Shown: piece by piece, positions 1 through 55,204 of the stretch
Position numbering within the stretch: the first letter of the stretch is position 1
Layout: each line of letters begins with the position of its first letter
From: Methylotenera sp.
Lineage (GTDB): Bacteria > Pseudomonadota > Gammaproteobacteria > Burkholderiales > Methylophilaceae
Direction of reading: 5' to 3'
Assembly (NCBI GenBank): GCA_017880905.1
Contig: JADGRO010000042.1
Span: 1 to 55,204 of the forward strand
DNA length: 55,204 nt
Position numbers and translations under genes: made by a program
Notes under the pieces: generated by a model
Told to the model about the DNA's origin: nothing
What the model saw: the letters and a program-made list of their open reading frames with translations, nothing else
Databases searched by the model: none

Positions 1-1293
1 GATTGGCAAAATCCCGATTTTTATAACGAAGATAGCTTGAACCACGAACTTGAGCGCATCTTTGATATTTGTCATGGCTGCCGTCGTTGCGTGAGCTTGT
101 GCAATAGCTTCCCTACCTTGTTTGATTTGGTCGATAACAACCTGACTATGGAAGTAGAAGGCGTCGATAAAAAAGACTTCATGAAAGTGGTCGACCAATG
201 CTATATGTGCGATTTGTGCTACATGACCAAATGCCCTTACACGCCGCCACACGAGTGGAATGTAGACTTTCCACACACCATGTTGCGTGCAAAAGCCATT
301 AAATACAAAAATGGCGAAGTTGGATTTGGCGAGAAATTATTAGCGAGTACCGATGTGCACGGCCAATTTGCGGGCATCCCCATCGTCGTGCAAACCATTA
401 ACGCTATCAATAGCACCAAAATCATGCGCAATGTGATGGAGAAAACCCTAGGCGTAGATAAAGATGCGTGGTTGCCAAGCTTTGCGACTGAAAAGTTTAG
501 GCACGGTGCAGCGAAGAGTGAAGATTTCACGGTGAAAGATGGTGCAAAAACGCCTGGCAAAGTAGCCATTTACAGCACTTGCTACGTCAATTATAACGAG
601 CCGGGAATTGGCTACGATTTACTAAAAGTGCTCGATCACAATGAAATCCCTTACGTGCTAGTGGATAAAGAACAATGTTGCGGCATGCCAAAATTAGAAC
701 TTGGTGATTTGGATGCTGTGGCAAAAAGCAAAGAAGCGAATATTCCGCATTTAGTGAAATACGCCAAAGACGGTTTTGCAATTTTAAGCGCGATTCCAAG
801 CTGCACTCTCATGTTCAAGCAAGAAATCCCGCTCATGTTTCCCGATTGCGCAGATACAAAATTGGTGCAAGAAGCGATGTGGGACCCCTTTGAATACTTG
901 ATTGCACGCAAAAAAGATGGTTTGCTGAAAACCGACTTCAAAAAACCGCTCGGCAAAATCAGCTACCACATCCCATGTCACGGTCGTGTGCAAAATATAG
1001 GCAAAAAGACCGAGGAATTTTTGAAGCTGATTCCTGAAACAACCATTAATACGGTTGAGCGATGCTCTGGCCACGCGGGCACTTATGGCGTAAAGAAAGA
1101 ACATCACGATATGGCGATGAAAATTGGTAAGCCAGTCGCTAAACTGATGGCAATTGGCAAGCCTGATTACATTAGTTCCGATTGCCAATTAGCAGGCCAC
1201 CACATTGAGCAAATGATGGATGAAAATAACTTACCTAAAGCCAAACTGGCGCACCCGTTGACATTAGCGCGCGTTGCCTATGGTATTGAATAG
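1..1293 (+). CDS. Fe-S oxidoreductase with two CCG domains (GlpC/HdrD-like), 5' end cut by window edge
   Basis: The reading frame is open to the first base of the window, so the TTG at 37 is not a convincing start and the gene probably begins upstream. Counting from that TTG, two ferredoxin-type clusters are visible: C12-x2-C15-x2-C18-x3-C22 and C55-x2-C58-x2-C61-x4-C66. Two cysteine-rich (CCG) domains follow, the first with QCCGMP and the second with a variant motif CSGHAG and an IPCHGR lead-in. This is the layout of GlpC/heterodisulfide-reductase-related subunits that pass electrons between a membrane quinone partner and a soluble enzyme. The DUF3501 gene lies 20 bp downstream. In proteobacteria this pair usually sits with rubrerythrin, suggesting a role in redox or oxidative-stress chemistry (inference). 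The exact substrate is unknown. Confidence 0.85.
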   Translation, partial: DWQNPDFYNEDSLNHELERIFDICHGCRRCVSLCNSFPTLFDLVDNNLTMEVEGVDKKDFMKVVDQCYMCDLCYMTKCPYTPPHEWNVDFPHTMLRAKAIKYKNGEVGFGEKLLASTDVHGQFAGIPIVVQTINAINSTKIMRNVMEKTLGVDKDAWLPSFATEKFRHGAAKSEDFTVKDGAKTPGKVAIYSTCYVNYNEPGIGYDLLKVLDHNEIPYVLVDKEQCCGMPKLELGDLDAVAKSKEANIPHLVKYAKDGFAILSAIPSCTLMFKQEIPLMFPDCADTKLVQEAMWDPFEYLIARKKDGLLKTDFKKPLGKISYHIPCHGRVQNIGKKTEEFLKLIPETTINTVERCSGHAGTYGVKKEHHDMAMKIGKPVAKLMAIGKPDYISSDCQLAGHHIEQMMDENNLPKAKLAHPLTLARVAYGIE

Positions 1294-1313
1294 TAAATTT
1301 TAAGGGAAAATGA

Positions 1314-1892
1314 ATGAGTATTACCCGTGAAAACATTATGACGCTTGAGGCGTACAGCAAATATCGCAAAGAAAACAAAGCCGACATTATGGCGCACCGC
1401 CAACTGCGCTCTGTGCGCTTGGGCGAACACATGAATATGCAGTTTGAAAGCGAGCTAACAATCCGCTACCAAATTCAAGAAATTTTGCGCGTCGAAAAAC
1501 AGTTCGAGGAGCAAGGAATTCAAGATGAAATCGAATCTTACGCGCCGCTAGTGCCAGATGGCAGCAACTGGAAAGCCACCATGCTGATTGAATACACAGA
1601 CGTGGAAGAACGCAAAATCGCGCTCACTAAGCTCATCGGCATTGAGGACAAAACCTACATCGAAGTTGAAGGCTTTAAGCGCGTATACGCGATTTCTGAC
1701 GAAGATTTAGAGCGCGAAACCGATGTGAAAACCAGCGCCGTGCATTTTTGCCGCTTTGAATTTAACGAAGCCGCGAGAAAAGCCATTAAATACGGCGCCA
1801 AAGTGTTATTAGGCTGTGACCACCCGAACTACAATATGAGTGCCGTAATACCGCTTAATCAGTTGGAATCACTTAGAGAAGATTTGAATTAA
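1314..1892 (+). CDS. DUF3501 family protein
   Basis: A 192-residue soluble protein without signal peptide or membrane segment. It matches the DUF3501 family as I know it: N-terminal ITRENIMTLEAYSKYR, a central block around LVPDGSNWKATMLIEY, and a conserved end containing GCDHPNYN. The family has no established biochemical activity. It is regularly found directly downstream of the CCG-type Fe-S protein, as here with a 20-bp gap, so the two are very likely co-transcribed and act in the same redox process. The start ATG at 1314 is preceded by an AAGGGAAAA Shine-Dalgarno-like stretch. Confidence 0.85.
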   Translation: MSITRENIMTLEAYSKYRKENKADIMAHRQLRSVRLGEHMNMQFESELTIRYQIQEILRVEKQFEEQGIQDEIESYAPLVPDGSNWKATMLIEYTDVEERKIALTKLIGIEDKTYIEVEGFKRVYAISDEDLERETDVKTSAVHFCRFEFNEAARKAIKYGAKVLLGCDHPNYNMSAVIPLNQLESLREDLN

Positions 1893-1894
1893 GT

Positions 1895-1927
1895 TGTAGG
1901 GTGTCAATAAGCGAAGCGTCCTGCACC
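1895..1927. repeat. Degraded small palindromic intergenic repeat
   Basis: Just after the DUF3501 stop there is TGTAGGGTG, then an AATAAGCGAAGCG centre, then TGCACC. This is the shape of short dispersed palindromes of the GTAGGGTGCAATAAGCGAAGCG type found between genes in many proteobacteria. The two arms no longer pair perfectly. A better preserved relative lies at 52732-52767. Confidence 0.45.
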
Positions 1928-1956
1928 AAAGCCAGTTCTCACGCGGCGCAATGCCT

Positions 1957-2046
1957 TTCAGTTGTTGCGCTCTACGCGGGCTGTTCGTGTAGACCTATAC
2001 ACGCGACCAGCCATTAAAGCGCAATCGATTTCAAATTGAGTAGCCA
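1957..2046 (-). pseudogene. Possible 5' remnant of a larger protein gene (starts MATQFEIDCALMAGRVY)
   Basis: On the minus strand an ATG at 2046 opens a 29-codon frame beginning MATQFEIDCALMAGRVYRST and ending at a TGA. A shift of one base lets translation continue with AQQLKGIAPRENW. I recall similar N-termini (QFEIDCALMAG-A/R-Y) at the start of large calcium-binding or lipase-like secreted proteins, so this may be the leftover 5' end of such a gene. That identification is from memory and uncertain. The remnant lies directly beyond the stop of the neighbouring lipoprotein gene. Confidence 0.3.
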
Positions 2047-2051
2047 TGGTT

Positions 2052-2801
2052 TTATTCCTTTAATTGATCAATCAATTCAACTGGCTGAGCACCACCTAAC
2101 TTACGTACCCTTTGCGGCTCTTTAAATCCTTCTGGTGTAGTCCACATATTGTATTCCCCATCCTTATATCTAACCATTACTTCACAACCAAGGATTTGGT
2201 CCCGCTTATCATCTATCGGTTTACGTAGGATGACATTAAACTCTGGTTTTCCGTTTAGCTCTTTCACTTTGTCTGCATTGATGTAACTTAATTTAACCAG
2301 TAGCTTTTCACCTTCATAGTCACCCTCATAAAAGTTGTTTTGTACTACATTAAAAGCTGTAAACTCATGAGGAAGCTCTTCCAGTTTTATACGTTGCCAA
2401 GTCTTTCTTACATATTTGAAAATCACGTAGGGTGGATTCGGGCGACCCCATTTATTGTACGAGAGGCACAAGTTAGGTTCGGCCACAATATACGGCGTAC
2501 CTTTTAGAACATGAATGGCACGCAAATCAAAATTAGAACGTCCTACATCTTCACTGTATTCGCTTTTCCAAATGATAAGTTCATTTGAGTTAGGTAGTGT
2601 GAAGCTAACGGTTTGTTCCTTGATAGGCGATTGTCCGAGTTCGCCCCGTCCACCATGTACTTGTGAACGATTGATGATGATTTTACTACCATCATGCAGT
2701 AGCACTTCTTCTTTCCAACTTAATGTATCAGCACATCCGCTCATACTCATCCCTAAAGTGAATACCAACACGATTTTTTTAAATGATTTCATCCAATTCA
2801 C
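2052..2801 (-). CDS. Putative lipoprotein of unknown function
   Basis: A 249-residue protein with a short basic N-terminus, a hydrophobic stretch and a lipobox ending SMSGC (Cys about residue 23), so it is predicted to be lipid-anchored after signal peptidase II cleavage. The GTG start at 2801 is placed by GGAAAG six bases upstream. The mature part is hydrophilic with many aromatic residues and beta-like segments (for example NELIIWKSEY, YKDGEYNMWTTPEGF). I recognise no named domain. It stands alone between metZ and the Fe-S operon, and remnants on its 3' side suggest a gene-turnover spot. Confidence 0.7.
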   Translation of the reverse strand: MNWMKSFKKIVLVFTLGMSMSGCADTLSWKEEVLLHDGSKIIINRSQVHGGRGELGQSPIKEQTVSFTLPNSNELIIWKSEYSEDVGRSNFDLRAIHVLKGTPYIVAEPNLCLSYNKWGRPNPPYVIFKYVRKTWQRIKLEELPHEFTAFNVVQNNFYEGDYEGEKLLVKLSYINADKVKELNGKPEFNVILRKPIDDKRDQILGCEVMVRYKDGEYNMWTTPEGFKEPQRVRKLGGAQPVELIDQLKE

Positions 2802-2826
2802 ATTATTCTTTCCAATATAAAATTAA

Positions 2827-4005
2827 TTAAAACTTCAAATCTGCTTTCAAATCATCCACGTGCTCTAGCCCCACCGCAATGCGTACCAAATTGTCTTGAA
2901 TGCCCGCCTCTGCCCGCGCCTCTGCCGTAATGCGGCTATGCGTGGTGGTAGCTGGATGGGTAATGGTGCTTTTTGCATCACCAAGATTAGCAGTAATCGA
3001 AATCAGTTCAGTCGCGTCAATCAGCGCCCAAGCGGCTTGCTGCTGCGTTTGATCAGCTTTTGGTCTCACTTCAAAACTGACTATACCACCGCCACTGCTT
3101 TGCTGTTTTAACGCCAGTGCATGTTGCGGATGCGACTTCAAGCCAGGGTAATACACACGAGCCACTTGCGGCTGTGCTTCTAGCCAAGTTGCGAGTTCAA
3201 GCGCGCGCTTGGTATGTGCTTCCATACGCACATGCAGCGTTTCTAATCCTTTTAAAAACACCCAAGCGTTAAATGCGCTCATAGTGACGCCTGCGGTGCG
3301 CAAAAAGCCGTACACTGGCTCCATTAACGCTTTTGAGCCTAATACCGCACCGCCCAAGCATCTGCCCTGCCCGTCAATATACTTAGTCGCCGAGTGAATA
3401 ATAATATCTGCGCCTAAATCTAGCGGTTTTTGAAGCGCCGGTGTACAAAAACAGTTATCCACCACCAAATGTGCGCCTGCTTTATGCGCAATGCTCGCTA
3501 AAGCGGCAATATCACATACCTCGGTGAGCGGGTTTGACGGCGTTTCAACAAAAAACAACTTAGTTTTGGGCGTCACTGCAGCTTGCCATTCGGCAGGATT
3601 GGTAAGAGACACAAAGGTTACCTGCAACCCCCAGCGCGCCAGAATGTTGCTAAATAGCTGTACTGAAGTACCGAAAATGCTGCGCGAGGCCACCACGTGG
3701 TCGCCAGCGCTACACAAACCCATCACACAGGCCAATATGGCCGACATGCCAGTAGAAGTCGCCACGCATTGCTCTGCGCCTTCCAGTGCGGCCAGTTTGT
3801 TTTGAAACATAGTGACGGTTGGATTGGTAAAGCGCGAGTAAATATTGCCCGGCTCTGTGCCACCAAAGCGCGCTGCAGCTTGTGCAGCACTTTTAAAGCG
3901 GAAACTGGAATTTAAAAACAAAGCTTCCGAGTTCTCGCCGAATTCGGTCGCCTCACTGCCAGCACGCACGCCTAAGGTTTCAGCATGATATTGTTTTTTA
4001 GTCAT
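2827..4005 (-). CDS. metZ: O-succinylhomoserine sulfhydrylase
   Basis: A PLP-dependent Cys/Met-metabolism transsulfuration enzyme that makes homocysteine from O-succinylhomoserine and sulfide, the direct-sulfhydrylation branch of methionine synthesis in the cytoplasm. Visible family features are the PLP-binding lysine motif SATKYIDGQGR, the ETPSNP segment, the VDNCFCTP segment and the N-terminal YSRFTNPT block. Start: the ATG at 4005 gives MTKKQYHAETLGVRAG, the usual family N-terminus. The frame is open further to a TTG at 4023, which is less likely. It follows purF, the common betaproteobacterial order. A SAM-II-like riboswitch and an intrinsic terminator lie in the 200-bp leader, so expression is probably shut off by S-adenosylmethionine. 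Confidence 0.95.
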   Translation of the reverse strand: MTKKQYHAETLGVRAGSEATEFGENSEALFLNSSFRFKSAAQAAARFGGTEPGNIYSRFTNPTVTMFQNKLAALEGAEQCVATSTGMSAILACVMGLCSAGDHVVASRSIFGTSVQLFSNILARWGLQVTFVSLTNPAEWQAAVTPKTKLFFVETPSNPLTEVCDIAALASIAHKAGAHLVVDNCFCTPALQKPLDLGADIIIHSATKYIDGQGRCLGGAVLGSKALMEPVYGFLRTAGVTMSAFNAWVFLKGLETLHVRMEAHTKRALELATWLEAQPQVARVYYPGLKSHPQHALALKQQSSGGGIVSFEVRPKADQTQQQAAWALIDATELISITANLGDAKSTITHPATTTHSRITAEARAEAGIQDNLVRIAVGLEHVDDLKADLKF

Positions 4006-4040
4006 TTCACTCTCAAATCTCAATTGTTCACAGGCAATAA

Positions 4041-4078
4041 AAAACCCGTGTTAGCAAATAATAGCTAAAACGGGTTTT
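4041..4078 (-). terminator. Intrinsic terminator in the metZ leader (riboswitch expression platform)
   Basis: Read on the minus strand, the arm at 4078-4064 (AAAACCCGTTTTAGC) pairs with 4055-4041 (GCTAACACGGGTTTT), one mismatch in 15, around an 8-base loop. The T-rich run continues past the second arm (TTATT). It sits between purF and metZ, about 35 bases before the metZ ATG. The segment GTTTTAGC (4071-4064) in the first arm can instead pair with GCTAAAGC (4094-4087) at the end of the upstream aptamer, giving a plausible antiterminator. Confidence 0.85.
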
Positions 4079-4080
4079 AA

Positions 4081-4160
4081 TCTCTCGCTTTAGCAGAATT
4101 TATTATGCGCTCGCAAGCTGAGTAAGGCTTTGTTTAATATTGGCCACTCAAATCAGCGCA
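4081..4160 (-). promoter_or_regulatory. SAM-II-like riboswitch aptamer upstream of metZ
   Basis: On the minus strand, P1 is TGCGCT (4160-4155) pairing with AGCGCA (4111-4106). Directly after the first arm comes GATTTGAG, before the second arm CAGCTTGCG, and after it TAATAAATTCTGCTAAAG. GATTTGA, CTTGC and GCTAAAG in this order and spacing are the conserved core of SAM-II aptamers, which typically control metA/metX/metZ. Unusual is an extra hairpin in the P1 loop, AGTGGC near 4149 pairing with GCC..ACT near 4122. The P2 pseudoknot pairing is not obviously strong by eye. The family is best known from alphaproteobacteria. The gene context (metZ) agrees exactly. Confidence 0.75.
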
Positions 4161-4204
4161 ATTAAATATTATGCTTAACGTATCCGAACGTCAAGCTATT
4201 ATTT

Positions 4205-5752
4205 CTATACTTCTGTAACTTCTTCCGCGTTCTCTTGAGAATCAACCAAATTCAAATCCATTTGCGTACTGGCATTGGCGGATTTGTGTGCCCTATTGGC
4301 ATCGCCACGTGCAGCTTCAATACGATTTAAATAGGCGGCATCTACATCTCCGGTTACATATTTACCATCAAAACAGGAACAATCAAAACTTTTAATGGTG
4401 GGATTGCTTAATTTAATATCATGTACCAGTGAATCTAGGTCTTGGTAAATCAGTGCATCGGCGCCAATTTCTTTGCAGATTTCATCATCGCTACGACCAG
4501 TGGCTAATAGTTCATCGCGGCTTGGCATATCGATGCCATACACATTGGGAAAGCGCACCGGCGGTGCGGCTGAGGCAAAATATACTTTATTAGCACCCGC
4601 ATCGCGCGCCATTTGCACAATTTGTTGCGATGTGGTGCCGCGCACGATGGAATCATCTACTAACAGCACATTTTTGCCTTTAAACTCTATGCCAATCGGA
4701 TTGAGTTTTTGTCGGACAGATTTTTTGCGCATGGCTTGACCTGGCATGATGAAGGTACGGCCGATGTAACGATTTTTAATAAAGCCTTCGCGATAATCTA
4801 AGCCCAGCGAGATGCCCACTTGCAGCGCGCTTGGACGGCTGGTGTCAGGGATGGGAATCACTACATCAATTTTGAGATGTGACCATTCGCGTTTGATTTT
4901 CTCAGCTAGGCTAATGCCCATGTCTAAACGTGTTTGGTACACCGAAACACCATCAATCACAGAATCTGGTCTAGCTAAATAAACATACTCAAAAATGCAT
5001 GGATTTAATTTAGCGTTTTCGGCACATTGACGGCTAAAGAAATTGCCTTCCATATCAATAAAAATAGCTTCACCTGGCGCTACATCGCGGATTAATTTAA
5101 AACCCAGCACATCCAGCGCCACGCTCTCAGATGCCACGATATATTCAGTACCTTTATCGGTATCCAGCTTGCCAATCACCAAGGGGCGTATGCCATTAGG
5201 ATCACGAAACGCCAACAAACCAAAATTGGCAATCATCGCGACCACCGCATATGCGCCTTTGCAGCGTCTATGCACGCCTGCAACCGCGTCAAATGCCATA
5301 TCGGTATTCAATACTGCATTTTTTGAGGTTTTTTCTATTTCGTGCGCCAGTACGTTTAACAGCACTTCGGAATCTGAACTGGTATTAATGTGACGCAAAT
5401 CTTGACGGAACATTTCCGACTTTAATTGCTCAGAATTGGTTAAATTACCGTTATGTCCAAGCACAATGCCAAACGGCGAATTAACGTAAAAAGGTTGCGC
5501 TTCAGCCGCGCTGGAAGAGCCTGCCGTGGGGTAGCGCACATGGCCAATGCCTACATTGCCAATCAAGCTGCGCATATGGCGAGTTTGGAATACATCTTTC
5601 ACTAAGCCATTGTTTTTATGCATGAAAAACGTATTCCCATCGCATGTCACAATGCCCGCGGCATCTTGTCCGCGATGCTGCAGCACCAGCAAACCATCGT
5701 ACAGTAGTTGGTTTACCGGGTTTTTACCAACGATGCCTAAAATTCCACACAT
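4205..5752 (-). CDS. purF: Amidophosphoribosyltransferase
   Basis: Catalyses the first committed step of purine synthesis: glutamine plus PRPP to 5-phosphoribosylamine. The protein is 515 residues, normal for the proteobacterial type without propeptide. It starts MCGILGIVG, so Cys2 is the free N-terminal nucleophile of the class II glutaminase domain after Met removal. The glutaminase domain ([27 protein letters not shown]) covers about residues 1-230. The phosphoribosyltransferase domain carries the PRPP loop [18 protein letters not shown] at about 365-382. It is downstream of cvpA by 40 bp, the usual cvpA-purF pairing. Confidence 0.97.
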
Positions 5753-5792
5753 AAATTAAGGTCCTTAAGCAGTTTCGCTATTCTATGCTAAG

Positions 5793-6284
5793 TTAATCAT
5801 ATTTAACATGTTTTGTGACAGTGGGCGGTAGCAATGGTAAAGCCGTTTTTACTAGCGCCTCTAACGGCGGGCTAAACATGGCGTCGGTCCAACGCGCATC
5901 TTTGGGAAAGCTGGTAAAGCCAGCCAAAAATACCAGTACACACACGATTAGCAAGCCGCGCGCAAAGCCAAACACTGCGCCAATTCCGCGATTCAGCCAA
6001 TTCATGCCAATTTTTTTAATTAAACTCAAAAGTGCAATAGTCAGCAAACTTGCGACGACTAACACGCCAAAAAACACAATCACATGCGCGGCTAAAATTT
6101 TTAAAGATTCTGTTGGAATATTAGCTGGTAACAAGGGTACAAGCTCGATTGCATAGGTTTTTGCTACATAAATTGCCGCGAGCCAACCCGCAATCGCCAA
6201 CACCTCGCGCACCGCGCCGCGCATCATACTCACGACAATCGAAATGCCAATAATGAGTAGCACGGTGTAATCAAAACTGGTCAT
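5793..6284 (-). CDS. cvpA: CvpA family inner-membrane protein
   Basis: A 163-residue protein with four hydrophobic segments (about residues 5-25, 28-45, 65-90 and 102-125) and the family motif IGAVFGFARGLLIVCVLV. CvpA was named for colicin V production in E. coli and is now linked to envelope homeostasis. Its molecular activity is not settled. The position between dedD and purF is conserved across proteobacteria and supports the call. Confidence 0.92.
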   Translation of the reverse strand: MTSFDYTVLLIIGISIVVSMMRGAVREVLAIAGWLAAIYVAKTYAIELVPLLPANIPTESLKILAAHVIVFFGVLVVASLLTIALLSLIKKIGMNWLNRGIGAVFGFARGLLIVCVLVFLAGFTSFPKDARWTDAMFSPPLEALVKTALPLLPPTVTKHVKYD

Positions 6285-6307
6285 TTAAGCGTAATTTTTA
6301 TCCATCA

Positions 6308-6883
6308 CTACTGGCTCACCACCATACCGGTCAAACCCGCGTCTTTAATATTCTCTAGCGCAATTGCGGCTTCATTTCTATCGCCCAGTATTTGGGTACG
6401 TAAACGAATTTTTTGGCCTTTATCTGTGGCAATTTTCTCGGTTTGCGATTTGTAACCCAAGTCACTAAGCTTAGCTTGCAATTGCTTTACGTTCGCCTCG
6501 TCAGAAAAAACGCCAATTTGTACATAAAATTTGTGATTAGCCTCATCCTTTGGCTTGGTTGTTGATTCTTCTTTACTTGGCTTTGCTGTTGTCGCTCCCA
6601 AGTCATGGGCTGGCACAGCCTCTGCTGCTGGCGCATCACCCTTTGGCGGTTCGGTCGGTACGATGTTGGAATCGAAATCTGATGGTGTATCGAGATTAGT
6701 GGTTTGATGTTCACCTGGCAGCGTAATGGTGATTTGTTCTTGCGGTTCGGTGATGGCGCGGTCTCTTAGTACCATTGGCAGCACAATCACCATCAATAAC
6801 ACCAATGCAATTGCGCCTACCAAGCGCCTTCGCGCACGCTTTTTAAAAATTAATTCTTGGTCGCCTGATGGTTCTCTTTGCAT
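6308..6883 (-). CDS. dedD: SPOR-domain cell-division protein DedD-like
   Basis: A single-pass inner-membrane protein: a basic stretch KKRARRR, one membrane helix (LVGAIALVLLMVIVLPMVL), a Pro/Thr/Ala-rich linker, and a C-terminal SPOR domain (about the last 75 residues, FYVQIGVFSDEANVKQL). SPOR domains bind denuded septal peptidoglycan. The frame can also start at 6931, where ATG overlaps the folC stop as TAATG, adding 16 residues. I chose 6883 because DedD proteins usually begin close to the basic stretch, but coupled initiation at 6931 is possible. Gene order folC-dedD-cvpA-purF is the standard one. Confidence 0.88.
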   Translation of the reverse strand: MQREPSGDQELIFKKRARRRLVGAIALVLLMVIVLPMVLRDRAITEPQEQITITLPGEHQTTNLDTPSDFDSNIVPTEPPKGDAPAAEAVPAHDLGATTAKPSKEESTTKPKDEANHKFYVQIGVFSDEANVKQLQAKLSDLGYKSQTEKIATDKGQKIRLRTQILGDRNEAAIALENIKDAGLTGMVVSQ

Positions 6884-6930
6884 GTTAAATGCTTTCGAAT
6901 ATGCTAAATTCCATGTGCTATGCCAATGCA

Positions 6931-8199
6931 TTACCTATTAGCAATGGCATCTGCTACAGTGTAAAACGAGCCGAATACGACTATTCTATCATTTTTAGTG
7001 GCATCTTTACAGGCAGAATCAATCGCAGCGCTGACATCTTCAAACAAATGAATAGCTGAATTTTTTGCTTGTTTTAGAAGATTATTCCGCAAATCACTTG
7101 CTTTAGCACCCCGCGCGCTATGGATATTAGCGACATACCATTGCGAAATTTGTGGCTCTACAGCACTTATAACGCCATCAATATCCTTATCTGCCAGCAT
7201 AGCAAACACCGCCAAAGTGCGCCCAGAGCAAGGGGATGATTGTAAGTTTTGCGCCAACGATTTCGCTGCCTGCGGATTGTGCGCCACATCCACGATAATT
7301 TCTGGCTTTGATTGAATTTGTTGAAAACGACCCGTTAATCTCACTCCTCTGAGAGCCGCATGGATATTAACTTGTGAGACAGGGAAAATATGGTTTAAAT
7401 GTTGCACCGTACATACCGCACAAGCTGCATTTGCTAGCTGAAAATCACCATAAAGTCCAAGTGGCGGTAATTGCAATTGCAGCCCTTCTGCCGAGTACTG
7501 CCAACCCAGTGCAGTTTTTTTTACCAGAAAATCACGTTGAATTAACTTTAAATTTGCGCCTATTTTTTCAGCGTAATTAATCAAACTTGCAGGGGGATTT
7601 TCATCGCCGCAAATGGCCAGTTTATGAGCGCGGAATATACCGGCTTTTTCAAAGCCAATTTTTTCGCGTGTTTCACCCAAATATTCCACGTGGTCTAAAT
7701 CAATTGTTGTCACAATTGCACAAGTGGGTTCAAAGATATTTACCGCGTCCAGCCGGCCTCCCAGACCAACTTCTAAAATGACAATGTTTAAATTAGCACG
7801 GCAAAAATACCACATTGCAGCCAAAGTTCCCATCTCAAAATAGGTTAACTCAACGTCATTTCGCGCTGTTTCAACCGCTTCAAATGCAGCGCATAACTCA
7901 TCATCAGAAATAGTTTGAAGATTAATGCACACGCGCTCATTATAGCGATTGATATGCGGCGAAGTGTAACAGCCCACACGATAACCCGCTTTATGGTAGA
8001 TCTGGCTTAAAATGGCACAAACAGAACCTTTACCGTTGGTGCCAGCCACTGTAATAATAGGGAAATTTGGGTTTAATTGGAGCTTATTTGCAACAGCTTT
8101 TACTCTATCCAAACCCATGGCAATGGATTTTGGGTGTAAAGCCTCAATATAAACCAACCACTCATGCACTGTGTTTGGCTTAACTTTTATGTCTGTCAC
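6931..8199 (-). CDS. folC: Bifunctional dihydrofolate synthase / folylpolyglutamate synthase
   Basis: Adds glutamate to dihydropteroate and then further glutamates to folates, using ATP. The 422-residue protein has the Mur-ligase-type P-loop VAGTNGKGSVCAI (about residues 50-62), the YTSPH motif and the GLGGRLDAVN motif, and a C-terminal Mur-ligase domain with DVAHNPQAAKSL. Its stop codon overlaps a possible dedD start (TAATG). It is preceded by accD with a 28-bp gap, as in many proteobacteria. Confidence 0.96.
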   Translation of the reverse strand: MTDIKVKPNTVHEWLVYIEALHPKSIAMGLDRVKAVANKLQLNPNFPIITVAGTNGKGSVCAILSQIYHKAGYRVGCYTSPHINRYNERVCINLQTISDDELCAAFEAVETARNDVELTYFEMGTLAAMWYFCRANLNIVILEVGLGGRLDAVNIFEPTCAIVTTIDLDHVEYLGETREKIGFEKAGIFRAHKLAICGDENPPASLINYAEKIGANLKLIQRDFLVKKTALGWQYSAEGLQLQLPPLGLYGDFQLANAACAVCTVQHLNHIFPVSQVNIHAALRGVRLTGRFQQIQSKPEIIVDVAHNPQAAKSLAQNLQSSPCSGRTLAVFAMLADKDIDGVISAVEPQISQWYVANIHSARGAKASDLRNNLLKQAKNSAIHLFEDVSAAIDSACKDATKNDRIVVFGSFYTVADAIANR

Positions 8200-8227
8200 G
8201 CTAACAATAAATTTCTTAAAATTAAGT

Positions 8228-9094
8228 TTATGCGGCTTTAGGCGACCGCATCAAGCTTGATAAAATATTAGCCAATTTTTGACGCATTTCGCGGCGATCT
8301 ACAATCAGATCTATCGCGCCATGTTCCAGCAAAAACTCTGCACGTTGAAAGCCTTCTGGCAAGGTTTCGCGCACGGTTTGCTCAATCACACGCGGGCCTG
8401 CAAAGCCAATTAGCGCGTTTGGTTCAGCAATAATAATATCACCTAACATGGCGAAACTGGCGGAAACGCCGCCCATCGTTGGGTCAGTCAGCACTGAAAT
8501 ATAAGGCAAACCTGCATGCGATAATTTGGTCAATGCCGCGCTGGTTTTGGCCATTTGCATGAGCGATAATAGACCTTCTTGCATACGCGCACCGCCACTG
8601 GCCGAGATGCAAATAAACGGTGTTTTGTGCTTAATGGCAGAATTAATGCCGCGCACAAAGCGCTCGCCCACCACTGAACCCATTGAACCGCCCATAAATT
8701 TAAATTCAAACGCCGCTACTACCACGCTTAAACCGTGAATTTTACCCTGCATGACAATGAGCGCATCTTTTTCCCCGCCCTCTTTTTGCGCAGCTTTCAT
8801 GCGGTCTACATAGCTTTTGCTGTCCTTAAACTTCAGCGGGTCAATGGGCTCTACATTTGCACCAATTTCCACTTGATTTTCTGGGTCTAATAGTTGATTT
8901 AAACGATCGCGCGCACCAATGCGGTTGTGATGGCTGCATTTCGGGCAAACTTCTGCGTTAGTCTCTAAATCGGTTCTATAAAGCACTGTCATGCAAGACT
9001 CACACTTACTCCATAGACCTTCAGGCACATTTTTTCTTTGTGCTGCGCCAACAACGCGCTGAATTTTTTGTGGAATTTTATCTATCCAGCTCAT
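8228..9094 (-). CDS. accD: Acetyl-CoA carboxylase carboxyltransferase subunit beta
   Basis: The beta half of the carboxyltransferase that forms malonyl-CoA in fatty-acid synthesis. The N-terminal zinc ribbon has C31-x2-C34 and C50-x2-C53. The crotonase-like carboxyltransferase fold follows, with [35 protein letters not shown] and [12 protein letters not shown]. 288 residues is normal length. It sits between trpA and folC, the classic trpA-accD-folC arrangement. The ATG at 9094 follows a TAAGGAGTAAAA ribosome-binding site. Confidence 0.97.
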
Positions 9095-9103
9095 TTTTAC
9101 TCC

Positions 9104-9901
9104 TTAAGCATCAATTGCGGTGCGTAATTCCTGCATTAATTGGCTAATGTTCGATAACAAATTATCTTCGTTAGATTGCTCAATCGCAACCACCATGCGG
9201 CTTCCAACCACTACCGCATCGGCTATGGCAGCCACTTTTTTAGCCGTTGCAGCATCTTTAACGCCAAAGCCTACGCCAATCGGCAGGTCGGTTTTAGTGC
9301 GAATTCCTGCCACACGCGCTTTCACTTCGTCAATATCCAAATTGGCTGCGCCCGTCACACCTTTTAGCGAAACATAATACAAAAAACCGCTGGCTTGATT
9401 CACAATTAAATCAACGCGCGCAGCATCAGAAGTCGGCGATAGCAAGAAGATACTATCCATGCCATTTACTTGCAAGCCAGCAATAAAATCCTTACATTCC
9501 TCTGGCGGATAATCCACCGTTAACACACCATCCACGCCTGCTGCTTTGGCTGCTTGGGTAAATTTTTCCATACCCATCGCCTCAATTGGATTAGCATAAC
9601 CCATTAATATAATGGGAGTTTTTGTGTCTTTTTGACGAAACTCTTGCACCATTTCCAGCACAATTTTCAAACCCACTTTATGTTTCAGCGCACGCTCACT
9701 TGCACGTTGTATCACTGGCCCATCCGCCATCGGGTCAGAAAACGGAATGCCCAATTCAATCATATCTGCGCCACTTGCTACTAAAGTGTGCAATATGCTT
9801 ACAGTGTGTTTTGGATGCGGATCGCCCGCGGTAATGTAAGGAATCAGAGCTTTTTTGTTATTGGCTTTGAGGCTAGAAAATACTGTTTGGATACGGGACA
9901 T
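9104..9901 (-). CDS. trpA: Tryptophan synthase alpha subunit
   Basis: Cleaves indole-3-glycerol phosphate and channels indole to TrpB. TIM-barrel of 265 residues. The catalytic Glu and Asp lie in MIELGIPFSDPMADGP, and the phosphate-binding loop is GVGFGVKDAATAK. It is six bases downstream of trpB, consistent with a coupled 1:1 complex. Confidence 0.97.
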   Translation of the reverse strand: MSRIQTVFSSLKANNKKALIPYITAGDPHPKHTVSILHTLVASGADMIELGIPFSDPMADGPVIQRASERALKHKVGLKIVLEMVQEFRQKDTKTPIILMGYANPIEAMGMEKFTQAAKAAGVDGVLTVDYPPEECKDFIAGLQVNGMDSIFLLSPTSDAARVDLIVNQASGFLYYVSLKGVTGAANLDIDEVKARVAGIRTKTDLPIGVGFGVKDAATAKKVAAIADAVVVGSRMVVAIEQSNEDNLLSNISQLMQELRTAIDA

Positions 9902-9907
9902 AGATGT

Positions 9908-11110
9908 TTACAGCGTTATATTGGATAGTTTGGCGACAGTGTTAATGTCTTTATCGCCTCGACCAGATAAATTCACCAATATGATTTCGTCTTTGCGCAT
10001 GGTTTTAGCCATTTTTTCTGCATGCGCCAACGCATGGCTAGATTCCAGCGCGGGGATAATACCTTCGGTGCGGCATAGGTTATGAAATGCTGCCATAGCC
10101 TCATCATCCGTAATGGCAACATATTCGGCCCGCTTAATATCTTTTAACCAAGCATGCTCTGGGCCTACGCCTGGGTAATCCAATCCAGCAGAAATTGAAT
10201 GCGTTTCGATAATATTGCCATCCGCATCTTGCATTAAATAAGTACGGTTGCCATGCAGCACGCCTACTGGGCTGTTCGCTGTAAGCGGCGCAGCATGCAT
10301 GCCTGTTTCTAAACCATGACCTGCTGCCTCAACGCCAATCAAGCGCACATTTGGCACATCGATATAAGGGTAAAAAATGCCCATAGCATTTGAGCCACCA
10401 CCCACACAAGCGATGATGGCATCTGGCTGGCGCCCAATCATTTCCATCATCTGCTGTTTAGCCTCAGTACCAATCACCGATTGAAAATCACGCACCATCA
10501 TTGGGTAAGGGTGTGGACCAGCCACCGTGCCAATAATATAAAAGGTGTTCGATACATTGGTCACCCAGTCGCGCATTGCCTCGTTAAGCGCATCTTTAAG
10601 CGTTTTGGAGCCACTTTCGACTGGTACGACTGTTGCGCCTAACAGTTTCATTCTAAACACGTTAGGCGCTTGGCGCTTCACGTCTTCAGAGCCCATATAA
10701 ACCACGCATTCCAAGCCTAAACGCGCTGCAATCGTCGCCGTTGCGACGCCATGCTGACCAGCGCCTGTTTCAGCAATCACACGTGGTTTTCCCATGCGTT
10801 TGGCCAATAAAGCTTGGCCAATAGTGTTATTTATTTTATGTGCACCAGTATGATTTAAATCTTCACGTTTCAAGTAGATTTGTGCCCCGCCCACTTTATT
10901 TGTCCAACGCTCGGCAAAGTAAATCGGGCTGGGACGGCCGACGAAATGTTTTAAATCATAGGCAAATTCAGCCAAAAATTCAGGATCGTGACGATATTTC
11001 TCATACATCAGGCGCAGTTTTTCTAGCGCTTCCACCAGAGTTTCCGCGACAAAAGTACCGCCAAACTGGCCAAAATGCCCGCGCTCGTCAGGCATATCAT
11101 ACATCTGCAT
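9908..11110 (-). CDS. trpB: Tryptophan synthase beta subunit
   Basis: PLP enzyme that condenses indole with serine. The 400-residue protein carries the PLP lysine in HTGAHKINN, the phosphate-cradling loop [10 protein letters not shown] and the N-terminal [11 protein letters not shown] block of TrpB1-type enzymes. The ATG at 11110 is supported by AAGGAG six bases upstream. The gene overlaps the end of trpF by 14 bp, indicating translational coupling. No trpG, trpE, trpC or trpD lies in the window, so the pathway is split as usual in this class. Confidence 0.97.
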
Positions 11111-11732
11111 TGCTCACTCCTTGTATAAATGCAGCGATTTTTGCCGCATCCTTAATCCCTTTTGTTGATTCCACACCACCACTTACATCCACCGCGTAAG
11201 GCCGCACCTGCTTGATAGCTTGACCAACATTTTCTGAGTTTAATCCGCCTGCCAAAATAATGGGTTTGGCTAGATTAGCGGGGATTAAATTCCAATCAAA
11301 AGTCTGTCCGGTACCTCCCATCATATGCTCAGAATGGCCATCTAATAACAAAGCTTTTGCGCTGTTATATTCAGCTGCGTATTGTACCAAATTTGTGTCT
11401 GCTTTGACGCGGATTGCCTTGTAATATGGCAATTTTAATTGCTCACAATCATGCACCGACTCGTCGCCATGAAACTGCAAAATATCCAAACGCAACTTTG
11501 ATAATACTTCCTCAATTTCCGCTTTTGACGCATTCACAAACAAGCCAACCACGCTCACAAAGGGCGGCATTGCAGTCATTATTTTTTGTGCATGCTCAAC
11601 AGTCACAACGCGCGGGCTTTGCGCATAAAATACCAAGCCAATCGCATCAGCGCCAGCACTGACAGCAGCTATTGCGTCTTCCACACGCGTAATGCCACAA
11701 ATTTTTACTCTGGTGCGCTTCATTTTTTCCAT
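11097..11732 (-). CDS. trpF: Phosphoribosylanthranilate isomerase
   Basis: Third step of the tryptophan branch: Amadori rearrangement of phosphoribosylanthranilate. 211 residues, monofunctional. The catalytic cysteine is in RVKICGITR near the N-terminus and the catalytic aspartate in LLLDGHS. The phosphate-binding end is [11 protein letters not shown] and [10 protein letters not shown] second in-frame ATG three codons in (MKRTRVK) has GGAAAA just upstream and may be the true start. The gene overlaps trpB. Confidence 0.95.
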
Positions 11733-11769
11733 AATCCATAAGCGTAACTGAAACCTAACACTATGTCAG

Positions 11770-12549
11770 TTAAAACACACTGAGTTCACGTTGCGTATTC
11801 GGCAAATCCCATTTGTCATTGTACTGTACACCCACTAAATATAAGCCTTGTGGCGAAAAAGTCGGTGGCGAGAGCGTGCGGTCTTTTTGCACCAAAAGTT
11901 CTTTTATAAATTCTGGCGGATACTTGCCATTGCCGACATAAACTAGCGCGCCAACCATATTACGCACTTGATGTTGCAAAAAAGCATTAGCCGCGAATTC
12001 AAAAACCAACCATTTTGCATACTTTTTTACAGTTGCGATTTGCAAATTTTTAACGGGTGATTTTGCTTGGCATTCACTGGCGCGGAAGGCACTAAAATCA
12101 TGTTCGCCTCGCAGATAGGCAATCGCTTTCTGCATTGCTCCTATATCGAGTGGCAAGTGATACCAACCTGCTTTATCTGTAAAAATAGCAGGCGCTGAAG
12201 GCTGATTAGCCAATAAATACTGGTATCTGCGTTGAATAGCCGAAAAGCGCGCATGAAACTCATCATCCACAATTTTCGCCCAAATCACGCGTATTGTTGC
12301 AGGCAAAAAAGTATTCACGCCGCGTACCCAAGCGCTATCTGGGCGAATGGTTTCCGAATCAAAATGCACCACTTGCATCAACGCATGAACTCCAGTATCG
12401 GTGCGCCCTGCAGCGTGGGTTCGCATGGGATATTCCGCAATTTTTGCGATAGCATTTTCTAAAAAATCTTGTACACCGCACTGTCTAGACTGGCTTTGCC
12501 AGCCACAATAAGGCGCACCATCGTACTCTATACCCAGGGCGATACGCAT
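11770..12549 (-). CDS. truA: tRNA pseudouridine(38-40) synthase
   Basis: Converts uridines 38-40 in tRNA anticodon stems to pseudouridine. 259 residues, with the N-terminal MRIALGIEYDGAPYCGWQ block and the catalytic aspartate in AGRTDTGVHALMQ (about residue 51). It starts immediately after the stop of the EcfT-like gene (TAA directly followed by ATG), so the two are probably coupled. The fimV-truA-trpF order is typical of betaproteobacteria. Confidence 0.96.
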   Translation of the reverse strand: MRIALGIEYDGAPYCGWQSQSRQCGVQDFLENAIAKIAEYPMRTHAAGRTDTGVHALMQVVHFDSETIRPDSAWVRGVNTFLPATIRVIWAKIVDDEFHARFSAIQRRYQYLLANQPSAPAIFTDKAGWYHLPLDIGAMQKAIAYLRGEHDFSAFRASECQAKSPVKNLQIATVKKYAKWLVFEFAANAFLQHQVRNMVGALVYVGNGKYPPEFIKELLVQKDRTLSPPTFSPQGLYLVGVQYNDKWDLPNTQRELSVF

Positions 12550-13197
12550 TTAAACAATAGCCCTAAAAACTTGCTTAAATAAAAAAATCAACAATAGCGT
12601 AATAACCAGGTAATCAATCAGGGTAAATTGCGGTACTTTAAACTGAATCGAAATATTCTCATTTACCGGATCAGATTTGAGCACCGTCATATTTTTTAGG
12701 CGACTAAAAAAATCTCGGCTAATATTATTTTCTTGCTGCATCTCAACATAGTGCAAGGTTAACCAAAGCCTTGCAGCAAAGCGTTCTACTTTTAGACCTA
12801 AAAACTTTAACGGAGAAAAAATAAAATAAAAGCCGGAAATAAGCTGCTGCCTTGTATTCATTGCCAAGATCAAAGATAAGGCTGCTAGCATTACTATGAT
12901 TCTAAGCATCTGTGTTAAACCAGCAGTAACGCCCTCATAAGTTGGGCTGATAGAAAATGGCCACACCGCCAAGTGTTCACCCGGCGTATTAAACGCGAAA
13001 ATACCCATCATCACGAAAAAAAACCATCTGAATCGCTTTATAGAGCGCAAAAACTGCTTTGTTTTATTTAGTGTCAAAATCACAATTAAAATAGCTAAAA
13101 TTAATACCAACATCTTTAGATTCAATTGATTAACGATAATCGCAAGTATAAAAAAACTAAGTAGTTGCGTAATAATGTTTATTTTGAACATGCGCAT
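12550..13197 (-). CDS. EcfT/CbiQ-like transmembrane protein
   Basis: A 215-residue membrane protein with about five hydrophobic helices and a cytoplasmic stretch containing KTKQFLRSIKRFRW and later VERFAARLWLTLHYVE, which resemble the coupling region of energy-coupling-factor transmembrane components (CbiQ/EcfT). ECF transporters need two ATPases and a substrate-binding S subunit; none is encoded nearby. The substrate, or whether it is a transporter at all, cannot be told. A terminator separates it from fimV upstream, and it runs directly into truA. Confidence 0.65.
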   Translation of the reverse strand: MRMFKINIITQLLSFFILAIIVNQLNLKMLVLILAILIVILTLNKTKQFLRSIKRFRWFFFVMMGIFAFNTPGEHLAVWPFSISPTYEGVTAGLTQMLRIIVMLAALSLILAMNTRQQLISGFYFIFSPLKFLGLKVERFAARLWLTLHYVEMQQENNISRDFFSRLKNMTVLKSDPVNENISIQFKVPQFTLIDYLVITLLLIFLFKQVFRAIV

Positions 13198-13239
13198 ATT
13201 TTATTAGTAATTGACCAGAAATTATTTTTTGCAGAAAAT

Positions 13240-13267
13240 AAAAAACCGAGCAATAGCTCGGTTTTTT
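13240..13267 (-). terminator. Intrinsic terminator downstream of fimV
   Basis: AAAAAACCGAGC and GCTCGGTTTTTT pair perfectly around a 4-base loop, with T-runs on both strands. It lies between fimV (stop at 13281) and the EcfT-like gene, so fimV is likely a separate transcription unit from truA-trpFBA. Confidence 0.9.
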
Positions 13268-13280
13268 ACGGGCTGCCAAC

Positions 13281-16232
13281 CTAGGCCAGTTTAGCTAACA
13301 GATCTTCCGCACGCTTACGCTGGGCAGCACCGCCTTCTTTCATAATTTCATCCAATAGCTCTTTTGCGCCTTCCTTATCGTCCATCTCAATGTAAGCTTT
13401 AACCAAATCTAGCTTGGTTTCGACTTCAATCGGCTCATTTTCTGACAACGCTGGTTCGGTAGGTTTAACAGGTTCGGTCTCAGCACTCGAACTTGGCGCT
13501 GTTTTACTATCTAGACTCAAATCAATGGTACTTAAATCAAATGAATTGGCCTCGGCATGGCCTTCATCTTTAAGACTCAAAGCATCCGGCTGTATTGTAT
13601 TGACACTAAAACTAAAATTATTTTCGTTGCCAAGCTCTTCCGTTGCAAGCTGAGTGTCTAGCCCACTAATATCAAGCACGCCAGCTTCTTGTGTCGCATC
13701 ATCATCCTTAGGCAATGCAAATGCTTCATGTGCAAAATCAGCTGATGATCCCGCTTGCATATCAACTGTTTCATTAACTTCTGGCATAAATTGTGGTGCT
13801 TGGAATGTATCGATATTTAAGCTTGGCATGGTATTGCCAAACTCTTCTGCGGCAGTTTTAATCGTCTCTTCAACAACCGTGTTTGATTCAACAGAACCCA
13901 AATCGCCCATATCAAAATCCATGGTTGTAGCTTCGTTCGTCTCAGTAGGCGCTTCCAATTCCGGTTTTGGTTCCATTTCAAATGACATGACTGACGTACT
14001 TGCTAAATTTTGAGCTGGCGCTTCCATGGCAGCACCCTGCTGTACTGTATCTTCCGGGTTTTGTGAATCCATCGTAAGTTCGCTACCGGAAACCGTACCC
14101 GTTGGCGCGAAGCTTTGTGCTAATGCATTATTGTCCAATGAGAAATCTAAATCTTTTTCAGAGGCTAATGGCGTATCAGAAAAATCGTTGGCATCCAATT
14201 TATCTTCCGTTGTTGCCTGCTTGTCGCTGGCACCAGTAGAGCTGCTACCCGCTTGATATAGCGGGTTATTCGGTTCCAATTTAATACCGATTTCCGCTAC
14301 TTTTGCCCAAGCGGGATCTGCAACACCCAACGTGGTATAAAGCTCACTAGAAATAGTCTCAAAGGCTGATATATTCTTGCTTGCAGCGTACATTTCCAAC
14401 AATTTCAGGTGTAACTCATAGCGCTTTGGTTCTTTTGAAATTGCATCTTTCAAGATCTCCTCAGCCTGTGCGTCACGACCATAAGCCATATAAACCTCGG
14501 CCTCGGCTATCGGGTCAACATCGTTGGTGTCTATCATGCCGCCATTAGCGCTTTGCGAAAAGTCTGTCAAGAATGAAGTATCGCCAGTATCGACGCTAGC
14601 ACTGGCGGTATTGCCAAATACCGTGTTGGCTTTCAAGCCACCAGAAGTCATGATGCCTTGCTCAAAATCTGCTAAACTTTTTTCGCGTTTTTTACGCAAA
14701 TACATCCAGCCACCGCCCAATAAAGCCAGTAAACCACCCGCAGGCAACAATGTTGTTAAATCTAGTCCATTCAAAATTCCATCTAAGAAACCTTGCTCCG
14801 GAGCTGGTGCTGGCACAGGTTTCACAACGGGTTTTGTCATGTTTTTATCAGCAGGACTAGGCGCTGGGGCAGGCGTTGTCTGCTCAGCTGGCTTGGCCTC
14901 TTTTGCAGCTTCACCTGGTGGTTTGGTTTGGTTTGTTGGCGCGGCAGCTTCCACTGGTTTGTTTTTTTCGGCCGCGGCCTGCATTTCCGCTTGCTTCTGC
15001 ATATCTGCCATCGCACCGTTTTTCATCGCTAACAATTTTTGCATATCGGCGATTTGCTTCTCAAGTGAAGCTGTTCTGTCTTGTGCCTCTTTTACACTTT
15101 TTTCGCGTGCTGTCGCCTCTTCTTGCAGTGCGGTAATTTTATCTTGTAACGATTTTATATTGTTTGCACTGGCTTTTGCGGCGGTTGCATCGCCTGCAGA
15201 AAGCTTAACCACGTCTTTTGGCCCCGTTGCCGCAGGCATCGATTTGTCTTCCGCTGCGCTTTTAATTTTACCACCGGCAGATTGCGTGCTAGCCTCAGTA
15301 TTACTCGGCGCCGCGTCAGTCACGATTCCAGCTAATTTATTGCGGTATGAATTCCAATTGGCGGTCTGAACTTTAATTTCACTCGAAGCATCTTTGCGTG
15401 ATATGGTATTAAGCGTTTCTTCTGAAGGCGGACGAATGATTTGCCCCACCTTAAGGCGATTCATATTTTTGCCCTGAAACGCATCTGGATTGGTTTGATA
15501 CAAACCAACTAGCATTTGCTCGAGACTAACCCCTTCCGGCTTCATGTCACGGGCTATTTTCGCTAAAGTGTCACCGTGCTCGGTAACGTGGTCTTGGCCC
15601 GATGCAACTGGAGCAGGCGCCATTTCTTCGCTTGGGGCCTCGCTTGTAGTACTCGGTTTAGTTTTTTTTAAATGTTTACCGGTTTTTTTTGAGGCGGACG
15701 ATGGACTAGTTACACCTCCATCGTTCATTGTGCCATTAGCCATTTGGCTTTTTTGACTTTTGCCGATAGGTCTCACCACGGGCGCTTGCGTAGTTTGATT
15801 GTCTTGGGCGCTGGTATCAGTTTCGCCAGTATAACCAGGTGGATCTAGCAAAACGGTATATTCACGCAACAATCTTCCAGAAGCCCAATCAACTTGGATG
15901 AGCATATCTAAAAACGGCTCACTGATAGGTTGCGACGAATTTAGTTTTAATACGGGAACGCCAGCGGTGTTTTTAGCAATACTGACTTTGATGCTATTGT
16001 GAGAAGCAGGCTTTTCGATGCCTTGCGTTGCATAAGCTTCTTCGGAGGCAATGGCCGCTGTAATGCTATTGAGCTCTTCTGGAGTAACTGATATCAGTTC
16101 AATATCTGCTTTCAGTGGTTCACCCAAGCCTGACATTACGTTGAGTTTGCCCAGCCCCGCAGCAAACACTGAAATTGGCATCAAAGCCATGCATAAGGCA
16201 ACTGTTAATTGCTTTAATTTTGAGTTATGCAC
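13281..16232 (-). CDS. fimV: FimV-like polar hub protein with LysM domain
   Basis: A 983-residue inner-membrane protein related to Pseudomonas FimV, which organises the cell pole and type IV pilus function. Visible order: signal peptide (about 1-24); the FimV N-terminal domain starting LGKLNVMSGLGEPLKADIEL; a LysM peptidoglycan-binding domain at about 215-270; a coiled coil at about 355-415; a Pro/Ala/Lys-rich linker; one membrane helix at about 490-512 (LLPAGGLLALLGGGWMYL); a TPR-like segment; a long acidic low-complexity cytoplasmic part; and the conserved C-terminal FimV domain (about the last 48 residues, LDLVKAYIEMDDKEGAKELL). The repeat-rich middle creates long meaningless frames on the other strand. 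Confidence 0.93.
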   Translation of the reverse strand: MHNSKLKQLTVALCMALMPISVFAAGLGKLNVMSGLGEPLKADIELISVTPEELNSITAAIASEEAYATQGIEKPASHNSIKVSIAKNTAGVPVLKLNSSQPISEPFLDMLIQVDWASGRLLREYTVLLDPPGYTGETDTSAQDNQTTQAPVVRPIGKSQKSQMANGTMNDGGVTSPSSASKKTGKHLKKTKPSTTSEAPSEEMAPAPVASGQDHVTEHGDTLAKIARDMKPEGVSLEQMLVGLYQTNPDAFQGKNMNRLKVGQIIRPPSEETLNTISRKDASSEIKVQTANWNSYRNKLAGIVTDAAPSNTEASTQSAGGKIKSAAEDKSMPAATGPKDVVKLSAGDATAAKASANNIKSLQDKITALQEEATAREKSVKEAQDRTASLEKQIADMQKLLAMKNGAMADMQKQAEMQAAAEKNKPVEAAAPTNQTKPPGEAAKEAKPAEQTTPAPAPSPADKNMTKPVVKPVPAPAPEQGFLDGILNGLDLTTLLPAGGLLALLGGGWMYLRKKREKSLADFEQGIMTSGGLKANTVFGNTASASVDTGDTSFLTDFSQSANGGMIDTNDVDPIAEAEVYMAYGRDAQAEEILKDAISKEPKRYELHLKLLEMYAASKNISAFETISSELYTTLGVADPAWAKVAEIGIKLEPNNPLYQAGSSSTGASDKQATTEDKLDANDFSDTPLASEKDLDFSLDNNALAQSFAPTGTVSGSELTMDSQNPEDTVQQGAAMEAPAQNLASTSVMSFEMEPKPELEAPTETNEATTMDFDMGDLGSVESNTVVEETIKTAAEEFGNTMPSLNIDTFQAPQFMPEVNETVDMQAGSSADFAHEAFALPKDDDATQEAGVLDISGLDTQLATEELGNENNFSFSVNTIQPDALSLKDEGHAEANSFDLSTIDLSLDSKTAPSSSAETEPVKPTEPALSENEPIEVETKLDLVKAYIEMDDKEGAKELLDEIMKEGGAAQRKRAEDLLAKLA

Positions 16233-16387
16233 TATCCCACCCTTAATTTACTAAAATATTGCAATAACAAAAATAACATCAATTAGTTAGACATGCAAGC
16301 TCATAATGCACATTATGTTCGATAGCTATGTGATTGTAAGTGAATACTGTTGGTTTTTTTCAACGTTTATCACTAAATTGCTGCGTT

Positions 16388-17500
16388 TTAATGAGCAATC
16401 AGTATCCTCAGCATGCGGCGTAATGGCTCGGCAGCACCCCATAATAACTGATCGCCCACAGTAAAGGCAGATAAATAATCATTACCCATGTTCAGTTTAC
16501 GTAAACGTCCCACTGGGGTAATTAGTTTACCAGTGACCGCAGTCGGGGTAAGTTCGCGCATACTGGCTTGGCGCTCATTCGGAATCACTTTCGCCCATTC
16601 ATTCGCTTCAGCGAGCATTTGGCTGATTTCGTCGAGCGGTACATCTTTTTTAAGCTTGATGGTCAGCGCTTGAGAATGGCAGCGCATGGCGCCTATTCTC
16701 ACGCACAAACCATCAATAGGAATTGGCTTGTCGCTGCGACCCAGTATTTTATTGGTCTCCGCGCCGCCTTTCCATTCTTCTTTGCTCTGCCCGTTACCCA
16801 AATCGCTGTCTATCCATGGAATCAAACTACCTGCAAGCGGCACACCAAAATGCGCTTTGGGGAATTTCTCATCGCGCAAAGTACCCGCCACTTCACGATC
16901 GATATCCAAAATTGCCGATGCCGGGTCTTTCAAAAACTCGCTGGCTACTCTGTGCGCTTCACCCATTTGGTTTAACAATTCGCGCATATTCTGTGCGCCC
17001 GCACCAGATGCTGCTTGGTATGTCATAGAAGTAACCCACTCTATCAAATCCGCTTTAAATAAGCCATTCAAGGCCATCAACATCAGCGAAACAGTGCAGT
17101 TGCCACCTATCCAGTTTTTGCCACCCTTATGCAGTGCGTCTTCAATCACATGCATGTTCACGGGGTCGAGAATAATCACCGCGTCTTTTTGCATGCGCAG
17201 GCTAGAAGCGGCATCTATCCAGTGCCCAGCCCAGTTTTCAGCTCGTAATTTTGGGAATATTTCATTGGTATACTCGCCACCTTGACAGGAAACAATGACG
17301 TCCATGGCTTTTAAATCCGCAATATTTTTAGCATCTTTTAACGGTGCAGAATCTTTACCCACATTCGGCGCTTTGCCATCTACTTGAGACGTAGTAAAGA
17401 ATTGTGGCTCGATTTCGCCGAAGTCATTTTCTTCCATCATGCGCTGCATGAGCACTGAGCCCACCATGCCGCGCCAACCAACAAATCCAACACGTTTCAT
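16388..17500 (-). CDS. asd: Aspartate-semialdehyde dehydrogenase
   Basis: NADPH-dependent reduction of aspartyl phosphate, the branch point to lysine/diaminopimelate, threonine and methionine. 370 residues, of the gammaproteobacterial-type length. Start [20 protein letters not shown] gives the dinucleotide-binding loop. The catalytic cysteine is in [10 protein letters not shown] (about residue 134), and [16 protein letters not shown] carries the catalytic histidine. It lies 23 bp downstream of leuB. Confidence 0.97.
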
Positions 17501-17523
17501 TTCTTTTTTCCTAGTTCTTTTAC

Positions 17524-18582
17524 TTAATTAAGCGCGCTAGCTACAACGTCGCCCATTTCGTTACATCCCACTTTTTTGCAACCTTCCGTCCAAATATCCG
17601 CTGTCCTGCAGCCCAATACCAGTGCGGATTTCACGGCATGTTCTATTTTTTGCGCATTCGCTTCATCATTAAACGTATAATGCAACATCATAGCAACAGA
17701 CAAAATCGTCGCCAACGGATTGGCCACATCTTTGCCCGCGATGTCAGGTGCAGAGCCGTGACTGGGCTCATACATACCTTTGTTATTGGCGTCTATCGAG
17801 GCCGACGGCAACATGCCGATAGAACCGGTAAGCATGGAGGCTTCGTCCGACAAAATATCGCCAAAAATGTTGCCTGTCACCATGACATCAAACTGCTTAG
17901 GCGCACGAATGAGCTGCATCGCGGCGTTATCCACGTACATGTGGCTCAACTCCACTTCTGGATATTCGCTTGATAATTTAATCATTACCTGACGCCATAA
18001 CTCCGTGGTTTCTAGCACATTAGCCTTGTCCACGCTGCACACTCTCTTGTTGCGCTTCATGGCGATATCAAAGGCGACACGGCCAATACGACGAATCTCA
18101 GATTCGCTGTAACGCATGGTATTAATGCCTTCACGCTCACCGTTTTCTAAGGTAGAAATGCCACGTGGTTGACCGAAATAAATGTCACCAGTCAGTTCGC
18201 GTACAATCATAATATCCAGCCCAGACACCACTTCTGGCTTGAGTGTGGAAGCTGATGCCAATTCAGGATAAAGTAACGCGGGGCGCAAATTAGCGAATAA
18301 GTTCAACTCTTTGCGAATGCGCAACAAGCCGCGTTCTGGGCGCAAATGCCGTTCCAGTTTGTCGTATTTCCAATCACCCACTGCGCCTAACAACACGGCA
18401 TCTGCTTCTTTCGCCAATTTAAGCGTCGCATCGGGTAATGGATCGCCTGCAGACTCATAGCCCGCGCCGCCAATCGGTGCTTCGGTCATGTCAATATTGA
18501 GCTTGAGTGCCTTTAGCACTTTCACCGCTTGCGCCACAATTTCTGGGCCAATACCATCGCCTGGCAAAACTGCAATTTTCAT
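17524..18582 (-). CDS. leuB: 3-isopropylmalate dehydrogenase
   Basis: NAD-dependent oxidative decarboxylation in leucine synthesis. 352 residues, beginning [15 protein letters not shown], with the substrate/metal motif [11 protein letters not shown] and the C-terminal [18 protein letters not shown] block diagnostic of LeuB. Downstream of leuD by 11 bp, in the leuC-leuD-leuB-asd run. Confidence 0.97.
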
Positions 18583-18593
18583 TTACTTACTTT

Positions 18594-19232
18594 CTAACTA
18601 AATAACCACGGCTGAGCTAGCTTGTGCTTCGTCTCAAACGCCTTGATTTTATTTTGTTGCTGCATGGTTAAACCAATGTCATCCAAACCGTTGAGCAAAT
18701 TGTGCTTACGCACTTTGTCCACCTCGAATGTGTACGTTTTTCCATCTGGTGTCATCACGATTTGTTTTTCTAAATCAATATTTAGCTGGTAACCCACCTG
18801 CCCAGAAACCGCATCAAATAATGCGTCCACGGCATGTGCTGGCAACACAATTGGCAACATGCCGTTCTTGAAGCAATTGTTGTAAAAAATATCGGCAAAG
18901 CTAGACGCAACAATGACCTTAAAACCAAAATCTTCAAGCGCCCAAGGCGCGTGTTCGCGGCTAGACCCGCAGCCAAAGTTTTCGCGCGTAAGCAAAATGC
19001 TCGCACCCTGATAGCGTGGCTTATTCAGCACAAAATCTGGGTTTAACTTGCGTTTGCTGTTATCCATGCCGGGCTCGCCGTGGTCGAGATAACGCCATTC
19101 ATCAAAGGCATTCGGGCCAAAGCCAGAGCGTTTAATTGACTTTAAAAACTGCTTTGGAATAATCGCGTCCGTATCCACGTTGGCGCGGTCTAACGGCGCT
19201 ACTAAACCATTTAATCGTGTAAAAGCTTGCAT
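18594..19232 (-). CDS. leuD: 3-isopropylmalate dehydratase small subunit
   Basis: Swivelling small subunit of isopropylmalate isomerase, working with LeuC. 212 residues, with [18 protein letters not shown] and the glycine-rich [16 protein letters not shown] loop. The two subunit genes are separated by a tiny lipoprotein gene (19247-19366), which is unusual for a heterodimer but known in betaproteobacteria. Confidence 0.97.
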
Positions 19233-19246
19233 TATGATGTCTTAAA

Positions 19247-19366
19247 TTATTCTGATGATTTTTTTACAGCTTCGCCTGCTTTTTCAATATCTTGCCCCAT
19301 GCCGTGAACGGTGTTGCAAGCTGTCAATACAAAGCTTAAAGCCAATAAAATAAATAATGTTCTCAC
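19247..19366 (-). CDS. Entericidin-like small lipoprotein (39 aa)
   Basis: A short gene with a GTG start at 19366, preceded by AAGGAG with 8 bases spacing. The product begins (M)RTLFILLALSFVLTACNTV: a signal helix followed by the lipobox LTAC (Cys17). The mature part is about 23 residues, with GMGQDIEKAGEAVKKSSE. This helix with GxGxDxxKAGxA is the hallmark of entericidin A/B family lipoproteins, small outer-membrane lipoproteins linked to bacteriolysis in E. coli. It is inserted between leuC and leuD. A role in leucine synthesis is unlikely. Confidence 0.85.
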   Translation of the reverse strand: MRTLFILLALSFVLTACNTVHGMGQDIEKAGEAVKKSSE

Positions 19367-19392
19367 TCGAAAAACTCCTTTTAATCTAACGT

Positions 19393-20805
19393 TTAGCTAA
19401 ACGTTCTTACATCTACAAAATGCCCCGCAACAGCTGCCGCGGCGGCCATTTGTGGGCTGACCAAGTGCGTACGTCCACCTTGCCCTTGGCGGCCCTCAAA
19501 ATTGCGGTTACTTGTCGATGCACAACGTTCGCCTGGCGCTAATTTATCCGCATTCATTGCCAAACACATGCTACAGCCTGGCTCGCGCCACTCAAAACCT
19601 GCTGCAATAAATATTTTGTCCAAACCTTCTTGTTCCGCTTGTGCTTTCACCAAGCCTGAGCCTGGTACTACTAACGCCAACTTCACGTTCGGCGCGATGT
19701 GCTTACCCTTAACAACTACTGAAGCAGCGCGTAAATCCTCAATACGCGAATTGGTGCAACTGCCAATAAACACTTTGTCTATGGTGATTTCACTCATCGG
19801 CGTATTGGCTTGCAAACCCATGTAAGTATAGGCACGCGTCCAGTCGGCGCGCTGCACCTCATTTTTGGCCATGTCCAAACTCGGCACTTTGCCATCCACA
19901 CCCACCACCATTTCTGGGGAGGTCCCCCAAGTGACTTGCGGCTGAATGTCTTGTGCATTCAATTCAACTACCGCATCAAACTTGGCGCCCACATCGCTAT
20001 GCAAAGTGCGCCAATACTTAACTGCTGCATCCCACTGCGCAGCTTTTGGCGCAAATGGGCGACCTTTAATATAGTTTATCGTCGTGTCATCCACCGCGAT
20101 TATGCCAGCACGTGCGCCCGCCTCAATCGCCATATTGCACAAGGTCATGCGGCCTTCCATGCTCAAAGCGCGTATCGCCAAACCCGCAAATTCAATCGCG
20201 TAGCCGGTACCGCCTGCTGTACCTGTTTTGCCAATCACTGCAAGGGCAATATCCTTAGCAGTCACGCCCTTTTGCAAGGTGCCTTCAACCCTCACCAACA
20301 TGGCTTTAGATTTTTTCTGTACCAAGCATTGGGTAGCTAATACATGTTCAACTTCCGAAGTGCCAATCCCATGTGCCAATGCCCCAAACGCTCCGTGGGT
20401 GCTAGTGTGTGAGTCGCCGCATACCACCGTCATACCTGGCAAAGTAGCGCCTTGTTCCGGGCCGATGACGTGTACGATACCTTGGCGCACATCATTCATC
20501 TTAAATTCTGTCACGCCATACTCGGCACAATTTTCGTCTAAAGTTTGCACTTGCAAGCGAGAGATTGAGTCAGCAATACCCGCCACACCAGTGCTTCTAT
20601 TGGTCGTCGGTACATTGTGGTCCGGCACAGCAAGAATCGAATTCACGCGCCAAACCTTACGATTAGCCAGCTTCAAGCCCTCAAATGCTTGCGGACTGGT
20701 GACTTCGTGCACCAAATGACGGTCGATATAAATCAACGCCGTGCCGTTTTCCTCGGTGACGATATGCGAATCAAACAACTTGTCATATAAAGTTTTTGCT
20801 GCCAT
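19393..20805 (-). CDS. leuC: 3-isopropylmalate dehydratase large subunit
   Basis: Aconitase-family Fe-S enzyme isomerising isopropylmalate. 470 residues, standard for the bacterial type. Cluster ligands are in [11 protein letters not shown] and [11 protein letters not shown]. Further family blocks are [23 protein letters not shown] and the C-terminal [11 protein letters not shown]. First gene of the leuC-(lipoprotein)-leuD-leuB-asd run. Confidence 0.97.
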
Positions 20806-20817
20806 TTTTACCTAATA

Positions 20818-21312
20818 CTAATCTCTAAAATTACCAAACTGCAACGGAAAATCCGTCACATTTTTTCTCACAAATGCAATCGCCTCCTGCAACACATCAC
20901 GCTTGGCGCCGTTTACACGCACAGAATCACCTTGAATACTGGCTTGCACTTTCATACCAGAATCTTTAATCAACTTGGTGATACGCTTTGCAAGCTCCGC
21001 ATCAATACCGGCGCGGATTTTTAACTCTTGTTTCACTTTGTTGCCACCAATTTTTTGCACATCTTTATGTTCTAGCCGCTTGGAAGAATCAGGTTCTTTC
21101 TTCTCCATAACCGGCAGCAAAATATCTTTCACCTGACTCAATTGAAAGTCGTTATCGCCAAAAATGGTAATCACGCTGTCTTTTTCGTTCAACTCCACTT
21201 TGGCCGAAGTGCCTTTAAAATCATAGCGATTAGTAATTTGCTTACCTGCAATATCAATCGCATTTTTTAACGCGACCATATCAACTTCCGAAGAAATATC
21301 AAAACTCGGCAT
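20818..21312 (-). CDS. yajQ: YajQ family nucleotide-binding protein
   Basis: A small cytoplasmic protein with two tandem ferredoxin-like subdomains. It begins MPSFDISSEVD and contains ITNRYDFKG and IQGDSVRVNGAKRDVLQ, typical of YajQ. Members bind nucleotides, and in Xanthomonas a relative binds cyclic di-GMP and affects transcription; whether this one does is unknown. Of two adjacent ATGs, the second (21312) is favoured because AGGAG lies six bases before it. It lies 12 bp upstream of leuC with no visible terminator between. Confidence 0.93.
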   Translation of the reverse strand: MPSFDISSEVDMVALKNAIDIAGKQITNRYDFKGTSAKVELNEKDSVITIFGDNDFQLSQVKDILLPVMEKKEPDSSKRLEHKDVQKIGGNKVKQELKIRAGIDAELAKRITKLIKDSGMKVQASIQGDSVRVNGAKRDVLQEAIAFVRKNVTDFPLQFGNFRD

Positions 21313-21321
21313 CATAATCTC

Positions 21322-21633
21322 CTATTCGAAGTGACAGACGTAGTCCAACATCTCGGTCACTTCTATGTCAAAACTAGAGTTTCCTGGCACTGTAAATTTC
21401 TCACCCGCGCTGTAAGTTTTCCAAGCTTCTTCACCTTTTAAACGCACTTTGCAGCTACCTAAATTAATTTCCATCAGCTCCGGTGCGGCAGTGTTAAACG
21501 TGAGCGAACTCGGAAATATCACGCCAATTGTGCTGCGTGTACCATTGGGAAACATCACTGTGTGGCTCACACACTTGCCGTCAAAATACACATTGGCTTT
21601 TTTCTTCACACTTACATTATCAAACTGTGCCAT
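21322..21633 (-). CDS. ppnP: Pyrimidine/purine nucleoside phosphorylase
   Basis: A 103-residue single-domain cupin (former DUF1255) that phosphorolyses several nucleosides. Recognisable features are [19 protein letters not shown] and [12 protein letters not shown] near the end. It is slightly longer than the E. coli protein. It sits between argG and yajQ with two-base and six-base gaps, so it is likely co-transcribed with them. Confidence 0.9.
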
Positions 21634-21634
21634 A

Positions 21635-22858
21635 TTATTTCTTCCTATTTTTTAAATTTGCTGCAATCCGCATTCTAAGTGCGTTAAGCTTAATAAATCC
21701 GCCTGCATCCTTCTGGTCATACGCGCCGGCATCATCTTCAAACGTTGCTATAGTTGAGTCGAATAACGAATCAGTTTTGCTATCACGTCCCGCGACGATT
21801 ACATTGCCTTTGTAAAGTTTAAGGCGCACCCAGCCATTGACCGATTTTTGTGTATGGTCAATCAAAGTTTGCAGTGCCAATCTTTCCGGGCTCCACCAAT
21901 AGCCGTTATAAATCATGCTGGCGTAACGTGGCATTAAATCATCCTTCAAATGCGCAACTTCTCTATCCAAAGTCAACGACTCAATCGCTCGATGCGCCTT
22001 AAGCATAATGGTTCCGCCCGGCGTTTCGTAGCAGCCACGCGATTTCATGCCCACGTAACGATTTTCCACTAAATCCAAACGGCCGATACCGTGTTTGCCA
22101 CCCAGTTTATTGAGTTCGGCCAACAAATCATGCGGTTTCATTTTTTTGCCATTTAGCGAAACTGGGTCACCATTGGCGTATTCAATATCCACGTACTCCG
22201 CCTTATCTGGCGCGGCTTCTGGCGAAACCGTCCAGCGCCACATACTTTCTTCCGCCTCAGCAGCTGGGTTTTCCAAATGTCTGCCTTCATACGAAATATG
22301 CAACAAGTTGGCGTCCATGCTGTATGGGCTGCCGCCTTGTTTGTGCTTCATGTCGACTGGTATATTGTTTTTTTCAGCATACGCCATGAGCTTCTCGCGG
22401 CTAAGCAAATTCCACTCACGCCATGGCGCAACAATTTGGATGTTAGGATTAAGCGCGTACGCGCCAAGTTCAAACCGTACTTGGTCGTTGCCTTTGCCCG
22501 TCGCACCATGCGAAATGGCATCCGCTTTTGTTTCGCGAGCAATTTCAATTAAGCGTTTGGCGATTAAAGGCCGTGCAATTGATGTGCCAAGCAAATATTC
22601 ACCCTCGTACACAGTGTTAGCACGGAACATCGGAAACACAAAATCACGCACGAATTCTTCGCGCAAATCGTCAATGTAAATTTCTTTTACGCCTGCGGCT
22701 TTGGCCTTGCTCCGCGCAGGTTCTAGCTCTTCACCCTGACCTAAATCAGCGGTAAAGGTTACCACTTCGCATTTATATTCGTCTTGTAGCCATTTCAAAA
22801 TCACCGAGGTATCCAAACCGCCGGAATAGGCTAATACGACTTTTTTTATCTTGCTCAT
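21635..22858 (-). CDS. argG: Argininosuccinate synthase
   Basis: ATP-dependent joining of citrulline and aspartate. 407 residues, the short bacterial type. N-terminal ATP pyrophosphatase loop [15 protein letters not shown], then [13 protein letters not shown] and the substrate-binding [13 protein letters not shown]. It follows argF in the same direction. The gap is 143 bp and contains a vestige of a second argF end. Confidence 0.97.
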
Positions 22859-22871
22859 ACTTTTCCTAAAC

Positions 22872-22922
22872 TTAAATTTTCTCTAACAGCAGATATTCCA
22901 TTAACGCTTTTTGCACATGCCA
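22872..22922 (-). pseudogene. Vestigial second 3' end of argF
   Basis: Between argF and argG the minus strand encodes [16 protein letters not shown] followed by a stop. The HVQKALMEYLLL part is identical to the real ArgF C-terminus (LHVQKALMEYLLLGRVEK), but the DNA differs at several third positions, for example GCGTTAATG against GCTCTTATG. Upstream of it the similarity fades. This is best read as the stump of an older, diverged argF copy left behind when the present argF arrived or was duplicated. No start or ribosome site is present. Confidence 0.75.
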
Positions 22923-23001
22923 GCAATTTTGACTCCGGCCACCTCGCTTAACATCGCTGCGCGAGTTAGCCTACGCCGAAACAGACTACACTTTACCCAT
23001 C

Positions 23002-23922
23002 TTACTTTTCTACACGCCCCAATAGTAAGTATTCCATAAGAGCTTTTTGTACGTGCAGTCTGTTTTCTGCTTCCTCCCACACCACGCTTTGCTTGCCGTC
23101 TATCACTTCCGCAGCCACTTCTTCGCCACGATGCGCAGGTAAACAATGCATAAACAGCGCATCTTTATTGGCTGCACGCATCATGTCATCATCCACTTGC
23201 CAATCAGCGAAATCACGTTTGCGCTCTTCATTTTCTGCCTCAAACCCCATGCTGGTCCACACATCGGTTGTCACCAAATCTGCACCCTTGGCGGCATCCA
23301 TCGGATCAGCAAACTCTTCAAAGTGGTCGTGACCATACAAATTAGCGCGTTCCATCTCCACTTCATAGCCAGGCGGGGTTGAAACATGCACGTTAAAATC
23401 CAGCACTTCAGCTGCTTGCAGCCAAGTGTTACACACATTGTTACTATCGCCAATCCACGCCACAGTCTTACCTTTAATACTGCCTTTGTGCTCAATAAAC
23501 GTATAGATATCCGCCAAAATTTGGCATGGATGATATTCGTTTGTTAGCCCATTAATGACCGGAACGCGCGAATTTTGCGCAAAACGCTCGATAATTTCTT
23601 GCTCGAAAGTACGAATCATTACGATATCACTCATGCGCGAAATCACTTGTGCCGCGTCTTCCACCGGCTCACCACGCCCCAATTGCGAATCACGCGTATT
23701 AAGGTAAATCGCGGCACCGCCCAATTGGTGCATGCCCGCCTCAAACGATAGCCGCGTACGCGTACTGGCTTTTTCAAAAATCATCACCAGTGTTCTATCT
23801 TGCAGCGGCCAATATTGCTTGTAGCTTTTAAACTGGCCTTTGATCCAAGTGGTACGTACAAAAATATGGTTCAACTCGTCTGTCGTCAAATCATTAAACT
23901 GTAAAAAATGTTTGATTGCCAT
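23002..23922 (-). CDS. argF: Ornithine carbamoyltransferase
   Basis: Forms citrulline from ornithine and carbamoyl phosphate. 306 residues. Carbamoyl-phosphate site ASTRTRLSFE (about residues 52-61), ornithine-binding HPCQILAD, and the HCLPAHRGEE catalytic cysteine motif. Four bases downstream of argD, so coupled. A duplicate of its last twelve codons lies just past its stop. Confidence 0.97.
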   Translation of the reverse strand: MAIKHFLQFNDLTTDELNHIFVRTTWIKGQFKSYKQYWPLQDRTLVMIFEKASTRTRLSFEAGMHQLGGAAIYLNTRDSQLGRGEPVEDAAQVISRMSDIVMIRTFEQEIIERFAQNSRVPVINGLTNEYHPCQILADIYTFIEHKGSIKGKTVAWIGDSNNVCNTWLQAAEVLDFNVHVSTPPGYEVEMERANLYGHDHFEEFADPMDAAKGADLVTTDVWTSMGFEAENEERKRDFADWQVDDDMMRAANKDALFMHCLPAHRGEEVAAEVIDGKQSVVWEEAENRLHVQKALMEYLLLGRVEK

Positions 23923-23926
23923 AATT

Positions 23927-25105
23927 TTATTGGCTTAAAAACCGCTTAATTAAAGGCGCAAGGCGGCTTACCAGCTCTTTCACTTCTGTTTCGTTAATAA
24001 TCAGTGGCGGCAGCAAACGCACCACATTTTCAGCTGTTACGTTAATCAAAATTTTAGCTTCCAGCCCCATTTTTACTAAGTCCGCGCACGGTCTATCCAA
24101 CTCAATGCCTATCATCAAGCCCGCGTTGCGCATCGCTATTACGCCTCGAGTATTTGCAAGCTCTATCTTTAATAGTGTCACAATCAAATCGCCCATTTTT
24201 TGCGCATTTTCGCGCAGTTTTTCGTCCTGAATCGCATTTAAAGTAGTCAAGCCAGCAATCGTTGCCAATGGATTTCCACCAAATGTGGAACCGTGTTTGC
24301 CAGGCGTAAACACCTCAGCCGCCGCTCCCTTAGCTAAACATGCACCAATCGGCACGCCGGAGCCCAATCCTTTTGCCAGCGTCATCACATCTGGCATCAT
24401 GCCTGTATGCTGAAACGCAAACCAAGTACCGGTGCGGCCTATACCGCTTTGTACTTCGTCTAACATCAATAACCAAGCATTATCGTCGCATACTTTGCGC
24501 AAGCCCTGTAAATAAGCGCGCATATCGGCGGGAATGTGAATACCGCCTTCGCCTTGCACCGGTTCGACCAAAATCGCTACTACGTTATTTTTACGCGATG
24601 CTATTAGTTTTACCGCCTCTAAATCATCGTATGGCACACGAATAAAACCGGAAACCAGTGGCTCAAATCCTGCTTGCGCTTTGCGATTGCCTGTGGCTGA
24701 GAGCGTTGCCATAGTACGTCCATGAAAAGCGCGCTCCATCACGATAATTTCGGGCGTTTCGATGCTCTTGTTATGTCCGTAAAGGCGAGCCAGCTTAATC
24801 GCAGCTTCGTTTGCCTCGCAGCCCGAGTTACAAAAGAACACCTTATCCATACCCGAAATTTCAGCTAATTTGTCTGCTAACTTTTCCTGCTCGGCAATGT
24901 GATAAATGTTGGAAGTGTGAATTAGCTTCGCTGCTTGCGCACTAATCGCTTTCACCATTTTTGGATGCGCGTGACCAAGCCCATTCACCGCCACGCCTGC
25001 AAGCGCATCCAGGTACTTGTTGCCTTGCTCGTCCCACAGCCATACACCTTCACCATGCGTGAAAGTTACAGGTTGACGATTATATGTATTCATTAAGTGT
25101 GACAT
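23927..25105 (-). CDS. argD: Acetylornithine transaminase
   Basis: Class III PLP aminotransferase of arginine synthesis; members can also act on succinyldiaminopimelate. 392 residues. Motifs: FCNSGCEANEAAIKLAR, FHGRTMATLSATG, LLMLDEVQSGIGRTG with the cofactor aspartate, and the PLP lysine in TLAKGLGSGVPIGA. First gene of argD-argF-argG; the substrate assignment rests on this operon. Confidence 0.95.
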   Translation of the reverse strand: MSHLMNTYNRQPVTFTHGEGVWLWDEQGNKYLDALAGVAVNGLGHAHPKMVKAISAQAAKLIHTSNIYHIAEQEKLADKLAEISGMDKVFFCNSGCEANEAAIKLARLYGHNKSIETPEIIVMERAFHGRTMATLSATGNRKAQAGFEPLVSGFIRVPYDDLEAVKLIASRKNNVVAILVEPVQGEGGIHIPADMRAYLQGLRKVCDDNAWLLMLDEVQSGIGRTGTWFAFQHTGMMPDVMTLAKGLGSGVPIGACLAKGAAAEVFTPGKHGSTFGGNPLATIAGLTTLNAIQDEKLRENAQKMGDLIVTLLKIELANTRGVIAMRNAGLMIGIELDRPCADLVKMGLEAKILINVTAENVVRLLPPLIINETEVKELVSRLAPLIKRFLSQ

Positions 25106-25129
25106 AAATTCATTAAACCCAAAAAGAAA

Positions 25130-25150
25130 AACGGCGGCTAGGCCGCCGTT
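25130..25150 (-). terminator. Intrinsic terminator after the PuuD-like gene
   Basis: AACGGCGGC and GCCGCCGTT pair perfectly around a 3-base loop. On the minus strand it is followed by TTTCTTTTT. It ends the small membrane-protein operon and separates it from argD. Confidence 0.9.
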
Positions 25151-25166
25151 GTAGCCTTAAATTTTA

Positions 25167-25658
25167 TTACAAGCCAAGTACGGCGCGATGGCTTAATCCG
25201 TTTGCCATAAAAAATAGCATTGGAATAGATAGCATCATATTGGTCCGTGACGCCAGCATCGCCACACGGCGCGCCTTCGCTTTAACGTCGTCTGCTGCCG
25301 GCACCAAGCCTAAAATCTTTTGTTGGTTTGGCCAAATTAGCACCCAAACGTTAAACAGCATAATAGTACCCAACCATGCGCCAATACCAATACCCTCAAA
25401 TCCGTTTCGCAGCATAAACGCATCTGCTAAGTTTGGGCCCAATAAAGCCGCACCTGCCAGCCATGTCACCACGGCCGACCAACGGAACCATAACAATGCC
25501 CGTGGCGCCACATGCTTGGTAATACCCGCTGCTGTGCCATCTGCACCAGCGTCTTTAAGTGCGGCCATTTGCACCAAGTTAAAATAGTAAAGCAAGCCAA
25601 TCCATGTAATGCCTGCCAAAAAGTGTATCCACCGTGCTAAAGCTGGTAATAATTCCAT
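25167..25658 (-). CDS. PuuD-like (urate oxidase N-terminal family) membrane protein
   Basis: A 163-residue protein with four predicted membrane helices. It starts with LARWIHFLAGITWIGLLYYFN and contains ALLWFRWSAVVTWLAGAALL, WLGTIMLFNVWVLIWPNQQKI and SRTNMMLSIPMLFFMAN. Histidines, tryptophans and the IWPNQQ block resemble the membrane part of the PuuD/urate-hydroxylase N-terminal family. That family's founding member has a C-terminal cytochrome c domain, which is absent here. The protein is therefore only the membrane half; a heme-binding or electron-transfer role is plausible but not shown. A 31-codon membrane peptide gene lies directly upstream. Confidence 0.75.
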   Translation of the reverse strand: MELLPALARWIHFLAGITWIGLLYYFNLVQMAALKDAGADGTAAGITKHVAPRALLWFRWSAVVTWLAGAALLGPNLADAFMLRNGFEGIGIGAWLGTIMLFNVWVLIWPNQQKILGLVPAADDVKAKARRVAMLASRTNMMLSIPMLFFMANGLSHRAVLGL

Positions 25659-25667
25659 GCTACACCC

Positions 25668-25763
25668 CTAGCTTAAAAAATTTTTCAAAAAAAACACCAA
25701 TATCAACGTAAGTATTAGTCCAGAAATGATGGTGCCTGCAACCGATTCTAATGGATTTTTCAT
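25668..25763 (-). CDS. 31-residue single-pass membrane peptide
   Basis: An ATG at 25763, preceded by AAGGAG with 8 bases spacing, opens a frame for MKNPLESVAGTIISGLILTL and a further 11 mostly hydrophobic residues, ending KNFLS. It is one membrane helix and little else. Its stop lies 9 bp before the start of the PuuD-like gene on the same strand, so the pair is probably one operon and the peptide may be an accessory subunit (inference). It resembles the very small subunits that accompany membrane oxidoreductases. Confidence 0.65.
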   Translation of the reverse strand: MKNPLESVAGTIISGLILTLILVFFLKNFLS

Positions 25764-25870
25764 TGCAATCGCTCCTTAATTAATTTTATTCGTTTATTTA
25801 GCTACGAGATTAGCGTAAAAGCCGTACTTTAGCAAGATATTGGAGCAAAATTTTGAAGGCAAACATTTAC

Positions 25871-25981
25871 TTAGTCGCAATTTTGTTTTGCCTCCAAAAA
25901 CGGCTTGATGCGTGCCAGTGTATCGGGGTGCGAAGATAATATTTCAGCCACATAATATGTGTTACGCTGCAGTTTAACTTT
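25871..25981 (-). pseudogene. C-terminal remnant resembling an M48-type metalloprotease
   Basis: An open minus-strand stretch without its own start encodes a tail with ILSSHPDTLARIKPFL, then EAKQNCD and a stop. The S-S/T-H-P-x-T-x-x-R-I pattern is the conserved C-terminal motif of M48 (HtpX/LoiP/YcaL-like) zinc peptidases. The frame is closed by a TGA only 35 codons upstream and the HEXXH part is missing, so this is a decayed gene end, not a working enzyme. The identification rests on one short motif. Confidence 0.4.
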
Positions 25982-26042
25982 TCAATGCGGTGTCGTTGAG
26001 GCAAAATTCAGCCTTTCGTTATATTTCTAAAAATGATTTTTA

Positions 26043-26915
26043 ATGAAGTTACCTAATTTTGGCAGCCTATGGATGCTAGTCGCCGCGCTGGGCTTTGCCG
26101 TTATGGGCACGCTGGTTAAAATTGGTGCGGCCAAATTCAGCAGTGCAGAGTTGGTATTTTACCGCTCTGCATTTGGCTTAGCAGTGATTTACGCTTATAT
26201 ATTCGCCAAAAAATTACCGTTTAAAACGCCAGTCATAGCGAAGCAAATGTCGCGCGCTTTAGTGGGCTTTGCATCATTGGTATTATTTTTCTACGCCATT
26301 GCGCACTTACCGCTGGCCACCGCCATTACGCTTAACTACACCTCGCCCTTATTTTTGGCACTTTTCATGCCATTTTTATTGCGCAAAGAACATAAAAAAA
26401 GTTTGACTAAAAAAAGCCTTTACCTCGCGGTTGTATTGGGATTTATAGGCGTTATATTACTGTTAAAACCCACGTTCAATGGCGAAGATAGTCTAGCAGG
26501 CGCTATGGGGTTACTTTCTGGCATCGGTGCTGCTCTAGCCTATGTGCACGTAAAGCAACTTGGCAACTTGAACGAACCAGATTGGCGCACGGTGTTTTAC
26601 TTTACGTTAATATCCACCATTGGCGCAGGGGTTTGGATGTTATTACTGCACTTTACGCCAGTCAGTTTAAGCGATTTACCTTTACTCATGAGCCTAGGCG
26701 TATCCGCCACCATCGCCCAGCTCGCACTTACGCGCGCCTATCGCACCGGTAACACGCTTACTGTGGCGAGTTTAGCCTATGTCACTGTGGTGCTTGCCAG
26801 TTTAATTAGTGTTTTGTTGTGGCACGAGCATCTTTCAGCCTCAGAATGGCTAGCCATTGGCTTAATTATATTAAGCGGCATTATTAGCGTGCACGCAACA
26901 CAAACCACAAAATAA
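26043..26915 (+). CDS. EamA/DMT-family exporter
   Basis: A 290-residue drug/metabolite transporter with ten membrane helices in two EamA halves (about 1-140 and 150-285). Family features: the first half starts SLWMLVAALGFAVMGTLVKI, and the end is WLAIGLIILSGIISVHA. Such proteins export amino acids, nucleobases or similar small metabolites across the inner membrane; the substrate cannot be read from sequence. It is transcribed alone, divergently from the PuuD-like pair. Confidence 0.88.
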   Translation: MKLPNFGSLWMLVAALGFAVMGTLVKIGAAKFSSAELVFYRSAFGLAVIYAYIFAKKLPFKTPVIAKQMSRALVGFASLVLFFYAIAHLPLATAITLNYTSPLFLALFMPFLLRKEHKKSLTKKSLYLAVVLGFIGVILLLKPTFNGEDSLAGAMGLLSGIGAALAYVHVKQLGNLNEPDWRTVFYFTLISTIGAGVWMLLLHFTPVSLSDLPLLMSLGVSATIAQLALTRAYRTGNTLTVASLAYVTVVLASLISVLLWHEHLSASEWLAIGLIILSGIISVHATQTTK

Positions 26916-27011
26916 TGTGGTTAAGAAAATATATCTACACAAAGCACTAGACATTTCAATAAGTTAGCAGTAACCTGAACTTTCCGCGTTAAAAACGTAG
27001 GCTTAGTTTTA

Positions 27012-27686
27012 ATGATTAAGTTTATTATAACTTTTAGATATATTGCTTTATTGGCGACGTTATTACTGCTTAGCGGCTGCTTAGGCGGTAGCATTGCTTC
27101 GTCAATCGCCAGCTCGATAGCCACCCGCGTGGCCGATAAAGCCGTGGCCAGAGCGCTGGACGTGGATGAAGACCAAGCCGTTAGCAATCGTGATCCCTAC
27201 AAAAATGCCACGCCTCAAGCTACAGCGCCTCAAGCTACAACGCTTCAAGGAACTGCGCCACAAGTTACTAAGCCAATAAATACAGTGCCTACAGAGGTCG
27301 ATGATTATACTTACGCCTTAGCTACGTTTGCTTTTGAGCCTGTTAAACCTGTTGCTGAGACGCTTCCGGAACAAACTGAAGCAATAGAAACCCAGACTCA
27401 AGTGGTGCAAAGTAGTCAGCTAGTACGAGTTGAGTTGTTTAACCTATTAATTGGTGATGAAAAAAATGCTATCTATGAGAAAGCGCGTCTGATGGGCGCA
27501 ACCAGTCTGCCAAAACCACGCGAATGGCAAAGCTGGAACGTAGGTACCGGCGTGGTTCAGAAAGACAAAAAAATCATTACTTTTTTAATTCCGCCAGAGT
27601 TTGGCAAATTACCTAGCGGCACAGTTGCAGTTGTCGAGTTAGCAACCCAAGGCGAGCTAAACGTAGCTCGCTACAAAGCCAATTAA
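27012..27686 (+). CDS. Putative lipoprotein with Pro/Gln/Thr-rich linker
   Basis: A 224-residue protein. Signal helix and lipobox LLLSGC (Cys about residue 23), then a small-residue stretch with SIASSIASSIA, then a short imperfect repeat of the type PQATAPQATTLQGTAPQ (about 70-85), and a C-terminal domain (about 130-224) with WQSWNVGTGVVQKDKK and FLIPPEFGKLPSGTVAVVEL. I do not recognise the C-terminal domain. The repeat reflects tandem copies of a 15-18 bp unit near 27211-27270 and is a likely length-variable spot. It converges with the response regulator gene, 22 bp apart. Confidence 0.75.
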   Translation: MIKFIITFRYIALLATLLLLSGCLGGSIASSIASSIATRVADKAVARALDVDEDQAVSNRDPYKNATPQATAPQATTLQGTAPQVTKPINTVPTEVDDYTYALATFAFEPVKPVAETLPEQTEAIETQTQVVQSSQLVRVELFNLLIGDEKNAIYEKARLMGATSLPKPREWQSWNVGTGVVQKDKKIITFLIPPEFGKLPSGTVAVVELATQGELNVARYKAN

Positions 27687-27708
27687 TTTAAGGTTCTAAC
27701 AAGCCGGC

Positions 27709-28347
27709 TTATGGCTCTAATAACCCACTACGCATGGCTATAAGCGCAATCTCTGCTGAATTATTAGCGTTTAGTTTCTGCTTGATATTGTACAAATGTG
27801 TGCCCACCGTGCGCGGGCTTAAAAATAAACTTTCAGCAATTTCGTTGGTAGTTTTGCCTTTTGCCAGCGACATAAATACTTCAAATTCACGCTCGCTCAA
27901 TACATCTACCGGGCTTTGATCACCCGATAATTGTTGTATCGCCATTTGTTGCGCCACGCCAGCTTCGATATATTTTTTACCGCTCGCCACCATGCGAATC
28001 GCTTTAATCAACTCTTCAGCGGCTGATCGTTTAGTTAAATAGCCCATTGCGCCAGCATTCAATACCCGCTTAGGGTGCACCGAATCTTCATGTGCGGATA
28101 GCACCAAAATTTTAGCGTTGCTGTCTTTAGCCAAAATGCGCTCAATCGACTCTAAGCCACCCATTCCTGGCATGGTAATATCCATCACCACTACGTTTGG
28201 TTTATGCTCCATATAGGTTTTAATGGCTATTTCGCCATTTTCGGCCTCAGCAATTACTTTAATATCCGAAGCTGATTCTAATAATAGTTTAAAACCCATG
28301 CGCACCACAGCGTGGTCGTCGACTAACATTACATTTATTTGGCTCAT
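27709..28347 (-). CDS. NarL/FixJ-family response regulator
   Basis: A 212-residue two-component regulator. Receiver domain 1-120 with acidic pocket D10/D11, phospho-acceptor D56 (VVVMDITMPGMGG), and the switch and lysine region SAHEDS and YLTKRSA. C-terminal LuxR-type helix-turn-helix (about 147-205: LSEREFEVFMSLAKGKTTNEIA, SPRTVGTHLYNIKQKL). It is 8 bp downstream of its cognate histidine kinase. The target genes are not evident. Confidence 0.95.
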   Translation of the reverse strand: MSQINVMLVDDHAVVRMGFKLLLESASDIKVIAEAENGEIAIKTYMEHKPNVVVMDITMPGMGGLESIERILAKDSNAKILVLSAHEDSVHPKRVLNAGAMGYLTKRSAAEELIKAIRMVASGKKYIEAGVAQQMAIQQLSGDQSPVDVLSEREFEVFMSLAKGKTTNEIAESLFLSPRTVGTHLYNIKQKLNANNSAEIALIAMRSGLLEP

Positions 28348-28355
28348 TTTTACCC

Positions 28356-29720
28356 TTAACCGTCTATTTGAATTGCTTGCGGAATATTAATATAAATCGT
28401 CGTACCCATATTTGTAGCGCCCTGTTTACCATCAAGCTCGGAATCCACATTAAAACTACCCTTAAAGCCTTGCACACGCTCGCGCATACCGAGTAAACCA
28501 AAATGGCTGGATTGGTCTACATCATTAATATCCATGCCACGTCCATCGTCTTTTATAGTGAGCTGTAATGCACCCGTTTTGGTGGTCTCCAGCTTAATCT
28601 CGATATTTTTCGCCGCCGCATGTTTAATGGCATTGTTGATCGCTTCTTGCACGATGCGATAAATATTAATATTCAAGCTCTCACCCAGCGCATCGAGTTT
28701 ACCCGCCAAATGCAGACTGATATTCAAGTCTGGATATTGGTTTTGCACACTATTAACAGTATCGCGCAGGGTCTCGCCTAATCCAAAATTATCCAGTGAG
28801 CCAGGCCTAAGCTGTCGAATAATATCGTGCATACCATCGTAGATATGATTTGCTGCGGCGACAATAGTTTGCGCATTAGCTGCAATTTCTGGTGATTTTT
28901 TCTTGGTTTTATTAGCAATTGCCACTGCAAAGGTTTTAACCGCCGTTACGTATTGACCAAGTTCATCATGCAGCTCGCGCGCCAAGCTTCTGCGCTCATC
29001 CTCAATATGGCTTTGTATTAGCGCCGTTAATTGACGATTTTCTTCCAACTGTCGCTCAGCCGCTAGAGATTCTGCCATGCGGTTCAAACTATGTCCAATT
29101 CGCTCGAATTCGGGTAAATCAAAACTGGGCAAACGTGGCGTTAAATCGCCCTGCTCCATCTTGTTGATAGCTTTTAATATCGGCTGCAAGGGTTGCAACC
29201 AATGACCTAGCATCCAATACACAGTCAGATTTAACAACACAAAAAATGCCGCACCGATAATCATCAAATGCTGCATTTTACCCCACGCCTCGCGGATTGC
29301 CCCTGAAGGATTAGGCTCTACCACCAACTTGCCATAATGAATAAAACGCGTCACTGATTTTTCGTGCGGATTCAGCGCGTCAGAAAACCACTGTGGGGGA
29401 ATCTCATTAGTTTGGTACTTTGAAGGCGGTGAATGGAATATCAAATTGCCGCGAATATCGTACAAATAAATCTCGTTACCGCGCACATGGCCAAGCTGCA
29501 CCAAAAAGCGGTGTATCACATCGTGTGTAAAACCCCCATCATAATTTTGGGTAGAACTTACAATCACTGTATCTAGCAACTGCACAGTGACGCGGGTAGC
29601 GGCTTCTACCCCTTCTTGGATAGAGGTTTTAGTACCGTTAAAATTCACATAGCCTACCGCCAGCATAAACAGCAGCAACAATGCGGTAATCAGTAAATTA
29701 AGACGTAGGCGTAGGCTCAT
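28356..29720 (-). CDS. NarX/DegS-type sensor histidine kinase
   Basis: A 454-residue inner-membrane kinase. TM1 about 9-26, periplasmic sensor about 27-150, TM2 about 152-171, HAMP about 172-225, HisKA_3 dimerisation domain with phospho-acceptor H251 in SLARELHDELGQYV, then the ATPase domain with N-box EAINNAIKHA, DDGRGMD and GLLGMRERV. The HisKA_3 type matches the NarL-type partner downstream. The ligand of the periplasmic domain is unknown. PPK2 lies 5 bp upstream in the same direction, so a polyphosphate enzyme and a signalling pair may share a transcript. Confidence 0.94.
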   Translation of the reverse strand: MSLRLRLNLLITALLLLFMLAVGYVNFNGTKTSIQEGVEAATRVTVQLLDTVIVSSTQNYDGGFTHDVIHRFLVQLGHVRGNEIYLYDIRGNLIFHSPPSKYQTNEIPPQWFSDALNPHEKSVTRFIHYGKLVVEPNPSGAIREAWGKMQHLMIIGAAFFVLLNLTVYWMLGHWLQPLQPILKAINKMEQGDLTPRLPSFDLPEFERIGHSLNRMAESLAAERQLEENRQLTALIQSHIEDERRSLARELHDELGQYVTAVKTFAVAIANKTKKKSPEIAANAQTIVAAANHIYDGMHDIIRQLRPGSLDNFGLGETLRDTVNSVQNQYPDLNISLHLAGKLDALGESLNINIYRIVQEAINNAIKHAAAKNIEIKLETTKTGALQLTIKDDGRGMDINDVDQSSHFGLLGMRERVQGFKGSFNVDSELDGKQGATNMGTTIYINIPQAIQIDG

Positions 29721-29725
29721 TTATT

Positions 29726-30541
29726 TTAATCAGCAATTTTAATCGATTTAAATTCAGGTGGTACAGGTGGATAAGCCAGTTTCAAGCCCTTAAGTGCGTT
29801 TAAAAGCAACTTAGAGATCAACAGGTTACGATTGGTTTTAGAGTCAGCCGGCACCACGTACCAAGGCGCATAGGTGGTGCTGGTTGCACTTATGGCGTTC
29901 TCGTAAGCAATCATGTACTTAGGCCACAAATCCCGCTCTTTTAGGTCATTCGGGTTAAATTTCCAAGTTTTAGTCGGGTCGTTCAGCCTATCTTGCAGCC
30001 GTATTTTTTGTTCAGCTTTTGAAATATGCAAATAGCATTTTACAATCACCGTGCCTGTTTCTGTGAGCATACGCTCAAACTCGTTTATTTGCGCATAGCG
30101 GCGCTTACATTCTGCATCATCTATCCAATCGTGCACTTTCACAATCAGCACATCTTCATAATGGCTACGATTAAAAATCACAATCTCGCCCTTTTGCGGC
30201 ACTTGTTGGTGCGCACGCCACAAATAATCGTGCGCTAACTCATCTTCGGTTGGACCTCTAAAATTGGCCAAACGAATACCCAGCGGATCGCACGCACTAA
30301 ATACATGCCGCACTGTGCCATCCTTACCGCTGGCATCCATGCCTTGCAAAATCAGCAAAATTTTGTGCTTATTTTGCGCATATAAAATATCCTGCAAGGT
30401 GTTTATTTCAATCGCCAGCTTTTCAAGCTCTAGCGCATTTTGCTCTTTAGTACCAGAACGCTCAGACTTATCGCTAGACTTGATTGATTTGAATGAAAAA
30501 CTGGATTTTGGCTTAACAAGGTATTGATCTAAATTGGCCAT
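29726..30541 (-). CDS. Polyphosphate kinase 2 family protein
   Basis: A 271-residue P-loop phosphotransferase that moves phosphate between polyphosphate and nucleotides. Walker A GMDASGKDG at 67-75, the FRGPTEDELAHDYLWR block, Walker B FNRSHYED at 123-130, and the lid-region arginines near RLQDRLNDPTKTWKFNPNDL. It is close in length to single-domain PPK2 enzymes that phosphorylate AMP or ADP; the sequence alone does not settle the class. The gene borders the integron cassette region, and its 5' end is the left boundary of the accessory island. Confidence 0.9.
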   Translation of the reverse strand: MANLDQYLVKPKSSFSFKSIKSSDKSERSGTKEQNALELEKLAIEINTLQDILYAQNKHKILLILQGMDASGKDGTVRHVFSACDPLGIRLANFRGPTEDELAHDYLWRAHQQVPQKGEIVIFNRSHYEDVLIVKVHDWIDDAECKRRYAQINEFERMLTETGTVIVKCYLHISKAEQKIRLQDRLNDPTKTWKFNPNDLKERDLWPKYMIAYENAISATSTTYAPWYVVPADSKTNRNLLISKLLLNALKGLKLAYPPVPPEFKSIKIAD

Positions 30542-30592
30542 GATTCATCTTTCTAACAATAATGCTAATTTAACACATAAATTTACAGCGAG

Positions 30593-30734
30593 CATGCGGC
30601 TTGCGCCCTCACGTAATTCAATCTATTCTACGCATATCTTGTATTATTTCGATACTGACCCCTTTAATTTCAAAACTAGCTTTAGTGAATTAGACAAAGT
30701 GATAAGTGAATATGAGCCTGATAATCAACCCTAA
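30593..30734 (+). pseudogene. 3' remnant of a gene-cassette ORF in front of attC-1
   Basis: A plus-strand frame ends NFKTSFSELDKVISEYEPD-NQP, with its TAA inside the left core site of attC-1, which is how cassette genes typically end. The last 35 or so codons look protein-like. The upstream part runs into the start of the ppk2 gene on the other strand and has no ribosome site. I read this as the end of a cassette gene whose 5' part was lost at the island boundary. The protein family is not recognisable. Confidence 0.45.
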
Positions 30735-30788
30735 CCCATCATTCAAGCGGGACGCGCTAAAGCGCGCCCCTTCCTTCAGACGTTAGAG
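30729..30788 (+). other. attC recombination site 1 (60 bp)
   Basis: Left core CCCTAAC (30729-30735) and right core GTTAGAG (30782-30788) are inverted, 60 bp end to end, the size of the classical 59-base element. Between them ATTCAAGC and CTTCAGAC mark the inner boxes, and GGGACGCGCT (30749-30758) pairs with AGCGCGCCCC (30761-30770) with one mismatch and a 2-base loop. The next cassette ORF starts 8 bp after the right core. Confidence 0.85.
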
Positions 30789-30795
30789 CTAAATC

Positions 30796-31338
30796 ATGTC
30801 CAATACCACTGTCGTCCCTCCTCGACCAATTCAATTCCAAAAAGCGATGGTTTTCATTGACGGTACGAATCTTTTCCACCGGCTTGCCGGGGCAAAGTTA
30901 CGACTAAATTCCATTCCTGGACTTTACCAACACGTTGCACAAGGCCGCCAAATAGTGCGAGCCTATCTATACACCTCGGCTCCCCACTACGAGAAAGCAG
31001 AGCAAGTCCACGGCAAAGATGTTTTCAAAGATGTCCGCGTTGTATTGGGAGATGCCATTCCGCGTTCTGGCGGCAACTTCAAAGAGAAGGGCGTGGATGC
31101 ATTGCTTGTCGCAGACCTCATCTACCATGCAGCAGCGAAAAATTACGACTATGCTATTTTGATTAGTACCGACCAAGACTTCGCAAGAGCGCTAAAACGT
31201 GTAGAGGATTTTGGCTGTCGAACAGCCGATATCTCCATAGGCGCTCGAGCCCCTGACCTATTGCGCCAGTCCTGTGACGACCTGTTCGAAATTGATGACA
31301 AAACACTTATCGAAAAAGGTTGGGCGTCACAGCTCTAA
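30796..31338 (+). CDS. NYN-domain (LabA/DUF88-like) putative ribonuclease, cassette gene
   Basis: A 180-residue protein of the PIN-like NYN fold. The acidic metal-binding set is complete: D22 in MVFIDGTNLFHRL, D101 in KGVDALLVADL, and D126/D128 in ISTDQDFARAL. Most proteins with this set are metal-dependent RNases or RNA-processing enzymes. The ATG lies 8 bp after the attC-1 core and the TAA is inside attC-2, so this is a self-contained cassette. No clear Shine-Dalgarno is present. A role in RNA decay, phage defence or toxin activity is possible but is inference. Confidence 0.85.
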   Translation: MSNTTVVPPRPIQFQKAMVFIDGTNLFHRLAGAKLRLNSIPGLYQHVAQGRQIVRAYLYTSAPHYEKAEQVHGKDVFKDVRVVLGDAIPRSGGNFKEKGVDALLVADLIYHAAAKNYDYAILISTDQDFARALKRVEDFGCRTADISIGARAPDLLRQSCDDLFEIDDKTLIEKGWASQL

Positions 31339-31418
31339 CATGGCAGGCGAGAGGATCGCCAAAAGCTGCGCTTTTGGTTCCCTCGCTACGCTCGGCGCCC
31401 CTCACTTCTACGTTAGGC
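31333..31418 (+). other. attC recombination site 2 (86 bp)
   Basis: Left core CTCTAAC (31333-31339, containing the TAA of the NYN gene) and right core GTTAGGC (31412-31418) are inverted. The centre holds the perfect stem CCAAAAGC (31359-31366) and GCTTTTGG (31370-31377) around TGC, flanked by GAGAGG and CCCTC. The size is within the attC range. Confidence 0.8.
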
Positions 31419-31464
31419 GTATGCGGCACCGCCTTTAAATGCCACAACAAAAGGAGACCATCAC

Positions 31465-31770
31465 ATGAAAATGTTACTTACAGTCGAATTCCCACTTGAG
31501 CCTTTCAATTCGCTCGTCAGAAGCGGAAAGGCGGGTGAGATCATTGGGCGTATCCTCGAAACAATCAAGCCGGAGACGGCCTACTTCATGGAGCAAGACG
31601 GAAAACGCGGCGGAATCTTCGTGATTAACGTACAAACCTCGTCGGATGTGCCTTCCTTTGCAGAGCCCTTCTTTCTCAACTTTCAGGCCAGTTGTAAATT
31701 TCGCATTCTGATGAGCCCGGAGGACTTACAAAAGTCTGGCTTGGATGAACTCGGCAAAAAGTGGGGGTGA
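31465..31770 (+). CDS. Small cassette-encoded protein of unknown function (101 aa)
   Basis: The ATG follows a strong AAAGGAG with 8 bases spacing. The product starts MKMLLTVEFPLEPFNSLVR and ends KSGLDELGKKWG. Its pattern of two strand-helix-strand units (with GGIFVINVQ) suggests a small alpha/beta ferredoxin-like barrel. Similar proteins in environmental genomes are sometimes labelled 'panthothenate synthetase', which I consider unsupported. The stop lies 5 bp before the third attC left core, so it is the gene of cassette 2. Function unknown. Confidence 0.75.
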   Translation: MKMLLTVEFPLEPFNSLVRSGKAGEIIGRILETIKPETAYFMEQDGKRGGIFVINVQTSSDVPSFAEPFFLNFQASCKFRILMSPEDLQKSGLDELGKKWG

Positions 31771-31775
31771 AATTC

Positions 31776-31800
31776 GCCTAACCCTGTGCTCAAGTGGGAA
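31776..31800 (+). other. Half attC site (left part only)
   Basis: GCCTAAC (31776-31782) followed by CCTGTGCTCAAG is the left half of a typical attC (core plus inner box). I find no matching right half (TTGAGC...GTTAGGC) before the DUF2141 gene or in the 130 bp after it. The site was probably cut by the event that joined the array to the following DNA. Confidence 0.6.
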
Positions 31801-31814
31801 TTGTGAGGAAGATC

Positions 31815-32333
31815 ATGAATGAGTCAACCATTTGGAGGCCTGCAGTGGCCTCCACAGTCAAGAATCGGGGGATGCGGATCCCCATAGGAGTTCAATGCAT
31901 AGCATTGTGTGCAGCGCTGGTGTTTGCAGTCCGTCCCGCCATCACCTTTGCCCAATCACCATGCCCCGGAATTCATGTGCAGGTTCTGGACATTAGAAAC
32001 AGCACGGGAACCGTAGCTTGCGCGCTTTTCGAATCGCCGGAGGGGTTTCCTTATAACTATCTGCGCTTCGCAACCAATATTATGGTAATAAAAATTCGTG
32101 CTACGCAGGCACGTTGCGACTTTGAAGACATCCCGCCGGGCACGTATGCGCTTGCCATTATTCATGATGAAAATATGAACGGCAAACTTGACGCTAACTT
32201 GCTGGGGATTCCAAAGGAAGGCTACGGTTTTTCAAACGATGTAAAAGTGGTACTCGGCGCACCTTCGTTCCATGCCGCCAGCTTCCCATACGACGGGCAA
32301 AACCTGGATATGACGATCAGCTTGCATTACTGA
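31815..32333 (+). CDS. Exported DUF2141 family protein
   Basis: From the ATG at 31815 (GAGGAAG four bases upstream) the protein has a long basic N-region, a hydrophobic signal segment (MRIPIGVQCIALCAALVFAV) and a probable cleavage after TFAQS. The mature part is a DUF2141 beta-sandwich with CALFESPEGFP, FEDIPPGTYALAIIHDENMN-GKLD and GYGFSNDVKVVLGAPSF. The family is periplasmic or surface-exposed with unknown activity. The frame also extends to a GTG at 31794. Its base composition looks more GC-rich than the flanking core genes, consistent with arrival along with the cassette array. It has no attC of its own. Confidence 0.85.
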   Translation: MNESTIWRPAVASTVKNRGMRIPIGVQCIALCAALVFAVRPAITFAQSPCPGIHVQVLDIRNSTGTVACALFESPEGFPYNYLRFATNIMVIKIRATQARCDFEDIPPGTYALAIIHDENMNGKLDANLLGIPKEGYGFSNDVKVVLGAPSFHAASFPYDGQNLDMTISLHY

Positions 32334-32466
32334 GTGCTGGTTGCTTGTATGGTGCCGCTACTATTGGTAAAAAATCCTGTTTATTCAAGCCCTCCCCGCC
32401 GCGATTGGGCTTATTCTTTTGCTGATGTAAATTGCTTGAAATTTCAATTGGTTTTAAACTAGTAGC

Positions 32467-33096
32467 ATGAAAACCACCTTTATTTTATCTTCCGCGCTCG
32501 CCATACACGCCGCCATTGTTGCACATGAGGCCGATATCGAATCGCTAGACCGCGCCATTGGCGATGGCGACCATTACATCAATATCAAACGTGCCAGTGA
32601 AGTAATCGCAGGCATGTATAACGAGCTTGTGCCTTTACCCCCAGATGAAGTGTTGCAAAAAATAGGTACCAAGCTGTTAAGCAGTATTGGCGGGGCTTCT
32701 GGCGTGCTATTTGCAAGTTTTTTTATGGAAATGGCAAAAGTAGCTAAAATAAATGGCACTAATAATAAGCTTGAAATCGCCGCTGCTTTTGCCGCAGGCG
32801 TGCAGGCTATTGTGCAGCGCGGCAAAGCAACTGTCGGCGAAAAAACCATGCTGGATGTGTTAATCCCGGTTTCAACGACATTTACACTCTCCGCCGCTGC
32901 TGGCAAAACTACAGCAGAAATCTGCCAGGCGCTTAAAGACGCTGCTGATATAGGTTTAGAATCTACCCGCGCCATGATTGCTACAAAAGGCCGTGCAGTG
33001 GGCTTGGGCGAGCGCGGCATTGGCCATTTAGACCCAGGTGCAAAAAGTTGCCAGGTGATGATTCACGCGGTATGTAACTTGATTTTGAAAGACTAA
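32467..33096 (+). CDS. dhaL: Dihydroxyacetone kinase subunit DhaL
   Basis: ADP-binding subunit of dihydroxyacetone kinase. 209 residues. The nucleotide/Mg-binding aspartates lie in LDRAIGDGDHYINIKR, and other family blocks are SIGGASGVLFASFFMEMA and GEKTMLDVL. In PTS-type systems DhaL holds ADP permanently and is rephosphorylated by DhaM. Neither DhaM nor other PTS genes are seen here. It precedes dhaK by 21 bp; the order L-K is the reverse of the E. coli operon. Confidence 0.93.
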   Translation: MKTTFILSSALAIHAAIVAHEADIESLDRAIGDGDHYINIKRASEVIAGMYNELVPLPPDEVLQKIGTKLLSSIGGASGVLFASFFMEMAKVAKINGTNNKLEIAAAFAAGVQAIVQRGKATVGEKTMLDVLIPVSTTFTLSAAAGKTTAEICQALKDAADIGLESTRAMIATKGRAVGLGERGIGHLDPGAKSCQVMIHAVCNLILKD

Positions 33097-33117
33097 TTTA
33101 AATTAAAGATAGGTCTG

Positions 33118-34122
33118 ATGAAAAAATTTATCAACAAAGTGGATGATATTTTGACCGAGAGTCTTTCTGGTTTTGCATTAGCACACAATGATTTGGTCAG
33201 TTTACACCTCGACCCCAACTTTTTAACGCGTAAACAATTAGCCCAAAATAAAGTTGCCATTATCTCCGGCGGCGGCTCCGGGCATGAGCCTTTGCATGCA
33301 GGTTACATCGGCTACGGTATGCTCGATGCCGCCTGCCCGGGCCATGTATTCAGCTCGCCCACGCCAGACCAAATGCTGGCTGCAGCAGAGGCGGTACACA
33401 CTAACAAAGGCATTTTGTTTATCGTCAAAAACTATGCCGGCGATGTAATGAATTTTGAAATGGCAGGTGAAATGTTGGCAGTTGGACATGCGACTGTACT
33501 CACCAGCGACGATTGCGCCGTGATTAACAGCACCTACACCACTGGCCGCCGCGGCGTAGCAGGGACAGTGATTGTAGAAAAATGTGTTGGCAGCTTGGCA
33601 GAAACGGGTGCCAGCTTACAAGCCTGCAAAGCATTAGGTGACAAGGTAAATAGCCGCACCGCCAGCATTGGCGTAGCTTTAACCAGCTGCACCGTGCCTG
33701 CCGCCGGCCGACCCACTTTTGATATTGGCGACAATGAGCTTGAAATGGGCGTGGGTATTCATGGGGAGCCGGGGCGTAGACGTGAAGCCATGCGCGAGGC
33801 AGATGCGATTGTAAAAGATATGATCGACGCCATTTTGGCCGACTTTACATCTAGAAATCTGGGGCCCACCAAGAATAGTGAAGTTTTATTGCTCGTGAAT
33901 GGACTCGGTGCAACCCCGCTGATGGAGCTCTATCTCATCTACAATACCGCCGCGAAACTACTCGTCGATGCGGGCCTAAATGTCACCCGCAGTTTAGTAG
34001 GCAACTACACCACGGCTATTGATATGGCGGGCGCTTCAATTACCGCATGCCTGCTGGATGATGAAATCAAACAACATTGGGATAGCCCGGTGCATACACC
34101 TGCGTTACGCTGGGGTTGCTAA
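33118..34122 (+). CDS. dhaK: Dihydroxyacetone kinase subunit DhaK
   Basis: Substrate-binding subunit that holds dihydroxyacetone through a histidine hemiaminal. 334 residues. IISGGGSGHEPLHAGYIG at about 43-60, the LFIVKNYAGDVMNF block, and the active-site histidine in MGVGIHGEPGRRRE (about 219). Length and lack of a fused DhaL domain make it the two-protein type. In a methylotroph it could link dihydroxyacetone to triose phosphate metabolism (inference). Its last 18 bp overlap the end of glnE, which is convergent. Confidence 0.94.
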   Translation: MKKFINKVDDILTESLSGFALAHNDLVSLHLDPNFLTRKQLAQNKVAIISGGGSGHEPLHAGYIGYGMLDAACPGHVFSSPTPDQMLAAAEAVHTNKGILFIVKNYAGDVMNFEMAGEMLAVGHATVLTSDDCAVINSTYTTGRRGVAGTVIVEKCVGSLAETGASLQACKALGDKVNSRTASIGVALTSCTVPAAGRPTFDIGDNELEMGVGIHGEPGRRREAMREADAIVKDMIDAILADFTSRNLGPTKNSEVLLLVNGLGATPLMELYLIYNTAAKLLVDAGLNVTRSLVGNYTTAIDMAGASITACLLDDEIKQHWDSPVHTPALRWGC

Positions 34123-36885
34123 ATCGTTACCAAAAACGTCTTTCCAAAGCGTTATTACTACATTTTGGTACTGTCTAACTTCAATTAATTTTACTTTTGC
34201 TGCTTGCTCTTGCAGCTTAGTTGCATGAATAAGCTTGCGATATTCACGATAAGCATCGGCCGCTTTTTTTGCTAATTTTTTATCAATAATTTTTAACTCA
34301 CCTAACATACCCAACAAGCCAATATTACCAATATTTTCAGTAAGTTGCGGATATTTCCTTGCATGCGCTAGCACCAAATATTGCACGATAAATTCCACAT
34401 CAATTATGCCGCCAACACTGTGCTTAATATCAAAAAGATCAACGCTTAAACGCTGTGCCGTGCGCATCTTTTCACGCATGGCTATCACTTCTGTTTTCAG
34501 TTTTTGAGCATCGCGCGGCTGTGCTATCACTTCAATGCGAATTGTGTCAAACACCTTGCCAATATTGGCATCACCCGCTACAAACCGTGCTCGCGTAATA
34601 GCTTGATGCTCCCACACCCAAGCTTTATGAAGCTGGTAATCTCTAAACGCAGCCACACTACTCACCAGCAAGCCACTGTTGCCATCCGGGCGCAATTGTA
34701 AATCGGTTTCATATAACAAACCTGCACTGGTAAGGCTGTTAAACCAGCCATTGATGCGCTGCGCAAAGCGTGCATAATTTTCTGCTGCATTTTCATGCTC
34801 GTCGTCGTACAGGAAAATAATATCCAAATCAGACACGTAGCCTAGCTCTTTGCCACCCAATTTGCCATAGCCAATCACTGCAAATTTTGGCGTTTCACGA
34901 TGCTTAAATTTGAGCGATTGCCAAATCACTTGCAGACTCACCTGCAAAATCAAATCTGCCAATGCGCTTAAATAATCCGACAAAGTTTCTAATTTCAGCC
35001 TGCCGGCCACATCCTGCGCGGCAAAACGCAAAACGGCGGCGTGCTTAAAATGACGCATGGCATCCATTTGTGCCTCTGTGTCATTTTGCAAATCCTGCAT
35101 TTTTTTGCTTAGCTCCGCCTGCAGTTTGGCAAAATCTGGCGCGGCGTATAGCGTTTGCGTGTCTAATAACTCATCTAGCAATACGGGGTGCGCTGTTAAA
35201 TACTGCGCCAACCAAGGGCTGGCAGCGCATAGCTGAATGACCAAATGCAAGGCTTCGGGAAACTCAGCCAATAAAGCCAGATAACTGGCACGGCGACAAA
35301 TATTTTCGAGCAGAATAATGGTTCTTAATAACGCGACATCTGCGTTTTTTGTCAGCGCGGATTGCCGAATCACCAGTGGCATTAAGCGATCAAAACGTTG
35401 ACGACTCAACTCGGGTAATTGCTGATATCGGTTGCTGTTACGCAGCATATGTAGCCGCATAAAAGTTTGTTCAGCATCGCAAAACCCCGCTTTATATAAA
35501 GCTTTCAGAGCAGTTTCTTTTTCGAATGAACCTTGCCAAATAGCAGTTTCTGTCAGGTTTTCTGGTATGTCATCAAGTTGATTTTTGTCGTTAAAAGTCG
35601 CATCAAAATGTGCAGCAACACGTTGTCGATGCACATTTAGCTGACTTAAAAGCGCGTTCCACCCTTTGCTTTCATCTTGGGCAAAATTCATGGCCTTAGC
35701 AATACGCGCTTTTGCCTCATCCGACTTAGGTAAATCTTGCGTTTGCTGATCTTCCATATACATTAATCTGTGCTCTAAATTACGCAGAAAAATGTAAGCT
35801 TCTGTTAATTCTTTCACCACGTTTTCTTGCAATAAACCTTTTTTTTTCAATAGCCTAAGTACTTCTAAGGTTGGTTTGATTTGCAAACTTGCATCTTGAC
35901 CGCCACGAATCAGCTGAAACACTTGTGCGATAAATTCAATCTCGCGTATGCCACCACGACCCAGTTTAATATTGTCTTGCTGCCCTTTTTGCGTCACATC
36001 GCGATGAATTTGCAATTTCAAATCACGCATGCTGGCAAGTGCATTAAAATCTAGATATTTTCTAAAAATAAACGGTTTTAAAAGTTTATTAATACTGGCC
36101 GCAGGTCCAGCAACCACGCGACCTTTAATCCAGGCATAACGCTCCCACTCGCGGCCGTTATTTTGATAATAGTCTTCAAGTGCATCCAGATTTGAAACCA
36201 AAACGCCCTCACTGCCAAACGGTCGCAAACGCATATCGACGCGGAAAACAAAACCATCTTCGGTCACTTCATCCAATGCAGAAATCACCTTTTTGCCCAG
36301 TTTGGTAAAAAAATCCTGGTTTGAAATTGCATTTTCGCCTAATATTCCTTGCGTCTCGCCCTCTTCTTCGTAAGCAAAAATCAAATCAATGTCAGACGAC
36401 ACATTCAACTCGCCACCGCCCAATTTCCCCATACCAATGATAATTAAATTCTGGTGCACGCCTTCTTCGCTTAAAGGCTTTCCGTATATGGCTTCCAGCC
36501 ATTTTTGATGATGTTCTGCAGTTGTAATTAATGCGACTTCGGCCAAATTTGTAATTGTTGTTACCACTTCGTTTAAATCTGCCAGACCGTTCAAATCACG
36601 ATACATCGTCCTTAAAATGATGCGTTGACGCAGTTGACGTAAGATTTTTTTTAAGGAATTCTCATCACTAATTTTTGCGCTGCCTAAAAATTGTTGCATG
36701 TCCGCAACTGCGTACAACTGCTGATGATTTTGTAGCAAATCGGCTAACAATGCTGCATCTTTTGATAACAACCGCGCAGCAAATAAACTGCATTCGGCCA
36801 AGCGTTTAATGCCTGCCGTAAAACTTACCGAGAAACTAGTGGTGGCGTGGTTTTCAGACAATAAATTATCCAGTGTAAGCATCAA
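34105..36885 (-). CDS. glnE: Bifunctional glutamine synthetase adenylyltransferase / adenylyl-removing enzyme
   Basis: Controls glutamine synthetase by adding or removing AMP in response to PII and glutamine. 926 residues, full length. Two nucleotidyltransferase domains are visible: the first with GMGKLGGGELNVSSDIDLIF (151-170), the second with GYGKLGGKELGYVSDLDIIF (about 674-693), joined by the helical regulatory domain. The genes at its 3' side (dhaK) converge and overlap it by 18 bp. It diverges from acs. Confidence 0.96.
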   Translation of the reverse strand: MMLTLDNLLSENHATTSFSVSFTAGIKRLAECSLFAARLLSKDAALLADLLQNHQQLYAVADMQQFLGSAKISDENSLKKILRQLRQRIILRTMYRDLNGLADLNEVVTTITNLAEVALITTAEHHQKWLEAIYGKPLSEEGVHQNLIIIGMGKLGGGELNVSSDIDLIFAYEEEGETQGILGENAISNQDFFTKLGKKVISALDEVTEDGFVFRVDMRLRPFGSEGVLVSNLDALEDYYQNNGREWERYAWIKGRVVAGPAASINKLLKPFIFRKYLDFNALASMRDLKLQIHRDVTQKGQQDNIKLGRGGIREIEFIAQVFQLIRGGQDASLQIKPTLEVLRLLKKKGLLQENVVKELTEAYIFLRNLEHRLMYMEDQQTQDLPKSDEAKARIAKAMNFAQDESKGWNALLSQLNVHRQRVAAHFDATFNDKNQLDDIPENLTETAIWQGSFEKETALKALYKAGFCDAEQTFMRLHMLRNSNRYQQLPELSRQRFDRLMPLVIRQSALTKNADVALLRTIILLENICRRASYLALLAEFPEALHLVIQLCAASPWLAQYLTAHPVLLDELLDTQTLYAAPDFAKLQAELSKKMQDLQNDTEAQMDAMRHFKHAAVLRFAAQDVAGRLKLETLSDYLSALADLILQVSLQVIWQSLKFKHRETPKFAVIGYGKLGGKELGYVSDLDIIFLYDDEHENAAENYARFAQRINGWFNSLTSAGLLYETDLQLRPDGNSGLLVSSVAAFRDYQLHKAWVWEHQAITRARFVAGDANIGKVFDTIRIEVIAQPRDAQKLKTEVIAMREKMRTAQRLSVDLFDIKHSVGGIIDVEFIVQYLVLAHARKYPQLTENIGNIGLLGMLGELKIIDKKLAKKAADAYREYRKLIHATKLQEQAAKVKLIEVRQYQNVVITLWKDVFGNDLATPA

Positions 36886-36972
36886 TTTTTTAAGGTAATA
36901 TGGACGTTTAGTAATTTAATAACATCTTACATTAATCAAAACCACAAAAAATAGCTTTGGGAGTGCAGTCGC

Positions 36973-38961
36973 ATGTCAATTGAATCAGTTCTTCATGAAA
37001 ATCGCGTTTTTGAACCAAGCGAAACATTTAAACAGCAAGCAACCGTTTCTGGCATGGCAGCCTACGACGCTTTGTGTGCAGAGGCCGAGAAAGATTATGA
37101 AGGTTTTTGGGCAAAGCTCGCGCGCGAACTTTTAGTGTGGCATAAGCCTTTCACTAAAACACTCAATGATTCGCAAGCCCCATTCTACAAGTGGTTTGAA
37201 GATGGCGAGCTGAATGTTTCTGTCAATTGCCTTGATAAACACCTTAGCACACAACCTAACAAAACCGCGATTATTTTCGAAGCAGATAATGGTGACAGTA
37301 AAAAAGTTACTTACAAAGAGCTATACACCCAAGTCTGCCAATTTGCCAATGGCCTTAAAACGCTTAATTTGAAACTGGGTGACCGCGTCATTATTTATTT
37401 GCCAATGGGTATCGAGGCTGTGGTGGCCATGCAAGCCTGCGCACGCATTGGTCTCACTCATTCAGTCGTTTTTGGTGGCTTTTCAGCCAAAAGCTTGAAC
37501 GAGCGTATCGTCGATGCTGGTGCAGTGGCGGTAATTACCGCAGATGGTCAATTCCGCGGCGGTAAAACCTTACCACTAAAAGCAGCTGTCGATGAAGGCA
37601 TCGGCCAAGCAAAAAGTGAGCACGGTTATGAGGGCATTATAAAAGTAATTGTGCTGAAAAAAACTGGCCAAGAAGTGACATGGAACGCAAACGATATTTG
37701 GTGGAGCGACCTTGTTGCCGGCGTCGCAGACACTTGCGAGCCTGTAATGGTAAACGCAGAACACCCGTTATTTTTGCTTTATACCTCGGGCTCCACAGGC
37801 AAGCCAAAAGGCGTGCAGCATAGCTCAGCGGGCTATTTACTGCATGCATTAAACACCACGCGCTGGACATTCGACATCAAACCTAACGACGTATTTTGGT
37901 GTACGGCTGACGTGGGCTGGATTACCGGCCACACCTATGTGACCTACGGACCACTTGCAATGGGCGCGACACAAGTGGTGTTTGAGGGCGTTCCCACTTA
38001 CCCTGATGCTGGGCGTTTTTGGCAAATGATAGAGAAGCATAAAGTTACCATTTTCTACACCGCTCCAACTGCTATTCGCTCGCTGATTAAGGCCGCTGAA
38101 ACAAACCTTAGCACACACCCTAAAAATTATAATCTATCGAGCTTGCGCTTATTGGCCTCGGTGGGCGAACCGATTAACCCCGAAGCATGGATGTGGTATT
38201 ACAAGAATGTAGGCGGCAGTCGCTGCCCAATTGCCGATACTTTCTGGCAAACCGAAACTGGCGGACATGTGATAACCCCGCTACCAGGCGCACATCCGCT
38301 TGTTCCTGGCTCATGCACGCTGCCGTTTCCTGGTATTGATATTGACGTAGTAGATGAAACTGGCAAAGACGTGCCATGGGGCACGGGCGGCCTGTTAGTG
38401 ATTAAAAAACCGTGGCCATCCATGATCCGCAATATTTGGGGCGACCCTGAGCGCTATGTTAAAAGCTATTATCCTATCGATTTAGGTGGTAAAACCTATC
38501 TCGCGGGCGATGGTGCGGTGCGCGACGCCGTTACTGGCTACTTTACTATTATGGGGCGCATAGATGACGTGCTTAAGGTTTCCGGACATCGTCTAGGCAC
38601 TATGGAAATTGAATCTACATTAGTAGCAAACCCATTAGTGGCGGAAGCCGCCGTGGTGGGCAAACCCCATGAAATTAAAGGTGAAGCCATCGTGGCCTAT
38701 GTGGTGCTTAAGGGGGCCAGACCTACTGGTGAAGAAGCGAAGAAAATCGTGGCCGAACTGCGTGATTGGGTAGGTAAAAAAATTGGCCCAATCGCCAAAC
38801 CAGATGAAATTCGCTTTGGTGACAATCTACCCAAAACCCGCTCTGGCAAGATTATGCGCCGGCTGTTACGCAGCTTGGCAAAAGGCGAAGAAATCACTTC
38901 GGATATCTCTACGCTTGATAACCCTGCGATTTTGGAGCAGTTAAGAGAGGTAGTGAAATAA
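36973..38961 (+). CDS. acs: Acetyl-CoA synthetase
   Basis: AMP-forming acetate activation. 662 residues, slightly longer than the usual 650. ANL-superfamily motifs: P-loop [23 protein letters not shown]-like block as [13 protein letters not shown], and FWQTETGG. The C-terminal [14 protein letters not shown] carries the lysine known to be acetylated in this family. Start ATG 36973 has GGGAG about 9 bases upstream. It is transcribed alone, divergent from glnE. Confidence 0.97.
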
Positions 38962-39074
38962 TCAACATGCGGTCGAATACTTGAATTAACACATCCTACG
39001 AGCTAATCACTAAATTTATAACTAAGGAGCTTATAATTAGCAACTTTTTTTAAGTTTAAGAATGAAGTTTTGCT

Positions 39075-39731
39075 ATGGACATCGAGTCACTAAAATATGT
39101 AGCAGAAGATTTAAGTTTCTCATCAACATGGAATGGTGACATGGCTAGTGAAGAAATCAGACGTGGTTCTGCTACTTTAAGAAGATTACTTGTTGAAGAG
39201 ACTTATAGTACGGCATTGAGAGCATGTGGTTTCGAAAAAGAACCCAAACTAATTGCTATTGCATGGGAAAACATGATGTCTAAGGAGGATACATCCCTTC
39301 TTGAAGTTGCACTTGCTGGAGGTGTAAATACTAACGGGATTGATATTGCGCTTCAGGTTATTTTTAAAAATGTATCTGCAGACTGGAGTCCACCTATAAG
39401 CCCAAATCCGCAAAGTCTAAGAGAAAATGGTTACCCCGGTGAAAAAATTTACAACCTATCAGAATATTTAAAATCACCTAGTGGCTTTGTTAACGGTATT
39501 CCTTTCAGCCGTAGAGATGTAATTAAATATATAGCTAATGTTAAAGGTGGCGTTCACCTTAATCCAAAACAAAGGAAGCAAGAAGAAAAATTAGTAGCTA
39601 GAATAGGAAAAATTGATAAAAGGATTTCTATTTTTGGCACTGATGGTTTGCTTGTTGAATTAGTAGCTATTGCAAAAAGCATTGGTGATTCTGATGATGC
39701 AAAACGTTTTATATCTTGCGGAAAATTTTAA
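39075..39731 (+). CDS. Orphan protein of unknown function (218 aa)
   Basis: A soluble protein without signal peptide or membrane helix. N-terminal half: EEIRRGSATLRRLLVEETYSTA and EPKLIAIAWENMM, helical in character. A middle segment has ISPNPQSLRENGYPGEKIYN, and a later helical part is HLNPKQRKQEEKLVARIGKI. I do not recognise the family. Codon use is clearly more AT-rich than in acs and prfC on either side, pointing to acquisition. It stands alone with long AT-rich flanks; no partner gene or mobile-element ends are visible. Confidence 0.7.
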   Translation: MDIESLKYVAEDLSFSSTWNGDMASEEIRRGSATLRRLLVEETYSTALRACGFEKEPKLIAIAWENMMSKEDTSLLEVALAGGVNTNGIDIALQVIFKNVSADWSPPISPNPQSLRENGYPGEKIYNLSEYLKSPSGFVNGIPFSRRDVIKYIANVKGGVHLNPKQRKQEEKLVARIGKIDKRISIFGTDGLLVELVAIAKSIGDSDDAKRFISCGKF

Positions 39732-40056
39732 TTTCAAGTTTAGCACTTAAGGCGCAATAGCTTGAGTATTACTTCGTATTAAATCTCTCACACTCAACAT
39801 ATTTCTCTGCGTTAAGACGACCCAACTTAATTTATAAGCTATCATCTACACAGCTAAAACTTATCAAAAATACCGCTTTATTTTAAATACATCTTATTTC
39901 GACGCTCTGCAAGCGAGTCTGGATACCTTCCAGAGACATACTTTTCGCTCGGGCGAATTTCAGCTCAAAAATTGGTTTCGTTTTTAGCCAAATTGATGGG
40001 TTTGATTATATTTCGGGTAAAATGCAGCCTTTGTATTTTTAAGCACGTTTAACCTC
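39732..40056. other. 325-bp gene-free stretch before prfC
   Basis: I see no ORF, RNA gene or repeat here. It is AT-rich. TTGATG near 39995 and TAAAAT near 40018 could be a poorly spaced promoter for prfC, and a small TCTGG/CCAGA hairpin lies around 39920-39937. None of this is strong. Confidence 0.4.
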
Positions 40057-41628
40057 ATGTCATTGCAAGAAGAAATTAAACGCCGCCGTACCTTTGCCAT
40101 TATTTCTCACCCCGATGCGGGCAAAACCACGCTTACTGAAAAACTGCTGTGGTTTGGCGGTGCTATCCAAGTGGCGGGTGAAGTACGCGGGCGTAAGGCC
40201 TCGCGCCATGCGACATCGGATTGGATGGAACTGGAAAAACAACGCGGTATTTCGGTGACTTCCTCAGTAATGCAGTTTCCTTATCGCGAACACATGATCA
40301 ATCTGCTGGATACGCCAGGCCACGATGACTTTTCGGAAGATACGTATCGCACACTCACCGCGGTGGATTCTGCAGTAATGGTAATTGACGCAGTAAACGG
40401 CGTTGAAGCACAAACCATCAAGCTGTTAAACGTGTGCCGCATGCGCGATACGCCGATTATCACCTTTATTAACAAGCTAGACCGTGAAAGCCGCGCGCCG
40501 ATTGAGTTGCTGGATGAAATTGAATCTACGCTTGGTATGGAATGTGCGCCTATGACGTGGCCGATTGGCATGGGCAAAAGCTTCCGTGGTGTTTATAACT
40601 TATACACAGATACCGTTTCGTTTTTTGATCCGCGCGCTGATAAGGGTACATCCGAAACCATTAAGGGTTTGGATAATCCGCGGTTAGATGAACTACTAGG
40701 TCATGTGGCTGGTGAATTGCGTATAGAAGTTGAGCTGGTACGTGGCGCATCGCACACGTATGATGCGGCGCGCTATTTAAGTGGCAAGCAAACACCTGTA
40801 TATTTTGGCTCTGCTATTAACAATTTTGGCGTGCAGTCATTATTAGACGCAGTCGTTGACCTTTCCCCTGCGCCTCTTCCTAGAAATACTGCTTCACGCC
40901 CAGTTGCACCGGACGAGCCAAAATTTTCAGGATTTGTATTCAAAATTCAAGCCAATATGGACCCGAAACATCGCGATAGAATCGCCTTTTTACGCGTATG
41001 TTCCGGCCGCTTTGAGCGCGGCATGAAGATCAAACAAATCGCCACCGGTAAACTGATGGCAGTGAATAACGCCATTACTTTTATGGCGCAGGATCGCACT
41101 ACCATGGATGAAGCGTACTCTGGAGACATTATTGGCATCCCTAATCACGGCACAATTAAAGTGGGTGATACGTTTAGCGAAGGCGAAAATCTAAAATTTA
41201 CCGGCATCCCCTCGTTTGCACCAGAGCATTTCCGTCGTGCACGCATTAAAAATCCAATGAAAATGAAACAATTGCAAATCGGCCTAAAACAATTAGCAGA
41301 AGAAGGCGCATCCCAATTGTTCCGCCCATTATTAAGCAACGACCTCATTTTAGGCGCAGTGGGCCTACTGCAGTTTGACGTGGTGGCGCATCGCTTGGAG
41401 CATGAATATGGCGTAGATGTGTTGTTTGAACCCTATGACTGTTATACCGCGCGCTGGCTACGTGGCAAAGATGCGGATTTAAGCGCAATTGCAGATAAAT
41501 ATGGCTTTAACGTAGCATTGGATGGCAATGAAGAATATGTTTACCTTGCACCAAATCGCGTGAATTTGCAAATGGCGCAAGAGCGTTACCCAGAAATTGA
41601 GTTTTTAGAAACACGTGAGATTTTTTAA
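40057..41628 (+). CDS. prfC: Peptide chain release factor 3
   Basis: GTPase that removes RF1/RF2 from the ribosome after termination. 523 residues. G1 [13 protein letters not shown], switch region [13 protein letters not shown]3 [19 protein letters not shown]4 FINKLDRE. The C-terminal domain has the RF3-type [12 protein letters not shown] and [18 protein letters not shown]. It converges with the response-regulator/TPR gene 7 bp away. Confidence 0.97.
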
Positions 41629-41635
41629 AAAACAC

Positions 41636-43243
41636 TCAAGCCAAGATTTTTGCGTTCTTGAGCATCGTATCAACCTGCGCTAATGATGCATGTGCAGGGT
41701 CTTTATCCATCACGCCTTGTCGATATTGTAAACACTGAAGAAATTCCTCTTTGCTGGCACCATTGGTGAGAGATTTAGCTAAAATAAGCGCAGCGTTGCT
41801 GTTAATACTCAGGTTATTAGGAAGGCGTTTGGCCGCGGCCAGAATAAGTGTTACTGCCTCTTTATAATCACCTAGTTGCGCTTTACGCACGCCTTCATTA
41901 TTAATTTGGATAATTTCGTTAGTGCTTGTCTCGATTAAAGTGGCGGTCTCTTCCATCGTTTTTCCTGCAATTGCACATACCATTTTTACCTTATTTTTCA
42001 TGCGTATGTCTTCAGGATTGTTTTGTATAATCTGCTTCAATAAATCACTCGCAACGTCTTCTCGACCCATCACAAAACATGATTCGGCGAGTATTGCCAT
42101 CACCGCAGGAGGTAGCAAACGTGCGTCACCTTCAAGTGCCCGATTAAGCGCTGCCTCAGATTCTTTTTGGTTGCCGGCCTTGAAATGTGTCAGGCTGCTG
42201 CTGGCAGAAAGCACAACAATACTGTGGCTATCTATGAAATAGTTACCCGCTTCATTTAAGGTAAAAAGCGCTTCTTTGATTTTGTTTTGCTCAGTCATGG
42301 CGCGGGACAATATGGCATAATCAGCCGCTTCTCGCACCGGTGAATGTTTATGTTTCGTAAGGGTCTCGGCCATATGCGACTCTGCCATTGCGTGTTGACC
42401 ATTAACAAGTGCCAGCGTGCAAAGCTGACGTGTACGATTTAAATTACCAGGGAAAATAGCGACAGCTTTTTTAAGCACTTCCAGCGCTTCTTCATGTTTG
42501 TCCTCATGAATCAACGACTCGCTGGCAAAATCAAAATTGGCAATAAACTGTGGGTGAGTTGACATCAACTTAAGACTAATCTCATTGGATGCTTGCATGT
42601 TGCCAAGCTTAGATAAGGCGCGTGCAAGCCCCAATTGTGCCCACGGATAATTCCCCTGCTCTAGAATAGCTTTATATAACTCAGCGGCATCGTCGATATG
42701 CCCAATACGCATCAACGCAGCCGCTTTAATTTTTGTTACATCTACATAATATTTATTTTTAAGTGCCTGAATCTTGCTGCATTCAGCAATCACCTTATGC
42801 CAGTTTTTCTTGTCATAGGCTTGATCAATGGGCTCAAGTATCGCCTGCCGGGCCAACAATCGTTCAAGCCTCATCTGCAGTTGTTCGGCGCTAAAGGGTT
42901 TAAGCAAGTAATCGTCAGGCATGCATTCTGCGGCTGTAATTATGCTTTGATAAGAATTATTTGCGGTGATAATGATAAATATACAGTTGCGCGCCAACAC
43001 ATCGTGTGTACGCAAATATTCAAGAAATTGCTGGCCGTTAGTTGCATCGCCCAAGTCATACTCACACAAAATGATTTCATAGCGATTACTTACAACACGC
43101 TCCATTGCCTCTTTGATGCCAGAAACCACATCTAACAGCTCAAATCCCAATGAAGTTAGATGTGATTGCAACCGATTACGCATTTCTGGCTTATCGTCCA
43201 CGATAAGCACCTTTTTATTTGATAATTTTGTCGTTCTTTTCAT
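41636..43243 (-). CDS. Response regulator receiver with C-terminal TPR region
   Basis: A 535-residue protein. Receiver domain 1-125 with D16/D17, phospho-acceptor D63 (ILCEYDLGDATNG), T93 and K115 in place. The remaining about 400 residues are helical and TPR-like (for example AAELYKAILEQGNYPWAQLGLARALSKLGN, written here only to show the repeat helix style in segments such as PWAQLGLARALSKLGN). There is no DNA-binding or enzymatic output domain, so output is probably by protein-protein contact, as in VieB-like regulators. No kinase is adjacent. The ATG at 43243 is fused to a 48-bp perfect palindrome and has no Shine-Dalgarno, so initiation is unusual; a downstream GTG (codon 12) is an alternative. 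Confidence 0.85.
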   Translation of the reverse strand: MKRTTKLSNKKVLIVDDKPEMRNRLQSHLTSLGFELLDVVSGIKEAMERVVSNRYEIILCEYDLGDATNGQQFLEYLRTHDVLARNCIFIIITANNSYQSIITAAECMPDDYLLKPFSAEQLQMRLERLLARQAILEPIDQAYDKKNWHKVIAECSKIQALKNKYYVDVTKIKAAALMRIGHIDDAAELYKAILEQGNYPWAQLGLARALSKLGNMQASNEISLKLMSTHPQFIANFDFASESLIHEDKHEEALEVLKKAVAIFPGNLNRTRQLCTLALVNGQHAMAESHMAETLTKHKHSPVREAADYAILSRAMTEQNKIKEALFTLNEAGNYFIDSHSIVVLSASSSLTHFKAGNQKESEAALNRALEGDARLLPPAVMAILAESCFVMGREDVASDLLKQIIQNNPEDIRMKNKVKMVCAIAGKTMEETATLIETSTNEIIQINNEGVRKAQLGDYKEAVTLILAAAKRLPNNLSINSNAALILAKSLTNGASKEEFLQCLQYRQGVMDKDPAHASLAQVDTMLKNAKILA

Positions 43244-43290
43244 AATTTTGAACGTTAATAGTAGTTAACTACTATTAACGTTCAAAATTA
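43243..43290. promoter_or_regulatory. 48-bp perfect palindrome at the start of the response-regulator/TPR gene
   Basis: Positions 43243-43290 read the same on both strands, with the centre in GTTAAC at 43264-43269. The last base pair is the A of the ATG start codon. Each half contains TTGAAC, and 16 bp beyond it TACTAT from the other half, so a moderate sigma-70-like promoter can be read in both directions across the same centre. As RNA the whole element would fold into a 24-bp hairpin occluding the start. There is no T-run, so it is not a standard terminator. A dimeric regulator's binding site is another reading. Confidence 0.7.
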
Positions 43291-43331
43291 GAAATACTTT
43301 ACCCTTCCCTCATTCAGCCGCGACCTAGAGC

Positions 43332-43895
43332 TTAAATACTCTCAAACGCCTCACATAATTGACTAAGCATCTGCCCAAATATCGGCAACATTTCTTCTTT
43401 ACTGTGCGGACTGTCGTCATCGGTGCCGGCAACCACAAAACTCACCGTGATTTTATCTAAATTCTCACGAAACTCGCTCCAGTGCTCGGCCTCAGCCTCA
43501 CCAATCAGTTTAAATTTATTAAAACCTGATTCAAGAATTTCCATCAATTCCGCGTCTGGCAAGCCTGCGAATAGGGTTTTAGCGACGATAATTTGCGCGG
43601 CGTTTAAATCTGGCGTAATGTTTTCTTGCGCCAGTGGTTGAGTTAAAAATGCAAAACAAAGCAATGCATAGGCTTGATAAACACTTAGCATATCAAAGTT
43701 ATTTTTACGCTCAAATGCAGGCTGCCTATCTGCCGCTTGAATCGCCTTAAAAGTAACGTAACTCGCCAAATAATGCGCGGAATCCAGCGCGTTATACTCA
43801 CTCAAATTTATATTGGGTTTGGTGCCGTCGCCATCATCAAAGGTTTCCGCTAAGCATAAGGCGTGCAGCAAGGTTAAGCGTTTTGAATAGTCCAT
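43332..43895 (-). CDS. Conserved-looking protein of unknown function (187 aa)
   Basis: A soluble, acidic, mostly helical protein with no signal peptide. It starts MDYSKRLTLLHALCLAETFDD and contains a helical block FDMLSVYQAYALLCFAFLTQ, then HWSEFRENLDKITVSFVVAG, and an acidic loop AGTDDDSPHSKEE. I recognise no named domain. It lies 31 bp downstream of the ABC-F gene on the same strand and could share its transcript. The palindrome follows its stop by about 40 bp. Confidence 0.7.
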   Translation of the reverse strand: MDYSKRLTLLHALCLAETFDDGDGTKPNINLSEYNALDSAHYLASYVTFKAIQAADRQPAFERKNNFDMLSVYQAYALLCFAFLTQPLAQENITPDLNAAQIIVAKTLFAGLPDAELMEILESGFNKFKLIGEAEAEHWSEFRENLDKITVSFVVAGTDDDSPHSKEEMLPIFGQMLSQLCEAFESI

Positions 43896-43926
43896 ATTGT
43901 TCTCAAATAGTTAGTTAATTTCAGGC

Positions 43927-45843
43927 CTAATTAACCTCAGGTAAGTTTTCCAATTGTTCATGCAATGCCAGCCAGCGCATTTCAGCTTCATCTATCAAAC
44001 TGGTAAGTTCAGTTTGGCGTTTTAGTGAGCTTTGTAATTCTGCTTTATTTTCAATATCATACAGGCTAGGCTCACTCGCGCGAGCATCTAAATGAGTTTT
44101 TTCTAGCTGCCATTTTTCAAGATGTTTTTCGATTTGTTCGGTTTCTTTCAGCAACGGCCGACGCGCCACAAGTCGCGCTTGTCGTTCGGCTTTATTTTGT
44201 GCACAAGTGTTTACATATGTATTTATTTGGCCTGTCCTAGAAGCCAATATCGGCGCGGAGGTAGCTTTTTCTGCTTTTTGAGAAGCAAGCCATAATTTAT
44301 AGTCTTCCAAATCGCCATCAAACGCCTCTGCTTTGCCATCCGCAACCAGCACAAATTGGTCGCAAGTGGCGCGCAGCAAGGCTCTATCGTGCGAAACCAA
44401 AATCACGCCACCCTGATAATCTTGCAAGGCCAAGGTTAGTGCGTGGCGCATTTCCAAATCCAAATGGTTGGTTGGCTCATCAAGCAACAGCAAATTCGGT
44501 CGCGTCCAAATCAGCAACGCCAAGGCAAGCCGCGATTTTTCACCACCAGAAAAATTCTCGCATGAAGCGCGCGCCATATCGCCTTTAAAATCAAAACCTC
44601 CAAGAAAATTCAAATGCTCTTGCTCACGCGTGGCGCGATCTAAGCGCAGCATGTGTTGCAGCGGTGATTCATGTGAGCGAAGTTGCTCTAATTGATGTTG
44701 CGCAAAATAGCCAATTTGCAAATCTTTGCCTTCAACGCGTTTACCGCTTAAGGGCTTGAGTTCACCTGCTAAGACTTTAATCAGTGTCGATTTACCCGCG
44801 CCGTTCTTGCCTAACAAGCCTATACGCTCACCAGGTCGTATTGTTAACACAGTTTTCGTGAGTATAGCTTTATCTGTATAACCGGCACTCACCTCATCCA
44901 GCACCAGCAGTGGGTCTGGCGCACTAATAGGCGCGCGAAATTCAAAGTTAAATTGCGAATCCACATGCGCAGCGGAAATCATCTCCATCCGCTCAAGCGC
45001 TTTAATGCGGCTTTGCGCCTGACGCGCCTTGGTAGCTTGCACACGAAAACGATCAATATAACTATGCAAATGCGCAACTTTGCGCTGCTGCTTTTCATAC
45101 ATAGCTTTCTGCAAAGCCAGCTTTTCAGCGCGTTGCCGCTCAAAGTCTGAATAGCCACCGCGATACAGGGTAATGCGCTGCTGCTCGATGTGGAGCACGT
45201 TATCAATCACGTTATCTAAAAAATCTCTATCGTGTGAAATCAGCAAAAGCGTACCACAATATTCACGCAGCCAGCCTTCTAACCAAATTACCGCGTCCAA
45301 GTCTAAATGATTGGTTGGTTCATCCAATAATAGTAAATCTGAGCGGCACATCAATGCTCGCGCTAAATTCAAACGCACGCGCCAACCACCCGAAAAATCG
45401 CTCACTGATCGCGCAAAATCGGCTTGTGTAAACCCCAAGCCGTCTAACAAGGCTGATGCGCGCGCCTTGGCAGAATAACCTTCAACATCACTTAAACGAT
45501 GATGCAGCTCAGCTATTTTTTCACCTTGATGATTGGTTTCAGCCGCAATTAAAGCGCTTTCAATCTCACGTAACTCTGCATCGCCATCTAACACAAACTC
45601 AAGCGCAGCTTGGCTAAGAGCGGGCGTTTCTTGCGCCACATGTGCAATCACCCAGTTGGGTGGCAATTCCAAATCGCCTTTTTCTGGCTGCAATTCGCCG
45701 CGCAACAAAGCAAACAAACTGGATTTACCTGCGCCATTGGCACCAATTAAGCCGACTTTATGCCCAGGATGTAACTGAAAAGTAGCACCTTCTAACAACA
45801 CTTTTGCGCCACGTGCAAGCGTTAAATTTCTAAATTGAATCAA
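43927..45843 (-). CDS. ABC-F family ATPase (YheS-like)
   Basis: A 638-residue cytoplasmic protein with two ABC ATPase domains and no membrane part. Walker A GANGAGKSSLFALL (about 34-47) and GKNGAGKSTLIKVL (about 345-358). Signatures FSGGWRVRLNLARAL and FSGGEKSRLALALL, and Walker B LLLLDEPTNHLDL twice. The interdomain linker has the Lys/Arg-rich ABC-F arm region, and a C-terminal coiled coil is present (about 560-635). ABC-F proteins act at the ribosome, often relieving stalls; the YheS subtype is judged from the long C-terminal extension. Confidence 0.92.
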   Translation of the reverse strand: MIQFRNLTLARGAKVLLEGATFQLHPGHKVGLIGANGAGKSSLFALLRGELQPEKGDLELPPNWVIAHVAQETPALSQAALEFVLDGDAELREIESALIAAETNHQGEKIAELHHRLSDVEGYSAKARASALLDGLGFTQADFARSVSDFSGGWRVRLNLARALMCRSDLLLLDEPTNHLDLDAVIWLEGWLREYCGTLLLISHDRDFLDNVIDNVLHIEQQRITLYRGGYSDFERQRAEKLALQKAMYEKQQRKVAHLHSYIDRFRVQATKARQAQSRIKALERMEMISAAHVDSQFNFEFRAPISAPDPLLVLDEVSAGYTDKAILTKTVLTIRPGERIGLLGKNGAGKSTLIKVLAGELKPLSGKRVEGKDLQIGYFAQHQLEQLRSHESPLQHMLRLDRATREQEHLNFLGGFDFKGDMARASCENFSGGEKSRLALALLIWTRPNLLLLDEPTNHLDLEMRHALTLALQDYQGGVILVSHDRALLRATCDQFVLVADGKAEAFDGDLEDYKLWLASQKAEKATSAPILASRTGQINTYVNTCAQNKAERQARLVARRPLLKETEQIEKHLEKWQLEKTHLDARASEPSLYDIENKAELQSSLKRQTELTSLIDEAEMRWLALHEQLENLPEVN

Positions 45844-46037
45844 TCTCTACCTGAACTTATCGGCCAAATGTCAGCCAAATTTGCCAAAAGGCGTTATTTT
45901 AAAGCAATCTAGCAACATTTCTTACATGTATGAGTTAAAATCATAAAAGTTATGTCTTATTAATAAGTTATTAGCTAAAATTAAAGTAAAATAATCAATG
46001 TTTTCTAATATCGGGCTACTTCAGAATCAAGTTAGCA

Positions 46038-49000
46038 ATGACCTCTCTTAAAAAAATATCTCGCTGGGCGTTATATGCACTGCTTTCGCTGCTGACTATT
46101 ATCATACTGGCAGCGCTCGCTGTGCGCTTTATCTTGTTCCCCAATATCGATCAATACAAAAATGATTTTGCCGCTTACGCCACTAAAAGAATAGGCCAAA
46201 AAGTCACCGTAGGTAATATTGAAACAGGCTGGGATGGCATTTCCCCGCATTTTGTACTTAAAAATATCAATTTGTTTGACGCAGAAAACCGCTCGACATT
46301 TCATTTAAATGACGCTGAGGCCAATATTTCTTGGTTGAGTATCCCCTTACTACATCCACACCTGTCTTATTTAGCTGTCAATCAACCTGAAATTACAATT
46401 CGACGCAAAACAGATGGAAATATTTATTTGGCTGGCATCAATTTATCGGGGCCAAGCAACCCCGACTTTACTAATTGGTTACTCAGCCAGCGTGAGGTGG
46501 TTATTAAGAATGCTCAAGTGGTTTGGATAGATGATATACGTAAGGCTCCGCCATTATCTCTTAAACAATTAAATTTAACACTTTCTAACCCCACTTGGCG
46601 AAGCTTATTCGGGCAACATCAATTCGAATTGTCTGCATTGCCCTCAACCGGTACCAGTCAAGCCATTACAGCCAATGGGCACTTTGTAGGACGAGACATC
46701 AGCAAGCTCAATACTTGGCATGGCGAACTATTTGCATACCTCAAGCAAACCGATTTGGCAGTATGGCGACCTTGGTTAGATTATCCGATAAACATACAAA
46801 CTGGCACAGGTGAAACGCAAGTTTGGCTTGATTTTGCAGATGCTAAAATTGAAAAAGTTAAAACACATACTGCTTTAAACAATTTATCACTTATTATGAA
46901 TAAACAGGCCGCCCCATTTATTGCAAAACAATTTACTGGGGATATTAGCTGGAGCGATTTTAAAGGCACTCAAACCATTAGTGCACAAAATATTAAGCTC
47001 AGCAGCAATACTGGTTTGAATATTAGCAATGGTAGTGGCTACTATGCGACTAGCATCAAAAAAGGCAAGCCTTGGATAAAAGCCGATTTTAAGTTAGATA
47101 AATTTAGTTTGGCTACAATCAAACAGCTATCACCTTATTTTCAACTACCAGAAAATGTTACTTCGAAATTAAATGGCCTCTCGCCCGTTGGTGAACTGCA
47201 AGCACTAGCATTTGGCTACGAGGGCGATACAAACAAAGTCGAAGCTTACAAAATCAGCGCTTCTTTTAAGCAATTAGGATTAACTGCCTATCAAAAAATA
47301 CCTGGCTTCAGCAATCTTACTGGCCAGATCAAAGCCAATGAAGATGGTGGCGAAATCACCTTAAAATCCAAAAATGCTACGATAGATTTAAAGGACATAT
47401 TACGCTGGCCGATTCCTGCAGACAAATTAGATGGCCAAATCAAGTGGGGCATAAATGGCGATAAGGCGCAAATAGATGCTAGAGATATTTTCATCACTAG
47501 CCCACACATTGAGGGCACCGTAAATGCCAGTTTGAACGTCAATAGCCTCAAAAGTGGTAACTTTAGAGATAGTTATTTAGATTTAACTGGAAAATTTGGC
47601 AAGGGGAACGCAAAATACGCGCCTTTTTACTATCCGATTATATTAGGTAAAACTACACTACATTGGTTGGATACCTCTATTTTAGCCGGCCGCGCCGAAG
47701 ATGTGAATGTCATAGTTAAAGGCAACCTTGCCGATTTTCCTTACGTGGATAAAAAAAATCAGCCGGATAAAAAACTTGGCATTTTTAAAGTCACCACCAA
47801 AATTAGCGATGCGTTATTAGAGTACGGTACAGGTTGGCCAGTGATAGAAGGCATAGGGCTTGACATGCTGTTTGAGGGTAAGCGCATGGAGCTCAACGCC
47901 AATAAGGGCCATATTTATGGCAACAAAATCATCAAGAGTAAAGCCGAAATTGCTCAATTGGACGCAGATTCGCCCATGCTGCATGTCGTCGGTGAGGTAG
48001 AAGGTCCGGTTGCCGATGGCGTCAAATTTGTGAATGAAAGCCCAGTAAAATTGGTCACGCAAGGCTTTACTGATGGCTTAAAAGTAGCTGGCAATGGCAA
48101 GTTAAACTTAGAATTGATCATTCCCATGCAGAACCTAGAAGCCGCCAAATATAAGGGTAATTACAAAATTGCCGATGGAACCATTTTTGCCAACACAGAT
48201 GTTGGCTTGCCAGAGCTTAGCAAACTCAACGGTGTACTGAGTTTTACTGAAAATAGTTTAACTGCGCAAAATATCAGCACAGAAATTTTAGGGGGCCCTG
48301 CACAATTTAGCTTACGCACCGGCTCAGATAAAATTTTGCATGTAAGTGCTGCTGGTCATGTTACAGATAATGGCATCAAAAAACTCGCCTCAAACGCGCT
48401 AACAGATAGCATCCAAGGTAGCGCCAATTGGACAGGTGAAATAACGATTAAAAAACCTTTAGTTGATTTAAACATACACTCAAACTTAATTGGTATGGCA
48501 ATTGGTCTGCCGCCACCATTTAACAAGCCTGCCAGCCAAGAAATGGCTTTCAACTTGGATAAGAAACAACTTAGCCCAAGCAACGACAGTATCAATATCA
48601 ATTACGGCAATGTTATTACTGCAAAACTTTTACGTACCGAACAAGCAGGGAAACTGGCTTTCGAGCGCGGTGACATTGGTGTCAATATGGCTGCAGAACA
48701 GCCTAACCAAACTGGTTTGTCGCTACATGGCAAGCTTGATTACCTAAATGCGGACGATTGGCTCGCATTGTTCAATAAACCCAATAGCAAAACTGATGCT
48801 GGCCGAATAACCATTAATAAAGCCAATATTGCAGTGCAGAGGTTAGATATCTTCGGTCGTAATTTAAATGCACTTAAACTTACTGCCCAACCTAGCACTA
48901 CAGGACTACTGATGTCAATTGACAGTCAAGAAATCACTGGCGATGCCGAGTGGCAAAGTGGCGGTAATGGCAAAATTATTGCGCGGCTAAAAAATCTGAC

Positions 49001-49910
49001 CATCCCAAATAGCAGTGACTCCACCGCCAAAACCACTGTGAAAAAAGACTATAAAAAATTAAGCAATGGTTACCCTGCACTTGACGTGATGGTGGACAAT
49101 TTTCAATTAGGTAACAAAAAGCTAGGTAGTCTAGAGCTGAACGCATTTGAAAATAACGATGACTGGGTAATCCAAAAACTAAAAATTACGAACCCAGACA
49201 GTACATTATCAGCAGATGGTACTTGGCATAATTGGACGAGTAACCCCAATACCCGCCTCAAATTTGCGCTTAATGTAAGTAATATCGGCGCAACACTGGT
49301 ACGCTTTGGGCAACTTGATGCAGTAAAAGGTGGCGAAGCTAATGTTGTAGGTCAACTTCAATGGTCCGGCAGTCCGCATGAGTTTAATACTGGCAGTCTT
49401 GATGGCAACTTTAAGCTGGATGCCAAAAAAGGACAATTTTTAAAAATGCAGCCAGGGGTCGGACGTTTATTTGGCTTATTGACCCTCCAGAGCTTGCCAC
49501 GTCGTTTGAGTTTGGATTTTAGAGATTTATTCAGCGATGGTTTTGCGTTTGACCAAATAAGCGCTAATGCAAAAATTGACGACGGTATAATGCGTAGTGA
49601 TGATTTTTTTATGACCGGCCCAGCTGCTGAAGCCAAAATTAAGGGTGAAACCAATCTCAAAACTGAAACACAAAAGCTAAGAGTAGCTGTCAAACCGCAT
49701 GTGAGCGATAGCCTATCTCTAGCCGCACTGGCTGGTGGACCAATTGCCGGTGCTGCGGCTTTTGTTGCACAAAAATTACTAAAAGACCCATTTAATAAAA
49801 TTGCCTCCAGTGAATACATCATTACAGGTACCTGGGATAAGCCGCAAGAGGTAGAATCAGAGAAAGACAAAGCACAAAAAACAAGTATTCAATCTCCGCA
49901 TATGCAATAA
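46038..49910 (+). CDS. yhdP: YhdP family (AsmA-like) envelope protein
   Basis: A 1290-residue protein anchored by one N-terminal membrane helix (about 9-32) with a very long periplasmic part made of repeating beta-strand segments, the AsmA-like/DUF3971 architecture. The C-terminal region has GVGRLFGLLTLQSLPRRLSL and DLFSDGFAFDQISANA, characteristic of YhdP. Members form hydrophobic-groove bridges for phospholipid transport to the outer membrane. It is 14 bp upstream of the nit-type amidase and in the conserved order yhdP-nit-tldD. Confidence 0.93.
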   Translation: MTSLKKISRWALYALLSLLTIIILAALAVRFILFPNIDQYKNDFAAYATKRIGQKVTVGNIETGWDGISPHFVLKNINLFDAENRSTFHLNDAEANISWLSIPLLHPHLSYLAVNQPEITIRRKTDGNIYLAGINLSGPSNPDFTNWLLSQREVVIKNAQVVWIDDIRKAPPLSLKQLNLTLSNPTWRSLFGQHQFELSALPSTGTSQAITANGHFVGRDISKLNTWHGELFAYLKQTDLAVWRPWLDYPINIQTGTGETQVWLDFADAKIEKVKTHTALNNLSLIMNKQAAPFIAKQFTGDISWSDFKGTQTISAQNIKLSSNTGLNISNGSGYYATSIKKGKPWIKADFKLDKFSLATIKQLSPYFQLPENVTSKLNGLSPVGELQALAFGYEGDTNKVEAYKISASFKQLGLTAYQKIPGFSNLTGQIKANEDGGEITLKSKNATIDLKDILRWPIPADKLDGQIKWGINGDKAQIDARDIFITSPHIEGTVNASLNVNSLKSGNFRDSYLDLTGKFGKGNAKYAPFYYPIILGKTTLHWLDTSILAGRAEDVNVIVKGNLADFPYVDKKNQPDKKLGIFKVTTKISDALLEYGTGWPVIEGIGLDMLFEGKRMELNANKGHIYGNKIIKSKAEIAQLDADSPMLHVVGEVEGPVADGVKFVNESPVKLVTQGFTDGLKVAGNGKLNLELIIPMQNLEAAKYKGNYKIADGTIFANTDVGLPELSKLNGVLSFTENSLTAQNISTEILGGPAQFSLRTGSDKILHVSAAGHVTDNGIKKLASNALTDSIQGSANWTGEITIKKPLVDLNIHSNLIGMAIGLPPPFNKPASQEMAFNLDKKQLSPSNDSININYGNVITAKLLRTEQAGKLAFERGDIGVNMAAEQPNQTGLSLHGKLDYLNADDWLALFNKPNSKTDAGRITINKANIAVQRLDIFGRNLNALKLTAQPSTTGLLMSIDSQEITGDAEWQSGGNGKIIARLKNLTIPNSSDSTAKTTVKKDYKKLSNGYPALDVMVDNFQLGNKKLGSLELNAFENNDDWVIQKLKITNPDSTLSADGTWHNWTSNPNTRLKFALNVSNIGATLVRFGQLDAVKGGEANVVGQLQWSGSPHEFNTGSLDGNFKLDAKKGQFLKMQPGVGRLFGLLTLQSLPRRLSLDFRDLFSDGFAFDQISANAKIDDGIMRSDDFFMTGPAAEAKIKGETNLKTETQKLRVAVKPHVSDSLSLAALAGGPIAGAAAFVAQKLLKDPFNKIASSEYIITGTWDKPQEVESEKDKAQKTSIQSPHMQ

Positions 49911-49924
49911 AAAGATAAAGAATT

Positions 49925-50785
49925 ATGCCAATTACATCCAGAAATAAAGCAACAAAACCCACCAAAACTGTGGCCGGTACAGTAAAAGTTGCAGCCATTC
50001 AAATGGCTTCTAGCCCACAGGTGGCTTCAAACCTTACTGAAGCCGAACGCCTGATTGCAATCGCCGCTGAACAAGGTGCAAAAATTGTAGTGTTACCAGA
50101 ATATTTTTGCATGATGGGGGCAAAAGATAGCGACAAAGTTGCAGTGCGTGAAAAATCTGGCGATGGTCCAATTCAGCGGTTTTTATCCAAAATGGCGAAA
50201 GAGCATAAAATCTGGCTCATCGGCGGTACAATTCCGTTGGTTAGCAATTACCCAAACAAAGTGCGCAATAGCTGCTTGGTATATAACGACAAAGGCGAGC
50301 AAGTAGCGCGTTACGACAAAATTCATCTATTCGGGCTAGATTTAGGTACCGAACATTATCACGAAGAAAATACCATTGAATCTGGTAATAGCGTGGTTGC
50401 AGTTGAAACGCCTTATGGCAAAATCGGGCTTTCAGTTTGTTATGATTTGCGCTTTCCAGAGCTTTACCGCGCCATGGGCGAGGTTGACATCATCGTAGTG
50501 CCCTCGGCATTCACCGAAACCACGGGCAAGGCACATTGGGAGAGCTTAATTCGCGCCCGCGCTATTGAAAACTTGTGTTATGTGATAGCGCCCGCACAAG
50601 GCGGCTACCATTTATCTGGTCGCGAAACACACGGCGACAGCATGATTGTTGATCCGTGGGGTGTTGTGCTGGATAGGTTGCCACGCGGCTCTGGCGTCGT
50701 AATTGCTAATGTAAACCGCGGATATCAAACTAGCTTGCGCAACAGCTTGCCTGCGTTGAAACACCGTACAATCAAAGCAATTTAG
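49925..50785 (+). CDS. Carbon-nitrogen hydrolase (deaminated glutathione amidase type)
   Basis: A 286-residue nitrilase-superfamily amidase. The catalytic triad is visible: E59 in VVLPEYFC, K132 in [12 protein letters not shown] and C172 in [15 protein letters not shown]. The KIHLFGLD and [13 protein letters not shown] context fits the Nit1/NIT2-like branch, whose bacterial members repair deaminated glutathione. The first about 15 residues are an extension rich in Lys and Thr. It lies between yhdP and tldD, a conserved neighbourhood. Confidence 0.9.
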
Positions 50786-50844
50786 CACTCCCAATTCAAG
50801 AATATACTTACGCTGTTTTTTGGCGGTGCTGGTATAGTATACGT

Positions 50845-52323
50845 ATGAAAATTGAACAACCCAATTTAACCAAAGCCAATCATTTTGATACAGCAAATGA
50901 CGTGTTACTTAAGCCTACAGGCCTTAATACAGGCGCCTTACAAAACGTGCTAGGCAATATCATGTCGCACCAAGTGGATTACGCTGATTTGTATTTTCAG
51001 TACAGCCGCAGTGAATCTTGGAGCTTGGAAGAAGGCCAAGTCAAATCGGGCAATTTTAGTATCGACCAAGGTGTAGGCGTGCGTGCTGTGAGCGGCGAAA
51101 AAACTGCCTTTGCCTATTCTGACGACATTAACCTACCCGCTTTGCAGCAAGCGGCCAATGCGACTAAATCGATTGCTGCTTTAGGCGCGGAGCAAACGGG
51201 CAAAAGCCAAACGGGTAAGAATATAGTAACGCGCAAAGCCACTCAACTCTATCTGCCGCAAGACCCTATTGCCAGCCTTTCTGCCGATGCAAAGGTAAAA
51301 CTATTGGAACGATTGGAACAGTTCGCCCGCAAAATCGACCCGCGCGTCACACAAGTGATGGCCTCTATCGCCGGTGAATACGAAGTGGTGATGGTGGCAC
51401 GTAGCGATGGCGTGATGGCGGCCGATGTACGGCCATTGGTACGCATTTCAGTGCAAGTGATTGCGGAACACAATGGTCGCCGTGAACAAGGCTCTAGCGG
51501 CGGCGGCGGACGCTTCGATTACAATTATTTTTCTGATGAAGTATTACAAAACTATGCTCAAAGGGCGGTACATCAAGCCTTGGTGAATTTAGACGCGCGC
51601 CCTGCCCCCGCAGGCAGTATGACAGTGGTGTTAGGCCCAGGCTGGCCTGGTATTTTGTTGCACGAGGCGATTGGGCATGGGCTAGAAGGCGATTTCAACC
51701 GCAAAGGCAGCTCAGCATTCGCCAACATGATAGGCAAACAAGTCGCTGCCAAAGGCATCACTATTGTGGATGACGGCACGCTTATTGACCGTAGAGGCTC
51801 ACTCAGCGTGGATGACGAAGGCAATCCGACCAACAGAACTGTACTCATTGAAAACGGTATTTTGCGCGGCTACATTCAAGATAGCCTAAACGCGCGCTTA
51901 ATGGGCATGGCCGTGACCGGCAATGCGCGCCGCGAGAGCTACGCGCACATCCCCATGCCGCGCATGACCAACACCTATATGATGAATGGCGATAAAGATC
52001 CTGCAGAGATTATTAAATCGGTTAAAAATGGTCTCTACGCCGCTAATTTTGGTGGTGGGCAAGTGGATATTACCAGCGGTAAGTTTGTATTTAGCGCGGC
52101 CGAAGCCTATATGATTGAAGACGGCAAAATTACCTATCCTGTGAAAGGCGCAACCTTAATTGGCAATGGGCCTGATGTATTGACGCGCGTAAGCATGATA
52201 GGCAACGATATGGCGCTTGACAGCGGTGTAGGCACCTGCGGCAAAGAAGGCCAAAGTGTGCCAGTAGGCGTTGGCCAACCTACACTTAAAATTGATGGCT
52301 TGACGGTAGGTGGTACAGTTTAA
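50845..52323 (+). CDS. tldD: Metalloprotease TldD
   Basis: Half of the TldD/TldE (PmbA) zinc protease, which processes peptides such as microcin precursors and acts with gyrase inhibitors. 492 residues. The zinc motif [11 protein letters not shown] gives HExxxH at 273-278, and a conserved C-terminal [21 protein letters not shown] is present. The partner tldE/pmbA is not in the window. The N-terminal extension before [20 protein letters not shown] is family-typical. Confidence 0.95.
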
Positions 52324-52397
52324 TATCATAATGACTGTATCAATAGGCCAAAAACTTATTTATATACACCTAAGAACCTTCATGAAAGGAACTAAGC

Positions 52398-52700
52398 ATG
52401 GCCTCCACTAAGACCTCAACAAAGAAAAAATCACCTGCCGTAAAAAAACCTGCCACTAAAAAAACCAAAGCTAAAGCAGCCTCTGCTAGCAAAGCTACAG
52501 TAGCTAAAAAGGTTGCCACAAAAAAAGCTCCGGCTAAAAAAGCCAGCAAATCTAAATCTGCCAAAGCTAATCCCGCTGAACGCTATAGAATGACTGAGGT
52601 GGCGGCTTACTTTATTGCTGAGCGTGATTGCTTCGCAGGAAACGCTTCAGATTACTGGATTGCGGCGGAGATACAGATTAGTAAAATGCTAAAAGTTTAA
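52398..52700 (+). CDS. Lys/Ala-rich histone-tail-like protein with DUF2934 domain
   Basis: A 100-residue protein with two clearly different parts. Residues 1-58 are a Lys/Ala/Thr/Pro-rich tail of AKKA, KKPA and TKK units, like histone H1 or the PhaF/AlgP C-terminal tails, and should bind DNA or other polyanions. Residues about 60-100 (ERYRMTEVAAYFIAERDCFA and DYWIAAEIQISKML) match the short DUF2934 domain. The tail is encoded by A-rich near-repeats, prone to slippage. Role unknown; nucleoid or polyphosphate association is inference. ATG preceded by GGAAC. Confidence 0.8.
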   Translation: MASTKTSTKKKSPAVKKPATKKTKAKAASASKATVAKKVATKKAPAKKASKSKSAKANPAERYRMTEVAAYFIAERDCFAGNASDYWIAAEIQISKMLKV

Positions 52701-52731
52701 TATGGATGGAACCACCTCTTAACTTAGTTTT

Positions 52732-52767
52732 TGTAGGTTGTATTATGCTTTGCAATTACGACCTACA
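52732..52767. repeat. Small palindromic intergenic repeat
   Basis: TGTAGGTTGTA (52732-52742) and TACGACCTACA (52757-52767) pair over 11 bp with one mismatch, around a 14-base centre. It resembles the degraded element at 1895-1927 (both begin TGTAGG) and belongs to the class of short dispersed hairpins between genes. It lacks a T-run, so it is not an obvious terminator. Confidence 0.55.
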
Positions 52768-52790
52768 TTGACTGCGGGTGTTAAGACTTC

Positions 52791-53258
52791 TTAAATTAGT
52801 TTCTGCAACTCAGTGATATCTTTTGCATCTTTTTCTTTTGCATTCTTATCATTTCCTGACACTATCGATCGTTTTTTCATTTCAATAAGATCAGATAAAT
52901 TTGGTATTCGTAACTCTAATTTTTCAAATTTAACTGGGATTGATTTCTCATAACACTTACCAAAGTTAATACCATCTATCGGTGTTAGAAGGTCGGCTTC
53001 CTTATTTTCATCGGCAGGATAAGCCAGTCTAATCCCTTGTTGAGTTAATACATCTACCCATTTCTTTCCATTCGGCGCTTGCCAATGATTAAGCTCGAAA
53101 GCAGTTGCTAGTTTTATTGCATTACCTTTTGAGCGAGACAACAAAATGTCTAAGTCAAAAGTAGTTCTATAGTTTGAATACTCAAGCACCGCATGTCCAC
53201 CTATCACAAGAAATACAACCCTATGATTAATGAGCAGTCTTATTAAATCCGTTTGCAT
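52791..53258 (-). CDS. Nucleotidyltransferase-fold protein (DUF6036/AbiEii-like)
   Basis: A 155-residue protein with a minimal nucleotidyltransferase signature: VFLVIGGHAVLEYSNYRTTFDLDILLS, i.e. a GG-x-A motif followed by T-x-D-L-D. It further has NLSDLIEMKKRS, similar to proteins that choose nucleotides or act as toxins in AbiEii/MNT-type pairs. No antitoxin or partner gene is adjacent, so a toxin-antitoxin role cannot be claimed. It is AT-rich and isolated, suggesting an acquired gene. Confidence 0.65.
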   Translation of the reverse strand: MQTDLIRLLINHRVVFLVIGGHAVLEYSNYRTTFDLDILLSRSKGNAIKLATAFELNHWQAPNGKKWVDVLTQQGIRLAYPADENKEADLLTPIDGINFGKCYEKSIPVKFEKLELRIPNLSDLIEMKKRSIVSGNDKNAKEKDAKDITELQKLI

Positions 53259-53309
53259 TTTATTTAACTGGAGTATTTTTATTCCCTAGCAATATTTAAA
53301 TATACATTA

Positions 53310-53344
53310 AAAAAAAAAAGGCGCAGATTGCGCCTTTTTTAATT
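53310..53344 (-). terminator. Intrinsic terminator downstream of efp
   Basis: GGCGCA (53320-53325) pairs with TGCGCC (53329-53334), extended by flanking A and T runs on both sides. On the minus strand it lies 12 bp past the efp stop and ends in a T-run. It can also work for the other strand. Confidence 0.9.
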
Positions 53345-53355
53345 CAAATACTAAC

Positions 53356-53916
53356 CTATTTTAGAACACGGTTACGATATTCGCCAGTACGTGTGTCTAT
53401 TTCTATCTTATCGCCTTGCGCGCAAAACAATGGCACTGGCAACTCAAGGCCTGAGGCGAGCTTTGCCGGTTTCATTACCTTACCTGAGGTGTCACCCTTT
53501 ACTGCCGGCTCTGTGTAGGTGATTTCACGCACCACAGTGGTTGGCAACTCAATCGAGATAGCCTTGCCGTCGTAAAATTTCACATCGCATTCCATGCCGT
53601 CTTCTAAAAATGGTAGTGCGTCCTCCATAAACTCGGCATCTACGTCATATTGGTTGTAATCTTTATCCATAAACACATAGCTTGGGTTGGCAAAGTATGA
53701 ATAGGTGACTTCTTTTTTCTCTAATACTATCACGTCAAATTTATCACCTGCGCCGTAAATACTCTCGCTTGGCGCATCAGTAAGTAAGTTTTTAAATTTC
53801 ATCTTCACCACAGCCGTGCTGCGGCCAGATTTATTGTATTCGGCCTTTACCACCACCAATGGCACACCGTCGATCATAATCACGTTACCGGCGCGAAGTT
53901 CTTGTGCTGTTTTCAT
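53356..53916 (-). CDS. efp: Elongation factor P (arginine-32 type)
   Basis: Relieves ribosome stalling at polyproline. 186 residues: KOW-like domain I, then two OB domains with the C-terminal [19 protein letters not shown]. The loop tip reads [12 protein letters not shown], with arginine at position 32 in place of lysine. This is the subgroup activated by rhamnosylation by EarP rather than by lysylation. The gene for EarP is directly upstream, 45 bp away. Confidence 0.97.
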
Positions 53917-53960
53917 AGCTAAATTCTTTAATTATTTGCGAAGCGCGCATTATACGCGAG

Positions 53961-55049
53961 TTAAATATTATTGCAAAAAATCACCAACTTAGAGGCTAAA
54001 TCAGACTGCTTTGCCAGTTGTTTGGATTGCTGAAGTGTGTAGGTTTTGAGTGCAGGTAAATGTTCTAAATAGTTTTGCCAAATATCATTTGGCATATGCT
54101 CTGCAGACCAAGCGAAATGCGCCTTGCAGACCACCTCTTTTGCATCAAAATCTGCATAAAACAATTCTAAAAACGCATCTAGCTTTTTAATGTGTGCATT
54201 TTCATCTTGCAAATACGGTTGCCAAATAAACGGCTTGCCTGCCCAAATCGCGCGCACCCAGCTATCTTCACCGCGCACAAAATTGATGTCACAATCGCGA
54301 AGCAGCACGTCATAATCCGCCTGCGAGAGGAACGGCAGCACATGCACATGCAAATTCCCGCTGCTAAAATAATCACCCGCAGTTATTGTTTCTTCACCAA
54401 AAAAATCAGCGATTTGCGGCAAAATACTCGTCGCAAGCACATATACATTCACAACATGGTTATTGGCTTGCATGGCAGTGAATAAATCGTGAATTGAGGC
54501 ATGCGGATAACAAAATAGCGATACTTTAAGTGCGTTTCCATCTCCGTCATTCCGACTTTCGTCGGAATGACGACCAAGAATATCGTACTCGCGAAGCAAA
54601 CCACCTGTAGCTTCTGTAAAGCCAGGGAAGTAAAAATAGCGTGTTAAGCCATATTCTGGTTGCGGTGAAGGTTTACCGTGAAAATCTGCCACCCACGGCT
54701 CGGCGGATAAATATTCTAAATTAATCCATTTAGATTTTTGTCGCGACATCGCTGCTAAATAAGCAGGTGGCAGACCACAACTAAAAGCTTCGATCGCCAC
54801 TTCTGCAGCATCACCAAAATCAGCAAACTCATCCCATTTTACGATGCTAATTTCATCGCAGATTTGCCGGTTTTCTAAGATATTTATACTGGGGATGATT
54901 GCTTGCGCAATCTCTAAACTATCTATCCGCAAACGCACCTGCAAGCCGTGCTCAACGTGCAACTGCCGCGCTAAGCGCCAGCAGACGCCGATATCGCCAA
55001 AGTTATCGACGATTTTGCAGAAAATATCCCAGCGCTTCAACTCGCTCAT
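53961..55049 (-). CDS. earP: EF-P arginine rhamnosyltransferase
   Basis: Transfers rhamnose from dTDP-rhamnose to Arg32 of EF-P. 362 residues. N-terminal WDIFCKIVDNFGDIGVCWRLARQL block with the catalytic aspartates, and the C-terminal FVRGEDSWVRAIWAGKPFIWQPYLQ nucleotide-sugar site, referred to here by its core RGEDSWVRAIWAGKPFIWQP. Residues 160-170 (RHSDESRNDGD) are encoded by an inserted 28-bp palindrome (54545-54572), in frame and apparently tolerated. The start ATG overlaps the stop of the upstream membrane protein (ATGA). The adjacent efp encodes the substrate. Confidence 0.95.
   Translation of the reverse strand: MSELKRWDIFCKIVDNFGDIGVCWRLARQLHVEHGLQVRLRIDSLEIAQAIIPSINILENRQICDEISIVKWDEFADFGDAAEVAIEAFSCGLPPAYLAAMSRQKSKWINLEYLSAEPWVADFHGKPSPQPEYGLTRYFYFPGFTEATGGLLREYDILGRHSDESRNDGDGNALKVSLFCYPHASIHDLFTAMQANNHVVNVYVLATSILPQIADFFGEETITAGDYFSSGNLHVHVLPFLSQADYDVLLRDCDINFVRGEDSWVRAIWAGKPFIWQPYLQDENAHIKKLDAFLELFYADFDAKEVVCKAHFAWSAEHMPNDIWQNYLEHLPALKTYTLQQSKQLAKQSDLASKLVIFCNNI
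54545..54572. repeat. 28-bp palindromic element inside earP
   Basis: CGTCATTCCGAC and GTCGGAATGACG form a perfect 12-bp inverted repeat around TTTC. It is the shape of the CGTCATTCC...GGAATGACG repeats scattered in several proteobacterial genomes. It lies in frame in the earP coding sequence between a conserved GGLLREY and a conserved VSLFCYPH region. Confidence 0.85.
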
Positions 55050-55204
55050 AACAAGTCAATACCGAAACCTTTTAGAACAAGCGCGTAGACATAAAAAATC
55101 ACCAAAGTCACGACGACGCAGCTCGATAACGTTGGCCAAAAGCCTAACTTGGGCAACAAATAAGGGAACAACAAGAACATCGGCAACGTAGGAATCACAT
55201 ACCA
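55046..55204 (-). CDS. DUF3147-like membrane protein, C-terminal part (cut by window edge)
   Basis: The minus-strand frame open to the right edge encodes WYVIPTLPMFLLFPYLLPKL, then GFWPTLSSCVVVTLVIFYVY and ends KGFGIDLL. Two hydrophobic helices and the F-W/P-x-L-P-L/M-F-L-L-x-P-x-L-L pattern fit the C-terminal end of DUF3147 membrane proteins. Its TGA overlaps the earP ATG as ATGA, so the two are translationally coupled. The 5' part is outside the window. Confidence 0.6.
   Translation of the reverse strand, partial: WYVIPTLPMFLLFPYLLPKLGFWPTLSSCVVVTLVIFYVYALVLKGFGIDLL

Follow-up and report, generated by a model that had tools for sequence, protein, structure and literature searches.

The window, a stretch of 55,204 bp that constitutes an entire contig (C17) of a Methylotenera sp. 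genome (G000; 1.93 Mb in 54 contigs, 92% complete), carries a short run of integron gene cassettes between ppk2 and dhaL. The left flank, ppk2, encodes a polyphosphate kinase 2 (positions 29726–30541, minus strand; Pfam PPK2, 1.4e-74), and the right flank, dhaL, encodes a protein with a DAK2 domain (32467–33096, plus strand; Pfam Dak2, 2.2e-47). All features described below lie between these two genes, on the plus strand. From left to right, they are the ppk2 leader, a fossil of a long attC site, the 3′ remnant of a cassette reading frame, attC1, a nuclease gene, attC2, a 101-residue open reading frame (ORF), the left half of attC3, a gene for a DUF2141 protein, and the tail of a truncated gene. 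The order HK, ppk2, array, dhaL, dhaK is unbroken here and agrees with that of congeners, and the array is internal to the contig, the nearer contig end being 24 kb away. Rfam at its gathering thresholds gives no match within the window. An earlier note, made from the letters of this stretch, had described the interval as an integrase-less cassette array with two complete attC-like sites, the left half of a third, and reading-frame stops in or next to the left cores. The analysis bears out each of these elements.

attC1 (30729–30788) and attC2 (31333–31418, 86 nt) are both complete and stand 605 bp apart. attC1 is bounded by the R″ box CCCTAAC (30729–30735) and the R′ box GTTAGAG (30782–30788), and attC2 by CTCTAAC (31333–31339) and GTTAGGC (31412–31418). 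The third site, attC3, is present only as a left half (31776 to ~31799), with the R″ box GCCTAAC at 31776–31782 and a sequence that is attC-like as far as ~31799; it is recognised by alignment to a complete site in locus L129, and the covariance model described below gives no match to it. With the recombination point within attC taken to be G^TT, the core positions delimit cassette 1 as the 630 bp from attC1 to attC2 (30783–31412) and cassette 2 as 31413–31799, the latter being cut within its own attC. The stop codons lie in or just before the left cores: the TAA of the upstream frame (30732–30734) and that of the nuclease gene (31336–31338) lie inside the R″ boxes of attC1 and attC2, respectively, and the TGA of the 101-residue ORF (31768–31770) is 5 nt upstream of the R″ box of attC3. 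A perfect 15-nt inverted repeat (31487–31501 and 31788–31802) joins the start of this ORF and the broken attC3 half. It extends three bases beyond the end of the attC3 homology, the ORF itself is not inverted, and the repeat may be due to chance.

The sites were scored with a covariance model built from 25 aligned attC sites in the arrays of relatives from the same family, with no window sequence among them; the model structure comprises the core, an inner stem and two extrahelical positions. A scan of all 55,204 bases on both strands, with the full model and the filters off, gives 12 matches at E ≤ 10, the E-values being rough. attC1 scores 64.6 bits (E 7e-15), attC2 scores 31.5 bits (E 4e-6), and the other ten matches score 15.1 bits or less. 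The covariance check that the earlier note had proposed thus returns both complete sites. attC1 is 85–95% identical in DNA sequence to many attC sites of the family (among the matches listed for 187 family genomes). As to the specificity of the model, matches at E ≤ 1e-4 occur in 101 of the 187 family genomes, and the small-genome genus g2 is not represented among these 101.

The bare motif of TAAC…CGTTA plus a stem is not significant, with four plus-strand sites in the window against a mean of 1.2 and a maximum of 5 in 60 dinucleotide shuffles. For attC1 as a single strand, most shuffles fold less well (7 of 200 equal it). The fold of attC2 is unremarkable (31 of 200 shuffles equal it, and its minimum-energy fold leaves the R boxes unpaired), and every one of the 200 shuffles folds better than the attC3 stretch. 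It is therefore the covariance scores and the homologous arrays, and not the motif count or the folding, that carry the case for attC. Inverted core boxes and a conserved folded centre are both recovered by the model, the fold of attC2 taken alone being unexceptional. At the level of sequence, the two complete predicted attC sites are confirmed as real.

Cassette 1 carries a gene of 180 codons (30796–31338), the predicted product of which is a recognisable NYN-domain (PIN-like) nuclease. The Pfam NYN model matches above its cut-off (9.7e-17), residues D22, D101, D126 and D128 are invariant in all eight aligned NYN sequences, and the protein matches a single solved relative, 2qip (3.7e-6), which is of unknown function. 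Such acidic residues are catalytic in PIN/NYN nucleases. A combined pattern and tblastn search of 84,980 species genomes retrieves eight relatives, seven with 42–64% identity, from proteobacteria, a cyanobacterium and an acidobacterium, and an archaeal one with 24%. The best relative, 59% identical, is found in a betaproteobacterial metagenome-assembled genome (locus L097), where the stop codon of the gene likewise falls within the R″ box of the attC that follows and the array has eight attC matches; L097 contains 84–90 nt sites similar to attC2. It is the sole locus with attC among the eight fetched, the model finding none in the other seven. At the Gilvimarinus locus (L099), core-like sequences are visible by eye only, and the model finds no attC there. 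Across 369 genomes sampled from the class, the NYN match that ranks next has just 30% identity. No relatives of the NYN protein are found in plasmid records, and the viral collections contain no relative of either cassette protein.

Cassette 2 carries the 101-residue ORF (31465–31770), which is recognised by its homologues and has no Pfam match. Its product is a widespread small protein that is annotated as ‘panthothenate synthetase’ on some plasmids. Positions 31395–31799 of the window match positions 5006–5410 of L129 with 90% identity over 405 bp, both cassette boundaries included. L129 comes from a genome of another family (G514), in which this cassette stands in an array of eight attC matches on that strand and the attC that follows it is complete. 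The ORF and the beginning of the attC3 left half are also present in two further genomes (G208 and G356); beyond this point the sequences diverge, and the regions retrieved around the ORF there contain no attC match. In comparisons with G514, G208 and G356, the ORF has dN of 0.05–0.06 and dS of 0.21–0.70 (dS is saturated for the pair with G039). Since dN is far below dS, the ORF has been under purifying selection, not necessarily in G000. A single-sequence fold of the protein, with a mean pLDDT of 55.7, was set aside.

An ORF with its own attC that recurs elsewhere as a cassette is thus found twice, cassette 2 recurring in L129 and the NYN gene in L097. The earlier note had named conservation of the two ORFs as ordinary genes in all relatives as an outcome that would speak against a cassette array. 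Among the matches listed for the 187 family genomes, only G039 matches the 101-residue ORF and none matches the NYN protein. Its expectation that the cassettes encode unusual accessory genes holds in part, since the NYN-domain nuclease can be recognised as such and the small protein of cassette 2 is widespread.

Both ends of the array are worn. On the left, the fossil (30596–30651) corresponds to the inner part of a 165-nt attC of G163 (L087 10508–10672, minus strand), with 86% identity over 56 nt, and to related stretches in G162 and G168, with 83–85%. The long attC of G163 has 19-nt arms that are perfectly complementary and a branched centre; the arms of the fossil and both of its core boxes are absent from the window. 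In G162 and G168, centres related to that of the G163 site are located close to attC sites. The fossil is followed by the 3′ remnant of a cassette reading frame (30652–30734), an open frame with its stop in the R″ box of attC1. Its 50-residue translation has weak matches only in the 187 family genomes (best other E 0.03), and its identification as a known protein was rejected because the matches in G162, G163 and G168 are attC fossil DNA read as protein.

On the right, the attC3 half is followed by a foreign gene for a DUF2141 protein (31827–32333; Pfam DUF2141, 1.5e-32). It is 65% identical to a gene that adjoins IS66 on an Azotobacter chroococcum plasmid, identities in the 15 other family genomes with a match are 29–43%, and it may or may not be a cassette. 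Next comes the frameshifted 3′ tail (32343–32433) of a gene that we take to be DUF1304-like, identified by alignment to the full gene that precedes dhaL in G169. About the last 30 codons are left in the window, and, as only this tail is kept, the deletion would have ended there. G169 is the closest fetched congener as judged by a NarL-like protein (97.6% identical to that of the window), and it has a degenerate attC (34 bits) directly after ppk2. In G166, a 30-nt left half of an attC lies in the spacer between ppk2 and dhaL. Comparison of this junction among relatives, as the earlier note had suggested, also turns up an empty site: in G173, 288 bp separate ppk2 from dhaL, and this spacer has neither an attC match nor an ORF of 70 residues or more.

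The integron-integrase family gives nothing above the cut-off in the G000 assembly. The best score is 82 bits of the required 265 and belongs to Xer-like recombinases, and below-cut-off signals, of the kind that Xer recombinases should produce in this search, also come from each of the 14 control genomes. The intI gene of a complete integron is thus not found in this 92% complete genome, and because the array lies inside the contig, the missing gene is not explained by a contig end. No attI is recognised by eye in 30542–30728, and promoter-like sites are near their chance number (5 against 2.9). A 31-nt match of 94% identity between window positions 30549–30578 and the intI–ppk2 junction of G171 was considered as an intI tail beside ppk2 and rejected. 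The same AATTTAACACA stretch precedes ppk2 in G173, G164, G165 and G167, also where ppk2 has no adjoining intI, so it is a ppk2 leader and not an intI remnant. The scan of the whole genome finds seven further attC sites without an integrase, on contigs C8, C48, C50 and C53 (L123–L126), with pairs on C8 and C48. Next to the C8 pair is an ORF that, by eye, begins like chorismate synthase. Clusters of attC sites that lack an integron-integrase are known as CALINs (PMC9024848, PMC8618304 and PMC12444791), and the present locus has at least two attC sites close together and no intI beside the array or above the cut-off in the assembly.

Relatives carry an integrase in the same interval. In the family, 68 of 187 genomes have an integrase match at E ≤ 1e-60, and in the genus, four of 15 genomes have intI (G163, G164, G165 and G171). 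In G171, intI adjoins ppk2 and a single contig carries the array onwards as far as dhaL. The same adjacency is seen in G165, where intI lies at the contig end and an attC before dhaL is found on a second contig. In G164, intI and an array lie between HK and ppk2, and in G163, intI adjoins HK at the end of a short contig. By eye, two small ORFs located between HK and the split intI of G164 (L067 4744–5438) resemble a Doc/antitoxin pair. Beyond the genus, intI is the neighbour of ppk2 in G046 and of HK in G050, G053 and G054, and in G067 an array leads from intI to dhaL. Altogether, HK, ppk2 or dhaL stands beside the integrase or its array in nine of the 48 intI genomes with examined flanks, which is a minimum because for roughly half of these genomes the flanks seen were just 1.5 kb per side. 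In the other 39, most with only a 1.5-kb flank, the integrase was not seen by these genes, and the remaining intI genomes may well have other seats.

Given that congeners hold an integrase in the same interval, the array is probably what decay has left of a resident integron, rather than a curiosity standing alone. We assign a probability of about 0.75 to the reading that it is the relic of a resident chromosomal integron from which intI and attI are gone and whose two ends are being eroded, i.e. a CALIN. In attC sites, the substrate that IntI recombines is the bottom strand in its folded form. The ancestor would have had intI, attI and a cassette array beside ppk2, and its cassettes would have been gained singly through IntI. 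In the lineage of the window, intI and attI would then have been deleted, the first attC would have shrunk to a fragment, and at the far end a deletion would have cut the third attC and the DUF1304-like gene before dhaL. Left over would be two complete attC sites around an intact NYN-nuclease cassette, plus a second cassette with half an attC. We infer that the array descends from an integron of the congener type; its cassettes would now be fixed unless an IntI enters from outside.

Some results count against the relic reading. No intI or attI remnant is found, and G172, G173 and G167 have no attC match in the interval. The 39 examined intI genomes in which the integrase was not seen by HK, ppk2 or dhaL, mostly within 1.5-kb flanks, point the same way. 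A common origin of the IntI proteins of the genus was considered and rejected, as, on a 34-row tree, the genus label must change three times; the rooting of that tree is not reliable, given the great length of its outgroup row. The four IntI do not form one clade, so either the seat may have been refilled or intI replaced, and this counts against strict descent of the array from a single ancestral intI.

PMC8618304 lists three ways in which CALINs arise: cassettes may be inserted in trans, intI may be lost, or the array may be rearranged. The interval shared with congeners speaks for loss of intI, while the absence of an intI or attI remnant, together with the seven other attC sites, leaves some probability to insertion in trans. 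By that route, an IntI encoded elsewhere or present transiently would have put single cassettes into the ppk2–dhaL spacer, and the lineage would never have had a local intI. The attC sites on four other contigs of G000 agree with such off-target insertion; however, the array occupies the very interval in which all four intI-bearing congeners have intI, which makes this origin unlikely. Rearrangement would have separated the array from its intI, which would now lie in the unassembled 8% of the genome. The completeness of 92% and the 54 contigs leave room for this, but the local gene order is contiguous and matches that of congeners, so that the local seat at least is without intI, and we consider such a history quite improbable. 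Chance hairpins, or an attC-like repeat family of another kind, would suit the frequency of the bare motif in shuffles and the ordinary fold of attC2, but this explanation is already refuted for attC1 by its score (64.6 bits, and 31.5 for attC2, against 15.1 for the next match) and for attC2 by the cassette boundaries, which recur in homologous cassettes of other arrays.

The relic reading places the locus among known systems. Methylobacillus flagellatus KT belongs, we believe, to the same family. Its integron is, like the present one, that of a betaproteobacterial methylotroph with small cassettes, and, unlike the array in the window, it is described with intI and with other cassettes; frequent intI pseudogenes are also reported (PMC2426708). 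In Xanthomonas, a sedentary chromosomal integron is located at ilvD and its intI is often inactivated (PMC12444791). The Xanthomonas case and the present one have in common a recurrent seat by a housekeeping gene, loss of intI in some lineages with cassettes left behind, and CALINs elsewhere in the genome. Unlike at ilvD, the seat here is HK–ppk2–dhaL, the genus has several IntI lineages, and intI is found on either side of ppk2. The array resembles CALINs in having at least two attC sites, no integrase nearby, few cassettes and a chromosomal location. Nothing basic differs, apart from the facts that the seat in congeners holds intI and that both array ends are truncated. Degraded chromosomal integrons and CALINs are well described (PMC9024848 and PMC12444791). 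The relic array is of a well-known kind, to which it adds, modestly, a seat that integrons occupy in several genera and a nuclease cassette that is still intact. Among the papers listed in a literature search on integrons with Methylotenera or Methylophilaceae, none on this locus was seen.

As a relic, the array would be a clear case of a chromosomal integron in decay, with intact congeners, a decayed sister, empty sites and the relic itself all in one interval, which lets the loss of the integrase and the fixation of the last cassettes be traced. A more tentative and rather doubtful extension is that HK–ppk2–dhaL may be a standing integron seat of the family, much as ilvD is in Xanthomonas, that has repeatedly been filled and lost by unrelated IntI lineages, with the NYN cassette kept after the latest loss as useful, possibly against phages. 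About a tenth of the tested Vibrio cholerae cassettes are reported to be anti-phage (PMC12409362, a review), and in the light of these the small intact nuclease cassette is offered for testing. The PADLOC candidate HEC-09 has a weak partial match to the NYN protein (6e-8, over 47 residues).
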